Source of the DNA: Candidatus Limosilactobacillus intestinigallinarum
Lineage (GTDB): Bacteria; Bacillota; Bacilli; Lactobacillales; Lactobacillaceae
DNA length: 48,589 bases
Assembly: GCA_019117285.1 (NCBI GenBank)
Contig: DXAA01000013.1
Span: 66,373 to 114,961 of the forward strand
Direction: 5' to 3'
The translations under genes and the position numbers were made by a program. Below the pieces are notes generated by a model that was not told where the DNA came from, did not search any database, and saw nothing but the letters and a program-made list of their open reading frames with translations. Shown here piece after piece: positions 1 to 48,589 of the stretch. The stretch's first letter is position 1. Each line of letters starts with the position of its first letter.

Positions 1-217
1 GATCCACCGGGGAACGGACAGCATGGAGGTCATCAACAAGCGGATCCAGAAGGCATTTGGCGAGATCCAGATGATGCAGAACTACGATTACGCGGTTGTG
101 AATGACGAAGTGCCCCGTGCCGTAGAGAAAATCAAGGACATCATCCGCACGGAACGGTTGCGGGTTCCCCGGGTAATGCCACGCTATCTTGAAATGTTAG
201 GAGACTCACAGAAATGA
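1..217 (+). CDS. gmk: Guanylate kinase, C-terminal fragment
   Basis: Guanylate kinase phosphorylates GMP to GDP with ATP in the cytoplasm. Only the last ~71 codons lie in the window; the open frame enters from the left edge in frame 2 (IHRGTDS, then [12 protein letters not shown]). The visible part is the C-terminal helical end of the family, with the R-x-x-x-D-S and K-R-I-Q-K-A elements followed by a basic tail. The N-terminal P-loop is outside the window. The stop overlaps the rpoZ start (ATGA at 214-217), which suggests translational coupling. The gmk-rpoZ pairing is the standard Firmicutes order and supports the call. Confidence 0.9.
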
Positions 218-432
218 TTCTTTACCCATCAGTTGACGAATTGTTAAAGCGGATTGATTCGCGTTACTCACTGGTCATGCTGGCCAGCAAGCGGGCGCAC
301 GAACTGGACACTGGTTCCGCACCCCTGTTGGACCACTACGAATCCAGCAAGTCCGTCGGTAAGGCCCTTGAGGAGATCCTGGCCGGCAAGGTCACCATTG
401 ACCCCGACCACACCGAGGACCTGCAGGACTAA
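214..432 (+). CDS. rpoZ: RNA polymerase omega subunit
   Basis: This 72-residue protein matches the small omega subunit, which binds beta-prime and aids RNA polymerase assembly and stability. It starts [18 protein letters not shown] and has the conserved core [13 protein letters not shown] at about residues 19-31, then the typical short acidic C-terminus. Length is normal for Firmicutes omega. The ATG overlaps the gmk stop by four bases, so the two genes share a transcript. A hairpin with a T tract follows (455-500) and closes the unit before coaBC. Confidence 0.93.
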
Positions 433-454
433 TCAAATTACTTACTAAACACAT

Positions 455-500
455 GAGGGGACTTTTCACATCGATTGCGGTCGTGAAGCGTCCTCTTTTT
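455..500 (+). terminator. Rho-independent terminator after rpoZ
   Basis: GGGGAC at 457-462 can pair with GTCCTC at 490-495 (one G-U), and TTCAC at 465-469 pairs with GTGAA at 483-487. Five T residues follow (496-500). It separates gmk-rpoZ from coaBC. Confidence 0.75.
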
Positions 501-510
501 CTGTTCCCAA

Positions 511-519
511 TGATATAAT
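511..519 (+). promoter_or_regulatory. Extended -10 promoter of coaBC
   Basis: TGATATAAT is a perfect TGn extended -10 element, 32 bases upstream of the coaBC ATG. No good -35 box lies 17 bases upstream, as is usual for extended -10 promoters. It probably drives the coaBC-priA-fmt-rsmB operon. Confidence 0.7.
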
Positions 520-550
520 CAATTGAGAATAAATTGGATGGGGTGAAAGA

Positions 551-1747
551 ATGGCAAAAATAACGGTGTATCTCTCAGGAAGTATTGCGGCCTATAAGGG
601 GGTTGAGGTCGTACGGGGCCTGCAGAAGGCTGGGCATACGGTGCGGGTCGTGATGACCGCGGCCGCGACCAAGCTGGTGGGTCCGGCGACGCTGAACGCC
701 CTGACCAAGTACCCGGTGCTGACCGACCTCTGGGATGATCAGACCCAACCGATTCCGCACATTGAGCTGGCCGACTGGACCGAACTAGCCCTGGTGGTGC
801 CAGCCTCGGCGGACCTCCTGGCCAAGCTGGCCAACGGAATTGCCGACGATGCCGCCTCAACGACCCTCCTGGCCACGGCGGCGCCCAAGATAGTGGCGCC
901 GGCGATGAACCGACAGATGTGGGCAGCCCCCGCGACCCAACGGAACCTGGCCCGGCTGAAAAGCGATGGGGTCACCGTCATTGAACCGGTGACCGGTCGT
1001 CTGGCCGAGGGTTACCAGGGGCATGGCCGCCTGCCAGAACCGGACCAGATTGTTGCCCAGGTTCAGGATTTTCTCCAGGCCCGCGCCCGGCTCGCCGGTA
1101 AGCGAGTGGTGGTGACGGCCGGGGGAACCCGGGAACCGCTCGATCCGGTGCGCTACATCGGTAACCGGTCCTCCGGTAAGATGGGGATTGCCATCGCCCG
1201 GGCCGCGGCCCAGGCGGGGGCTCAGGTCACCCTGATCACCGGGCAGGTCAGCGTTCCCGTCCCCGATGATCCCCAAATCGAAGTGGTGACCGCCCTGACG
1301 ACTGAGGAGATGCTGGCGGCGGTCCAGACGGCTTTTAAGAAGGCGGACGCCCTGGTGATGGCGGCGGCCGTGGCCGATTACCGACCGGTGGCGGTGGCCA
1401 ACCAGAAGGTCAAAAAGGCCGCCGATCACGGGGGCTGGACGTTAGAACTGACGGAGACGGTCGATATCTTGAAGACCGTGGCCGCCACTAAGCGCCCCGA
1501 CCAACTGGTGGTCGGTTTTGCGGCTGAGACCGAGCAGCTCCTGGCCCACGCCCAGGATAAGCTAGCCAGCAAGCACGCCGACCTGATCGTTGCCAACAGC
1601 GTGGCGGGCAGTACGGGGGCGTTTGGTCGTGACGACGACCAGGTCACCATTCTCCGCCAGGGACGGCAGCCGGAGCAGTGGCCACGGATGACCAAGACAG
1701 CGGTGGCCCGGCGTCTGGTCGCCGAGTTAGCAACGAAAATGAAGTGA
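551..1747 (+). CDS. coaBC: Bifunctional phosphopantothenoylcysteine decarboxylase / phosphopantothenate-cysteine ligase
   Basis: Two steps of coenzyme A synthesis: the C-terminal CoaB half joins cysteine to 4'-phosphopantothenate, and the N-terminal FMN-dependent CoaC half decarboxylates the product. The 398-residue length is typical. CoaC (about 1-180) shows the SGSIAAYKG nucleotide loop and APAMNRQMW. The CoaB half begins near residue 187 with VVVTAGGTREPLDPVRYIGN and SSGKMG, followed by AAAVADY and the K-V-K-K lysines. An oddity: the substrate flap normally reads L-A-C-G, but here it is L-A-E-G (Glu153, codon 1007-1009), so the usual catalytic Cys is absent. GGGGTGA just upstream of the ATG is the SD. 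priA follows 9 bases after the stop. Confidence 0.92.
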   Translation: MAKITVYLSGSIAAYKGVEVVRGLQKAGHTVRVVMTAAATKLVGPATLNALTKYPVLTDLWDDQTQPIPHIELADWTELALVVPASADLLAKLANGIADDAASTTLLATAAPKIVAPAMNRQMWAAPATQRNLARLKSDGVTVIEPVTGRLAEGYQGHGRLPEPDQIVAQVQDFLQARARLAGKRVVVTAGGTREPLDPVRYIGNRSSGKMGIAIARAAAQAGAQVTLITGQVSVPVPDDPQIEVVTALTTEEMLAAVQTAFKKADALVMAAAVADYRPVAVANQKVKKAADHGGWTLELTETVDILKTVAATKRPDQLVVGFAAETEQLLAHAQDKLASKHADLIVANSVAGSTGAFGRDDDQVTILRQGRQPEQWPRMTKTAVARRLVAELATKMK

Positions 1748-1756
1748 GGTGATTGG

Positions 1757-4180
1757 ATGGCAGAACTGGCTCAGGTTGTTGTTGACGTGCCGACAATGCA
1801 GACCAATCAACCCTACACCTACCTGGTACCGACACCACTAGAGCGGCAGCTCCAGGTGGGGATGCGGGTGGCCGTGCCCTTCGGCAATGGTCATCGCCAG
1901 GTCCAGGGGTTCGTGGTTGGCTTCACCACGCATTCCAATTACGATGGCGAGCTGAAGCCGATCGCTGCGGTGATGGACCTCCAGCCGGTGGTGAACGCCG
2001 AGCTCCTCGACCTCAGTAAGTGGCTGGCTGACACTACTTACGCCTTCTGGATCTCCTGTCTGTACACCATGTTACCCAACATGCTCAAGTCCAAGACCCA
2101 GCGCTTCGTCCGGGTGGTCGACGAGATCGACGAGCAGACCTACTTCGACCTCTTTCACGGCAAGGACGAATGTGACCTGGCTGAGCTGCAGGGTGATCCG
2201 GCCAAGGTCAAGCAGCTGCTGAAACTCCAGCGGGCAAAGAAGGTTGAGATCACCTACCGGGTGGCCGACCGGGCCCGGGCCAAGACGGTGACCGGAATTA
2301 CCCCCTTGCTGGACTTTGAACAACTGGAGAATGCCCGGACCTCCCTGCACCCGAACGCCCACGCCCAGAACCGTCTGCTGTCCTACCTGCAGAGTATCAT
2401 TGGCCAGACCGTTAAACAGACCACGGCCGAACAACGGGCCCAGCTGCGCGCCGCCACCTTCAACCAGGGGGCCAAGAAGGGCTGGCTGAAGAAGGTGCCG
2501 GTCGAGGTTTACCGCAACCCTTACGCCCAGCCGGTCGATGACGATCACCTGGAAGAACCGCTGAAGCTGAATCCCGACCAGGAGCGGGTGGTCCAGACCG
2601 TCGACCAGGCGATCGATGACCGAAAGAGCCAGACTTTCCTCCTCCAGGGGGTCACGGGCAGCGGGAAGACCGAGGTCTACCTGCAGACGATTGCCCGGGC
2701 CCTGGATAAGGGCCAGACCGCCCTGATGCTGGTCCCGGAGATCTCGCTGACCCCGCAGATCGTCAACCGGGTGCGGCGCCGGTTCGGCTCCCAGGTGGCG
2801 GTCCTGCACAGCGGCCTCTCCAATGGGGAACGCTATGATGAATGGCGTCGGATCAACAATGGGGACGCTCGAGTGGTGGTCGGGGCCCGGTCCGCGGTCT
2901 TTGCCCCCCTGGAAAACATCGGGGTGATCATCCTCGATGAGGAGCACGAGACCAGCTACAAGCAAGACGACATGCCCCGCTACCACGCCCGGGAGGTGGC
3001 CAAGTGGCGGAGTAGGTTCCATCACGCTCCCCTGATCCTCGGTTCGGCCACCCCAAGCCTAGAGAGTCGGGCCCGGGCGCTGAAGGGGGTCTACCAGTTA
3101 CTGCGTCTGCCGCACCGGGTCAACCAGCAGCCCCTGCCGCCGATCGAGGTGGTCGACATGCGGCCTGAAGTCAAGCGCCGCGGGGAGAGCAACTTCTCGA
3201 CCAAGCTGCTCCGGGAGCTGGACCTGCGCCTGCAGCGTCACGAGCAAAGCATCCTAATGTTGAATCGACGGGGTTTCTCCTCCTTCATGATGTGCCGGGA
3301 CTGCGGGGAGGTCCTGAAGTGTCCCAACTGTGACATTTCCCTGACCCTCCACCTGGACACCCGGACGATGAAGTGTCACTACTGCGGGCATGAGGAAGCG
3401 ATCCCCCAAGTCTGCCCGCACTGCCACAGCCGGCACATTCGCTACTACGGGACCGGGACCGAGAAGGTGGAGCAGGAACTCCACCGGCTCCTACCCGCCG
3501 CCCGGATCATCCGGATGGATGTCGACACCACCCGCCGCAAGGGGATGCACGAGAAGCTCCTCCGCCAGTTTGGTCACCGACAGGCCGATATCCTGCTCGG
3601 TACCCAGATGATCGCTAAGGGGCTTGACTTCCCCAACGTCACCCTGGTCGGGGTGTTGAACGCCGATACCGGCCTGGGTTTGCCCGACTTCCGGGCCAGT
3701 GAGCACACCTTTGACCTCCTGAGTCAGGTGAGCGGCCGGGCTGGCCGGGCCAACAAGCCGGGGCAGGTGATCATCCAGACCTTCAACCCCGACCACTACG
3801 CCATCAAAGACGCCCAGGCCCACGACTACGAACGTTTCTTCCGCCACGAGATGGCCCTGCGCCACCAGGCCGGCTACCCGCCTTACTACTACACGGTCCG
3901 CCTGATGGCCAGCCATCCGGAAGAGGCCCAGGCGGCCCGGGCGATGACCGCGATCCACCAGCAGCTGGTGAGTGGCCTGGCCTCGTCGACCATCATCCTG
4001 GGCCCCAGCCCCCGGGCGATTGCGCGGATGAAGCGCCGCTACTACTACCAGATTGTGATCAAGTACAAGCATGATCCGCACCTGCACGACCTCCTGCAGA
4101 CAATTCTCCAGGAGACGCAGGAGAAGGAATTCAAGGACGTTCAGGTCAGCATCGACCCGGACCCGCAATACTTCATGTAA
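1757..4180 (+). CDS. priA: Primosomal replication restart helicase PriA
   Basis: PriA recognises stalled forks and D-loops and reloads the replicative helicase. The 807-residue frame has an N-terminal DNA-binding region (about 1-110), the Walker A motif GVTGSGKTEVY near residue 298, the DEEH box (LDEEHETSYK), and eight zinc-ligand cysteines in four pairs at about 513-560 (CRDCG, CPNCD, CHYCG, CPHC). The helicase C-terminal motifs include GTGTEKVEQEL and QVSGRAGR. Length and layout are normal. SD GAGGTGAT lies just before the ATG. It is the second gene of the coaBC operon. In B. subtilis def usually sits between priA and fmt; here it is absent and fmt follows after 17 bases. Confidence 0.96.
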   Translation: MAELAQVVVDVPTMQTNQPYTYLVPTPLERQLQVGMRVAVPFGNGHRQVQGFVVGFTTHSNYDGELKPIAAVMDLQPVVNAELLDLSKWLADTTYAFWISCLYTMLPNMLKSKTQRFVRVVDEIDEQTYFDLFHGKDECDLAELQGDPAKVKQLLKLQRAKKVEITYRVADRARAKTVTGITPLLDFEQLENARTSLHPNAHAQNRLLSYLQSIIGQTVKQTTAEQRAQLRAATFNQGAKKGWLKKVPVEVYRNPYAQPVDDDHLEEPLKLNPDQERVVQTVDQAIDDRKSQTFLLQGVTGSGKTEVYLQTIARALDKGQTALMLVPEISLTPQIVNRVRRRFGSQVAVLHSGLSNGERYDEWRRINNGDARVVVGARSAVFAPLENIGVIILDEEHETSYKQDDMPRYHAREVAKWRSRFHHAPLILGSATPSLESRARALKGVYQLLRLPHRVNQQPLPPIEVVDMRPEVKRRGESNFSTKLLRELDLRLQRHEQSILMLNRRGFSSFMMCRDCGEVLKCPNCDISLTLHLDTRTMKCHYCGHEEAIPQVCPHCHSRHIRYYGTGTEKVEQELHRLLPAARIIRMDVDTTRRKGMHEKLLRQFGHRQADILLGTQMIAKGLDFPNVTLVGVLNADTGLGLPDFRASEHTFDLLSQVSGRAGRANKPGQVIIQTFNPDHYAIKDAQAHDYERFFRHEMALRHQAGYPPYYYTVRLMASHPEEAQAARAMTAIHQQLVSGLASSTIILGPSPRAIARMKRRYYYQIVIKYKHDPHLHDLLQTILQETQEKEFKDVQVSIDPDPQYFM

Positions 4181-4197
4181 ACGAAAGGAAGATCGAT

Positions 4198-5151
4198 ATG
4201 TCAACATCAATTGTTTTTATGGGGACCCCACAGTTTGCCGTCCCGATTCTCCAGAGCCTGATTGACCAGCCCGACTACGACGTCAAGGCGGTGCTGACCC
4301 AGCCGGACCACCGGATCGGTCGCAAGCGCGTTCTGACGGCCTCACCGGTCAAGCAGCTGGCCGAAAAGTACGACATCGAGGTCCTGCAACCGGCCAAACT
4401 CGCCAAGAGCCCCGAGATGGACCGGATCATTGACCTCCAGCCCGACCTGATGATCACCGCCGCCTATGGTCAGTTCCTGCCGACCAAGCTGCTGGACGCC
4501 GCCAAGATTGCGGCCATCAACGTCCACGGCTCCCTCCTGCCCAAGTACCGGGGTGGGGCCCCAATCCAGTACGCGGTCATCAACGGCGACCAGGAGACCG
4601 GGATCTCCATCATGTACATGGTCAAGAAGATGGATGCCGGAGACGTGATCGCCCAGGAGGCCATCCCAATCGAGAAGGATGACGACGCCGGCACGATGTT
4701 TGACAAGCTCAGCATCCTCGGCCGCGACCTCTTGCTCAAGACCCTGCCCGACCTGATCGCCGGCCGGGTTCACCCGGTTGCCCAGGATCCGGATAAGGTG
4801 GTCTTCTCGCCAAACATCTCCAGCGAGCAGGAGCGGATCGACTACCGGATGACCGCCACCCAGATCGACAACAAGGTCCGGGGGCTGCGGCCGGCGCCCC
4901 TGGGCAACATGATTATCGACGGCCTGCGGACCAAGATCTATGACGTGACCCCACTGGACGAGCACACCGACCGTCCTGCTGGCCAGGTCGTCCGGGCCAC
5001 TAAGCATCAGCTGGTCCTGGCAGCCGGGGAGGGAACCACCTACCAGATCAACCGCCTCAAGCCGGCCGGCAAGCAGGCCATGGACATTACGGCCTACCTG
5101 AACGGTCACCAGCAGCTCAAGGAAGGAGTTCAAGCAGTAAGCGATGACTAA
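4198..5151 (+). CDS. fmt: Methionyl-tRNA formyltransferase
   Basis: Fmt transfers the formyl group of 10-formyltetrahydrofolate to Met-tRNAfMet for translation initiation. The 317-residue protein starts with the Rossmann-like strand and FMGTPQFAVPIL. It carries the catalytic signature around NVHGSLLPKYRGGAPIQ (about 107-123), including the invariant Asn, His and the SLLP loop, and the C-terminal OB-like domain follows from about residue 205. The SD is AAAGGAAG. The 3' end overlaps the rsmB start by eight bases, which implies coupling. Its usual partner def (peptide deformylase) is not adjacent. Confidence 0.96.
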   Translation: MSTSIVFMGTPQFAVPILQSLIDQPDYDVKAVLTQPDHRIGRKRVLTASPVKQLAEKYDIEVLQPAKLAKSPEMDRIIDLQPDLMITAAYGQFLPTKLLDAAKIAAINVHGSLLPKYRGGAPIQYAVINGDQETGISIMYMVKKMDAGDVIAQEAIPIEKDDDAGTMFDKLSILGRDLLLKTLPDLIAGRVHPVAQDPDKVVFSPNISSEQERIDYRMTATQIDNKVRGLRPAPLGNMIIDGLRTKIYDVTPLDEHTDRPAGQVVRATKHQLVLAAGEGTTYQINRLKPAGKQAMDITAYLNGHQQLKEGVQAVSDD

Positions 5152-6478
5152 GAAGACACAATCGACGGCCCGCGGGGTGGCCCTGACTGCCCTGGAACGG
5201 ATCCGCCAGGGAGCCTACTCCAACATTGAGCTCGACCAGCTCCTTTCCCGGACGGCCCTGAAAGACAGTGACCGGCGCCTGGCCACTAACATCGTCTACG
5301 GGGTTCTCCAGCACCAGCTGACCCTCGACTACTGGCTGCGGCCCTTCGTTCACCGGAAGCTGGATTCCTGGGTCGAGACCCTGCTGTGGATGGCGATCTA
5401 CCAGTACCACTACCTCGACCGGGTCCCCGACTGGGCGGTCACCAACGAGAGCATCGAACTGGCCAAGCAGTGGGGTAACCCCGGCACCCGCAAGTTCGTC
5501 ACCGGGGTCCTCCACGCCATCCTCCGTCAGGGCCTGGCTGACCTGGACACGATTGCCGATCCAACCCGACGCCTGGCCATTCGGGAGAGCGTGCCGGACT
5601 GGCTGGTGACGGCCTTCGTCGACCAATACGGGATGCCAAAGACGGCAGAAATCCTGACGGCCATCAACCAGCCGGCCCACGTATCAATCCGGGTCAACCC
5701 GGCCGTCACCAGCCTGGACCGGGTGAAGGCAACCCTGGAACAGGCGGGGATTGAGACCCGGCCGAGTGCGATTGCCCCAGACGCCCTGGTGATCACCAAG
5801 GGCGAGGTTCTCTCCAGCGACCTCTTTGCCCAGGGGGCGATCACGGTCCAGGACGAGAGCGCCATGTTGGCCGTCGACAGCATGCAGGTCCAGCCCGGCG
5901 ACCGGGTCCTGGACGCCTGTGCGGCCCCGGGGGGGAAGACGGTCCAAATTGCGGCCCAGCTTACCAATGGCCGGGTGGACGCCCTGGACATCCACCAGCA
6001 CAAGACCCGCCTGATCGAGAAAAACGCCCGCCGGCTCCACCTGGCCGACCGGGTGGTGACCCACGCCCTGGATGCCCGCCAGGTTGACCGGGTCTTTGCC
6101 GACGAGAGCTTCGACAAGATTCTGGTTGACGCCCCCTGCAGCGGGATTGGCCTCCTGCGTCGTAAGCCGGAGATCCGCTACAGCAAGCGGCCCCAAGACA
6201 GTGACCAACTTCACCAAATCCAACTGGCAATTTTGAATGCCGTCGCACCAAAAGTGAAAAAAGGCGGTATAATTACGTACAGTACGTGCACGATCCTGGA
6301 CCAGGAAAACAACGGGACGGTGCAGGCCTTCCTGGCCGCCCACCCCGACTTCCAGCTGGTCCGGACCGCAACGACACGTCATGTCAAAGATGATCGAACT
6401 ACCGCCACGCTGACGATCCTGCCGTCCGACTTCGGGTCCGATGGCTTCTTCATCAGCACACTTAAGCGGGTTATGTAG
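5144..6478 (+). CDS. rsmB: 16S rRNA (cytosine-967-C5)-methyltransferase RsmB
   Basis: RsmB methylates C967 of 16S rRNA. The 444-residue protein has an N-terminal NusB-like RNA-binding domain (about 1-140) and a C-terminal Rossmann methyltransferase with DACAAPGGKT (SAM binding), DAPCSGIG (motif IV) and TYSTCT (motif VI). The two cysteines, in DAPC and STC, are the expected release and nucleophile residues. The start lies inside the fmt 3' end. The GGAAGGAG SD is about 16 bases upstream, longer than usual, so re-initiation by ribosomes finishing fmt is plausible. rlmN, which follows this gene in B. subtilis, is missing; prpC comes next after 15 bases. Confidence 0.95.
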   Translation: MTKKTQSTARGVALTALERIRQGAYSNIELDQLLSRTALKDSDRRLATNIVYGVLQHQLTLDYWLRPFVHRKLDSWVETLLWMAIYQYHYLDRVPDWAVTNESIELAKQWGNPGTRKFVTGVLHAILRQGLADLDTIADPTRRLAIRESVPDWLVTAFVDQYGMPKTAEILTAINQPAHVSIRVNPAVTSLDRVKATLEQAGIETRPSAIAPDALVITKGEVLSSDLFAQGAITVQDESAMLAVDSMQVQPGDRVLDACAAPGGKTVQIAAQLTNGRVDALDIHQHKTRLIEKNARRLHLADRVVTHALDARQVDRVFADESFDKILVDAPCSGIGLLRRKPEIRYSKRPQDSDQLHQIQLAILNAVAPKVKKGGIITYSTCTILDQENNGTVQAFLAAHPDFQLVRTATTRHVKDDRTTATLTILPSDFGSDGFFISTLKRVM

Positions 6479-6493
6479 AAGGGAATTCAGATA

Positions 6494-7234
6494 ATGAAAG
6501 TTGCCTATCAAACGGATATCGGTCGACAGCGATCACAGAACCAGGATCGGGTGGCCCAATACATCGATAAGAATGGTAATCGCCTTGTCGTGATTGCCGA
6601 CGGTATTGGGGGCAACCAGAGTGGTGACGTGGCCGCCGAAATGACCATCAAACGGCTCGGTCATCGTTTCAAGGTGGACAGCCCGACCGAACCACTGGAG
6701 GCGATCCGGTGGTTTGCCCGGGAGGTCCAGTTAATTAACGATCAGATTCTTAAAAAATCAAAAGAGAAAATCACGTACCAGGGGATGGGAACGACGATGG
6801 TAGCCGCCATCATCTTCAAGAAGACGCTGGTGGTCGCCAACATCGGTGACAGCCGGGGTTACCTGCTGCACCGTAGTACGCTGACCCAGGTCACGATTGA
6901 CCATTCCCTGGTCAATGAACTAGTAATCAGCGGTGATATTACCGAGGAGGAAGCCCTTGAGCTTCCGCAGAGTAACATTATTACCCGGGCAATCGGGATC
7001 TCTAAGGACGCCCAGATCGAGGTTAATCGTTTTGACTTCAATCCGGGCGACCAGCTTTTGATGTGTTCGGACGGCCTCTTCAAGACCGTTGAGAAGCGGG
7101 ACATGGTGGACGTCCTTCGCCAGCCGATCTCACTGAAGGCCAAGTGCGCCCAATTGGTGGACATGGCCAATGAGGCGGGCGGCCCCGATAATATTACCGT
7201 CTTAATTGGAATAAATGATGACCAGGAGGGTTGA
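6494..7234 (+). CDS. prpC: PP2C-family protein serine/threonine phosphatase
   Basis: This is a cytoplasmic, metal-dependent (PPM) phosphatase that opposes the adjacent PASTA kinase. The 246-residue single domain shows the family metal ligands: the first Asp in TDIGRQRSQNQD, then VIADGIGGNQSGD, GDSRGYL, LMCSDGL and the final GGPDNITV. Length equals the family norm. The stop falls three bases before the kinase ATG, and its SD (AGGAGGG, 7224-7230) lies inside the phosphatase reading frame, so the pair is translationally linked. This is the canonical prpC-prkC (stp-stk) pair. Codon use drifts to somewhat more AT-rich than in rsmB. Confidence 0.95.
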   Translation: MKVAYQTDIGRQRSQNQDRVAQYIDKNGNRLVVIADGIGGNQSGDVAAEMTIKRLGHRFKVDSPTEPLEAIRWFAREVQLINDQILKKSKEKITYQGMGTTMVAAIIFKKTLVVANIGDSRGYLLHRSTLTQVTIDHSLVNELVISGDITEEEALELPQSNIITRAIGISKDAQIEVNRFDFNPGDQLLMCSDGLFKTVEKRDMVDVLRQPISLKAKCAQLVDMANEAGGPDNITVLIGINDDQEG

Positions 7235-7236
7235 TT

Positions 7237-9153
7237 ATGAATCCTGGAGACATAATTGGCCATCGGTATAAGATTATTCGCTCCCTGGGTGAGGGGGGCA
7301 TGGCAAACGTCTACCTGGCCTACGACACGGTCCTGGACCGGCAAGTCTCGGTCAAGGTGCTGCGCCTCGACCTGCGTGACGACCCCAACACCAAGCGAAG
7401 GTTCCGGCGGGAGGCGATGTCAGCCACCAAGCTGAACGATCCCCATATTGTTGGGATCTTCGACACCGGCGAGGAAAACGGCCTCCAATACATGGTGATG
7501 CAGTACGTCCAGGGGACCGACCTCAAGGCCTATATCAAGGACCACTACCCGATTGCCCTGCCCCAGGTGATTGACATCATGGAGCAGGTCCTGTCGGCGG
7601 TGGAGGCGGCCCACGCCCACGGCATCATTCACCGGGACCTCAAACCACAGAATATCTTAATCGATGAGAATAAAAACATTAAAATCACGGACTTTGGGAT
7701 TGCCGTCGCGGTCTCCCAAAATTCCCTGACCCAGACCAATACCCTGATGGGGTCGGTCCACTACCTCTCGCCTGAACAGGCGCGGGGAAGCATCGCGACG
7801 AAGAAGTCGGATATCTATTCACTGGGGATCATCCTCTACGAACTGCTGACCGGGAAGGTGCCATTCGAGGGGGAAAACGCCGTCTCGATTGCCATCAAAC
7901 ACTTCCGGGAGGACATCCCATCGGTGCGGTCCGTCAACCCCCACATTCCCCAACCGCTGGAGAACGTGGTGATCCGGGCGACCGCCAAGGACCCGATCGA
8001 CCGTTACGAGAACGTCAAGCAGATGGCTGACGACCTGAAGACGTCCCTGGACCCAGCCCGGGCTAAGGAACCCCGTCTGGTGATCCATCATGATGACAAC
8101 GGGGAGACCAAGGTCCTGCCGCTAAACAAGCTACCCCACAACCGCAAGAATCCTGATGCTGGTCAGACGTCCAGTCCCCAGCAGCCTCCTAAGCCTAAGC
8201 CAAGCTTTTGGCAACGCAACCGCCGCCACATCATCGGGGCCCTCATCCTGATCGTGGTGGCGATCGTGGCCGGTTGCAGCTGGTGGTTCCTCCTCCGGCA
8301 GGTGATCATCCCCGACGTCGAGGGGCAGACTCCCCTGCAGGCCGAGCAGCGGCTGAAGAAGCAGTCCCTGCGGGTTGGCAACATCACTCGGGTGCATGAC
8401 CAGAACGTTGCCAAGAACCACATCATCAGGATGCAGCCGGGCCCGAGCACTAAGACCCGGGTCAACAGCAGCATCAACTTAGCGGTCAGTACGGGGGTCC
8501 GTCAGCTGAGGATGGGCCACTATGTCGGTCGGGACTACGCCGAGACAGCCAAGATGCTTCGCCAGAAGGGCTTCCGGGTTCACCGGCGGATGGTGTATTC
8601 CGACACGATTGATCCCGGAACAATCACCAAGCAGAATTATCGGCGGGGGACCGTCGTCAAGCCGAACCGTAACATCATCGACTTTGAGGTGAGTGCCGGT
8701 AAGCAGAATATCAAGATTCCCGACTTCACCAACCAGGACATCAGCGTGGTTCAACAGTTTGCCAACAAGCACAACCTCCAGCTGACGACCCAGCAGAAGA
8801 AGTCGAAGACGATCGCCACCAACCACGTGATCAGCCAGACCCCTAAGGCGGGGATGACCCTCAACCACGGGGACACCCTGACGGTCACGATTGCCAACTC
8901 CGGCAACCAGACCAAGACGACTAACATTCAGATCAACATCCCGTTTGACAGCAACGGTGGCCAGCGGGAGAACCGGGTCCAGGTCTACATCCGGGATGCC
9001 AACCACAACCTGACGATGGAGTACCAGGACATCACCATCAACCAGGAGACCACCATCAACGTGCCGTTCACCCTGAAGAACGGCCAGACGGGGGCCTACC
9101 GGGTGGTTCGCAATGGACGAACCATCATGAGTGCCACCAACATTACCGGATAA
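7237..9153 (+). CDS. prkC: PASTA-domain serine/threonine protein kinase
   Basis: A membrane sensor kinase that binds muropeptides or lipid II outside and phosphorylates cell-wall, division and translation proteins inside. I take the ATG at 7237 (638 aa), six bases after AGGAGGG, over the TTG at 7231. Kinase domain about 1-270: G-loop [15 protein letters not shown] (Ser for the common Ala before the ATP lysine), HRDLKPQN (Asp134 catalytic), DFG at 152-154, SPEQARG. A proline-rich juxtamembrane segment precedes one membrane helix at about 332-354. Three PASTA repeats follow (about 357-560), the first opening [17 protein letters not shown]-terminal tail of about 75 residues follows, reading like a beta domain. 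Orientation is N-in, C-out. Confidence 0.96.
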
Positions 9154-9169
9154 GAAAGTGAGGCGTGTC

Positions 9170-10045
9170 GTGAAGACAGGAACAATTCAACAATCATTAA
9201 GTGGCTTTTATGACGTCATTGCCGACGGTGAGATCTTCCGGACCCGGGGGCGGGGAAACTTTCGGAAGAAGAAGATCAAGCCGATCGTCGGCGACCACGT
9301 GGAGTTTGAAGACGGCTACCTGCTAAAGGTCTTGCCGCGGCGTAACTCCCTGGTCCGGCCGCCGGTAGCCAACGTCGACGCCGCGGTGGTGGTGACCGCC
9401 GCCACCCAGCCGGTCTTCTCGGCCAACCTCCTGGACCGGCAGCTGATCGCCCTGGAGCGCCAGGGGATCACCCCCTTGATCTACTTCTCCAAGACGGACC
9501 TGCTGACGAGTGACGAGTACCAGTCCATCGACCAGGTGGCCGCGGGTTACCGGGCGATCGGCTACAACGTCTTCTGTGCGCCCCAGCCCTTTGCAAGTGC
9601 CCAGCTGACCCAATTGCAGGGCCTGCTGACCGGCAAGATTGTGACCATGATGGGGCAGACCGGGGCCGGTAAGTCGACCCTGCTCAACCACCTGGCCCCA
9701 GAATTGAACCTGGCGACGGGCGAGATCTCCCAGGCCCTCAAGCGTGGGCGCCACACCACCCGGAAGGTGAGCTTGTTGGACGTCAACGGGGCCCTGATCG
9801 CCGACACGCCGGGCTTCTCCTCCTACGAGACTTTCGACATGACGGTAGAAGAATTACCGGGTCTTTTCCCGGAGATGCGCCGCCTGGCTCCCCAGTGCAA
9901 GTTCCGGGGCTGCCTGCACATCAAGGAACCGCATTGTGCAGTGAAAGACGCCGTGGAGAATGGTATAATCATGGAGAGCCGGTATGACGATTACCTGCAG
10001 TTTCACGAGTTGATCGCCAACCAGAAACCAAATTATAAGAAATGA
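9170..10045 (+). CDS. rsgA: Ribosome small-subunit biogenesis GTPase RsgA
   Basis: RsgA is a circularly permuted GTPase that checks late 30S assembly. I place the start at GTG 9170 (291 aa), seven bases after AGTGAGG; the frame is open to 9131, but that would overlap prkC and has no SD. An OB-fold comes first (about 1-65). The G motifs run in permuted order: SKTD (G4), then [12 protein letters not shown] (G1), then DTPG (G3). The C-terminal zinc finger has ligands in [14 protein letters not shown]. Its position directly after prkC and before rpe matches the Firmicutes operon; in B. subtilis the homologue is a reported PrkC substrate. Confidence 0.95.
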
Positions 10046-10057
10046 GGGAGTTTTAGA

Positions 10058-10711
10058 ATGATTAAAGTAGCACCATCAATTTTGAGTGCCGACTACGTAA
10101 ACTTACAGAAGGACATCGAGAAGGTCGACAAGGCCGGTGCCGAATACCTGCACATCGATGTCATGGACGGGACCTTTGTCCCAAGCATTTCTTACGGACC
10201 GGGCTTCGTAAAGGCCATCCGGCCAATCACCAAGATGACCCTGGATGTTCACCTGATGGTTGAAAACCCAGAGCACATCCTGCCGATGTTCATCGACGCC
10301 GGTGCCGACATCATCGGGGTTCAGGTTGAAGCCACCCAGCACATCCACCGCGCCCTGCAGATCATCAAGAACGGCGGGGTCAAGGCCGAAGTTGTCATTA
10401 ACCCAGGAACGCCAGTGGCAATGATTGAACCCGTCCTGCACATGGTTGACCAGGTCCTGGTCATGACGGTTAACCCTGGCTTCGGTGGGCAAAAGTTCCT
10501 GCCGGAGACGGTGGACAAGATCGCCCAACTGAACGCCATCAAGCAGGAGAAGGGTTACAACTTCGACATCGAAATCGATGGTGGGGTTAACAACAAGACG
10601 GTTGTCGACTGCTACAAGGCCGGTGCTACGGTTGCCGTGGCCGGTTCCTACGTCTTCAACGCCGATGACCCGGCTGCCCGGGTGGAAGCCCTGCGCGACG
10701 CAACGAAGTAA
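10058..10711 (+). CDS. rpe: Ribulose-phosphate 3-epimerase
   Basis: Rpe interconverts ribulose-5-phosphate and xylulose-5-phosphate. In a heterofermentative lactobacillus this feeds phosphoketolase, so it is central to sugar catabolism. The 217-residue TIM barrel has VAPSILSADY at the N-terminus, the metal-site HIDVMDGTFVPSISYG, VMTVNPGFGGQKF, and EIDGGVN near the C-terminus. All catalytic Asp and His ligands are present. SD GAGGGAG. The gene sits between rsgA and thiN as in B. subtilis, and a strong hairpin follows. Confidence 0.97.
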   Translation: MIKVAPSILSADYVNLQKDIEKVDKAGAEYLHIDVMDGTFVPSISYGPGFVKAIRPITKMTLDVHLMVENPEHILPMFIDAGADIIGVQVEATQHIHRALQIIKNGGVKAEVVINPGTPVAMIEPVLHMVDQVLVMTVNPGFGGQKFLPETVDKIAQLNAIKQEKGYNFDIEIDGGVNNKTVVDCYKAGATVAVAGSYVFNADDPAARVEALRDATK

Positions 10712-10746
10712 ATAAGCGCTGACCGGTTATTAACTGGTCAGGATTA

Positions 10747-10783
10747 AATGGGGTCCAACCCGGATGATGAGTTGGACCCCATT
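10747..10783 (+). terminator. Perfect 13-bp hairpin between rpe and thiN
   Basis: AATGGGGTCCAAC (10747-10759) pairs exactly with GTTGGACCCCATT (10771-10783) around an 11-base loop. There is no proper T tract after it, so it may attenuate, or act as an RNA-stability element, rather than end transcription fully. It argues against starting thiN at ATG 10764. Confidence 0.6.
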
Positions 10784-10817
10784 CGTCGGTTATGATGAGG
10801 AAAGCGAGGAATTTGGG

Positions 10818-11462
10818 ATGCAAGTAAATGTGATGGTCGGGGGGCCGCGGGACCTGATCCCGGTCGATTGGGTCCGCCAACACCGCGATGAAACCTGGAT
10901 CGGGGTTGACCACGGGGCCACCCTCCTGCTCGAGTGGGGGATCACCCCGGTGGCCGCGATCGGCGACTTTGATTCCACCAACCCGGCGGAACTCGCCCGG
11001 TTGCAGGCCGCTCTGGATGACATCGAGGTCTACCCACCGGCCAAGGACTTCACCGACACCCAGCTGGGGATCATGACCGCCATCAAGAAATACCAGCCGG
11101 ATAAGATTGTCGTCTGGGGGGCCACGGGGGGCCGGTTGGACCAGGAGCTGGCCAACCTCTATCTGCCACTGCAGGATGCCTTTGGCGACTACCTAGCCAA
11201 AATCGAGCTGGTTGACCGGGGCAACGTCGTTCGTTACTTCCGACCGGGGACCTATTCCATCCACCGGCGGCCGGACTTTGACTACCTGGCCTTCGTCAAC
11301 CTGACCCCGGTGACTGGCTTGACCCTGCCGGACGAGAAGTACCCGCTGGTCAACTGGCACAGCCCGATTCCCTTCGCCTGGTCGAGCAACCGGTTCACCA
11401 GTGCGGTCAACCACTTCTCCTTTGATGAGGGGGTTGTGGCGGTGATTTGGTCCCGTGACTAG
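10818..11462 (+). CDS. thiN: Thiamine pyrophosphokinase
   Basis: ThiN transfers pyrophosphate from ATP to thiamine, making the TPP cofactor that phosphoketolase needs. I take the ATG at 10818 (214 aa, normal for the family), seven bases after GAGGA. The open frame reaches 10764 but would begin inside the hairpin loop. Motifs: GVDHGATLLLEWGITP, the metal-binding GDFDSTNP, KDFTDTQLGI and GATGGRLDQELANL, which together form the catalytic cleft. The C-terminal beta domain follows. No TPP riboswitch is visible upstream. The gene closes the block begun at coaBC. Confidence 0.94.
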   Translation: MQVNVMVGGPRDLIPVDWVRQHRDETWIGVDHGATLLLEWGITPVAAIGDFDSTNPAELARLQAALDDIEVYPPAKDFTDTQLGIMTAIKKYQPDKIVVWGATGGRLDQELANLYLPLQDAFGDYLAKIELVDRGNVVRYFRPGTYSIHRRPDFDYLAFVNLTPVTGLTLPDEKYPLVNWHSPIPFAWSSNRFTSAVNHFSFDEGVVAVIWSRD

Positions 11463-11527
11463 CCCGTCCTGATGGGGCTCGGTCGCTCCGACGGCAGTGT
11501 CAAGGGAAAATACTTGAAAGAAAAACC

Positions 11528-11556
11528 TTGCACTGACCGGGCGGCTATGGTAAATT
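11528..11556 (+). promoter_or_regulatory. Promoter of rpmB
   Basis: TTGCAC (11528-11533), 17-base spacer, TAAATT (11551-11556). A strong-looking vegetative promoter with a leader of about 60 bases before rpmB. Confidence 0.7.
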
Positions 11557-11623
11557 AATTAGGTGAGTTACATCGCAACTATTGCGTAAACGAAATAAAG
11601 ATGAGAAGAGGAGGGTACCACCA

Positions 11624-11809
11624 ATGGCTAAAGATTTTATCAACGGTAAACGGACGCGCTTCGGTAACAAGCGTTCCCACGCCCTTAACTCAAGTCGTCG
11701 CAGCTGGAAGCCAAACTTGCAAAAGGTAACCATTCTGGTTAACGGCAAGCCAAAGAAGGTTTACGTTTCAGCACGTACACTGAAGTCCGGTAAAGTGACT
11801 CGGGTTTAA
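11624..11809 (+). CDS. rpmB: 50S ribosomal protein L28
   Basis: The 61-residue L28 is chosen from the ATG at 11624, preceded by AAGAGGAGG (11606-11614). The frame is open upstream to 11582 but those residues are not family-like. It reads [20 protein letters not shown] and ends with the basic tail [11 protein letters not shown]. It lacks the zinc-ribbon cysteines found in some L28 forms, so it is zinc-independent. Codon use is richer in T-ending codons than neighbours such as fakA, as expected for a highly expressed gene. Monocistronic, between its own promoter and a terminator. Confidence 0.96.
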
Positions 11810-11824
11810 TCAAACAAAAATGAT

Positions 11825-11853
11825 GTCGTCCATTGTGGGCGGCTTATTTTTTA
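11825..11853 (+). terminator. Terminator after rpmB
   Basis: GTCGTCC (11825-11831) pairs with GGGCGGC (11837-11843), with two G-U pairs and a 5-base loop, followed by the T-rich run at 11844-11853. Confidence 0.75.
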
Positions 11854-11864
11854 TTCAATTGATT

Positions 11865-11911
11865 AACCCCATTAACTAATCGACGATGGGGGTTACTTTT
11901 CTCACTTGACG
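11865..11911 (+). promoter_or_regulatory. Hairpin and -35-like box upstream of asp23
   Basis: AACCCCAT (11865-11872) pairs with ATGGGGGTT (11886-11893) with one bulged G and some T after it. TTGACG follows at 11906-11911. The best -10 at the right distance (TTAGCT, 11930-11935) is weak, so the promoter call is tentative. Confidence 0.4.
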
Positions 11912-11996
11912 TGCTATGGTAAGATGGTGTTAGCTTTATTTAGTGAGTAAGCGTAGCGCTAAGCAGTGCTGACGATTTTAAAAGGAGGCCATAATA

Positions 11997-12359
11997 ATGG
12001 CAGTAAAGATTAAAACCAAGGCGGGCACGATTGACATCGACAACGATGTAATCTCATCGGTTGTCGGCGGGGCCGCCACTGATAACTATGGAGTTGTTGG
12101 GATGGCAAGTCGGAAGCCATTACGCGATGGCGTTAACCAGATCTTGCGGCGCGAGAACTTCAGCAAGGGGGTCGTCATCCGGCAACAGGATAATGGGATT
12201 ACCGTTGAGGTCAACATTATCGTAAGCTACGGGACGAAGATCTCTGAGGTTTCCAAGAGCGTCCAGTCCAAGGTAAAGTATAATCTAGAATCAATGCTCG
12301 GCATCACGGCAGACGCCGTTAACGTCTGTGTCCAGGGTGTTCGTTCAATGGAAGACTAG
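11997..12359 (+). CDS. Asp23/Gls24 family envelope stress protein (YloU-like)
   Basis: A 120-residue Asp23/Gls24-family protein. Members are abundant, cytoplasmic, often membrane-associated proteins tied to alkaline or cell-envelope stress; no enzymatic role is established. It opens MAVKIKTKAGTIDIDNDVI and has the family core S-S-V-V-G-G-A-A-T-D-N-Y-G-V-V-G-M (about 20-36) and V-E-V-N-I-I-V-S-Y-G with the amphipathic C-terminal helix. SD AAAGGAGG. Located before fakA exactly as yloU precedes yloV in B. subtilis, 22 bases apart, so the two form one operon. Confidence 0.93.
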   Translation: MAVKIKTKAGTIDIDNDVISSVVGGAATDNYGVVGMASRKPLRDGVNQILRRENFSKGVVIRQQDNGITVEVNIIVSYGTKISEVSKSVQSKVKYNLESMLGITADAVNVCVQGVRSMED

Positions 12360-12381
12360 TTGGATACGGGAGGAAAGTTAA

Positions 12382-14079
12382 TTGGCTGTCACAGAAATTA
12401 CGAATCTTGAATTTGGCAAGATGGTCCAAGCGGCCGCTGACAAGCTCAACAAGAATGCCGAATTCATTAACTCTTTGAATGTTTTCCCGGTGCCGGATGG
12501 TGATACCGGGACGAACATGGCCTCATCGATGGCCAGCGGGGCCAAGTACGAGCGGGCCGAGAACAGCACCGCCGTCGGTGACCTTAGCGCCGCCCTGGCC
12601 AAGGGCCTACTGATGGGGGCCCGGGGTAACTCCGGGGTTATCCTGTCCCAGATTTTTCGGGGCTTTGCCAAGGCCACGGCCGGCAAGGACAAGCTGAGTG
12701 CCCAGGACTTCGTTGACGCCTACGCCAACGGGGCCAAGACGGCCTACAAGGCGGTCATGAAGCCGACGGAGGGGACCATTCTGACGGTGGTCCGGGAGTC
12801 CGCCCAGGAGGGTCTCAATCAGATCAAGGACACCGACGACCTGACGGCAATCATGCACGCCATCTACGAGTCCAGTGAGGCGGCCTTGAAGACCACCCCG
12901 GACCTGCTGCCGGTCTTGAAGGAAGTCGGCGTGGTTGACTCCGGTGGTCAGGGACTGGTCTTCGTCCTCCAGGCCTTTGACGAGGCCCTGAGCGGTCGGG
13001 TCGACAAGAGTGAAGACTACAAGCCGGACACCGCCGAGGTCGACGAGATGGTCAACGCCATGGACCACCAGAGCGTCCAAGGCAAGCTCGACCCTAAGGA
13101 TATCAAGTACACCTACTGTACCCAGATGCTGGTCCGGCTCGGCAAGGGGAAGGAAGTCACCAAGCAGTTTGACTACGACACCTTCTACAACCACCTGGCC
13201 AAGATGGGGGACAGCCTGCTGGTCCTAAACGACGACCAGGTAGTCCGGGTTCACGTCCACACCGAACACCCCGGCGAGGTCTTGACCTGGGGCCAGCAAT
13301 TTGGTGACCTGCAGACCATCGAGATCCACAACATGGTATGGCAGCAGGAAGAGATCATGGAGCACGACGACGAAGAGGCTGCCCAAACGCCTGTCGAGAA
13401 GGCCAAGGAAGCGGCGCCTGCACCGGAGACGGCCGTCATTGCCGTGGCCTCTGGTGATGGGATCGCTAAGCTCTTAAAGAGCCTTGGCGTCACCCACATC
13501 ATCAGCGGTGGCCAGACCATGAACCCAAGCACCCAGGACATCACGGACGCCATCAACCAGAGCGGCGCCAAGCAAGCCCTGGTACTGCCGGATAATGGTA
13601 ACATCTTCATGACGGCCGACCAGGCAGCGGACGTGGCCGACATCCCGACCAAGGTGGTCCACACCAAGACGATCGCCCAGGCCATGTCTGCCATGCTGGA
13701 ATACAACGCAGAGGCCTCCCTGGAAGACAACCAGGCCAACATGGAGGAGAACATGACCACGGTGGCCAGTGGTGAGGTCACCCACGCCATCCGGGACACG
13801 AAGATCGACGGCCGCCAGATCCAGAAGGACGACTACCTCGGCATCGTCGACGGTAAGATCGTTGAGGCCACCCCAGACCTGCAGGAGACCGCCATCAAGA
13901 TGGTCAAGCAGATGCTGGATGAGGACAGTGAAGTCGTCACGATCCTGGTCGGGGCCGACGGTGATACCGAGACGGCCGAAGCCATCAAGGCTGCCATCCT
14001 GGACGTTGACGATGAATTGGATGTGCAGATCTACGATGGTGGCCAGCCGGTCTACCCATACCTGATCTCAGTTGAATAA
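12382..14079 (+). CDS. fakA: DAK2-domain fatty acid kinase subunit (YloV-like)
   Basis: FakA is the ATP-binding subunit that, with a DegV-type FakB carrier, phosphorylates exogenous fatty acids to acyl-phosphate for phospholipid synthesis. The 565-residue protein begins at TTG 12382, with GGGAGGAAAG upstream; no ATG fits. The N-terminal DAK2 domain (about 1-200) has NVFPVPDGDTGTNM, whose Asp residues bind Mg-ATP, and MGARGNSGVILSQIFRG. A middle domain (about 210-330) has VRVHVHTEHPG. The C-terminal domain (about 350-565) carries HIISGGQTMNPSTQDI and ILVGADGDTETAEAI. Its position next to recG-plsX-acpP fits lipid initiation: PlsX makes the same acyl-phosphate from acyl-ACP. Confidence 0.9.
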   Translation: MAVTEITNLEFGKMVQAAADKLNKNAEFINSLNVFPVPDGDTGTNMASSMASGAKYERAENSTAVGDLSAALAKGLLMGARGNSGVILSQIFRGFAKATAGKDKLSAQDFVDAYANGAKTAYKAVMKPTEGTILTVVRESAQEGLNQIKDTDDLTAIMHAIYESSEAALKTTPDLLPVLKEVGVVDSGGQGLVFVLQAFDEALSGRVDKSEDYKPDTAEVDEMVNAMDHQSVQGKLDPKDIKYTYCTQMLVRLGKGKEVTKQFDYDTFYNHLAKMGDSLLVLNDDQVVRVHVHTEHPGEVLTWGQQFGDLQTIEIHNMVWQQEEIMEHDDEEAAQTPVEKAKEAAPAPETAVIAVASGDGIAKLLKSLGVTHIISGGQTMNPSTQDITDAINQSGAKQALVLPDNGNIFMTADQAADVADIPTKVVHTKTIAQAMSAMLEYNAEASLEDNQANMEENMTTVASGEVTHAIRDTKIDGRQIQKDDYLGIVDGKIVEATPDLQETAIKMVKQMLDEDSEVVTILVGADGDTETAEAIKAAILDVDDELDVQIYDGGQPVYPYLISVE

Positions 14080-14104
14080 ACCACGTAGTAACATGAAACT
14101 TATG

Positions 14105-14140
14105 GGGGCTGTGACGAAGACCGCTTTGTCATGGCCCCTT
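14105..14140 (+). terminator. 15-bp hairpin between fakA and recG
   Basis: GGGGCTGTGACGAAG (14105-14119) pairs along its length with CTTTGTCATGGCCCC (14124-14138) using several G-U pairs, with a 4-base loop. Only a short T run follows, so it is a weak terminator or processing/attenuation site inside the operon. Confidence 0.5.
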
Positions 14141-14168
14141 TGCTGAATACGGGAAGGGAGGAAGTAAA

Positions 14169-16205
14169 ATGCAGAGCCTACAGGATCCGGTTACCAAGTT
14201 GAAGGGGGTCGGGGCCAAGCGGGCCGCCGACCTGGCGACCCTGGGGATCGATACGGTGGCCGACCTCTTGACCTACTACCCGACCCGCTACAATGACCTG
14301 ACCCCGGCGGACATCCAGACGGCCAAGGACAAGCAGAAGGTCACCCTGGTCGGGCAGATGGTGTCCGAACCCCTCCTGACCCGGTTTGGCTACCGCCGCA
14401 ACCGGCTCAGCTTCCGCCTTCAGGTTGGTAACAACGTGGTGATGGTGACCTTCTTCAACCAGCCCTACCTGGAGAAAAAGCTGGCCATCAACAAAACCGT
14501 GACGGTGATGGGGAAGTGGGATGCTCGCCGCCAGCAGGTGACCGCCAACCGCCTCCTCGCCTCGGCCCCTCAGGAGAGCAACGACTTCGGGGCCGTTTAC
14601 TCGGTGAATAAGCATGTCAAGCAGGCAATGTTGCGGGGACTGATCCGCCAGGCCTTTGAGGAGTACCAGCGGGTGATCCCGACCCTGTTGCCGGCCACCC
14701 TGCGCCAGCGCTACCGCCTCCTGGACCGGCGGACGATGATCAAGGAACTCCACTTTCCGACCGACGCCGCTCAGGCCAAGGCCGCCCGGCGGACCGCCAC
14801 CTATGAGGAGTTCTTCCTCTTCCAGCTGCGCCTGCAGGCGATTCGTCAGGCCCAGCGCCAACAGGATGGCCTGCAGATCCTCTACCACAACGATGAGGTC
14901 AAGGAATTTATTTCCCAGATCGGCTTCGAGCTGACCAACGCCCAGAAGCGGGTCGTCAACGAGATCTGCGCGGACCTGCGCCGGCCCTACCAGATGAACC
15001 GCCTCCTCCAGGGGGATGTCGGCTCCGGGAAGACAATCGTGGCGGCGATCGCCATCTACGCCACGATCACGGCGGGCTACCAGGCAGCCCTGATGGCCCC
15101 CACCGAAATCCTGGCGGCTCAACACGCCGAGAAGTTATCCAAAACCTTTGCTGGGACCCATGTCCACATCGGCCTGCTGACCGGATCGCTGTCGACCAAA
15201 CAGCACCGTCAGCTCCGGGACGCCATCAAGCGTGGTGACATCAACCTGATCATCGGGACCCACGCCCTGATTCAGGACGACGTTGAGTACGCCAATCTCG
15301 GCCTGGCGATCACCGACGAGCAGCACCGCTTTGGGGTCAACCAGCGGCAGCGCCTCCGGGAGAAGGGGGACCACCCCGACATCCTGGCGATGACCGCCAC
15401 CCCGATCCCGCGGACCCTGGCGATCACGGCCTATGGTGAGATGGACGTCTCGATCATTGATGAGATGCCGGCCGGGCGGAAGCCGATCAAGACCCAGTGG
15501 TTCAAGGTCGACCAGCAAAACGAGGCCCTTCACTTCCTGCGCGACCAGCTGGCGGCTGGCGCTCAGGCCTACGTGGTCAGCCCCCTGATCGAGGAATCCG
15601 AGGCCTTAGACGTTCAGAACGCCACCGACCTCTACCAGCAGCTGGCGACCTACTTTGAACCCGACTACCGGGTCGGCCTCCTCCACGGGCGGATGACCGG
15701 GGAGGAGAAGGACCAGGTCATGCACGACTTCCAGGATGGCCAGACCCAGGTCCTGGTTTCAACCACCGTTATCGAGGTCGGGGTCGACAACCCCAACGCG
15801 ACGGTGATGATCATCTATAACGCCGACCGCTTTGGTCTGGCCCAACTCCACCAGCTGCGGGGTCGGGTTGGTCGTGGGAACCGGCAGAGCTACTGCCTCC
15901 TGCTGGCCGACCCCAAGACCGACGACGGCAAGGCCCGGATGAAGACGATGGTGGAGACGAACGACGGCTTCAAGGTAGCCCAGCGCGACCTGGAGCTACG
16001 CGGGTCCGGGGACGTCCTCGGCCGCAAGCAATCCGGCCTGCCCGACTTCAAGGTCGGTGACCCGGTGGGCGACCTCAAGATCCTGCAGATTGCCCGCAAC
16101 GATGCTGAGCAGCTGCTGAAGACCCCTCACTGGGACGACGTTGATGATAACCAACCGCTGGTGCTGTACCTACAACGCCACCAGCTAGAGACACATTTCG
16201 ATTAA
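14169..16205 (+). CDS. recG: ATP-dependent DNA helicase RecG
   Basis: RecG regresses stalled forks and processes Holliday junctions and R-loops. The 678-residue protein has an N-terminal wedge/OB domain (about 1-170), Walker A GDVGSGKTIVAAI, the DEQH box (TDEQHRFGVNQRQ), TATPIPRTLA (motif III) and the C-terminal helicase lobe with VIEVGVDNPNA and QLRGRVGRGN, followed by the TRG-like hook (ELRGSGDVLGRKQSG). Length and order are normal. SD GGGAGG. It is followed after 14 bases by plsX; the lipid regulator fapR, which separates them in B. subtilis, is absent. Confidence 0.97.
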   Translation: MQSLQDPVTKLKGVGAKRAADLATLGIDTVADLLTYYPTRYNDLTPADIQTAKDKQKVTLVGQMVSEPLLTRFGYRRNRLSFRLQVGNNVVMVTFFNQPYLEKKLAINKTVTVMGKWDARRQQVTANRLLASAPQESNDFGAVYSVNKHVKQAMLRGLIRQAFEEYQRVIPTLLPATLRQRYRLLDRRTMIKELHFPTDAAQAKAARRTATYEEFFLFQLRLQAIRQAQRQQDGLQILYHNDEVKEFISQIGFELTNAQKRVVNEICADLRRPYQMNRLLQGDVGSGKTIVAAIAIYATITAGYQAALMAPTEILAAQHAEKLSKTFAGTHVHIGLLTGSLSTKQHRQLRDAIKRGDINLIIGTHALIQDDVEYANLGLAITDEQHRFGVNQRQRLREKGDHPDILAMTATPIPRTLAITAYGEMDVSIIDEMPAGRKPIKTQWFKVDQQNEALHFLRDQLAAGAQAYVVSPLIEESEALDVQNATDLYQQLATYFEPDYRVGLLHGRMTGEEKDQVMHDFQDGQTQVLVSTTVIEVGVDNPNATVMIIYNADRFGLAQLHQLRGRVGRGNRQSYCLLLADPKTDDGKARMKTMVETNDGFKVAQRDLELRGSGDVLGRKQSGLPDFKVGDPVGDLKILQIARNDAEQLLKTPHWDDVDDNQPLVLYLQRHQLETHFD

Positions 16206-16219
16206 GGAGCGATTCTAAT

Positions 16220-17251
16220 ATGAAAATTGCAGTTGACGCGATGGGCGGCGACAACGCCCCTAAGGTAATTGTGGAAGGGGTGGAACAGGCCCGTGACCTG
16301 TACCCCGACCTGGAGTTTGACCTCTACGGTAATCCGGACGCCATCAAGCCGCTGGTCCAAAACGACCAGCGACTGACCATCATCCCAACCAGTGATGACA
16401 TCACGATGGGGGAGGAACCGGTCCGGGCGATTCGGCGCAAGAAGGACTCCTCAATCGTGAAGGCGGCCACCGCCGTCAAGAAGGGGGCGGCCGACGCCTT
16501 CTTCTCCGCCGGCAACACCGGGGCGGTCCTCGCCGCCGGGATCTTCATCGTCGGCCGGATCAAGGGGATTGACCGGCCGGGGCTGACCAGTGTCCTGCCG
16601 ATCGCCAAGCCTGGGGCCAGCCGCCACAACTTCGTCTACCTCGACACCGGGGCCAACGCCGAGAGCAAGGAGAAGAACCTCCTCCAGTACGCCTACCTGG
16701 GCAAGTTCTACGCCGAGAGCGTCCTCGGGGTAGCCAATCCGCGGATCGGCCTGCTCAACAACGGGGCCGAGGAGGACAAGGGTGATTCCCTCCACAAGGC
16801 CGTCTGGCAACAACTGAACGCCCGCGACGACCTAAACTTCATCGGTAACGTCGAAGCGGGCGACCTCCTCTACGGCAAGGCCGACGTGGTGGTCAGCGAC
16901 GGTTGGACCGCCAACGCCGCCCTGAAGGCTACCGAGGGGACGGCCAAGATGATGCTGACCCTGATCAAGCACGGGATCTTAAACGGGGGCTTACGGGCCA
17001 AATTGGGTTACCTCTTGCTCAAACCAGTCTTCCACCAGATCGGGCAGACGATGAGCACCTCAACCTATGGTGGGGCAGTCCTGCTCGGCCTGAAGGCGCC
17101 GGTTGTCAAGACCCACGGGGCCTCCGACGCCCTGGCGGTCAAGAACACCATCGGTCAGATCCACACCATGCTGAAGGCCCAACTGATCGAAAAGACCGTT
17201 GATTTCTTCACCGACAATCCAGAAGTGGACAAGTCAGGGAAAAACGAATAG
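16220..17251 (+). CDS. plsX: Phosphate acyltransferase PlsX
   Basis: PlsX converts acyl-ACP and phosphate to acyl-phosphate, the donor for PlsY at the membrane; it is a peripheral membrane enzyme. The 343-residue protein has the N-terminal signature DAMGGDNAPKVIVEGV, FFSAGNTGAVLAAG, NNGAEEDKGD and VVSDGWTANAALK. SD AAGGAG. acpP follows 35 bases downstream. FakA (12382) makes acyl-phosphate from external fatty acid, so this operon covers both entry routes to phosphatidic acid. fabD and fabG are not here. Confidence 0.96.
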   Translation: MKIAVDAMGGDNAPKVIVEGVEQARDLYPDLEFDLYGNPDAIKPLVQNDQRLTIIPTSDDITMGEEPVRAIRRKKDSSIVKAATAVKKGAADAFFSAGNTGAVLAAGIFIVGRIKGIDRPGLTSVLPIAKPGASRHNFVYLDTGANAESKEKNLLQYAYLGKFYAESVLGVANPRIGLLNNGAEEDKGDSLHKAVWQQLNARDDLNFIGNVEAGDLLYGKADVVVSDGWTANAALKATEGTAKMMLTLIKHGILNGGLRAKLGYLLLKPVFHQIGQTMSTSTYGGAVLLGLKAPVVKTHGASDALAVKNTIGQIHTMLKAQLIEKTVDFFTDNPEVDKSGKNE

Positions 17252-17286
17252 AATAAGGGAGTATTTTGTAAAGAGAGGTTATAAGA

Positions 17287-17538
17287 ATGGCTGATAATAG
17301 AAGAAAGGAAATCTTCGACAAGGTTTCCGAGATTGTAGCCGACCATTTCGACGTTGATCGGGCTAAGATCACCGACGAATTAAACCTGAAGACCGACTTA
17401 GATGCGGACTCCATTGACTTTGTTGAATTTGTCCTGGAACTTGAGGATACTTTTGGCGAAGAGATCGATGACGAGGACGCCGAGAAGCTGAGCACGATCG
17501 GTGAAGTGGTTGACTACATCGAACAGCACACAAACTAA
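17287..17538 (+). CDS. acpP: Acyl carrier protein
   Basis: An 83-residue acidic four-helix carrier. The 4'-phosphopantetheine attachment serine is Ser42 in LDADSIDFVEF; the motif reads D-S-I where most ACPs have D-S-L, a conservative change. Helix I (KVSEIVADHF) and the acidic helix III are normal. It sits between plsX and a terminator and has AT-richer codons than plsX, in keeping with high expression. It is probably the ACP serving PlsX, but a second ACP in the fatty-acid-synthesis cluster elsewhere cannot be excluded. Confidence 0.94.
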   Translation: MADNRRKEIFDKVSEIVADHFDVDRAKITDELNLKTDLDADSIDFVEFVLELEDTFGEEIDDEDAEKLSTIGEVVDYIEQHTN

Positions 17539-17542
17539 GACG

Positions 17543-17569
17543 AAAAGCTCCGCTAAATGGAGCTTTTTT
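17543..17569 (+). terminator. Terminator after acpP
   Basis: AAAAGCTCC (17543-17551) pairs with GGAGCTTTT (17559-17567) around a 7-base loop; the T tract runs 17564-17569. Confidence 0.88.
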
Positions 17570-17603
17570 ATTTTCCCGGACTGCGTAATGACGAGAACTC
17601 TAG

Positions 17604-17609
17604 TATAAT
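17604..17609 (+). promoter_or_regulatory. -10 box of the rnc-smc-ftsY operon promoter
   Basis: A perfect TATAAT 48 bases before the rnc ATG. The hexamer 17 bases upstream (CTGCGT) is a poor -35, so strength is uncertain. Confidence 0.55.
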
Positions 17610-17656
17610 AGGGAAGAATTAGCTAAAACCCATAATTCAGAAAGGAAAGAATCTAT

Positions 17657-18358
17657 ATGATCAATGAACTACAAGACTACCTGGCCAAGGAATTTGATAT
17701 TCATTTTGATGATCCGGCACTGCTGGCCGAGGCCTTTACCCAGGCTTCATACGTCAACGAGCACCCCAATCAGAATCTGAAGTTCTACGAGCGGATCGAA
17801 TTTCTTGGCGATGCCGTGTTGGAACTGATTGTTTCAGAATATATCTACAAGCGCTATCCTGAACTGCCCCAGGGGAAACTGACCCGGCTGCGGGCAGCGA
17901 TGGTCTGCGAGGACAGTTTCTCTAAGTTTGCTAAGGAGTGCCACTTTGACCAGTACATTCGCCTGGGCAAGGGGGAGGAGAAGGCCGGTGCTCGCCAGCG
18001 TCCCGGCTTGCTCTGTGACATCTTCGAATCCTTCGTCGGGGCTCTCTACCTCGACCAGGGCCGGCCAGCCGTGGAGAAGTTTGTCCGGCGGGTGATCTTC
18101 CCGAAGCTAGATATGGGCTGGTTCGACCACGCCGTCGATGCCAAGACCAGCCTGCAGGAGTACCTGCAGCGGGATGGCGACGTCAAGATTGAATACCACC
18201 TCCTTGACGAGACCGGGACCGAGAACGACCCCGAGTTTCACGTCAACGTGATGGTGGACGGGAAAGTGGTTGCCGACGGGCATGGTTCCTCGAAGAAGCA
18301 TGCCGAGATGCAGGCGGCTCAGAACGCCCTGAACAAGTTACGCAAGCACAGCAATTAA
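17657..18358 (+). CDS. rnc: Ribonuclease III
   Basis: RNase III cuts double-stranded RNA in rRNA precursors and mRNAs. The 233-residue protein has the catalytic endonuclease domain (about 1-155) with the signature ERIEFLGDAVLELIVSEY and the second acidic cluster CDIFESFVGALYLDQG, then the dsRNA-binding domain starting at DAKTSLQEYLQ and ending in the K-K-H-A-E-M-Q-A-A helix. SD GAAAGGAAAG. It is followed by smc 24 bases downstream; rnc-smc-ftsY is the conserved Firmicutes cluster. Confidence 0.97.
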   Translation: MINELQDYLAKEFDIHFDDPALLAEAFTQASYVNEHPNQNLKFYERIEFLGDAVLELIVSEYIYKRYPELPQGKLTRLRAAMVCEDSFSKFAKECHFDQYIRLGKGEEKAGARQRPGLLCDIFESFVGALYLDQGRPAVEKFVRRVIFPKLDMGWFDHAVDAKTSLQEYLQRDGDVKIEYHLLDETGTENDPEFHVNVMVDGKVVADGHGSSKKHAEMQAAQNALNKLRKHSN

Positions 18359-18382
18359 TTTTTTAGGTGAGTGAAAGCGACA

Positions 18383-21300
18383 ATGCAGTTATTGTCTTTA
18401 ACGTTAGACGGCTTCAAGTCGTTTGCCCAGAAGACCACGATCAAGTTTGAACCGGGGATGACCGGGATCATCGGCCCTAACGGCAGCGGCAAGAGCAACA
18501 TCATCGAGGCGATCCGCTGGGTGATGGGGGAGCAGTCAGCCCGGCACCTGCGTGGTGACAAGATGGCCGACGTGATCTTCAACGGGGCCGCGGACCGGGC
18601 GCCGCTGAACCGGGCGGTGGTTTCGATCACCCTGGACAACAGCGACCACTACCTGGCCAGTGATTTCCGGGAATTAAAAATCACCCGTAAACTCTACCGT
18701 AACGGGGACAGTGAGTACCTGATCAACGGTCAGAAGGTACGCTTGAAGGACATCACCGACCTCTTTATCGACTCGGGCCTGGGCCGGGAATCATTCTCGA
18801 TCATCTCCCAGGGCCGGGTAGCCGCGGTCTTCAACGGGAAACCGGAGGACCGGCGGGGGATCATCGAGACGGTGGCCGGGGTGGCCAAGTACAAGCAAAA
18901 CAAGGCGACCGCCGAGAAGCGACTGAGCGTCACGATGGACAACCTCAACCGGGTCAACGACATCATCAGCGAGCTCTCCCGGCAGCTGGAACCGCTGGCC
19001 GACGAGAGTGCCCTGGCCAAGGACTACCTCGAGCAGAAGAAACAGTTCGACCTCCTCGACCGGACCCAGACCGTCCGTCAGTACGACCGGGAGCGGGCTC
19101 ACTTCGCCCAGGTCCAGGCCAAACAGCAGCAGACCGTCAAGCTGGTGGCTGACTACCAGGCCCAGCAGGCCCAGGTTGACGCCGCATTGACCAAGCTAAA
19201 GCAGCGCCGGGCCACCCTGCTCAAGCAGAAGGATGCGGCCCAGCAGGCGATCCTGGCCCAGACGGAGAAAATCGCCCAACTGAAGAACCAGCAGTCGATG
19301 TCCTCCATGAAGCATGACCAGCAGGTGGCCGACCAGCATCGGCTCAACGACCAGGCGGCCCAGCTGCGTGATCAGCTGCAGGCGGCCCAACAGGCCGAAC
19401 AGGAGGCACGTGATCAGCTGGCGGCCCACCAGCATGAGATGGCCCAGCGCCAGGCTGACTACGACGCGGCCCAGCAGATGAGTAACGCCGAACGGATCGC
19501 GGCCCTGAACAAGCAGCTGGGGGACTTGCGCAACCAGCAGATCAACCTGATGCAGGAGTTGACGACGGTGCACAACCAGCAGGCCTTCTTGAAGCGGAGT
19601 CACGAGCAACGACTCAGCCAACAGAACCAGAACAGTAGTGAGCTCCAGGAGAAGCAGGCCCAGCAAGCCCAACTGCGTGAACAGCAACAGCAACAAACTC
19701 AGGAGCAAGACCGCCTGAACCAACGGGTGGCCCAGCTCCAGACCCAGGTGACCAGCCTGAACCAGCAGCTGGCAGCCACCAGCCAGCAGTACCAGCAGGC
19801 CCAACGTGACTGGTACGCGGCCCTCGGGGACGTGCACTCCACCAAGTCCCGGATCAAGAACTACCGGGCGATGAGCGAGGAATACGCCGGTTACTACCAG
19901 GGGGTCCGGACGGTTCTGCAGAAGCGGCAGGACTTCCCGGGTCTGGCGGGACCGGTCAGCGAACTCTTCGACGTGCCCGCCAAGCTGACGACGGCCATCG
20001 AGACGGTCCTCGGCGGCCAGCTGCAGCAACTGGTGGTTGACCGGCAGGCGACCGGGAAGCAGATCATCAACTACTTGGTCCAGCACCGGGGTGGTCGGGC
20101 AACCATCCTGCCATTGGACACCCTGATCCAGCGCCGGCCCGCCAATGCCTGGGGCCAAGTGGCCAAACTTCCCGGGGTCGTCGGCCGGGCCGTCGACCTG
20201 ATCGACTTTGATCCCCGCTTCCAGGTGGTGGCCAACTACCTACTCGGCAACACGGTGGTGGCCGATAACCTCGACCACGCCACCGCAATTTCCCGGGCGG
20301 GCCACCACCAACTTCGGGTGGTTACCCTGGATGGCCAGCTGATCAACGCCAGTGGGGCCATGACCGGTGGGGCCAACCGCCACCGCCAGCATGGCCTTCT
20401 GACCCAGAAGCAGCTCGGTAAACAACTGACGGACCTCCTTCACCAGCAGGAGAGCCAGGTCAGCCAGGCCGAGCAGCGGGTGGCCGACCTGAAGCAGCAG
20501 CATGACGATCAGGGCCAGCAATTGGCGACCCTGCAGAATCAGCTCCACACGGCCCAGCTTGACCAGCACGCGGCCCAGTCGCAGCTGGAAATCCTGGCCG
20601 GCCGGCTCCAGGACTTCGAGCGCCAGATTCAGGCCCTCCAGTCCCAGGCCAACCAACAAGGGGACCAGGTTAAGAGCGATCAGGACCAGGTTGCCCAACT
20701 GAAGAAGAAGGAAGACGCGGTGGCCCACCGTCAGCAGGCCACCGAACAATCAATCAATCAGCTGACCACGCAGATTCACGACCTGGAGACCAATGCCTCA
20801 GCCCAGAACGAACAGCTCCACCAGATGGAGCAGTGGCTGGCGGTGGCCGCCGAACGTCGGCAGCAGTTCCAACGCCAGCTGACGGCGGCGACCCAGACAG
20901 TCACTGCCACCCGCGATGCCCTGACCCAGGTCCAGCAGCAGCTGACGGCCCTCCAGCAGGCGATGACGGATGAATCAACCACGGCCGCCAGTCAGGCGGC
21001 CCTGCAGACAGCCGAGGATCAGTTGGCGACGACCAAGCAGCGGGTGGAACAATTTGACCAGCAGCTAGCCAGCCTGGCCGATGACCTAGCCGTCCAGGAG
21101 GACCAACACCAACGGACGGCGGCCCTCCAGCAGGCGGCCAGTGATGACGCCAGTGACCTCAAGGCCCAGCAGGTACGTAGCGAGGGGCGGTTAGACCAGC
21201 TCCTCAACCACCTGAGCGAGCAGTATGAGATGACCATCGATGCGGCCCGTCAGGGGGTCAGTGACCTGGCTGACGACCAACTTGCCCGTCAGCTGAAGCT

Positions 21301-21943
21301 GTTGCGGCGGGGACTGGCCGAACTTGGCGACGTCAATGTCGGCTCGATTGCCGAATATGACCGGGTCAAGGAGCACTATGACTTCCTCAAGGGCCAGCAG
21401 GATGACCTCCTGGCGGCCCGCAAACAGCTCAACCAGACAATGGGCGAGATGGATAGCCAGGTCGAACAACGCTTCACCCGGACCTTCAAGCAGGTGTCGG
21501 CGGCCTTTGACGAGACCTTCAAGCAGATCTTCGGCGGTGGTCAGGCTAAACTGGTTCTGACCGATCCGGACCATCTCCTGACGACCGGAATCGACATCAT
21601 GGCCCAGCCGCCGGGTAAGAAGAACCAGCACCTGAGCCTCCTCTCTGGGGGGGAGCGGGCCCTGACTGCCATCACCCTCCTGTTTGCGATCCTGAAGGTC
21701 CGGCCGGTCCCGTTTGCGATCTTAGACGAGCCCGAGGCGGCCCTCGACGAGGTCAACGTGCAGCGTTTTGCCCAGTACCTGAACCGCTTCGGCAAGACCG
21801 GGCCCCAGTTCATCGTCATCACCCACCGGAAGGGAACGATGATGGGGGCCGACGTCCTGTACGGGGTCACCATGCAGGAGTCCGGGGTCTCCAAGATGGT
21901 CTCGGTCGATGTGGTTGATACAATGAATGAAAAAGGAAACTAG
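18383..21943 (+). CDS. smc: Chromosome partition protein SMC
   Basis: SMC is the condensin ATPase that organises the nucleoid with ScpA and ScpB. I choose ATG 18383 (1186 aa): the product starts MQLLSLTLDGFKSFAQKT like other SMCs, and AGGTGAG lies 11 bases upstream. The earlier GTG at 18371 overlaps that SD. Walker A is GPNGSGKSNIIEAIRWV; the signature is LSLLSGGERALTAITLLF and Walker B is FAILDEPEAALDEVNV. Two long coiled-coil arms flank a hinge at about 510-670 (including FPGLAGPVSELFDVPAKL and ASGAMTGGANRH). The arms are extremely glutamine-rich (many QQ runs), unlike the Lys/Glu-rich arms of B. subtilis SMC. No frameshift seen. Confidence 0.97.
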   Translation: MQLLSLTLDGFKSFAQKTTIKFEPGMTGIIGPNGSGKSNIIEAIRWVMGEQSARHLRGDKMADVIFNGAADRAPLNRAVVSITLDNSDHYLASDFRELKITRKLYRNGDSEYLINGQKVRLKDITDLFIDSGLGRESFSIISQGRVAAVFNGKPEDRRGIIETVAGVAKYKQNKATAEKRLSVTMDNLNRVNDIISELSRQLEPLADESALAKDYLEQKKQFDLLDRTQTVRQYDRERAHFAQVQAKQQQTVKLVADYQAQQAQVDAALTKLKQRRATLLKQKDAAQQAILAQTEKIAQLKNQQSMSSMKHDQQVADQHRLNDQAAQLRDQLQAAQQAEQEARDQLAAHQHEMAQRQADYDAAQQMSNAERIAALNKQLGDLRNQQINLMQELTTVHNQQAFLKRSHEQRLSQQNQNSSELQEKQAQQAQLREQQQQQTQEQDRLNQRVAQLQTQVTSLNQQLAATSQQYQQAQRDWYAALGDVHSTKSRIKNYRAMSEEYAGYYQGVRTVLQKRQDFPGLAGPVSELFDVPAKLTTAIETVLGGQLQQLVVDRQATGKQIINYLVQHRGGRATILPLDTLIQRRPANAWGQVAKLPGVVGRAVDLIDFDPRFQVVANYLLGNTVVADNLDHATAISRAGHHQLRVVTLDGQLINASGAMTGGANRHRQHGLLTQKQLGKQLTDLLHQQESQVSQAEQRVADLKQQHDDQGQQLATLQNQLHTAQLDQHAAQSQLEILAGRLQDFERQIQALQSQANQQGDQVKSDQDQVAQLKKKEDAVAHRQQATEQSINQLTTQIHDLETNASAQNEQLHQMEQWLAVAAERRQQFQRQLTAATQTVTATRDALTQVQQQLTALQQAMTDESTTAASQAALQTAEDQLATTKQRVEQFDQQLASLADDLAVQEDQHQRTAALQQAASDDASDLKAQQVRSEGRLDQLLNHLSEQYEMTIDAARQGVSDLADDQLARQLKLLRRGLAELGDVNVGSIAEYDRVKEHYDFLKGQQDDLLAARKQLNQTMGEMDSQVEQRFTRTFKQVSAAFDETFKQIFGGGQAKLVLTDPDHLLTTGIDIMAQPPGKKNQHLSLLSGGERALTAITLLFAILKVRPVPFAILDEPEAALDEVNVQRFAQYLNRFGKTGPQFIVITHRKGTMMGADVLYGVTMQESGVSKMVSVDVVDTMNEKGN

Positions 21944-21958
21944 AAGAAGGTGTAAAGA

Positions 21959-23446
21959 ATGGGATTATTTGATATTTTCCGCCGGCACAAGAAGAAGGCC
22001 CAACCAGCTAGCGAAGCCAGTGCTCCTGAGAGTACGGCGACCAGTCAGGCTGAACAAGCGACCGTGCCCGCACAATCAACGACCCCGGCTGAATCGGCCG
22101 TAAATGCGGCGCCAACCATGCCGGCCAGCGAGCCGGAAAGCAGTGCGGCAGAAAGCACGGCTAGTGAAACTCCCACTGAGGAGGTGGCCAGTGCCCAATC
22201 AACGCAACCAAGTGAACCGGCCCCGTCAACTGCGGCAGGGCAATCAGCTGAGCAAACTCAGCCAACGGCAGCCACGCAACCGACGGCGGCTTCACAGGCC
22301 ACCAGTGAGCAGCCCAGTCAACCGGCTGAGCGTGCCCAAACAACGGTTACTGATGAGGCAGCTAGCGAATCTACGGCACCGGTGAGTGAACCAGCTTCCG
22401 CAAGTGAAGTGGCCAGTGAAGAGAATGAAGAAGTTGCGTCCGCCAGCAGCGATTCTGCGGCGCCAACCAGTGAGGAGCCAGCCAGTGAGTCCACGGTGGC
22501 CGATGACCAGACCGTCAAGAAGTATGACCGTGGCCTGGCCAAGTCCCGGACCGGCTTTGGGGCCCGGCTCAACCGTTTCCTGGCCAACTTCCGCCACGTC
22601 GACGAGGACTTCTTCGACGACCTTGAGGACATGCTGATCGAGTCGGATGTCGGCTATGACATGGCGATGAAGCTCAGCGACGAGCTCCGGGAAGAGGTTA
22701 AGCTGGAGAACGCCAAGAGTAAGCAGGACGTCTCCAACGTCATCATCGAGAAGATGGTTGACCTCTACGACGCGGCCGGCAAGGACGAGAACCCGGACCT
22801 CAACATGGCGGCGGCAGGCCCAACGGTAATCATGTTCGTCGGGGTCAACGGGGCCGGGAAGACGACCACCATCGGGAAGATGGCGGCCCGCTTCAAGAAG
22901 CAGGGCAAGAAGGTCCTGCTGGCGGCCGCCGATACCTTCCGGGCCGGGGCGACCGAGCAGCTGGACGTTTGGGCCAAGCGTGACGGGGTTGATATTGTCA
23001 CCGGGCCAGAAAACGGTGATCCAGCCGCGGTTGTCTTTGACGCGGTTAAAAAGGCCAAGCAGGAGGACTACGACATCCTCTTCGTCGACACGGCCGGCCG
23101 GCTGCAGAACAAGGTCAACCTGATGAAGGAGCTGGCCAAGATGAAGCGGATCCTGACCCGGGAGATCCCGGACGCGCCGCATGAGGTTCTGCTGGTCCTG
23201 GACGCCACGACCGGGCAGAACGCCTTGAACCAGGCCAAGCTCTTCAAACAGAGCACCGACGTCACCGGGATCGTCCTGACCAAGCTTGACGGGACCGCCC
23301 GCGGGGGGATCGTCCTGGCCATCAGAAACGAACTGCACCTGCCGGTCAAGTACGTCGGCCTTGGTGAACAGGTGGACGACCTGCAGAAGTTCGACGCCAG
23401 CGACTTCGTCTACGGCCTCTTCAAGGGTCTGGTGGACGTCGATTAG
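21959..23446 (+). CDS. ftsY: Signal recognition particle receptor FtsY
   Basis: FtsY is the membrane-docking GTPase for SRP-ribosome complexes. The 495-residue protein has three parts: a short basic start (MGLFDIFRRHKKKAQ) that may touch the membrane; a low-complexity region at about 14-182 made almost only of Ala, Ser, Thr, Glu, Gln and Pro; and the NG GTPase domain with GVNGAGKTTTIGK (from Gly295), DTAGRLQ, TKLDGTARGG and GLGEQVDDLQKFD. The E. coli protein also has a long acidic A domain, whereas B. subtilis FtsY is short, so this insert is a lineage feature. SD AGAAGGTG. Operon: smc-ftsY-ylxM-ffh. Confidence 0.96.
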   Translation: MGLFDIFRRHKKKAQPASEASAPESTATSQAEQATVPAQSTTPAESAVNAAPTMPASEPESSAAESTASETPTEEVASAQSTQPSEPAPSTAAGQSAEQTQPTAATQPTAASQATSEQPSQPAERAQTTVTDEAASESTAPVSEPASASEVASEENEEVASASSDSAAPTSEEPASESTVADDQTVKKYDRGLAKSRTGFGARLNRFLANFRHVDEDFFDDLEDMLIESDVGYDMAMKLSDELREEVKLENAKSKQDVSNVIIEKMVDLYDAAGKDENPDLNMAAAGPTVIMFVGVNGAGKTTTIGKMAARFKKQGKKVLLAAADTFRAGATEQLDVWAKRDGVDIVTGPENGDPAAVVFDAVKKAKQEDYDILFVDTAGRLQNKVNLMKELAKMKRILTREIPDAPHEVLLVLDATTGQNALNQAKLFKQSTDVTGIVLTKLDGTARGGIVLAIRNELHLPVKYVGLGEQVDDLQKFDASDFVYGLFKGLVDVD

Positions 23447-23461
23447 GCAAGGTGAGATAGT

Positions 23462-23803
23462 ATGGAAATCGAGAAGAACTACCGGATCAATTCCCTGTTT
23501 GAGTTTTACCAGCCCCTGTTGACCAAGAAACAAAACGAGTACCTGGACCTCTACTACGGGAACGACTACTCGCTCGGTGAGATCGCCGAGAACTTCAACA
23601 TCAGTCGGCAGGCGGTCTACGATAACATCAAGCGGACCGAGAACATCCTCGAGAGCTACGAGGCCAAGTTGCACCTGTATGCAGAGTTTCAGGCCCGGAA
23701 CAAGCAGGCCGACGAGATCCAGCAGTACGTACGCACACACTACCCGGATGACGCCCGGCTCAATGAACTGGTGGGCCATCTGGAAAGCTTGGAGGAAGAA
23801 TAG
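23462..23803 (+). CDS. ylxM: YlxM/p13 family DNA-binding protein (SRP-associated)
   Basis: A 113-residue UPF0122 protein with a sigma-70 region 4-like helix-turn-helix: [19 protein letters not shown], then [20 protein letters not shown]. YlxM homologues have been reported to bind SRP components and modulate FtsY/Ffh GTPase activity in streptococci; otherwise the role is poorly defined. It sits 15 bases after ftsY and 3 bases before ffh, and the ffh SD (GGAGGAAG) lies in its last codons, so expression is coupled to the SRP GTPases. Confidence 0.92.
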
Positions 23804-23806
23804 CAA

Positions 23807-25252
23807 ATGGCATTTGAAGGATTAACGGAACGCCTGCAAAAGGCGATGGAAAAACTACGGCGTAAGCCCAAGGTTACGGAGGCCGACCTCCGGGAAACCA
23901 TGCGGGAGATCCGCCTGGCCCTCCTGGAAGCCGACGTTAACTTTGCGGTCGTCAAGGACTTTGTAAAGCAGGTCCGGACCAAGGCCGCCGGGGCCGAGGT
24001 TCTCAAGGGACTGAACCCCGCCCAGCAGATCGTCAAGATCGTTAACGACCAGCTGACTGAACTGATGGGGGAGGAGGCCGTGCCACTCAACAAGGCCGCC
24101 CACATCCCAACCGTCATCATGATGGTCGGGCTCCAGGGGGCCGGGAAGACGACCACGGCCGGCAAGCTGGCCCTGCGCCTCAAGAACGAGAATCACGCCC
24201 GGCCGCTGTTCATTGCGGCCGACGTCTACCGGCCAGCCGCCATCACCCAGCTGCAGCAGGTGGCCGACCAAATTGACGTCCCGGTCTTCGAGAAGGGGAC
24301 CGACGAAGATCCCGTCGAGATTGTCCGTCAGGGGATGGAAGTCGCTAAGCAAAACCATAACGACTACGTGATCATCGATACGGCCGGTCGGCTTCAGATT
24401 GATGAGCAGCTGATGGATGAATTAGCTAACATCAAGGAGCTGGTTCACCCGGACGAAATTCTCCTGGTGATCGATGCGATGACCGGGCAGAACGCGGTCA
24501 ACACCGCCCAGGGCTTCGACGACAAGCTCGACATCACCGGGGTCGTGCTGACCAAGCTCGATGGTGACACCCGTGGTGGGGCCGCCATGTCAATCCGGGC
24601 GGTCACCGGTAAGCCGATCAAGTTCGTCGGTGAAGGAGAAAAGATGGAAGATCTCGACGTCTTCCACCCCGACCGGATGGCCTCACGGATTCTGGGCATG
24701 GGGGACATGATGACCCTGATCGAAAAGGCCCAGAAGAACTTCGATGAGGAACAGGCCCAGGAGACCATGGACAAGATGCGGGAGAACACGTTTGACTACA
24801 ACGACTTCCTCGCCCAGATGGACCAGGTCACCAAGATGGGGCCACTGGAGAACATCCTCAAGATGATGCCGGGGATGGCCAACAACCCGGCGCTCAAGAA
24901 CGTCAACCTCGATCCGAAGCAGTTTGCCCACATCCGGGCGATCGTCCTCTCGATGACCCCGGAGGAACGGGAGAACCCCGACCTGATGAACCCGAGTCGG
25001 CGCCGGCGTCTGGCGGCTGGTTCCGGCCGGCCGATCGTCGAGGTCAACCGGATGATCAAGCAGTTTAACCAGATGCGCAAGATGATGAAGCAGGTCACCA
25101 ACGGGAACATGAGCGGGATGCAGAACCTGTTTGGCGGCCAGATGCCTGGCGGCAAGATGGGGCAGATGGCGATGAACCGGATGGCCCGCAAGATGAAGAA
25201 GGACAAGGCCAAGCGGATCAAGAAGCTTCGGAAGCTGCGCAAGAAACACTAA
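23807..25252 (+). CDS. ffh: Signal recognition particle protein Ffh
   Basis: Ffh binds signal sequences and 4.5S RNA and delivers ribosomes to FtsY. The 481-residue protein has the N domain with ALLEADVNFAVVKDF, the G domain with GLQGAGKTTTAGKLA, DTAGRLQ and TKLDGDTRGGA, the closing GEGEKMEDLDVFHPDRMASR, and the methionine-rich M domain (about 325-435) with PGMANNP and SRRRRLAAGSG, the RNA-binding helix. The tail is very basic (KLRKLRKKH) and Met/Gly-rich before that. The scRNA gene itself is not in the window. rpsP follows after its own promoter. Confidence 0.97.
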   Translation: MAFEGLTERLQKAMEKLRRKPKVTEADLRETMREIRLALLEADVNFAVVKDFVKQVRTKAAGAEVLKGLNPAQQIVKIVNDQLTELMGEEAVPLNKAAHIPTVIMMVGLQGAGKTTTAGKLALRLKNENHARPLFIAADVYRPAAITQLQQVADQIDVPVFEKGTDEDPVEIVRQGMEVAKQNHNDYVIIDTAGRLQIDEQLMDELANIKELVHPDEILLVIDAMTGQNAVNTAQGFDDKLDITGVVLTKLDGDTRGGAAMSIRAVTGKPIKFVGEGEKMEDLDVFHPDRMASRILGMGDMMTLIEKAQKNFDEEQAQETMDKMRENTFDYNDFLAQMDQVTKMGPLENILKMMPGMANNPALKNVNLDPKQFAHIRAIVLSMTPEERENPDLMNPSRRRRLAAGSGRPIVEVNRMIKQFNQMRKMMKQVTNGNMSGMQNLFGGQMPGGKMGQMAMNRMARKMKKDKAKRIKKLRKLRKKH

Positions 25253-25288
25253 TTTCAAGAAAAATTTACGCCTGTCAAGAAAAACTAC

Positions 25289-25317
25289 TTTACATTCCAT
25301 TTGAAGGCTGGTATATT
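25289..25317 (+). promoter_or_regulatory. Promoter of rpsP-khpA
   Basis: TTTACA (25289-25294), exactly 17 bases, TATATT (25312-25317), in an AT-rich gap after ffh. SD AGGGAGGTG precedes the rpsP ATG. Confidence 0.82.
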
Positions 25318-25353
25318 ATTATCTGTTAAAAGAAATCAGGGAGGTGCAAAAGA

Positions 25354-25632
25354 ATGTCCGTTAAAATTCGTTTAAAGCGCATGGGTTCCAAGAAGCGTCC
25401 TTTCTACCGGATTGTTGTCGCTGACTCACGTTCCCCACGTGATGGTCGTTTCATCACTTCATTAGGTACTTACAACCCATTGACTACTCCAAAGGAAGTT
25501 AAGTTCGACGAAGACGCCGTTATGGATTGGTTACAAAAGGGTGCACAACCTTCTGACACTGTTCGTAACATGCTGCAAAAGGCTGGCGTTATGAAGAAGT
25601 TCCACGAAGCTAAGTACGCCGCAAAGAAGTAG
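25354..25632 (+). CDS. rpsP: 30S ribosomal protein S16
   Basis: A 92-residue S16, starting [20 protein letters not shown], with [13 protein letters not shown] and the YNP turn, ending in a lysine-rich tail. Length is normal. The gene uses far more T-ending codons (CGT, GTT, GCT) than the GC-biased neighbours, the pattern of a highly expressed gene. Its own promoter separates it from ffh; khpA begins within 12 bases of the stop, so the two share a message. Confidence 0.97.
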
Positions 25633-25644
25633 TGATGAGTGATC

Positions 25645-25905
25645 ATGACCGAGACTGATATCAAAGCGTTGATTCGTAGTTTGGTAACCCCACTTTTACG
25701 ACACCCGGAATCACTTTCGATTACGGTGTCGGACAGTGATCGTTTTCGGCGATACACCGTGAATGTTGATCGCGCAGACGTGGGTCGGCTGATTGGCCGG
25801 CAGGGACACGTCGCTGCGGCACTACGAACGGTTGTCGAGGGCGCACGTTCGCGACGCAGCAACGCCAAGAAGATCCGGTTACTGATTAATGATCATCGAC
25901 ACTAA
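25645..25905 (+). CDS. khpA: KH-domain RNA-binding protein KhpA
   Basis: An 86-residue single KH domain protein. KhpA with KhpB (EloR/Jag) binds RNA and influences cell elongation and division in streptococci and lactobacilli. The core is DVGRLIGRQGHVAAALR with the G-x-x-G loop as G-R-Q-G. I prefer ATG 25645 (MTETDIKALIRSLV); a GTG six bases earlier (25639) is also possible and neither has a strong SD, so translation may be coupled to rpsP. The position between rpsP and rimM is canonical; ylqD is absent. A terminator follows directly. Confidence 0.92.
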   Translation: MTETDIKALIRSLVTPLLRHPESLSITVSDSDRFRRYTVNVDRADVGRLIGRQGHVAAALRTVVEGARSRRSNAKKIRLLINDHRH

Positions 25906-25911
25906 TTAAAA

Positions 25912-25941
25912 AACCTCCCACACCAACCTGTGGGGGGTTTT
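25912..25941 (+). terminator. Terminator after khpA
   Basis: AACCTCCCACA (25912-25922) pairs with TGTGGGGGGTT (25929-25939), one G-U pair, 6-base loop, then TT and a second T run at 25947. It lies only about 20 bases before rimM, so rimM-trmD may depend on read-through or on a promoter I could not identify. Confidence 0.8.
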
Positions 25942-25960
25942 GCCATTTTAGGAGGTAAAC

Positions 25961-26467
25961 ATGGATTTTTATAACGTTGGTAAGATTGTGAATACCCACG
26001 GCATCCGCGGCGAGGTTCGGGTAATGCCGACCACTGACTTTGTCGACGAGCGCTTTGCGGCGGGACAGGACCTCTACCTCGACCGCGCTGGTGACCCGCT
26101 GAAACTGACGGTGGAAGCGGCCCGCCAGCACAAGGGCTTCATCCTGGTGAAGTTTGTCGGTTACGACAACATCAACGACGTCCAGGCCTTCCGCGACCAC
26201 GAGCTGATGGTCAGCGGGGCGGACCAAGAACCGCTGGAAGATGGTCAATACTACTACCACCAGATTATCGGCCTGGCCGTCAAGACGGTCGATGGGGACG
26301 AATTGGGGAAGATCAAGGAGATCCTCTCCCCCGGGGCTAACGATGTCTGGGTCGTCCAGCGGGCCGGCAAGCAGGACCTCCTCCTGCCGGTGATTGATGA
26401 CGTGGTCAAGGATGTTGACCTCGATGCCGGGGTTGTCACAGTTGAATTAATGGAAGGACTAGAATAG
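25961..26467 (+). CDS. rimM: Ribosome maturation factor RimM
   Basis: RimM assists maturation of the 30S head around S19. The 168-residue protein has the N-terminal RimM barrel ([18 protein letters not shown]) and a C-terminal PRC barrel (from about residue 95, with [20 protein letters not shown] and [20 protein letters not shown]). SD TAGGAGGT. The stop overlaps the trmD GTG start by one base (TAGTG), implying coupling. Length is typical. Confidence 0.95.
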
Positions 26468-27225
26468 TGCGAATTGATATTTTAAGCTTATTCCCAGATA
26501 TGTTTCAGGCGACGCTGGGTGAATCAATCGTCGGGCGGGCCCAGGAGAGCGGCTTCCTCGACATTAACGTCACCGACTTTCGTCAGTACACGACCGACAA
26601 GCACAACCACGTCGACGATGCCCCGTTCGGTGGGGGCGCGGGGATGCTCCTCCAGCCCCAGCCGATCTTTGACGCCATGGCAGCCATCCAGGAGGAGACC
26701 AAGGACACCTATCCGAAGGGGCGGGTGATCCTGATGGACCCAGCCGGGCGACGGTTCGACCAGGACTACGCCCAGGAGCTGGCAATGGAGGATCACCTGA
26801 CCTTCATCTGCGGCCACTACGAGGGCTATGATGAGCGAATCCGCCACCTGGTCACCGACGAGGCCTCCCTGGGGGACTATGTGCTGACCGGGGGCGAGCT
26901 GGCGGCGATGGTGATGATTGACGCCACCGTCCGCTTCGTTCCGGGAGTGCTGGGCAACCAGGCCTCCCCAATGGGTGACTCCTTCAGCAACGGCCTGCTG
27001 GAATTCCCCCAATACACCCGGCCCGCGGACTTCCGGGGGATGAAGGTGCCGGAGGTCTTGACCAGCGGGAACCACCAGAAGATCCGGGAATGGCGGATGC
27101 GTGAGTCCCTGCGGCGGACCCTCCACCGGCGGCCCGACCTCCTAAAGACGGCCAAACTAACCCGGGAGCAGCAACTGATGTTGGAGGACATCAAGCTCGA
27201 AGAAGATCCGGACGTGCCCGACTGA
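26467..27225 (+). CDS. trmD: tRNA (guanine-37-N1)-methyltransferase
   Basis: TrmD makes m1G37 in tRNAs reading CNN codons, preventing +1 frameshifts. The 252-residue SPOUT enzyme starts at GTG 26467 (product begins [14 protein letters not shown]). It has the trefoil-knot motifs [24 protein letters not shown] and [15 protein letters not shown], and the C-terminal helical domain with [11 protein letters not shown]-like [11 protein letters not shown]. The stop overlaps the ATG of the following permease by one base. Usually rplS follows trmD; here a permease has been inserted between them. Confidence 0.97.
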
Positions 27226-28670
27226 TGGTGACCCCGATGAAAAAACTAATTCAACGTTTACTCTGGAAACAGGATCCCTCGGTCTATGAGGCTAAGGACT
27301 CTAAGCTGACCCCCAGCCTGCGGACCATCGACCTGATCGGCCTAGGGACGGGGATGGTGGTCGGTACGGCCATCTTCACCCTGCCCGGGATCGTGGCGGC
27401 CGAACACACCGGGCCGGCCGTCCCGCTGGCCTTCATCGTGGCGGCAATCGGGGCGGGCCTGTCCGCCCTGGCCTACGCCGAGACGTCCTCGGTCCTGCCC
27501 TTTGCCGGGTCGGCCTTCTCCTGGATTAACGTCCTCTTCGGCGAGTTCTTCGGCTGGATCGCTGGCTGGGCCCTGCTGGCGGAGTACTTCATCTCGGTGG
27601 CCTTCGTCGCCTCGGGATGGTCGGCCTACATGCAGGGCTTCCTGGCCAGCCTCGGCATCCAGCTGCCCCGGGCCCTTACCGGCGGCTTTGACCCCGGCCA
27701 CGGCTCCTATGTCGACATCCTGGCGGCCCTAGCGATCCTGGTGGTCGGTATCCTGATCTCGCGGGGCCTGCATCAGGTGAGCCGGATCGAGAACGTCATC
27801 GTGGCGGTCAAGCTCCTGGTGATCCTGATGTTCATCGTCGTCGGGGCGACCGCCATCCAGGCGAAGAACTACGTGCCCTTCATCCCGCCGCACCGGCCGG
27901 GCACCAGCTTCGGTGGCTGGCAGGGGATCCTGGCCGGGACCGCCCAGATCTTCATCGCCTACGTCGGCTTTGACGCGATCGCGGCCAACACCGCCGAGAC
28001 CCGGAACCCACAGAAGACGATGCCCCGCGGCCTGATCGGGACATTGGTGTTGGGGACCGGCTTCTTCATCGCCGTCTCCCTGGTCCTGGTGGGGATGTTC
28101 AAGTACGACCGCTACGCCAACAACGCGGAACCGGCCGCCTGGGCCCTCCGCCACGCTGGCCACTACTTCACGGCCAACTTGCTCTCGGTGGTGGCGATCG
28201 TCGGCATCTTCTCCGCCCTGATCGCCATCCTATTGGCTTCGTCGCGGCTGATCTATGCCTTCGGGCGGGATGGCCTGCTGCCCAAGACCCTTGGTGTGAT
28301 CGACGACCGCCACGTGCCCAACCATGCCCTCTGGCTGATCACCGTCCTGGCGATGATCCTGGGCTCAGTCTTCCCGTTCACCTTCTTGGCCACTCTGGTT
28401 TCGGCGGGGACGCTGGTGGCCTTCATCTTCGTCTCCCTGGGAATCTACGCCCTCCGTCCGCGTGAGGGGAGAGACCTGCCCGATGCCCAGTTCAAGATGC
28501 CCTGGTACCCGGTCCTGCCGGCGGTCTCGGCCCTGTTTTCGGCCGTGATCTTCTGGGGGTTGAACATCGACGCCAAGATCCTGATGGTCGGCTGGTTTGC
28601 GATCGGGCTGGTGATCTACTTTGCCTACGGGCTGCGCCACTCGATCATCAACCAGGAGCACCAAAAATAG
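27225..28670 (+). CDS. APC-superfamily amino acid permease (basic amino acid/YfnA-type)
   Basis: A 481-residue integral membrane protein with about 12-13 hydrophobic helices. The region after the start (SLRTIDLIGLGTGMVVGTAI) and the conserved GxGIG-like first helix match the amino acid-polyamine-organocation family, and FIAYVGFDAIAANTAETRNP is the helix 6-8 signature of the cationic/YfnA branch. Substrate cannot be read from sequence. Either ATG 27225 (overlapping the trmD stop, TGATG) or ATG 27237 could be the start; the SD is weak. The gene interrupts the usual trmD-rplS neighbourhood, so it is probably an insertion, though its base use is like its neighbours. Confidence 0.88.
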   Translation: MVTPMKKLIQRLLWKQDPSVYEAKDSKLTPSLRTIDLIGLGTGMVVGTAIFTLPGIVAAEHTGPAVPLAFIVAAIGAGLSALAYAETSSVLPFAGSAFSWINVLFGEFFGWIAGWALLAEYFISVAFVASGWSAYMQGFLASLGIQLPRALTGGFDPGHGSYVDILAALAILVVGILISRGLHQVSRIENVIVAVKLLVILMFIVVGATAIQAKNYVPFIPPHRPGTSFGGWQGILAGTAQIFIAYVGFDAIAANTAETRNPQKTMPRGLIGTLVLGTGFFIAVSLVLVGMFKYDRYANNAEPAAWALRHAGHYFTANLLSVVAIVGIFSALIAILLASSRLIYAFGRDGLLPKTLGVIDDRHVPNHALWLITVLAMILGSVFPFTFLATLVSAGTLVAFIFVSLGIYALRPREGRDLPDAQFKMPWYPVLPAVSALFSAVIFWGLNIDAKILMVGWFAIGLVIYFAYGLRHSIINQEHQK

Positions 28671-28673
28671 GCC

Positions 28674-28702
28674 TTGCAAGTTAGGGCAAAAGCTTGTATA
28701 GT
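28674..28702 (+). promoter_or_regulatory. Promoter of rplS
   Basis: TTGCAA (28674-28679), 17-base spacer, TATAGT (28697-28702). This makes rplS independent of trmD transcription. Confidence 0.82.
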
Positions 28703-28709
28703 AGTTATT

Positions 28710-28766
28710 GGCTGTTTAGCCGTGAATAACGGTATTCCGCTGCCCCAATGGGACATGAATGTCGGC
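28710..28766 (+). ncRNA. Probable L19 leader RNA (rplS 5' UTR)
   Basis: The leader contains consecutive short hairpins: GGCT/AGCC (28710-28721), CCG/CGG (28720-28732, partly overlapping) and TGCCCC/GGGACA (28741-28755), followed by ATGTCGGCG just before the SD. This layout and wording resemble the ribosomal L19 leader family known upstream of rplS in low-GC Gram-positives, thought to mediate autogenous control by L19. The call rests on recall and position; no covariance model was run. Confidence 0.65.
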
Positions 28767-28784
28767 GAAAGGAAAGAAATTATA

Positions 28785-29150
28785 ATGCGTCAAAACAAGT
28801 TGATCGAAAAGATTACTGCTAGTCAATTACGTGATGATATTCCTGACTTCCGTGCCGGGGATACTGTTCGGGTTCACGCCAAGATCGTTGAAGGTTCACG
28901 TGAACGTATCCAGATGTTCGAAGGTGTCGTTATCAAGCGCCACGGTGCTGGCATCAGCGCTACCTACACTGTTCGGAAGATCAGTAACGGTGTCGGTGTT
29001 GAACGTACTTTCCCACTTCACTCACCACGTGTTGAAAAGATCGATGTTCTCCGTCATGGTCGGGTACGTCGTGCTAAGCTGTACTACCTGCGGGCACGTA
29101 CTGGTAAGGCTACTCGTATCGCAGAACGTCGTCGCGATACTGAAAAGTAA
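28785..29150 (+). CDS. rplS: 50S ribosomal protein L19
   Basis: The 121-residue L19 sits at the 30S-50S interface. I take ATG 28785, preceded by AAAGGAAAG; the open frame extends to 28674 but runs through promoter and leader. The product starts [20 protein letters not shown] and contains [28 protein letters not shown] and [20 protein letters not shown]. Codons are T-ending and 'highly expressed' in type, as in rpsP. Monocistronic between its promoter and a strong terminator. Confidence 0.97.
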
Positions 29151-29162
29151 TCACAACCATGA

Positions 29163-29193
29163 AGAACTCCTGCCTGGCAGGGGTTCTTTTTTT
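29163..29193 (+). terminator. Terminator after rplS
   Basis: AGAACTCCTGCC (29163-29174) against GGCAGGGGTTCT (29176-29187), one G-U pair, then seven T residues (29187-29193). It ends the conserved core block. Confidence 0.9.
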
Positions 29194-29217
29194 GGTTTAA
29201 ATTTTGAAGAGGAGCTT

Positions 29218-29289
29218 ATGAAAACGTCATTGGTGGGACGATTATTGTCAAATTATTGTCAAAATTATGTCCTAGCCCCGTTAAATTAA
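29218..29289 (+). CDS. Possible 23-residue small ORF
   Basis: ATG 29218 is preceded by GAAGAGGAG and opens a 23-codon frame starting MKTSLVGRLLSNYCQN. I do not recognise it. No promoter is evident between the rplS terminator and this ATG, and the SD-to-ATG gap is short (about 3-5 bases). Most of its middle is two adjacent copies of an 11-base direct repeat (29241-29262). It may be a chance frame, the remnant of a gene, or a short leader peptide. The rest of 29194-29358 holds nothing else I can support. Confidence 0.25.
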   Translation: MKTSLVGRLLSNYCQNYVLAPLN

Positions 29290-29358
29290 AAATTTCACCA
29301 ACTTCTCGGCTCCCTGTCCTGCGGTCACATAGAACGGTTTACCTCATCACCGGCGGGT

Positions 29359-29387
29359 TTGCATTTCCTGATTGCCCGTGCCATAAT
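29359..29387 (+). promoter_or_regulatory. Promoter of the MFS symporter gene
   Basis: TTGCAT (29359-29364), 17 bases, CATAAT (29382-29387); the start codon lies 58 bases beyond the -10 box. Confidence 0.7.
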
Positions 29388-29444
29388 ACTGCCAACACGA
29401 AATAAATGATGTCAGCGAGCATCAATTTTGGAGGTCAATTGAAT

Positions 29445-30671
29445 ATGCAACAAACAAGTACGCATCTTGGACACACAATGACGACGAACCAGAAGTGGGT
29501 GATGGCATCCACCGCCGCAGGGTTCTCGTTGGAAAACATGGACATCATGTTCCTGTCGTTTGCCCTGGCACCGATCATCGCCGAGCTGCACATCTCGAGC
29601 ACGGCAGCCGGGTGGATCGGCTCGATCACGAACCTGGGCATGTTGGCCGGTGGCGCCATCTTCGGACTTGTCGGGGATCGTATCGGCCGGGTCAAGACCT
29701 TCACCTATACGATCTTTATTTTTGCCTTTGCTACCGCCGCAATGTTCTTTGCCCACACCCTGCCGATGATCTACACGATGCGGTTTTTGGCCGGGATTGG
29801 GGCCGGTGGTGAATACGGCGTCGGCATTGCCCTGATCGCCGAGAACTTCCAGCCGGGCCTGATCGGGCGGTTGACCTCGGTCGCGGCGATCGGCGGCCAG
29901 GTCGGGGCGATCTTTGCGGCCGTGATGGCGGCCTACATCATCCCGGCATTCGGCTGGAATGCCCTCTTCCTGCTCGGGGTCATCCCGGTGATCCTGACCT
30001 TCTTCATCCGGCGTCACGTCCACGAGAGCAGTGAGTTCCTCACCGCCCACGCCCACGCGGTCAAGACCCACGAGAAGATCGCGGTCAGCCGGCTCTTCGC
30101 CACGCCGGCCCTGGCCCTGCAGACCCTGGGCCTGATGGTGATGACGATTGTCCAGATCGCCGGTTACTTCGGCCTGATGAACTGGCTGCCGTCGATCGTC
30201 CAGAAGCAGCAGGGCCTGTCGGTATCCGGGTCCTCGCTCTGGATGGTGGCCACGATCATCGGCATGAGCATCGGGATGATGGTCTTCGGCACAATCATGG
30301 ATAACTTTGGACCGCGCTGGGCCTTTGGAATCTTTTTGATCGGGTCCGCCTCGGTCATGTTCACGATCCTGATGGTCAAGAGCGCCATCGCGCTGATCCT
30401 TGCCGGCGCCTTGATCGGCTTCTTCTCTAACGGGATGTTCGGCGGTTACGGGGCGGTCATCAGCCGGCTCTACCCAACTGAGATTCGGTCCACGGCCAAC
30501 AGCATCATCATGAATGTCGGCCGGGCGATCGGCGGCTTCTCCTCGGTGGTCATCGGCCTGCTGATGGACCACTACACCCTGGCGGTCACGATGGGCTGCC
30601 TGTCCGCCCTCTACGTCCTCTCCTTCCTGGTCATGGAGGCCCTGCCGGGGATGCGGAAGCTGGCGCACTAG
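29445..30671 (+). CDS. MFS transporter, metabolite:H+ symporter type
   Basis: A 408-residue 12-helix major facilitator. I choose ATG 29445, nine bases after GGAGGT, over the upstream 29406. It has ENMDIMFLSFALAPI in helix 1 (an acidic residue typical of the aromatic-acid/sugar:H+ symporter branch), GLVGDRIGRVKTF (loop 2-3 motif), and RFLAGIGAGGEYGVGIALIA in helices 4-5. The second half has RLYPTEIRSTANSI, a family hallmark. Relatives carry aromatic acids, niacin, shikimate or sugar acids; the substrate here is unknown. Single gene between its own promoter and terminator. Confidence 0.85.
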   Translation: MQQTSTHLGHTMTTNQKWVMASTAAGFSLENMDIMFLSFALAPIIAELHISSTAAGWIGSITNLGMLAGGAIFGLVGDRIGRVKTFTYTIFIFAFATAAMFFAHTLPMIYTMRFLAGIGAGGEYGVGIALIAENFQPGLIGRLTSVAAIGGQVGAIFAAVMAAYIIPAFGWNALFLLGVIPVILTFFIRRHVHESSEFLTAHAHAVKTHEKIAVSRLFATPALALQTLGLMVMTIVQIAGYFGLMNWLPSIVQKQQGLSVSGSSLWMVATIIGMSIGMMVFGTIMDNFGPRWAFGIFLIGSASVMFTILMVKSAIALILAGALIGFFSNGMFGGYGAVISRLYPTEIRSTANSIIMNVGRAIGGFSSVVIGLLMDHYTLAVTMGCLSALYVLSFLVMEALPGMRKLAH

Positions 30672-30684
30672 AATAGTAAAAAAT

Positions 30685-30722
30685 AATGGTGGAAATCCGC
30701 AACGGGGTTTCCACCATTTTCT
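30685..30722 (+). terminator. Terminator after the MFS symporter
   Basis: AATGGTGGAAA (30685-30695) pairs perfectly with TTTCCACCATT (30708-30718), 12-base loop, then TT-C-T. Confidence 0.85.
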
Positions 30723-30764
30723 ATTTAATGTTAGGATAGGGGCGCAATAGGTGAGGTGATAATC

Positions 30765-31469
30765 ATGCAAATCATTAAAGAACAGACAGCCGCCGCGGCC
30801 AGTGCCCAGGCCTTCAAGATCGTTGCCGACCTGGCCCGTCGCGACCAGCTACAGGTGATGGGCCTGGCGACCGGGAGCACGCCGCTGGACCTGTACAAGC
30901 TGATCCGGGAGAGTGACCTGGACTTCAGCCGGGCCAGCTCGGTCAACCTGGACGAGTACGTGGGCCTCAAGCCGACTGACCCGCAGAGCTACCACTACTT
31001 CATGCGGGAACATCTCTTCAAGGCCAAGCCCTTCAAGGCGTCGTTCTTCCCAGACGGGACCAATCCCGACGCCGGGGCGGTGACCCGGGAGTACGACCGG
31101 ATCCTGGCCAGTCACCCGATCGACCTGCAGGTGTTGGGGATCGGGCGCAACGGCCACATCGGTTTCAACGAGCCGGGAACGGCCTTCGATAGCCGGACCC
31201 ACCGGGTGGCCCTGACCCCGTCGACGATCGCCGCCAACGCCCGCTTCTTTGCCCAGCCGGACCAGGTGCCGCGCTACGCCTACACGATGGGGATCGCCTC
31301 GATCATGGCCGCCAAACGGATCATCCTGCTGGCCTTCGGTGAAGAGAAGGCCGCGGCGATCCGGGCAAGCCTCAAGGGCCCCGTCACCCCGGACGTTCCG
31401 GCCTCGGTCCTCCAGCGCCACCCCCACGTGACGGTAGTCCTGGATGCGGCCGCCGCCAGCCAGCTATAA
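30765..31469 (+). CDS. nagB: Glucosamine-6-phosphate deaminase
   Basis: NagB converts glucosamine-6-phosphate to fructose-6-phosphate and ammonia, feeding amino sugars (for example from mucin or peptidoglycan) into glycolysis. I use ATG 30765 (234 aa), with GTGAGGTGAT upstream. Motifs: [13 protein letters not shown] (phosphate loop), [10 protein letters not shown] (catalytic Asp), and [18 protein letters not shown] (active-site His and Glu). The length matches the short Gram-positive NagB without the long allosteric C-terminus. No nagA lies beside it. The mucus-type adhesin in the same window makes host amino sugar use plausible, but that link is only inference. Confidence 0.95.
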
Positions 31470-31474
31470 GCAAG

Positions 31475-31524
31475 AACGGGAGCACGCTAGAACTAGTAAG
31501 CTAGTTCCGGCGCGCTCCCGTTTT
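31475..31524. terminator. Bidirectional terminator between nagB and the secreted protein gene
   Basis: AACGGGAGC (31475-31483) pairs with GCTCCCGTT (31514-31522), and inside it CGC pairs with GCG and GAACTAG with CTAGTTC around TAAG. T runs occur on both sides, so it serves convergent genes. Confidence 0.9.
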
Positions 31525-31526
31525 CG

Positions 31527-32000
31527 TTACTTGCTCCAGTTGATCTGCCGGTAGTTGTTGGTGGCACTGCGGCCGATCACCTGACCGTTCAGGTAGATCG
31601 TCGTCTTGCAGCCCTTCTGGACGGCCGCCTGGCTGAAGTTGGCCAGGCCGTTATCCATCAGGGTACCGATCACCCCGTTCTGCATGGTGTCGATCAACAG
31701 GCTGCGGCGGGCCTTGCTGAGCTGGAAGAGGTCGTCGTTGACGTCAACCTTGATCGTGTGCTTGTTGGTGTAGGTAATCTGCTTGATGCTGGTGAAACCG
31801 CGGAACTGCTTGTCGCTGGACTCGTACTGCTGGCAGTCGGCGAGATAGTCGGCAATGTTGCGGTTGGCCAGGGCCAGGTTCTCGTTGCTGGCGGCCTGGG
31901 CGACCGGTAGGGTTGGAGCAGCATTGATGGCAACCGTGGTGGCGCCGGCCATGCCGAGGCTGGCGACCAGGGTCAGGGTCAGTTGACTGATTTTGTGCAT
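31527..32000 (-). CDS. Small secreted protein of unknown function
   Basis: A 157-residue protein that I do not recognise. It has a clear Sec signal peptide: MHKISQL, a hydrophobic core (TLTLVASLGMAGATTVAI), and a likely cut after Ala36 in VAQA-AS. The mature part is about 121 residues, moderately basic, with a helical start and a beta-like segment (IKQITYTNKHTIKVDVN). It contains two cysteines (Cys56, Cys131) that could form a disulfide. No lipobox, LPxTG, LysM, SH3 or SLAP motif is visible. The start has GGGAGG upstream and a good promoter. It is a single gene with its own terminator. Confidence 0.8.
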   Translation of the reverse strand: MHKISQLTLTLVASLGMAGATTVAINAAPTLPVAQAASNENLALANRNIADYLADCQQYESSDKQFRGFTSIKQITYTNKHTIKVDVNDDLFQLSKARRSLLIDTMQNGVIGTLMDNGLANFSQAAVQKGCKTTIYLNGQVIGRSATNNYRQINWSK

Positions 32001-32035
32001 GATGATTTTCCTCCCATCTGAATATCCACCGCTAT

Positions 32036-32064
32036 ATTATGACCGTTTTCGGCGAGCGGGGCAA
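32036..32064 (-). promoter_or_regulatory. Promoter of the secreted protein gene
   Basis: On the minus strand: TTGCCC (32059-32064), 17-base spacer, CATAAT (32036-32041), 36 bases before the ATG. Confidence 0.75.
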
Positions 32065-32155
32065 GTGCTAATAGTCACAAGCTAAACTACTGTTAATTAT
32101 CGCCAACATGGTATAAACTGTAACCGTATTCAAAATTAATTAGAAGGTGGAAATA

Positions 32156-33181
32156 ATGTTCTTTATCGATACCAGCCGCAACGGCCAGCCCGTCCATGAC
32201 GCCCTGGTCAACCAGTCCCTGGACAACTACCTGATCAACGACCTGCGATTGCCCGGCCACGGCCTGATCTGCTACATCAACCAGCCGTCCGTCATCATCG
32301 GGGTCAACCAGAACGCCTACGCCGAGATTGACCTGCCATATCTCAAGCAGCACAACATTGAGTTGGTTCGGCGGTCGAGTGGTGGTGGGGCCGTCTACCA
32401 CGACTTCGGCAACCTGGTCTTTGAAAATATCGTCGTCGGTGACACCAGCAAGTTCGGCGACTTCCACGCCATCGGTGATCCGGTTGTCGACGCCCTCCAC
32501 GATCTCGGTGTCGAATCGGCCGAGGTCAGCGGGCGCAACGACATGACAATCGACGGCAAGAAGTTCTCCGGGATGGCGATTGTCAAGGGCGATAACTCCT
32601 ACGCCGCCGGGGGTACGGTCATGTTCGACCTGAACATGAAAGCCGCCAGCGAGGTCCTGACGCCGGAGAAGGACAAGCTGGCCTCCAAGGGGGTCAAGTC
32701 CGTCGACGCCCGGGTCACCAACATCAAGCCCTACCTGCCGGCCAAGTACCAGGACTGGACGACCGAGGACTTTAAGAACTACCTGCTCTGCCACATGTTC
32801 GGTGTCGACTCGATGGACCAGGTTGAGACCTACCACCTGACCGACCATGACTGGTCAATCATCGATCAGCGCCTGGACAAGCAATACCGGACTGACGAGT
32901 GGAACTACGGGAAGAACCCGGGCTTCAAGCACTACGTTTCCAAGCACTTCCCGATCGGCACCGTCTCCTTCAACTTCAACGAGAAGGACGGCCGGATCAC
33001 CGAAGCCAAGATCTATGGGGACTTCTTCACGGCCGGCGACCCACACATCGTTGAGAACCACCTGATCGGGGCCAAACTTGATAAGGCTAGCCTGGTCGAC
33101 GCCTTAACAGCCAGCGACCTGGCTGCCAACCTCGGTCAGGTCAGCGCTGACGACCTCGCCGACCTGATCCTGGCTGATTAG
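32156..33181 (+). CDS. lplA: Lipoate-protein ligase A-type enzyme
   Basis: A 341-residue ligase that activates lipoate with ATP and attaches it to a lysine of a lipoyl domain. Start at ATG 32156 after AAGGTGG (a GTG at 32147 overlaps the SD). The N-terminal catalytic domain (about 1-245) has the lipoate-binding signature RRSSGGGAVYHDFGNLVF and DGKKFSGMAIVKGDN with the active lysine; the C-terminal domain has YRTDEWNYGKNPGF and FNEKDGRITEAKIYGDFF, the accessory domain of full-length LplA. A weak -10 (TATAAA, 32112-32117) lies upstream. The next gene, 12 bases on, encodes a lipoyl-type carrier that is its probable substrate. Confidence 0.93.
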   Translation: MFFIDTSRNGQPVHDALVNQSLDNYLINDLRLPGHGLICYINQPSVIIGVNQNAYAEIDLPYLKQHNIELVRRSSGGGAVYHDFGNLVFENIVVGDTSKFGDFHAIGDPVVDALHDLGVESAEVSGRNDMTIDGKKFSGMAIVKGDNSYAAGGTVMFDLNMKAASEVLTPEKDKLASKGVKSVDARVTNIKPYLPAKYQDWTTEDFKNYLLCHMFGVDSMDQVETYHLTDHDWSIIDQRLDKQYRTDEWNYGKNPGFKHYVSKHFPIGTVSFNFNEKDGRITEAKIYGDFFTAGDPHIVENHLIGAKLDKASLVDALTASDLAANLGQVSADDLADLILAD

Positions 33182-33193
33182 GGGGGTGCGATT

Positions 33194-33544
33194 ATGTGGC
33201 AAAAGATTGTTAACTGGTTCAAGCACCTGTTCAGTCACCAACCCCCGGTCCACCGAGAGGACAACGGCCTCTGGTGGCAGGAGGACAACGGCACGGTCAA
33301 GGTGGGCCTGGCCAGCCAGGTGATCGACGAGCTCGGCGACATTACCTTCTTGGAGACGCCGCAGGTTGATGAGGCCGTCGACAAGAACGACCAGCTGATC
33401 GACATCGAGGGTGGCAAGGCGGTTGAAACCTTCAAGTCCCCGGTCAAGGGGAAGATCAGTCGGGTCTATGCGGACTACCAGAACGACCCGGCCAGCCTGA
33501 GCAAGGCAACCGACCCGCTCCTGGTGGAGATCCAGCCCGCCTAA
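33194..33544 (+). CDS. GcvH-like lipoyl carrier protein
   Basis: A 116-residue protein whose C-terminal ~85 residues resemble the glycine cleavage H protein lipoyl fold: GTVKVGLASQVIDELGDITF, then IEGGKAVETFKSPVKGKI, where Lys75 is at the lipoylation position. The first ~30 residues are unusual: an aromatic and basic segment (MWQKIVNWFKHLFSHQPPVH) absent from ordinary GcvH. No gcvT or gcvP gene lies near, so this is an orphan H-like protein paired with lplA. In staphylococci and streptococci GcvH-like proteins pair with LplA2, a macrodomain and a sirtuin; those partners are not adjacent here. The function is therefore unknown beyond carrying lipoate. Confidence 0.82.
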   Translation: MWQKIVNWFKHLFSHQPPVHREDNGLWWQEDNGTVKVGLASQVIDELGDITFLETPQVDEAVDKNDQLIDIEGGKAVETFKSPVKGKISRVYADYQNDPASLSKATDPLLVEIQPA

Positions 33545-33551
33545 TAACAAA

Positions 33552-33583
33552 AAAATCCGTCCAGCACGCACTGGACGGATTTT
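33552..33583. terminator. Bidirectional terminator between gcvH-like and permease genes
   Basis: AAAATCCGTCCAG (33552-33564) pairs perfectly with CTGGACGGATTTT (33571-33583), loop CACGCA; A and T tracts flank both sides. It ends the lplA unit on + and the permease on -. Confidence 0.92.
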
Positions 33584-33595
33584 GGCGTTTAAACG

Positions 33596-34960
33596 CTATT
33601 TCTTTTGGTTACGCAGGGCGGCGAGGAAACTCTCGTGGCGCTTCTCAGCCTCCTCATCCTTGTCGATGAAGAAGTAGGCGACAGCGGCAAGCACCGCCAC
33701 CACGGTCCCGACCAGCAGGGTCTTGGCCGTGAAGTTGGTGACCATGTAGCAGGAGACTGCCAGGGCCAGCGCCGGGATGGTGTACTTGCCCGGTAGCTTG
33801 AAGCCGTGGTTCGGGAACTCGTCGGTGTGCTTGAACTTGATCACCGCCAGGATTGACGGTACGTACTGGACGAAGGAGGCCAGCACGGTGCAGGAGACCA
33901 GGAAGAGGTAGCTCTGGGTGGCAAAGGCGGCGGTTAGGACGGCCGTCATGATGATGGCAATCCAGGGGGCGTCGTGCTTGTTTTTCTTACCGATCACCTT
34001 CGGCAGCATCCCGTGCTCGTTGGCCAGGGAGGCCACCAGGGATGGGGCGTTGAAGGAGGCGGAGAAGGCGACCCCGAAGATACTGATCAGCATGCCGACG
34101 ATGATCACCGTGTAACCCCACTTGCCGATGGCGTCGCCAAAGGTGCTGGCCAGTGGCGTGGAATAGCCGCCGAGCCGGGACCCGGCAACCCCGATGGCGG
34201 TCAGCATCATCAGGGCATCGAGGATGGTGACGCTGACCATGACCGCGATCAGGACCCGGGGGATGTTCTTCTCGGGGTTGTTCATCTGCTTAGCCGCAAT
34301 CGGCAGGAAGGAGAAGCCGGTGAACAGGTAGAAGATCGGCGTGAAGGCCGCGCCAAAGTGCTTGAGAAACGGCCCCGCCCCGGTCATGGCGGCTGCCGGG
34401 ATCACCGGTGAGAAGTGGGCCTTGTGGATGAAGAAGACCCCAACCACGATGAAGATCAGCAGGGTCAGGATCTTGGCCGCGGCGGAGATGTTGTTGACCG
34501 CCTTGACCAGGTCCCGGCCGAAGAAGTTGATGACGGCGAAGAGGACGATCAGGCCCATCGCCGCCGCATAGTAGACAACGTGGTTATCGAAGACCGGCAG
34601 GAAGCTCTTCAGCGTCGTCAGCAGGGCGACGACCTCCGCGGCCAGGGTGCAGCAGCCCAGAAACCAGGTGAAGATCCCCAGCTCGTAGCCGGTGAAGCGG
34701 CCAAAGGCGTTGTAGGAATACAGCCAGGCGGCCCCCGACCCGGTGAAGCGACTCGACAGGTCGGCGTAACAGAGGGCGATCATCGAGACCGTCACCGCCG
34801 TGCAGAGCAGGACCACTACGGACATCAGGTTCATGTAACGATAGATGACGGAGGGGAGCAGGAAGGTCCCGGACCCGATCACGCCATTGATCCCCAGAAA
34901 GTAGATCGACAGAAAGGATAGCTTCTTGGGGACGGAATTATGCTTGTTGATAATTATCAC
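33596..34960 (-). CDS. APC-superfamily amino acid permease
   Basis: A 454-residue membrane protein with about 12 helices. The first helix SIYFLGINGVIGSGTFLLP carries the GxIGSG substrate-site motif of the APC family, followed by YADLSSRFTGSGAAW and the helix 6 region YLFTGFSFLPIAAKQMNNP. It belongs to a different branch from the permease at 27225. Substrate unknown. The only in-frame start is GTG 34960 (downstream of TAA TTT TTT GAT GGG); the clear SD GGAGG lies about 20 bases upstream, so translation may be inefficient. It is divergent from the transaldolase-like gene. Confidence 0.85.
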   Translation of the reverse strand: MIIINKHNSVPKKLSFLSIYFLGINGVIGSGTFLLPSVIYRYMNLMSVVVLLCTAVTVSMIALCYADLSSRFTGSGAAWLYSYNAFGRFTGYELGIFTWFLGCCTLAAEVVALLTTLKSFLPVFDNHVVYYAAAMGLIVLFAVINFFGRDLVKAVNNISAAAKILTLLIFIVVGVFFIHKAHFSPVIPAAAMTGAGPFLKHFGAAFTPIFYLFTGFSFLPIAAKQMNNPEKNIPRVLIAVMVSVTILDALMMLTAIGVAGSRLGGYSTPLASTFGDAIGKWGYTVIIVGMLISIFGVAFSASFNAPSLVASLANEHGMLPKVIGKKNKHDAPWIAIIMTAVLTAAFATQSYLFLVSCTVLASFVQYVPSILAVIKFKHTDEFPNHGFKLPGKYTIPALALAVSCYMVTNFTAKTLLVGTVVAVLAAVAYFFIDKDEEAEKRHESFLAALRNQKK

Positions 34961-35022
34961 CCCATCAAAAAATTAATGCGCCTCCATTGTAGTGCTTTTT
35001 GCCCAGCGTGATCACCTTAAGT

Positions 35023-35034
35023 GAAAATATTTTC
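35023..35034. promoter_or_regulatory. 12-bp perfect palindrome in the divergent region 34961-35152
   Basis: GAAAATATTTTC is a perfect inverted repeat between the divergent permease and transaldolase-like genes. A direct repeat ATTGGTCTA also occurs at 35056-35064 and 35125-35133, on either side of the + promoter. On the minus strand, TACAAT precedes the permease with only a poor -35. These may be operator sites; no regulator gene is adjacent. Confidence 0.4.
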
Positions 35035-35080
35035 AAAGACAGGGGGAATTATAACATTGGTCTAACTTCACTAAATTGCC

Positions 35081-35109
35081 TTGACATTAGCTGATAGATC
35101 GTTCATGAT
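35081..35109 (+). promoter_or_regulatory. Promoter of the transaldolase-like gene
   Basis: TTGACA (consensus, 35081-35086), 17 bases, CATGAT (35104-35109). The gene starts 43 bases downstream. Confidence 0.75.
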
Positions 35110-35152
35110 AGCGGTGTATCAAAAATTGGTCTAGTTAAAAGGAGCGCTTATT

Positions 35153-35767
35153 GTGCAAACATCATTTCAGGGCGGATTATTCATCAGCGGTGCAGACCCG
35201 GCAATGCTCACGGCCGCCGCGGCGATCGACGACGGTTGCGGCCTGGTCCTAAACTCAACCGAATCCCGCGTTGATGTCCATCAGCTGGCGGGTGAGTTGG
35301 CCAGCCACCGCCTCCTCCTGCCGTTGACCGTCACCGCTCCCCGGCAGATGCGAGCCCAGGCCGAGGAGTTGAGCCTGTGTGGTGACAACGTCTACGTCCA
35401 GGTCCCGGCGATGACGGCGGGCCAACCCAACACGGCCCTGATCCATGACCTCCTGGCCGAGGGGGTTCCCCTGGCGGTCACCGGCTTGGCGACCCGTCAG
35501 GCCGTCAAGCCGGTCCTCGACCAGGCCACGGCCAGCGCAACCCCGCTCCTGCTGATGATGGGCGCCGCCACCGCCTACTACGACCTGATCGTCAGCACCG
35601 CCCTGGCCCACCTCTTCCCGACAGTCCAGCTTGTCGTCGCGGCCCGTGACCAGCTGGCGCTCCTCCGCGCCCAGCGGCTGGCCGTCGATGGGGTGGCGAT
35701 CACCGTTGACCAACTGTGGGACGTTGCCCAGCCGGTCACCGGGGCCGCCTGCCAACTGCAGTACTAA
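35153..35767 (+). CDS. Degenerate transaldolase/fructose-6-phosphate aldolase-like protein
   Basis: A 204-residue alpha/beta protein resembling the short transaldolase (FSA/TalC) barrel: NVYVQVPAMTAG followed by IHDLLAEGVPLAVTGLATRQA aligns with the region around the catalytic strand of E. coli FSA, and PTVQLVVAARDQLALLRAQ with the late strand-helix pair. At the Schiff-base lysine position (FSA Lys85, in VVKVP) this protein has Gln83. The N-terminal T-T-N-P-S motif also reads LNSTES. Aldolase chemistry is therefore unlikely by the known mechanism; it may be a sugar-phosphate-binding or regulatory relative. The start is TTG/GTG at 35153 after AAAAGGAGCG. Own promoter and terminator. Confidence 0.7.
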   Translation: MQTSFQGGLFISGADPAMLTAAAAIDDGCGLVLNSTESRVDVHQLAGELASHRLLLPLTVTAPRQMRAQAEELSLCGDNVYVQVPAMTAGQPNTALIHDLLAEGVPLAVTGLATRQAVKPVLDQATASATPLLLMMGAATAYYDLIVSTALAHLFPTVQLVVAARDQLALLRAQRLAVDGVAITVDQLWDVAQPVTGAACQLQY

Positions 35768-35771
35768 ACGA

Positions 35772-35807
35772 AAAGAGCTTCCCAACATTCGTGCTGAGGA
35801 GCTCTTT
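35772..35807. terminator. Bidirectional terminator between convergent genes
   Basis: AAAGAGCT (35772-35779) pairs with AGCTCTTT (35800-35807), extended by CC/GG across bulges. It lies between the stop of the transaldolase-like gene and the end of the minus-strand MFS gene. Confidence 0.75.
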
Positions 35808-35818
35808 GACGTTTAAAA

Positions 35819-37036
35819 CTAGGCTTTCTTGGGGGTCCGCACCAGCAGGACCAGGCCCAGGTTGACCAGCAGGGTCAGTCCGGTGACGGCGAAGACCATC
35901 GGGTAGGATGACAGCCCGGAGATCGCTGAGCCGAGCAGGGAACCGAGAACGGCCCCACCGGCCTGGAAGGACTGGTTGTAGGAGAAGATCCGCCCGAAGG
36001 CCTCGGTCGGCACGTCCAGGGTCAGGACGGTCTGGGTGGCCGGCATCAGGGCGGCGTTGGCCAGCCCTAATAGGAAACGCCAGAAGGCCAGGGACCATGG
36101 CGAGTGGGTGAAGGTCATCGGGATGAAGAGGACGAAGGCGACGGTCAGGCCGACCCGCAGAACGCGTTCGGGCCCGATCCGGTCCATGGTGTGGCCGATC
36201 TTGGAGGCGGCGATCAGGGTCCCCAGGCCCGGCGTAGCGGCGACAACCCCGGCGACGAAGGCCACGTTCCCGTGGTTGTGCATCAGCGACCGGACGTAGA
36301 GACTGATGATCGGGTCGATCGACATCGTGGAGGCGGTGACGATCATGGTGGTCAGAAACATCACGAAGATCAATTTAGGGTTGTCCAATTCCTTAACGAT
36401 CTGCTTCATCGGCTTCATGGCGGCCTTCTTGATCGGCTTGAAGTGCTCCGTCGTCAGCAGCCAGGTTGACAGGAAGACCAAAAACATCAGTCCCCCGGTG
36501 ATGAAGAAGGGGATCCGGTAGCCGAAGAAGCCGGACAGGGCCCCACCGAGCAGGGGGCCGACCAGGTTCCCGGCCACCCCGGCGGTCGTCATGGCGGCCA
36601 TGACCCAGCCGGAGCGTTGGTGGGGTGTCTCACCGGCCATCATCGCCGTGGCGTTGTTGATGTAACCGGAGAAGACCCCCTGGAGAAAACGCATCCCGAT
36701 GATCATCCAGACAGTCTGGGAGAGCCCGGTGACAAAGATCGTGCAGGCCATCACCCCGGACGCCCGCATGCACATCAGCTTCCGCCCCTTTCGATCGGCG
36801 AGGTTTCCCCAGAGTGGGGAGACGATCGCCTGGCTGATGAAGGTCATGGCAAAGGCCAGCCCAGAGTAGAAGTTCAGCTGAAAGCGGCTGAAGTGACCAA
36901 GTTCGTTGATGAAGAGTGAGATGAAGGGCATCGTCATTGAGTAGCCCATCCCGGTGATGAAGGCGCCGAGCCAGAGAGTGTAAAAGGTGCGGTGCCAACC
37001 CCGGGGGAATTTACCAGTTGCGGCTGGAGAATCCAT
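35819..37036 (-). CDS. MFS drug efflux transporter, DHA1 type
   Basis: A 405-residue major facilitator with 12 predicted helices. It has loop 2-3 motif A (GNLADRKGRKLMCM), helix-4 RFLQGVFSGYINNATAMMAGE, and helix-5 motif C (GVAGNLVGPLLGGALSG), which marks the drug:H+ antiporter-1 (12-TMS) group such as PmrA. ATG 37036 has AAGGAGGC upstream. It follows the DHA2 gene (37095-38459) on the same strand after 58 bases with no convincing promoter or terminator, so the two are likely co-transcribed. Substrates cannot be inferred. Confidence 0.88.
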   Translation of the reverse strand: MDSPAATGKFPRGWHRTFYTLWLGAFITGMGYSMTMPFISLFINELGHFSRFQLNFYSGLAFAMTFISQAIVSPLWGNLADRKGRKLMCMRASGVMACTIFVTGLSQTVWMIIGMRFLQGVFSGYINNATAMMAGETPHQRSGWVMAAMTTAGVAGNLVGPLLGGALSGFFGYRIPFFITGGLMFLVFLSTWLLTTEHFKPIKKAAMKPMKQIVKELDNPKLIFVMFLTTMIVTASTMSIDPIISLYVRSLMHNHGNVAFVAGVVAATPGLGTLIAASKIGHTMDRIGPERVLRVGLTVAFVLFIPMTFTHSPWSLAFWRFLLGLANAALMPATQTVLTLDVPTEAFGRIFSYNQSFQAGGAVLGSLLGSAISGLSSYPMVFAVTGLTLLVNLGLVLLVRTPKKA

Positions 37037-37094
37037 GAAAAGCCTCCTTGATTTTCAATAATACTTAACAGAATACGCGCCATCTGCCGAAAAG

Positions 37095-38459
37095 TTAATG
37101 ATTTTGCTTGATCAGGTAGTGAGCAAAGGTTACTAACATCAGGATGACCAGCAGGACGGTGACCCACATGGCGACCCGGATCCCGGTGATCAGGGATGCC
37201 GGGGTGTCGGCGATGACCACCAGCATGGTGACTGAAACGGCCCCGAAGACCTGGCGGAGGGTGTTGTTGAGGGCGGTCCCGTGGCTGTTTTCAGCCCGCG
37301 ACAGCTGGGAGAAGGCCTCCGACAGGGCCGGACTGAAGACGCAGGCGTTGCCGATCATCCGGATGGCGTAGGCGATGGTCAACACCCACAGGGATGAACC
37401 CCGGGAGATGGTGACCAACGGGATCGAGGCCACCAGCATGATCACCCCGCCGGTGATGATCAGCCACTTCGGCCCGTACTGGTCGTAGATCCGGCCGACA
37501 ATCGAGGCGGCGATGGCGTTGCAGATTGCCCCGGGGAGAAGGATCAGCCCGGAGACAAAGCTGCCGGTGTGGGTGACGTTTTCGGTGAAGATTGGCAGGA
37601 GCTGCTCGGTGCCCAGCAGGACCATGAAGGCGAAGATCCCGACGATGGTCATCAGGCGAAAGGAGGAGTACTTGAAGATCTGGACCTTGAGCATCGGGTT
37701 GGCAAGATGGAGCTGGCGCTTGACGAAGACGGCGATCACCGCCAGGCCGCTGACCAGCATCGCCAAGCCCAGCCAGGCGTTCTCCTGGAAGGCGGTCAGG
37801 CTGCCCAGGGTGAGCCCGGACCCAATCAGGGAGATCAGAACGGACAGGTAGTCGATCTTAATATCCCGGGGCTGGGAGAAGTTGGCCAGCTTGAAGTAGC
37901 CGATGACCCAGGTCAGGACCATGAAGGGGAGGACCAGGATGAAGAGCCATCGCCAAGACAGAACCTGGAGGATGAAACCGGCCAGGGTCGGACCGATGGC
38001 GGGCCCGGCCGAGATGACCAGGCTGGAGAGGCCGAGGATTGACCCCCGTTTCTCAATCGGGTAGATCGAGATCATGGTGGTCATCTGAAACGACATCAGC
38101 ATCCCACTGGCGCTGGCCTGGATCAGCCGGGCGAGCAGCAGGGTGAAGAAGTTGGTGGCGAAACACCCCAGCAGGGTGCCGACGATGAAGGTCCCGATGA
38201 TGCCCAGGTAGACATGCCGGTTGGTGAACTTGTCGTACATGTTGGACGAGAGCGGGGTGACGATCCCGATGATCAAAGTGTAGCCGGTGGTCAGCCACTG
38301 GGCGGCGTTGAGCGAGACGTGGAGGTCGTGCTGGATGACCGGCAGGGCGGTGACCATCATCGTCTGGCTGGCCAGGCTGACGAAGGACGAGAGCAGGAGG
38401 ATGACGGTGATCAGCCGCCGGGTCCGGTCGTTAATCGAAACGGTTGGTGATTTTGACAT
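37095..38459 (-). CDS. MFS drug efflux transporter, DHA2 type (EmrB/QacA-like)
   Basis: A 454-residue protein with about 14 helices. I take ATG 38459 (SD AAAGGAAA) rather than the frame's far upstream start at 38552, which would run through the promoter. Start region MSKSPTVSINDRTRRLITV; helix 1-2 TMMVTALPVIQHDLHVS and QWLTTGYTLIIGIVTPLSS are the DHA2 hallmark; motif C is SLVISAGPAIGPTLAGFI. An EmrB/LmrB-like exporter is likely. Transcribed divergently from the phosphoesterase gene; an inverted repeat sits in its promoter. No TetR or MarR regulator is adjacent. Confidence 0.9.
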   Translation of the reverse strand: MSKSPTVSINDRTRRLITVILLLSSFVSLASQTMMVTALPVIQHDLHVSLNAAQWLTTGYTLIIGIVTPLSSNMYDKFTNRHVYLGIIGTFIVGTLLGCFATNFFTLLLARLIQASASGMLMSFQMTTMISIYPIEKRGSILGLSSLVISAGPAIGPTLAGFILQVLSWRWLFILVLPFMVLTWVIGYFKLANFSQPRDIKIDYLSVLISLIGSGLTLGSLTAFQENAWLGLAMLVSGLAVIAVFVKRQLHLANPMLKVQIFKYSSFRLMTIVGIFAFMVLLGTEQLLPIFTENVTHTGSFVSGLILLPGAICNAIAASIVGRIYDQYGPKWLIITGGVIMLVASIPLVTISRGSSLWVLTIAYAIRMIGNACVFSPALSEAFSQLSRAENSHGTALNNTLRQVFGAVSVTMLVVIADTPASLITGIRVAMWVTVLLVILMLVTFAHYLIKQNH

Positions 38460-38492
38460 GTTAATTTCCTTTCGCGATAGTATCTTATCCAG

Positions 38493-38521
38493 TCTATCAC
38501 CTGGGCCGGGCCCAGCGTCAA
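38493..38521 (-). promoter_or_regulatory. DHA2 promoter with a palindrome in the spacer
   Basis: On the minus strand TTGACG (38516-38521), 17-base spacer and GATAGA (38493-38498). Most of the spacer is the perfect inverted repeat CTGGGCC-G-GGCCCAG (38501-38515). A dimeric repressor bound there would block RNA polymerase. The -10 is weak. Confidence 0.55.
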
Positions 38522-38533
38522 GGGGGAATTGAG

Positions 38534-38562
38534 TGGCAATTTTCCCGGACATTCGCTATATT
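38534..38562 (+). promoter_or_regulatory. Promoter of the phosphoesterase gene
   Basis: TGGCAA (38534-38539), 17 bases, TATATT (38557-38562), with another TATAGT at 38565-38570. It lies just beyond the divergent DHA2 promoter. Confidence 0.5.
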
Positions 38563-38589
38563 TATATAGTAGAAAGGAAGGGTGACAAC

Positions 38590-39447
38590 GTGAAAAAGAA
38601 GATTGCGGTATTTTCAGATGTCCACGGTAACTTGACGGCCCTGCAGGCGATGTATCGTGACAGCCAGGACCAGGGCGTGGATGAATACTGGTTCGTGGGG
38701 GACCTTTTGATGCCGGGCCCGAGTGTCAATGCAATCTGGGACCTGGTGGAAGAGATGGCACCGACCGTCTTTGTCCGCGGCAACTGGGATGACCTGGTGG
38801 TGGTCGGTGCCCGGGGGCAGATGGACATGGACAAGCCTTCGCACGTCTACTTCGGTCGCCTGGCCCAGTACGTGGCCGAGCACGCCGCCCCGGGGATCAT
38901 CGACCAGCTCGCCCACTGGCCGCTGCAGGTGACCCGCCAGGTGGGGCCGTTGAACTTCGGCATCTCCCACAACCTGCCGGACTTGAACATGGGTCAGGAC
39001 CTCTTCCCGACCAATGCCTCGGCTAACTTCGATAAATTGTTTGTCACCAAGCCCGGTCAGCCGGCGATCGACGTGGCGATCTACGCCCACGTCCACCACG
39101 ACCTCCTGCGTTATGGGACCGATGAGCGGATCGTCCTCAATCCGGGGGCGGTCGGGGAGCCCTTCAACCACTGGCCGACCCTCCAGCGGGACCTGCGTGC
39201 CCACTACCTGATCCTCGAGATCGACGACCAGGGGATGGCGGCCACCAGCTTCCGCCACGTGGCCTATGACCGGGATCGGGAGAAGACCCTGGCCGCGGCG
39301 ACTGACCTGCCATACCGAAGCCTCTACCAGAAGATGATGGACACTGGCTTTGCCTACACCCACGACGACGAGCTCCTCCAGGACTATAACGATCGTTATC
39401 ACTACGTTGCCGAGTACGAGCACTTTAAGGAAAACTTAAACAAATAG
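38590..39447 (+). CDS. Calcineurin-like metallophosphoesterase (YfcE/MJ0936-like)
   Basis: A 285-residue cytoplasmic phosphoesterase. Start GTG 38590, preceded by GAAAGGAAGG; the frame is open to 38533 but that segment covers the promoter. Metal-site motifs appear in order: FSDVHGNLTAL (D-x-H), YWFVGDLLMPGP (GD), VRGNWDD (GN-x-D replacing GNHD), the His of SHNLPD, and IYAHVHHDLL (H-x-H), then LNPGAVGEPF. This is the small dimetal phosphodiesterase class. The substrate is unknown. The C-terminal ~80 residues are an extra tail beyond the minimal fold. No terminator is obvious before rpsN. Confidence 0.88.
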   Translation: MKKKIAVFSDVHGNLTALQAMYRDSQDQGVDEYWFVGDLLMPGPSVNAIWDLVEEMAPTVFVRGNWDDLVVVGARGQMDMDKPSHVYFGRLAQYVAEHAAPGIIDQLAHWPLQVTRQVGPLNFGISHNLPDLNMGQDLFPTNASANFDKLFVTKPGQPAIDVAIYAHVHHDLLRYGTDERIVLNPGAVGEPFNHWPTLQRDLRAHYLILEIDDQGMAATSFRHVAYDRDREKTLAAATDLPYRSLYQKMMDTGFAYTHDDELLQDYNDRYHYVAEYEHFKENLNK

Positions 39448-39460
39448 GCGGTCATTTCAC

Positions 39461-39489
39461 TTGTAAAAAGTTAGAGGACCTGGCATAAT
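39461..39489 (+). promoter_or_regulatory. Promoter of rpsN
   Basis: TTGTAA (39461-39466), 17 bases, CATAAT (39484-39489), then an ~80-base leader. I looked for a Zur box (ATCGTAAT-type inverted repeat) because zinc-independent S14 genes are often Zur-controlled, and saw none I trust. Confidence 0.72.
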
Positions 39490-39573
39490 ATAAGATGAAT
39501 GATTATCGCAGATGTTTTGAGATTGTTGTTGTAATGAAACGCTGATCATATTAAAAGGAGAAACAGCTTATAT

Positions 39574-39843
39574 ATGGCAAAAAAGTCAAAGATTGCTAAG
39601 TTACATCATCAAGAAGCATTGGTAAAGAAGTACGCTGCTAAGCGTAAGGAATTGAAGGCCCAGGGTGACTATATCGCCCTGTCCAAGCTGCCACGCAATT
39701 CCAGTCCGGTCCGGCTCCACAACCGGGACCGCTACGATGGTCGTCCGCACGCCTACATGCGTAAGTTCGGGATGTCCCGGATCAACTTCCGGAACCTGGC
39801 ACACAAGGGTCAGATTCCGGGGGTCCGGAAGGCCAGTTGGTAA
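39574..39843 (+). CDS. rpsN: 30S ribosomal protein S14, zinc-independent form
   Basis: An 89-residue S14 of the long type without the CxxC...CxxC zinc knuckle (no cysteine at all). It starts [20 protein letters not shown] and ends with [18 protein letters not shown], the family signature. In B. subtilis the equivalent YhzA replaces the zinc form when zinc is scarce; lactobacilli may hold one or both. It stands alone away from the spc operon, which supports its being the alternative or second copy. SD AAAGGAG is about 13 bases from the ATG. Has its own promoter and terminator. Confidence 0.94.
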
Positions 39844-39857
39844 TAGATATCTAGATG

Positions 39858-39889
39858 AAGGATTACGGGATTGCCCGTAATCCTTTTTT
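39858..39889 (+). terminator. Terminator after rpsN
   Basis: AAGGATTACGGG (39858-39869) pairs perfectly with CCCGTAATCCTT (39874-39885), 4-base loop ATTG, followed by T residues to 39889. Confidence 0.92.
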
Positions 39890-39912
39890 ATTTTCAGCAT
39901 GGCCCTAAAAAC

Positions 39913-39921
39913 TGCTATACT
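39913..39921 (+). promoter_or_regulatory. Extended -10 promoter
   Basis: TGCTATACT is an extended -10 element 36 bases before the ATG of the unknown gene; no strong -35 is present. Confidence 0.6.
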
Positions 39922-39956
39922 AAGGGTAAAGTATTGTTTGGAAATGGGGGAGCTAG

Positions 39957-40877
39957 ATGAGCGAGCAAGTAGATTACCGAGAACTGGAACGGCTGGTCAC
40001 GGCTCAGCCGCAGGTCCACGCGGCTGATTATTACATCAATGCCCGGTCCCGGACACAGGTGGTTTATGACCAGACGATTCAGATGGGAAAGAGCATCCTG
40101 GAGGAACGAGACACGGTCCAGCTATCGCCCCAGACGATGGTCGACATGGCGGTTCAATCGATCAATAACGCAATCAAGGCACTGAAGGGGAGTGCCGAAC
40201 AGTCCAACGGGGCAGTCACTGCCCCAGCGACCAGTGATGCCCCCGTTCAGCGGCCAGTTACCCCCCAGCCTAATTCACCAGCTGCCTTTGCCAACGCGAC
40301 CGTGCAATCCCCGCTGAGTGCGGCAACCCATGCTTCCCAACAAGCGACAGGTCAGGAGGCCGGTCCGCAACAGTCCGGTTCCGTTCAGACGACCACGCCG
40401 GCCGGGGTGCAGGCGGTGGCGAACCCGGTCCAGGCGAATCGTCCCCAAACGGTTACGGTCACGCCGGCCTCGTCAACGGTGGAACCGGCTCAGCCTGACT
40501 CGGTTGCGACCACGTCGGCGGCTGCCAATGGTGATTCCCTATTCCTGGCGGGATCAGCCACTACGGATCAATCAACCAGCCCTGCCGATCAGCCGGCACC
40601 GGCAGCGTCTGCTCAGTCAATGGCTCAACAGGCGCCGACTCCTACCCCCGCTGCCCAGTCGACGCCCCAAGCGCAATCGAAGCCAAGTGGCCAGCCCTTG
40701 CCAACCGACCAATCAACCGCTCCGGAGGCGGGCTCCGCAGTGGACCTACCACGGTCGTCAGTGACCGTCAACTCAACCCAGCAGGACCCCGACACTCCGG
40801 AACGGCCGTCCGTCGGGAAAGCCATCTGGCGGGGACTCCAGTGGACCCTGGGTTTTAAAAGAAATAATATCGAATGA
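39957..40877 (+). CDS. Unrecognised protein with long disordered middle
   Basis: A 306-residue protein I do not recognise. Residues about 1-80 look folded and helical (starts MSEQVDYRELERLVTAQPQV, with YYINARSRTQVVYDQTIQMG). Residues about 81-280 are low complexity, built of Ala, Gln, Thr, Pro, Ser and Val. The last ~26 residues form a compact segment with two Trp and basic residues (VGKAIWRGLQWTLGFKRNN), perhaps an amphipathic membrane-touching helix. There is no signal peptide, LPxTG or membrane helix, so it is probably cytoplasmic. The disordered part resembles the FtsY insert in this window, but with less Glu. SD GGGGGAG. Single gene with its own promoter and terminator. Confidence 0.8.
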   Translation: MSEQVDYRELERLVTAQPQVHAADYYINARSRTQVVYDQTIQMGKSILEERDTVQLSPQTMVDMAVQSINNAIKALKGSAEQSNGAVTAPATSDAPVQRPVTPQPNSPAAFANATVQSPLSAATHASQQATGQEAGPQQSGSVQTTTPAGVQAVANPVQANRPQTVTVTPASSTVEPAQPDSVATTSAAANGDSLFLAGSATTDQSTSPADQPAPAASAQSMAQQAPTPTPAAQSTPQAQSKPSGQPLPTDQSTAPEAGSAVDLPRSSVTVNSTQQDPDTPERPSVGKAIWRGLQWTLGFKRNNIE

Positions 40878-40881
40878 CCAG

Positions 40882-40916
40882 TAGATCGTAATGGGTAACC
40901 GTTACGATCTATTTTA
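40882..40916 (+). terminator. Terminator after the unknown gene
   Basis: TAGATCGTAA (40882-40891) pairs with TTACGATCTA (40902-40911) around GGGTAACC; TTTT follows. It abuts the first PerR-like box of ahpC. Confidence 0.8.
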
Positions 40917-40928
40917 GAATTAATCTAA
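40914..40928. promoter_or_regulatory. PerR-like box 1 upstream of ahpC
   Basis: TTAGAATTAATCTAA has inverted arms TTAGA/TCTAA and matches 12 of 15 positions of the PerR consensus TTATAATTATTATAA. It lies just upstream of the -35 region of ahpC. Confidence 0.5.
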
Positions 40929-40936
40929 ATTAATCC

Positions 40937-40964
40937 TTGATTAATAGACCCAAACAGTTATAAT
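40937..40964 (+). promoter_or_regulatory. Promoter of ahpC
   Basis: TTGATT (40937-40942), 16 bases, TATAAT (consensus, 40959-40964). The start codon lies 45 bases downstream. Confidence 0.75.
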
Positions 40965-40975
40965 GAAGGTGTAGT

Positions 40976-40990
40976 TAAGAATGATTCTAA
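40976..40990. promoter_or_regulatory. PerR-like box 2 in the ahpC leader
   Basis: TAAGAATGATTCTAA contains the perfect inverted repeat AGAAT-G-ATTCT and also matches about 12 of 15 PerR consensus positions. Placed just after the start of transcription, it is well positioned for repression. The perR gene is not in the window. Confidence 0.55.
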
Positions 40991-41008
40991 TTTAAGGAGA
41001 GGATATTC

Positions 41009-41572
41009 ATGAATTTTGTCGGACACGAGATTGAAGACTTTAAGGTCAACGCATATCAAGATGGCAAGACGGTTGAAGTTACCAAGAAGGACGTTTTGGG
41101 CAAGTGGAGTATCTTCTTCTTCTACCCAGCTGACTTCTCATTCGTCTGCCCAACGGAACTAGAAGCCCTGCAGGACAAGTACGAGGACTTCAAGCAGGCT
41201 AACGCCGAGATCTACTCCGTCTCCGAGGATACCGAGTTCGTTCACAAGGCCTGGGCCGAAGCCTCCGAGAAGATCGGTAAGATCAAGTATCACATGCTGG
41301 CGGACCCGGCTGGCAAGTTGGCCCGGATGTTTGATGTCTTAGACGAGGACGCCGGCCAGGCCTACCGGGGCGTCTTCATCGTCGACCCGGATGGCAAGAT
41401 CCAATCCTACACCATCAACAACATGGGGATCGGTCGGAGCGCAGCCGAGATTCTGCGGACCCTGCAAGCTGCCCAATTCGTCCGTGAACACGGTGACCGG
41501 GTCTGCCCAGCCAACTGGAAGCCAGGTCAGGACTCCATCAAGCCAAGTCTCGACCTCGTCGGCAAGCTTTAA
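41009..41572 (+). CDS. ahpC: Alkyl hydroperoxide reductase peroxiredoxin subunit AhpC
   Basis: AhpC is a typical 2-Cys peroxiredoxin that reduces hydrogen peroxide, organic peroxides and peroxynitrite. The 187-residue length is exact for the family. The peroxidatic cysteine is Cys47 in FSFVCPTE and the resolving cysteine Cys166 in DRVCPANWKPG; the GIGRSAAEILRTL helix and the C-terminal tail for decamer formation are present. SD AAGGAGAGG. The electron donor gene starts 15 bases downstream. PerR-like boxes flank the promoter, so peroxide induction is likely. Important because lactobacilli of this kind usually lack haem catalase. Confidence 0.97.
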   Translation: MNFVGHEIEDFKVNAYQDGKTVEVTKKDVLGKWSIFFFYPADFSFVCPTELEALQDKYEDFKQANAEIYSVSEDTEFVHKAWAEASEKIGKIKYHMLADPAGKLARMFDVLDEDAGQAYRGVFIVDPDGKIQSYTINNMGIGRSAAEILRTLQAAQFVREHGDRVCPANWKPGQDSIKPSLDLVGKL

Positions 41573-41586
41573 TCCGGTGACCGCCG

Positions 41587-43251
41587 ATGAGTGAACAACA
41601 TTTATACGACCTGATTATTGTCGGTGCCGGTCCCGCGGGGTTGTCCGCGGGCCTCTATGCCGGGCGGGCGACCCTGGACACCTTGGTTGTCGAGGGTGAC
41701 ACGGTCGGCGGCCAGGTCACCACGACCTCGGTGGTCTACAACTACCCAGCGGTCGAAAAGGTGGACGGCACCCAGTTGATGAACCAAATGCAGCGCCAGG
41801 TGGCGGACTTTGGGGTTGAAATCAAGCACGACCAGATCACCAAGTACGACGTTACCGGTGAGGTTAAGACCCTGACCGGCAAGAGCGGGGCGACCTACCA
41901 GGCCCGCAGCGTGATCATCGCCACCGGGGCCAACCCACGCAAGGTTGGCTTCCCGGGCGAGGATGAGTTCCGCGGCCGGGGGATCGCCTACTGCTCGACC
42001 TGCGACGGTGAACTCTTCACCGGCCTGCAGATCTTCGTGGTCGGCGGTGGCTATGCAGCCGCCGAGGAAGCCGACTACCTGAGCCGGTTTGGCAAGCACG
42101 TCACGGTCCTGGTCCGTGGCGACCACTTTACCTGCCCGCCACTGACGGCGGCCCGGGCCCTCAATAACCCGAAGGTCAGCGTCGAGTACAACACCGAGGT
42201 CAAGCGGGTCGATGGTGATGACTACCTGACCAGCGCGACCTTGGTCAATAACAAGACCGGCAAGGAGACCGTCTACCACGTCGATGCGGGTGACAACACC
42301 TTTGGGATGTTCATCTACGTCGGCACCGAACCGGCGACCCAACACCTGGACGGCATCGTTGACCTGGACAAGACCGGCTACATCAAGACCGATGACAACG
42401 GTGCCACCAACGTGCCTGGCGTGTACGCGGCCGGGGACGTGATCGTCAAACCGCTGCGCCAGATCATCACGGCCGCGGCGGATGGGGCCACAGCAGCCAC
42501 CGCCGCCGAGGCCTACGTCACCGCCCAGAAGCAGGAACAGGGGATCCCGATCCACGCTGCCGTAGCCAAGAAGCCGGCCAAGACGGTGGGTCAGACCTCC
42601 CAGTTGGACAAGCAGGAAGAGGTCACGCCACACCAAGGCAACTGGCTGACGGCGGACATTGACCAGCAACTGCGGCCAATCTTTGACCGCCTGACCAAGG
42701 GCGTTACCTTCCAGGTCAACACCAACGATAGCGACCTCAGCCAGCAACTGGTCAGCTTCGTCACCGAGTTTGTCGGTCTGGATGACCACTTCACCCTGAC
42801 CACGGTCAAGGGGGACGACCAGTACCTGCCGATGCTGAAGCTGTTGGACAGCGACGGCAATGACACCGGCCTCCACTACGCCGGGATCCCAACTGGCCAC
42901 GAGCTGAACTCGCTGGTCCTCGGGGTCTACAATGTGGCGGGTCCTGGCCAGACGATCGCCCCAGAGATGGCCGACCGGATCAAGCAACTCGGTTCGGTCG
43001 ACATCCGGATCGGGGTCTCGTTGACCTGCCACTTCTGCCCGGACGTGGTGGCGGCTTGTCAGCGGATGGCCTCCTTGAACCCGGGGATCACGGCGACGAT
43101 GATCGACCTCCAACACTTCCCAGAATTGCGTAAGGACAAGAAGATCATGTCCGTGCCGGCGACGATGATCGGTGACGATCCGGTCATCTTCGGCAGCCAA
43201 TCCCTGGACGAACTGGTCACGGCCGTGGAGAAGCACGAACAGCAGAATTAA
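41587..43251 (+). CDS. NADH:peroxiredoxin reductase with permuted AhpF modules
   Basis: A 554-residue flavoprotein likely to reduce AhpC. Residues about 1-315 are a thioredoxin-reductase-like module: IIVGAGPAGLSAGLYAGRA (FAD), CSTCDG (redox pair Cys136/Cys139), VVGGGYAAAEEADYLSRFG (NAD(P)H site) and GVYAAGDV. After a linker of about 40 residues, residues about 356-554 look like the tandem thioredoxin-fold N-terminal domain of E. coli AhpF, with SLTCHFCPDVV (Cys481/Cys484). In E. coli AhpF this part comes first and the reductase last; here the order is reversed. It works downstream of ahpC in one operon. I would call it functionally AhpF, but the symbol is left empty because of the architecture. 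Confidence 0.9.
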   Translation: MSEQHLYDLIIVGAGPAGLSAGLYAGRATLDTLVVEGDTVGGQVTTTSVVYNYPAVEKVDGTQLMNQMQRQVADFGVEIKHDQITKYDVTGEVKTLTGKSGATYQARSVIIATGANPRKVGFPGEDEFRGRGIAYCSTCDGELFTGLQIFVVGGGYAAAEEADYLSRFGKHVTVLVRGDHFTCPPLTAARALNNPKVSVEYNTEVKRVDGDDYLTSATLVNNKTGKETVYHVDAGDNTFGMFIYVGTEPATQHLDGIVDLDKTGYIKTDDNGATNVPGVYAAGDVIVKPLRQIITAAADGATAATAAEAYVTAQKQEQGIPIHAAVAKKPAKTVGQTSQLDKQEEVTPHQGNWLTADIDQQLRPIFDRLTKGVTFQVNTNDSDLSQQLVSFVTEFVGLDDHFTLTTVKGDDQYLPMLKLLDSDGNDTGLHYAGIPTGHELNSLVLGVYNVAGPGQTIAPEMADRIKQLGSVDIRIGVSLTCHFCPDVVAACQRMASLNPGITATMIDLQHFPELRKDKKIMSVPATMIGDDPVIFGSQSLDELVTAVEKHEQQN

Positions 43252-43262
43252 ACCCTAAAATT

Positions 43263-43306
43263 AATCCCTCCCAGGGCTCAACAGTGAGCTTGGGAGGGAT
43301 TTTTTG
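43263..43306 (+). terminator. Terminator after the ahpC operon
   Basis: AATCCCTCCCA (43263-43273) pairs with TGGGAGGGATT (43291-43301), inner GCTCA/TGAGC, then six T residues to 43306. Confidence 0.92.
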
Positions 43307-43562
43307 CAAAAAAATTTGCCTATATTTGGGGGAACGGCCGGTGGTTACCGCAAGGAAATTAGGTGGATCGCGGCCGTTCATCAATCTGTTAGCGAAATAT
43401 CATACTATCTTTGCGAGATTAGTCCAATAGGCGTCGATTACAAAATGATTGAACTTATCACTTAATAGTTGTAACCTGAATTTAGTTCTAATGTTAGTAT
43501 ATTATTAGCAAATAATGATATCTTTCTTAGAATGAACCCTCTAACGAAGGGAGGTGAAAAAA
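43307..43562 (+). promoter_or_regulatory. AT-rich leader of the adhesin gene
   Basis: Noncoding. It holds an inverted repeat AACGGCCG (43333-43340) / CGGCCGTT (43371-43378) with a 30-base loop, then an AT-rich stretch. TTGTAA (43469-43474) and TATATT (43498-43503) are promoter-like but 23 bases apart, and I cannot name a confident pair. The strong SD GGGAGGTG is at 43549-43556, and CCCT/AGGG (43537-43551) could weakly mask it. Confidence 0.45.
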
Positions 43563-46500
43563 ATGAGATTTCGATTGCAATGCAAACGCGCGATGACAGT
43601 CTTTCTGGCATTGTTGACGGTGATTCTAGCATTTTGCTTTATGCGTCCCGTTAGTGCCGACCAGACCGTGACCCCAACGTCGGTGACGACCGTGACGAAC
43701 CAACCAAACGCACCGAACAAGGGTAACCAATCCACCCAGTCGATAGCGCAGGCTTCATTAGCAACCGGGAATTCTCAACAGACGAATCAGTCCACTTCCG
43801 CAACGGCAAGTGATGGAGCTAACGCAAACAAGTCCGCAACCACGGCAGCTAAGTCTGCTGAGGATAACTTATCGGCTGCTAAGAAGAACGCCCAGTCAAC
43901 GGCGGATCAACCGCAGCCAACGTCAGGAAGCAATGATTCACAAACAATGAATATTCGGGAAAGCAGGACGACTGCAACCCCACAGACGTTAGCGGCGGAG
44001 AAGGCGACCCAAGCGACTGCTGGGCAGGAGATCCAGCCAACCAGCATTAACGCCACGATCACCGACGCGAGCGGGAATGAAGTCCCGGCGGGGCAGACCC
44101 CGCAGGTCAACCAGTATTCCCCGTTAAACATCCACTTCAGTTTTGATTTGACGGGTAAGAACGTTCAACCTGGGGACTACTTCAATTTCACGATTGGTAA
44201 CAGTGGCGACCACCTGAGTGTCCAGAATGCCTCGATCCAGTTGTATGATCAGAACAGCAAGCACATTGGCTATGTTGACCTGACCAGCGCCAGCGGCCAA
44301 ATCAATGGTCGGGTGACGTTCACCACCACCGGTAGCGATGCTAATGGTGAGTTCGACGTGCAACTTAAGGTTAACGGGAATAACACGAGCAGTGGGACCA
44401 CCGTTCCGGTAACGATTACCCTCCCTAACGATCACAAGATCACCGGGGAGTTTAAGTACGTCCCGGGAAGCGATGCCCCTGAGGAGCAGTTTAGCAAGTA
44501 TAGCTATAACAGCAAATTGGGTCCGGATAAGAGCAATCCTAAGGCGACTGACCCAGATTACTACACGCCGGACGACATCACGAAGGGGAACCTGACCTAC
44601 GCGATTCGGCTGATCCACCATCATGGGGATGCCGAATACACGAAGGCAACGATTACCGACCAGTTACAGACCCCCGGTTTCACGTATGACCAAAAAAGTT
44701 TTCTTCTTTATAAGACGCACTGGACATACACCGAGGGTGACGATGGCAGTTATCACTGGAGCAGTGGTAGCTTGCATAACATTCCTTCATCGGACTACAC
44801 ACTGACGATCAGTGCTGATGACCGGAGTTTTACCATGGACTTCGATACGCCAACGCTTGGTGATGGTGATGGTTACATCATCTTCTACCGGCTCCTCTAC
44901 AACGGTGAACCAGTTAACAAGATCACTAATGTAGATGACAAGCCAGCTGATGGCACAGTCATCCACAACACGGCCGAGCTGAATCGTCCCGGTGGTAAGA
45001 CAATTACCTACCCACAGACGATGGTGATCAGCGGCAGTGATGGTAAGGCGCAGGTTAAGTTCTTTACCATTACGGTTACCAAGACTGACCAGAGCAACAA
45101 GCCCCTGGCAGGTGCAACGTTCCAATTGATCCGGAACTCGGACAAGAGCGTTGTTCAGACCAAGACAACCGGGGCTGATGGTAAGTTAACCTTCGATCGG
45201 CTTTTACGTGATAACTACACGTTGCATGAGCTTGTGGCGCCAAGTGGTTATGACTTAGCAAAGGATGTGCAGATTAGTTCTGACGACTTTGCGAAGACGC
45301 ATGATTACGCGGTGACCATCAAGGATGAGGTTGTCCCAACGACCTCCGTCAAGGTAACGAAGAAGTGGGATGACAACAACGACCAGGATGGCATTCGTCC
45401 GAAGAGCGTTACGGTTGACCTTTTAGTTAATGGTGTTAAGGATGGGCAATCCAGAGTGCTGAATGAAGACAACAACTGGACGGCCACCTTTGATAACCTG
45501 CCGGTAAGCCAAGACGGTGAGACGATCGAGTACACGGTTGCAGAAGAGACCGTAGCTAACTCTAAATATACGGCTAAGGTAACGGGTGATGCCAAGAGTG
45601 GTTTCACGATTACCAACACCTATACGCCAGCGACGACTTCCGTCAAGGTAACCAAGAGTTGGAATGATAACGACAACCAAGATGGTAAGCGGCCGGATAA
45701 AGTTACGGTTATCCTGTTAGCCAACGGTGAAGAGACTAAGCACTCCATAGAGTTGAGTAAGGCCAACAATTGGACTGATAGTTTCACGAACTTGCCAGTA
45801 TACAAAGACGGTAAGAAAATCAACTATACAGTTGAAGAAGAGACAGACGATAAGCTTGCTAACTACACGTCTAAAGTAACGGGTGATGCTACTCAAGGCT
45901 TCACGATTACTAACACGGAAAAGGCACAGCCAAAGCCAGAAGTTACTTCCGTTACGGTAACCAAGAGTTGGGATGACAACAATAACCAAGATGGGCTTCG
46001 TCCAGATAAGGTTATTGTTGACCTCTTAGTCAACGGTAGTAAGAATGGGCAATCCAAAGAGTTGAGTAAGAGCAACAATTGGACAGCCACTTTTGATAAT
46101 CTGCCGGTAAGCCAAGACGGCCATGCGATTACGTACACGGTTGCAGAAGAGACTGTAGCCAACTACACGCCTACGGTAACGGGTAACGCCAAGGATGGCT
46201 TTATCATTACCAACACCCACAAGCCGGCAACGACTTCCGTCAAGGTAACCAAGAGTTGGAATGACAACAACGACCAAGACGGCCTTCGTCCAAAGAGCGT
46301 TACGGTTCATCTCTTCGCCAACGGTAATAAGACTGACCAATACAGAGTGCTGAATGAAGGCAACAATTGGACGGCTACCTTTGATAACCTGTCGGTAAAC
46401 CAAGCCGGCCATGCGATTACGTACACGGTTGCAGAAGACGGTGTAGCTAATTACACGTCTGCAACAACTGGTGATGCCAAGGATGGCTTTACCATTACCA

Positions 46501-48589
46501 ACACCCACAAGCCAGCGACAACTTCCGTCAAGGTAACTAAGAATTGGGATGACAACAATGATCAGGATGGTCTTCGTCCGACGAGCGTTACGGTTCATCT
46601 CTTCGCCAACGGTAATAAGACTGACCAATACAGAGTGCTGAATGAAGGCAACAATTGGACAGCCACCTTTGATAACCTGCTGGTAAACCAAGCCGGCCAT
46701 GCGATTACGTACACGGTTGAAGAAGAGGCTGTAGCTAATTACACGCCTACGGTAACGGGTAATGCCAAGGATGGCTTTACGATTACCAACACCCACACAC
46801 CAGCGACGACTTCCATCAAGGTTACTAAGAGTTGGGATGACAGCAACGATCAGGACGGTCTTCGTCCAAAGAGCGTTACGGTTCACCTGATGAATGGTGA
46901 CCAGGTTGTTCAGACCAAGGTCTTGAATGCGGAAAATCACTGGAGTGCAACCTTTGATCAGCTGGCCGTTAATGAAGACGGCAAGCCGATCACTTACACG
47001 GTTAAGGAAGACGGTGTATCCAACTACACGTCTACGGTAACGGGTAATGCCAAGGATGGCTTCACGATTACCAACACCCACACGCCAGCGACAACTTCCG
47101 TCAAGGTAACCAAGAATTGGGATGACAGTGATGATCAGGACGGCATTCGTCCGAAGAGCGTTACGGTTCACCTGATGAATGGTGACCAGGTTGTCCAAAC
47201 CAAAGTCTTGAACGCGGAAAATCACTGGAATGTGATCTTTGATCAGCTGGCCGTTAATGAAAATGGCAAGCCGATCACTTACACGGTTAAGGAAGATGGT
47301 GTAGCCAACTACACATCAGCGGTAACGGGTGATGCCAAGGATGGCTTCACGATTACCAACACCCACACGCCGGCAACGACTAACTTGACTGTCAATAAGG
47401 TTTGGAAAGATGCCGATAACCAGGACGGCTTACGTCCAACAAGCATCAAGATTAACTTGTTGGCTAATGGTCAAGTTGTTAAGACTGTTGACTTGACTGC
47501 TGCTGGCAACTGGAGCGGTGGTTGGACTAATCTGCCGGTATACCAAGCTGGTAAGAAGGTCACCTACACGGTTGAAGAAGCTGACGTTCCAGCCGGTTAT
47601 CAGGCCACGGTTAATGGCAACACGATTACCAATACTCACACGCCAGTGACGATTTCCAAGAGCGTCACGAAGCAGTGGGTTGACAATGATAATCAGGATG
47701 GTATCCGTCCAACTGAAATTACCGTTAACCTGTTGGCTAATGGTAAGATCGTTAAGACGTTGACGCTGAGTGCTACTAACAACTGGACCGCTACGGTAAA
47801 TGGCTTGGCACAGAAGACGAAGGGCCAAGATATTGATTACACTTGGCAAGAAGCCAATGTCCCAGCCGGTTACCAGGCTAAGGTTGATGGCGACACGATT
47901 ACCAACACTCACACACCAGCGACTATCGCGAAGACGGTTACGAAGCAGTGGGTCGACAATGATAATCAGGATGGCATCCGTCCAAACGAGATTACCGTTA
48001 ACCTGTTAGCTAATGGCAAGGTCGTTAAGACGTTGACGCTGAACGCCGCCAATAACTGGACGGCTACGGTAAACGGCCTGGCACAGAAGGCTAATGGTCA
48101 AGATATTAAATACACTTGGCAAGAAGTTAATGTGCCGGACTGTTACCAAGCTACAGTTGATGGTGACCTGATTACCAACACTCACACGCCGGCAACGATC
48201 TCCAAGAGCGTTACCAAGCAATGGGTCGACAATGATAATCAGGATGGCATTCGTCCAACTGAAATTACTGTTAACCTCTTGGCTAATGGTAAAGTTGTTA
48301 AGACGTTGACGCTAAACGCCGCCAATAACTGGACGGCCACGGTAAACGGATTAGCACAGAAGGCCAATGGTCAAGATATTAATTACACTTGGCAGGAAGC
48401 TAATGTGCCAGCTGGCTACCAAGCCACGGTTAATGGCAACACGATTACCAACACTCACACGCCGGCAACCATCACAAAGACGGTTACGAAGCAGTGGGTC
48501 GACCATGATAATCAGGATGGTATTCGTCCAACTGAGATTACCGTTAACCTCTTGGCTAATGGTAAAGTAGTTCGGACGTTAACGCTGAG
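43563..48589 (+). CDS. Cell-surface adhesin with CnaB stalk repeats (3' end missing)
   Basis: An open frame of 1675 full codons running off the window. Start ATG 43563, six bases after GGGAGGTG. Signal peptide residues 1-32 (basic start, hydrophobic core, cut at VSA-DQ). Residues 33-160 are Ser/Thr/Gln/Asn/Ala-rich. Residues 162-498 form a head similar to MSCRAMM IgG-like N2-N3 domains (SPLNIHFSFDLTG, QPGDYFNFTIG). Residues 499-593 are a prealbumin-like domain (KPLAGATFQLI, LHELVAPSGYDL). From 595 come twelve CnaB repeats, each with the isopeptide Lys (VTKxW), the Glu (YTVxE or YTWQE) and Asn (ITNT). The sortase motif must lie beyond the edge. Ligand unknown. Base use is more AT-rich than the core genes. 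Confidence 0.93.
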   Translation, partial: MRFRLQCKRAMTVFLALLTVILAFCFMRPVSADQTVTPTSVTTVTNQPNAPNKGNQSTQSIAQASLATGNSQQTNQSTSATASDGANANKSATTAAKSAEDNLSAAKKNAQSTADQPQPTSGSNDSQTMNIRESRTTATPQTLAAEKATQATAGQEIQPTSINATITDASGNEVPAGQTPQVNQYSPLNIHFSFDLTGKNVQPGDYFNFTIGNSGDHLSVQNASIQLYDQNSKHIGYVDLTSASGQINGRVTFTTTGSDANGEFDVQLKVNGNNTSSGTTVPVTITLPNDHKITGEFKYVPGSDAPEEQFSKYSYNSKLGPDKSNPKATDPDYYTPDDITKGNLTYAIRLIHHHGDAEYTKATITDQLQTPGFTYDQKSFLLYKTHWTYTEGDDGSYHWSSGSLHNIPSSDYTLTISADDRSFTMDFDTPTLGDGDGYIIFYRLLYNGEPVNKITNVDDKPADGTVIHNTAELNRPGGKTITYPQTMVISGSDGKAQVKFFTITVTKTDQSNKPLAGATFQLIRNSDKSVVQTKTTGADGKLTFDRLLRDNYTLHELVAPSGYDLAKDVQISSDDFAKTHDYAVTIKDEVVPTTSVKVTKKWDDNNDQDGIRPKSVTVDLLVNGVKDGQSRVLNEDNNWTATFDNLPVSQDGETIEYTVAEETVANSKYTAKVTGDAKSGFTITNTYTPATTSVKVTKSWNDNDNQDGKRPDKVTVILLANGEETKHSIELSKANNWTDSFTNLPVYKDGKKINYTVEEETDDKLANYTSKVTGDATQGFTITNTEKAQPKPEVTSVTVTKSWDDNNNQDGLRPDKVIVDLLVNGSKNGQSKELSKSNNWTATFDNLPVSQDGHAITYTVAEETVANYTPTVTGNAKDGFIITNTHKPATTSVKVTKSWNDNNDQDGLRPKSVTVHLFANGNKTDQYRVLNEGNNWTATFDNLSVNQAGHAITYTVAEDGVANYTSATTGDAKDGFTITNTHKPATTSVKVTKNWDDNNDQDGLRPTSVTVHLFANGNKTDQYRVLNEGNNWTATFDNLLVNQAGHAITYTVEEEAVANYTPTVTGNAKDGFTITNTHTPATTSIKVTKSWDDSNDQDGLRPKSVTVHLMNGDQVVQTKVLNAENHWSATFDQLAVNEDGKPITYTVKEDGVSNYTSTVTGNAKDGFTITNTHTPATTSVKVTKNWDDSDDQDGIRPKSVTVHLMNGDQVVQTKVLNAENHWNVIFDQLAVNENGKPITYTVKEDGVANYTSAVTGDAKDGFTITNTHTPATTNLTVNKVWKDADNQDGLRPTSIKINLLANGQVVKTVDLTAAGNWSGGWTNLPVYQAGKKVTYTVEEADVPAGYQATVNGNTITNTHTPVTISKSVTKQWVDNDNQDGIRPTEITVNLLANGKIVKTLTLSATNNWTATVNGLAQKTKGQDIDYTWQEANVPAGYQAKVDGDTITNTHTPATIAKTVTKQWVDNDNQDGIRPNEITVNLLANGKVVKTLTLNAANNWTATVNGLAQKANGQDIKYTWQEVNVPDCYQATVDGDLITNTHTPATISKSVTKQWVDNDNQDGIRPTEITVNLLANGKVVKTLTLNAANNWTATVNGLAQKANGQDINYTWQEANVPAGYQATVNGNTITNTHTPATITKTVTKQWVDHDNQDGIRPTEITVNLLANGKVVRTLTL
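45345..47381 (+). repeat. CnaB repeats 1-7 (class A)
   Basis: Seven repeats start at 45345, 45639, 45948, 46236, 46524, 46812 and 47097, with units of 285-309 bases (95-103 aa). Repeats 4 and 5 share long identical DNA stretches and the same 288-base period; 6 and 7 are a second close pair (both with VHLMNGDQVVQTK). This implies recent duplication or conversion. Confidence 0.9.
47382..48589 (+). repeat. CnaB repeats 8-12 (hybrid plus class B)
   Basis: Repeat 8 starts at 47382 and mixes features of both classes (YTVEEADVPAGYQ). Repeats 9, 10, 11 and 12 start at 47655, 47928, 48201 and 48474, at an exact 273-base (91 aa) period, and share VTKQWVDNDNQDG and ITYTWQE-type segments. Repeat 12 is cut by the window end. 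Repeat 10 has P-D-C-Y in place of P-A-G-Y (codons 48138-48143), adding a cysteine. Confidence 0.9.

Follow-up and report, generated by a model that had tools for sequence, protein, structure and literature searches.

The stretch of DNA analysed here (the window; 48,589 nucleotides from Candidatus Limosilactobacillus intestinigallinarum) carries an ahpC gene followed, after a gap of 14 bases, by the gene for a 554-residue reductase. The features of this locus are as follows.

40914..40928, + strand: first PerR-like palindrome, ahead of the −35 hexamer; 3 mismatches to TTATAATNATTATAA, conserved in the genus
40937..40964, + strand: promoter-like site of ahpC-ahpF (TTGATT, 16 nt, TATAAT), 10 of 12 positions matched
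40976..40990, + strand: second PerR-like palindrome, lying after the −10 hexamer and before the ribosome-binding site; 3 mismatches to TTATAATNATTATAA, conserved
41009..41572, + strand: ahpC, a 2-Cys peroxiredoxin of 187 aa with Cys47 and Cys166; TIGR03137 277.3 bits, cut-off 272
41587..43251, + strand: putative reversed-order AhpC reductase, TIGR03143 type, 554 aa, ATG start
41587..42540, + strand: thioredoxin-reductase-like half, residues 1–318 (Pfam, PDB sequence matches, AlphaFold2 model)
41992..42003, + strand: redox pair Cys136-Ser-Thr-Cys139; each of 44 aligned relatives has both Cys
42133..42135, + strand: lone conserved Cys183, Cys in 122 of 124 rows
42541..42651, + strand: linker, residues 319–355, free of helix and strand; pLDDT below 50 at 332–347
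42652..43248, + strand: AhpF-type tandem thioredoxin module, residues 356–554 (5h29, 6il7 and 1zyn matches; model)
43027..43038, + strand: redox pair Cys481-His-Phe-Cys484; each of 44 aligned relatives has both Cys
43262..43306, + strand: terminator-like hairpin and T run after the operon; −27.8 kcal/mol, z −6.12

Module order and cysteines of the reductase

A sequence-only reading of this locus had placed a thioredoxin-reductase-like half first and a tandem thioredoxin fold last, and profile, structural-database and modelling results agree on that order. Pfam locates Pyr_redox_2 at residues 7–300 (2e-47) and Thioredoxin_3 at residues 472–543 (5.1e-12). By sequence, PDB entry 7jyp matches the first half (3.6e-76), whereas 5h29 matches residues 349–547 (2.9e-52) and 1zyn, the AhpF N-terminal domain, matches residues 356–549 (9.6e-22); together with Thioredoxin_3, the latter two identify the last 200 residues as thioredoxin-like. 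The canonical AhpF profile TIGR03140 aligns in swapped order, with profile positions 207–511 first in the gene and positions 2–202 second. TIGR02187, the model for PDO, scores 99.8 bits on residues 357–549, below its cut-off of 185.

In an AlphaFold2 model computed from 44 sequences (mean pLDDT 90.6, pTM 0.81), helix 293–318 closes the first block and helix 356–366 starts the second. Because the intervening residues 319–355 form neither helix nor strand, the linker is put at about 37 residues, close to the 40 or so proposed from the sequence, and model confidence falls below 50 within it, at residues 332–347. Across 124 reversed-order rows the linker ranges from 34 to 72 residues, a variation in length that is expected for a tether.

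The protein has cysteines at positions 136, 139, 183, 481, 484 and 491. The invariance of the pairs Cys136/139 and Cys481/484 is cited from the 44-row alignment because the loci of our larger motif census were preselected by Cys motifs. That census comprised 124 rows, namely the window and 123 of the 124 loci taken (L130 is missing, and L025 was omitted as the window itself); near-duplicates are frequent among them, and of the 123 loci 116 had been preselected for holding both Cys motifs. Cys183 stands by itself next to the nucleotide-binding site; 122 of the 124 rows have Cys at this position, as against none of 10 AhpF rows or 31 TrxB rows. The AhpF comparison covers 10 of 12 sequences for identities and motifs (all 12 in trees), and the TrxB sample covers 31 of 33 loci, lacking L202 and L002, the latter being the TrxB of the genome itself. 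By alignment, Cys183 sets this family apart from the AhpF and TrxB rows compared; it may act as a redox switch or serve in docking.

The ahpC operon, its family and its distribution

The PerR-like boxes noticed in the sequence-only reading are two conserved palindromes that flank the promoter-like site. Three sites with at most 3 mismatches to TTATAATNATTATAA occur in the window (the third at 10053–10067), a number reached in 1 of 100 shuffles. The stretch scanned contains 3 promoter-like sites of the quality of that before ahpC; shuffled versions average 1.2. Among 25 distinct regions upstream of ahpC genes of 88% identity or more, two PerR-like sites are present in 22, one in 2 and none in 1 (L017), counted with a consensus picked after the alignment had been viewed. 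The incomplete genome of this organism holds one Fur-family gene, whose best NCBIfam match is a PerR model (117.4 bits, cut-off 180). None of 200 shuffles folds as well as the hairpin after the reductase gene; the consensus scan does not list it. We take ahpC and the reductase gene to form one operon, on which peroxide probably lifts repression by a PerR-type regulator.

Several neighbouring genes were also observed. Just ahead of the ahpC promoter, 39957–40877 (+) encodes a protein of 306 aa whose residues 6–76 form a FIVAR domain and whose long tail abounds in Pro, Gln, Ala, Ser and Thr. At 39574–39843 (+) lies a gene for ribosomal protein S14 (PF00253; 89 aa) that lacks cysteine; S14 copies of the zinc-free kind often serve as spares under zinc regulation. 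On the other side, 43563–48588 (+) holds the beginning of a gene for a very large, repeat-rich secreted surface protein; its 1675 residues run on with no stop codon, and the gene is incomplete because the window ends at the contig end.

The reductase belongs with a named family. The NCBIfam model TIGR03143 (AhpF_homolog, "putative alkyl hydroperoxide reductase F subunit") has the same domain order, and we take its members to adjoin ahpC in genomes without canonical AhpF. The match runs end to end, from residues 4–547 of the protein on positions 2–554 of the 555-position profile. The score of 677.6 bits lies 10 bits short of the curated cut-off of 687.65, and the protein is therefore termed TIGR03143-type. 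Such a shortfall is typical of Limosilactobacillus, where 33 of 40 full-length matches fall below the cut-off. The 41 reversed-order rows used as tree representatives (after thinning at 65% identity) form one group in both the reductase tree (support 100) and the thioredoxin tree (support 98), and this group takes in L023 and L024, both above the cut-off. Canonical TIGR03140 reaches 355.1 bits against a cut-off of 502.9, with the module order swapped.

We found full-length TIGR03143 matches in 40 of 50 Limosilactobacillus genomes, that of the window included, 7 of the 50 having one above the cut-off. The gene is not universal in the genus, since 10 of the 50 genomes lack a match and several of these are 99% complete. 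Canonical AhpF (E ≤ 1e-120) was found in none of the 50. The genome of the window has no TIGR03140 match above cut-off, an absence that is weak alone because this genome is only 66.87% complete. Over the wider family the layout is a minority trait, with strong matches in 35 of 301 genomes (6 of 40 genera); across the phylum there are such matches in 8 of 299 genomes (2 of these reductase-only), with canonical AhpF in 10 of 299. That this order might be the normal AhpF of lactobacilli thus holds for Limosilactobacillus but not for the wider family.

Genomes of named species yielded at least 470 confirmed relatives among at least 589 candidate stretches. The best 80 of these all span from query residue 6 or earlier to residue 536 or later, and come from Limosilactobacillus, Liquorilactobacillus, Oenococcus, Bifidobacterium and Enterococcus, along with many Clostridia, Peribacillus, Cetobacterium and Succinivibrionaceae. 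Near end-to-end matches at 40–81% identity (best segment) among these best 80 rule out a remnant or chimera confined to a single genome.

In 77 of the same 80 named loci, ahpC lies less than 1 kb upstream on the same strand, so that the position directly behind ahpC, evident in the window from its short intergenic gap, recurs widely; at L130 the two genes overlap by one base. The loci in which ahpC was not seen are L095 and L100, with less than 100 bases available upstream, and L097, which has no ahpC within 3000 bases upstream. On an Ilyobacter polytropus plasmid (L210) the reductase gene precedes ahpC, opposite to the window and in line with what the review (PMC12288474) gives for F. nucleatum. 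L017 (G034:C1:967376-972013) shows four consecutive open frames with no intervening bases, like strung-together coding sequences, and the gene order of this odd record is distrusted.

The layout is therefore already known: it defines a named family, is usual in Limosilactobacillus and is in print. The earlier doubt that it had been widely described gives way before the NCBIfam model, its presence in 40 of 50 genomes and the account of Fusobacterium nucleatum in the accessible parts of a review (PMC12288474). The main value of this analysis is that correction, in that a layout suspected to be undescribed is a named family and the usual AhpC partner in Limosilactobacillus.

Origin of the reversed layout

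The two halves of the protein differ in their nearest relatives. Reductase halves of this type have a mean identity of 0.43 to TrxB and 0.32 to AhpF; the thioredoxin halves have 0.29 to the AhpF N-terminal domain and 0.24 to PDO (19 of 20 PDO loci sampled; L163 is missing). In the reductase tree the 41 reversed-order halves adjoin two TrxB rows, L029 and L030, with support 97, and in a more careful tree of 20 hand-picked rows of the 41 this grouping has support 100/96. Judging from gene order, we take L029 and L030 to be glycine-reductase loci; in both, a thioredoxin-like ORF of 109 aa follows TrxB.

AU tests temper this picture. A clade of AhpF and the reversed-order reductase halves was not rejected, either with an FNR outgroup (p 0.46) or, on the 20 hand-picked rows, without one (p 0.273). 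On those 20 rows the test did reject a control that joined the reversed-order rows to two far TrxB rows (p 0.0169), and with the FNR outgroup a single clade of TrxB rows was also not rejected (p 0.498). In the thioredoxin tree, the sisterhood of both fusion types follows from the root, which was placed on PDO by choice. In these trees the reductase half groups with two clostridial-type TrxB rather than with AhpF, although the AU test leaves a shared clade with AhpF unrejected.

Sequence comparison would favour separate origins of the two AhpF layouts. A specific form of this proposal, which we put forward only tentatively, is a second, separate invention of a one-protein peroxiredoxin reductase. 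Its starting point would be a TrxB like those in the glycine-reductase loci of anaerobes that ferment amino acids, which would have lost its NADPH signature, gained Cys183 and acquired an AhpF-type pair of thioredoxin folds behind its C-terminus. If this were true, the new parts would be the TrxB source and Cys183, as a double formation of AhpF has already been proposed in the accessible text of PMC12288474.

It is possible, though we hold it unlikely, that the protein is instead a canonical AhpF whose halves changed places when one ancestral gene was permuted, such that a single fusion event would account for both layouts. The thioredoxin half, nearer to the AhpF N-terminal domain (0.29) than to PDO (0.24), and the unrejected clade of AhpF with the reversed-order reductase halves (p-AU 0.46 and 0.273) would suit such a history. 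It is at odds with a reductase half that is nearer to TrxB (0.43) than to AhpF (0.32) and groups with L029 and L030 (97 and 100/96).

Proposed electron path and comparison with known systems

We consider it highly probable that the product of 41587–43251 serves as the dedicated reductase of the neighbouring AhpC, of the TIGR03143 type. The functional link to ahpC put forward in the sequence-only reading is strengthened by the adjacency of the genes, by its recurrence in 77 of the best 80 of at least 470 loci and by the shared PerR-like promoter region. The assignment also draws on the end-to-end TIGR03143 match, the resemblance of the C-terminal module to 5h29 and AhpF N-terminal domains, the two invariant Cys pairs, the variable linker and the lack of canonical AhpF above cut-off in the incomplete genome and in 50 genomes of the genus. 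Points against this assignment are the sub-cut-off TIGR03143 score, the sub-cut-off PerR match and the locus without ahpC, L097.

A general thioredoxin or disulfide reductase that stands beside ahpC by chance and acts mainly on other substrates is very improbable. A TrxB-like half with a CATC/CSTC-type redox pair and a C-terminal module with a weak match to PDO (TIGR02187, 99.8 bits against 185) could be expected of such an enzyme, but the upstream ahpC at 77 of the best 80 of at least 470 named loci, and the presence in the genome of a separate TrxB (L002) above the TIGR01292 cut-off, argue for a dedicated AhpC reductase.

By analogy with the chemistry of AhpF and thioredoxin reductase, electrons in such an AhpC reductase would pass from NAD(P)H to FAD and on to Cys136/139, and from there to Cys481/484 on the tethered C-terminal module. 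That module would swing between the redox sites and reduce the Cys47–Cys166 disulfide of AhpC, which would then reduce peroxides. The same analogy predicts a reductase half that prefers NADH. At the nucleotide site, the motif HRRxxxR is found in the TrxB rows shown and is absent from the reversed-order rows shown, an absence that fits NADH use. Expression of the operon would be controlled by PerR.

The C-terminal module of the reversed-order family already has solved structures. PDB entries 5h29 and 6il7, titled "Thioredoxin reductase/glutathione-related protein", resemble the C-terminal module of the window protein; their chains of 218 and 208 residues comprise the module alone, whereas the window protein has both halves. 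These entries are presumably E. faecalis V583 AhpF, and a reversed-order protein of E. moraviensis matches 5h29 (2.2e-90). A literature search under the name TIGR03143 returned no paper, nor did one for AhpF/thioredoxin reductase domain fusion in Lactobacillus, and among the titles listed by further literature searches none dealt with this layout. In the accessible text of a Bifidobacterium paper (PMC6048055), the gene behind ahpC is named TrxR, an AhpF homolog.

The closest described system is that of Fusobacterium nucleatum. In the accessible parts of a 2025 review (PMC12288474), a figure legend puts the two-thioredoxin-fold domain at the C-terminus of AhpF, and the differing modular organisation is taken to suggest two separate formations of AhpF; a sentence in the body of the review gives the ends reversed, in conflict with the legend. 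An F. vincentii record matches residues 4–549 of the window protein in one piece, which agrees with the legend (PMC12288474). F. nucleatum AhpF (FN1984) is thus alike in having a thioredoxin-reductase part followed by two C-terminal thioredoxin folds, but by the same parts of that review its gene precedes ahpC, whereas the reductase gene of the window lies downstream. The TrxB of L029 and L030, nearest to the reductase half in our trees, differ from the window protein in lacking a fused thioredoxin module. Canonical AhpF (TIGR03140; E. coli, Salmonella) shares both modules and the chemistry expected of the window protein but has them in the opposite order, and its reductase-half pair is CPHC in 10 of 10 rows, compared with CATC, CSTC or CTTC in all 41 reversed-order rows.
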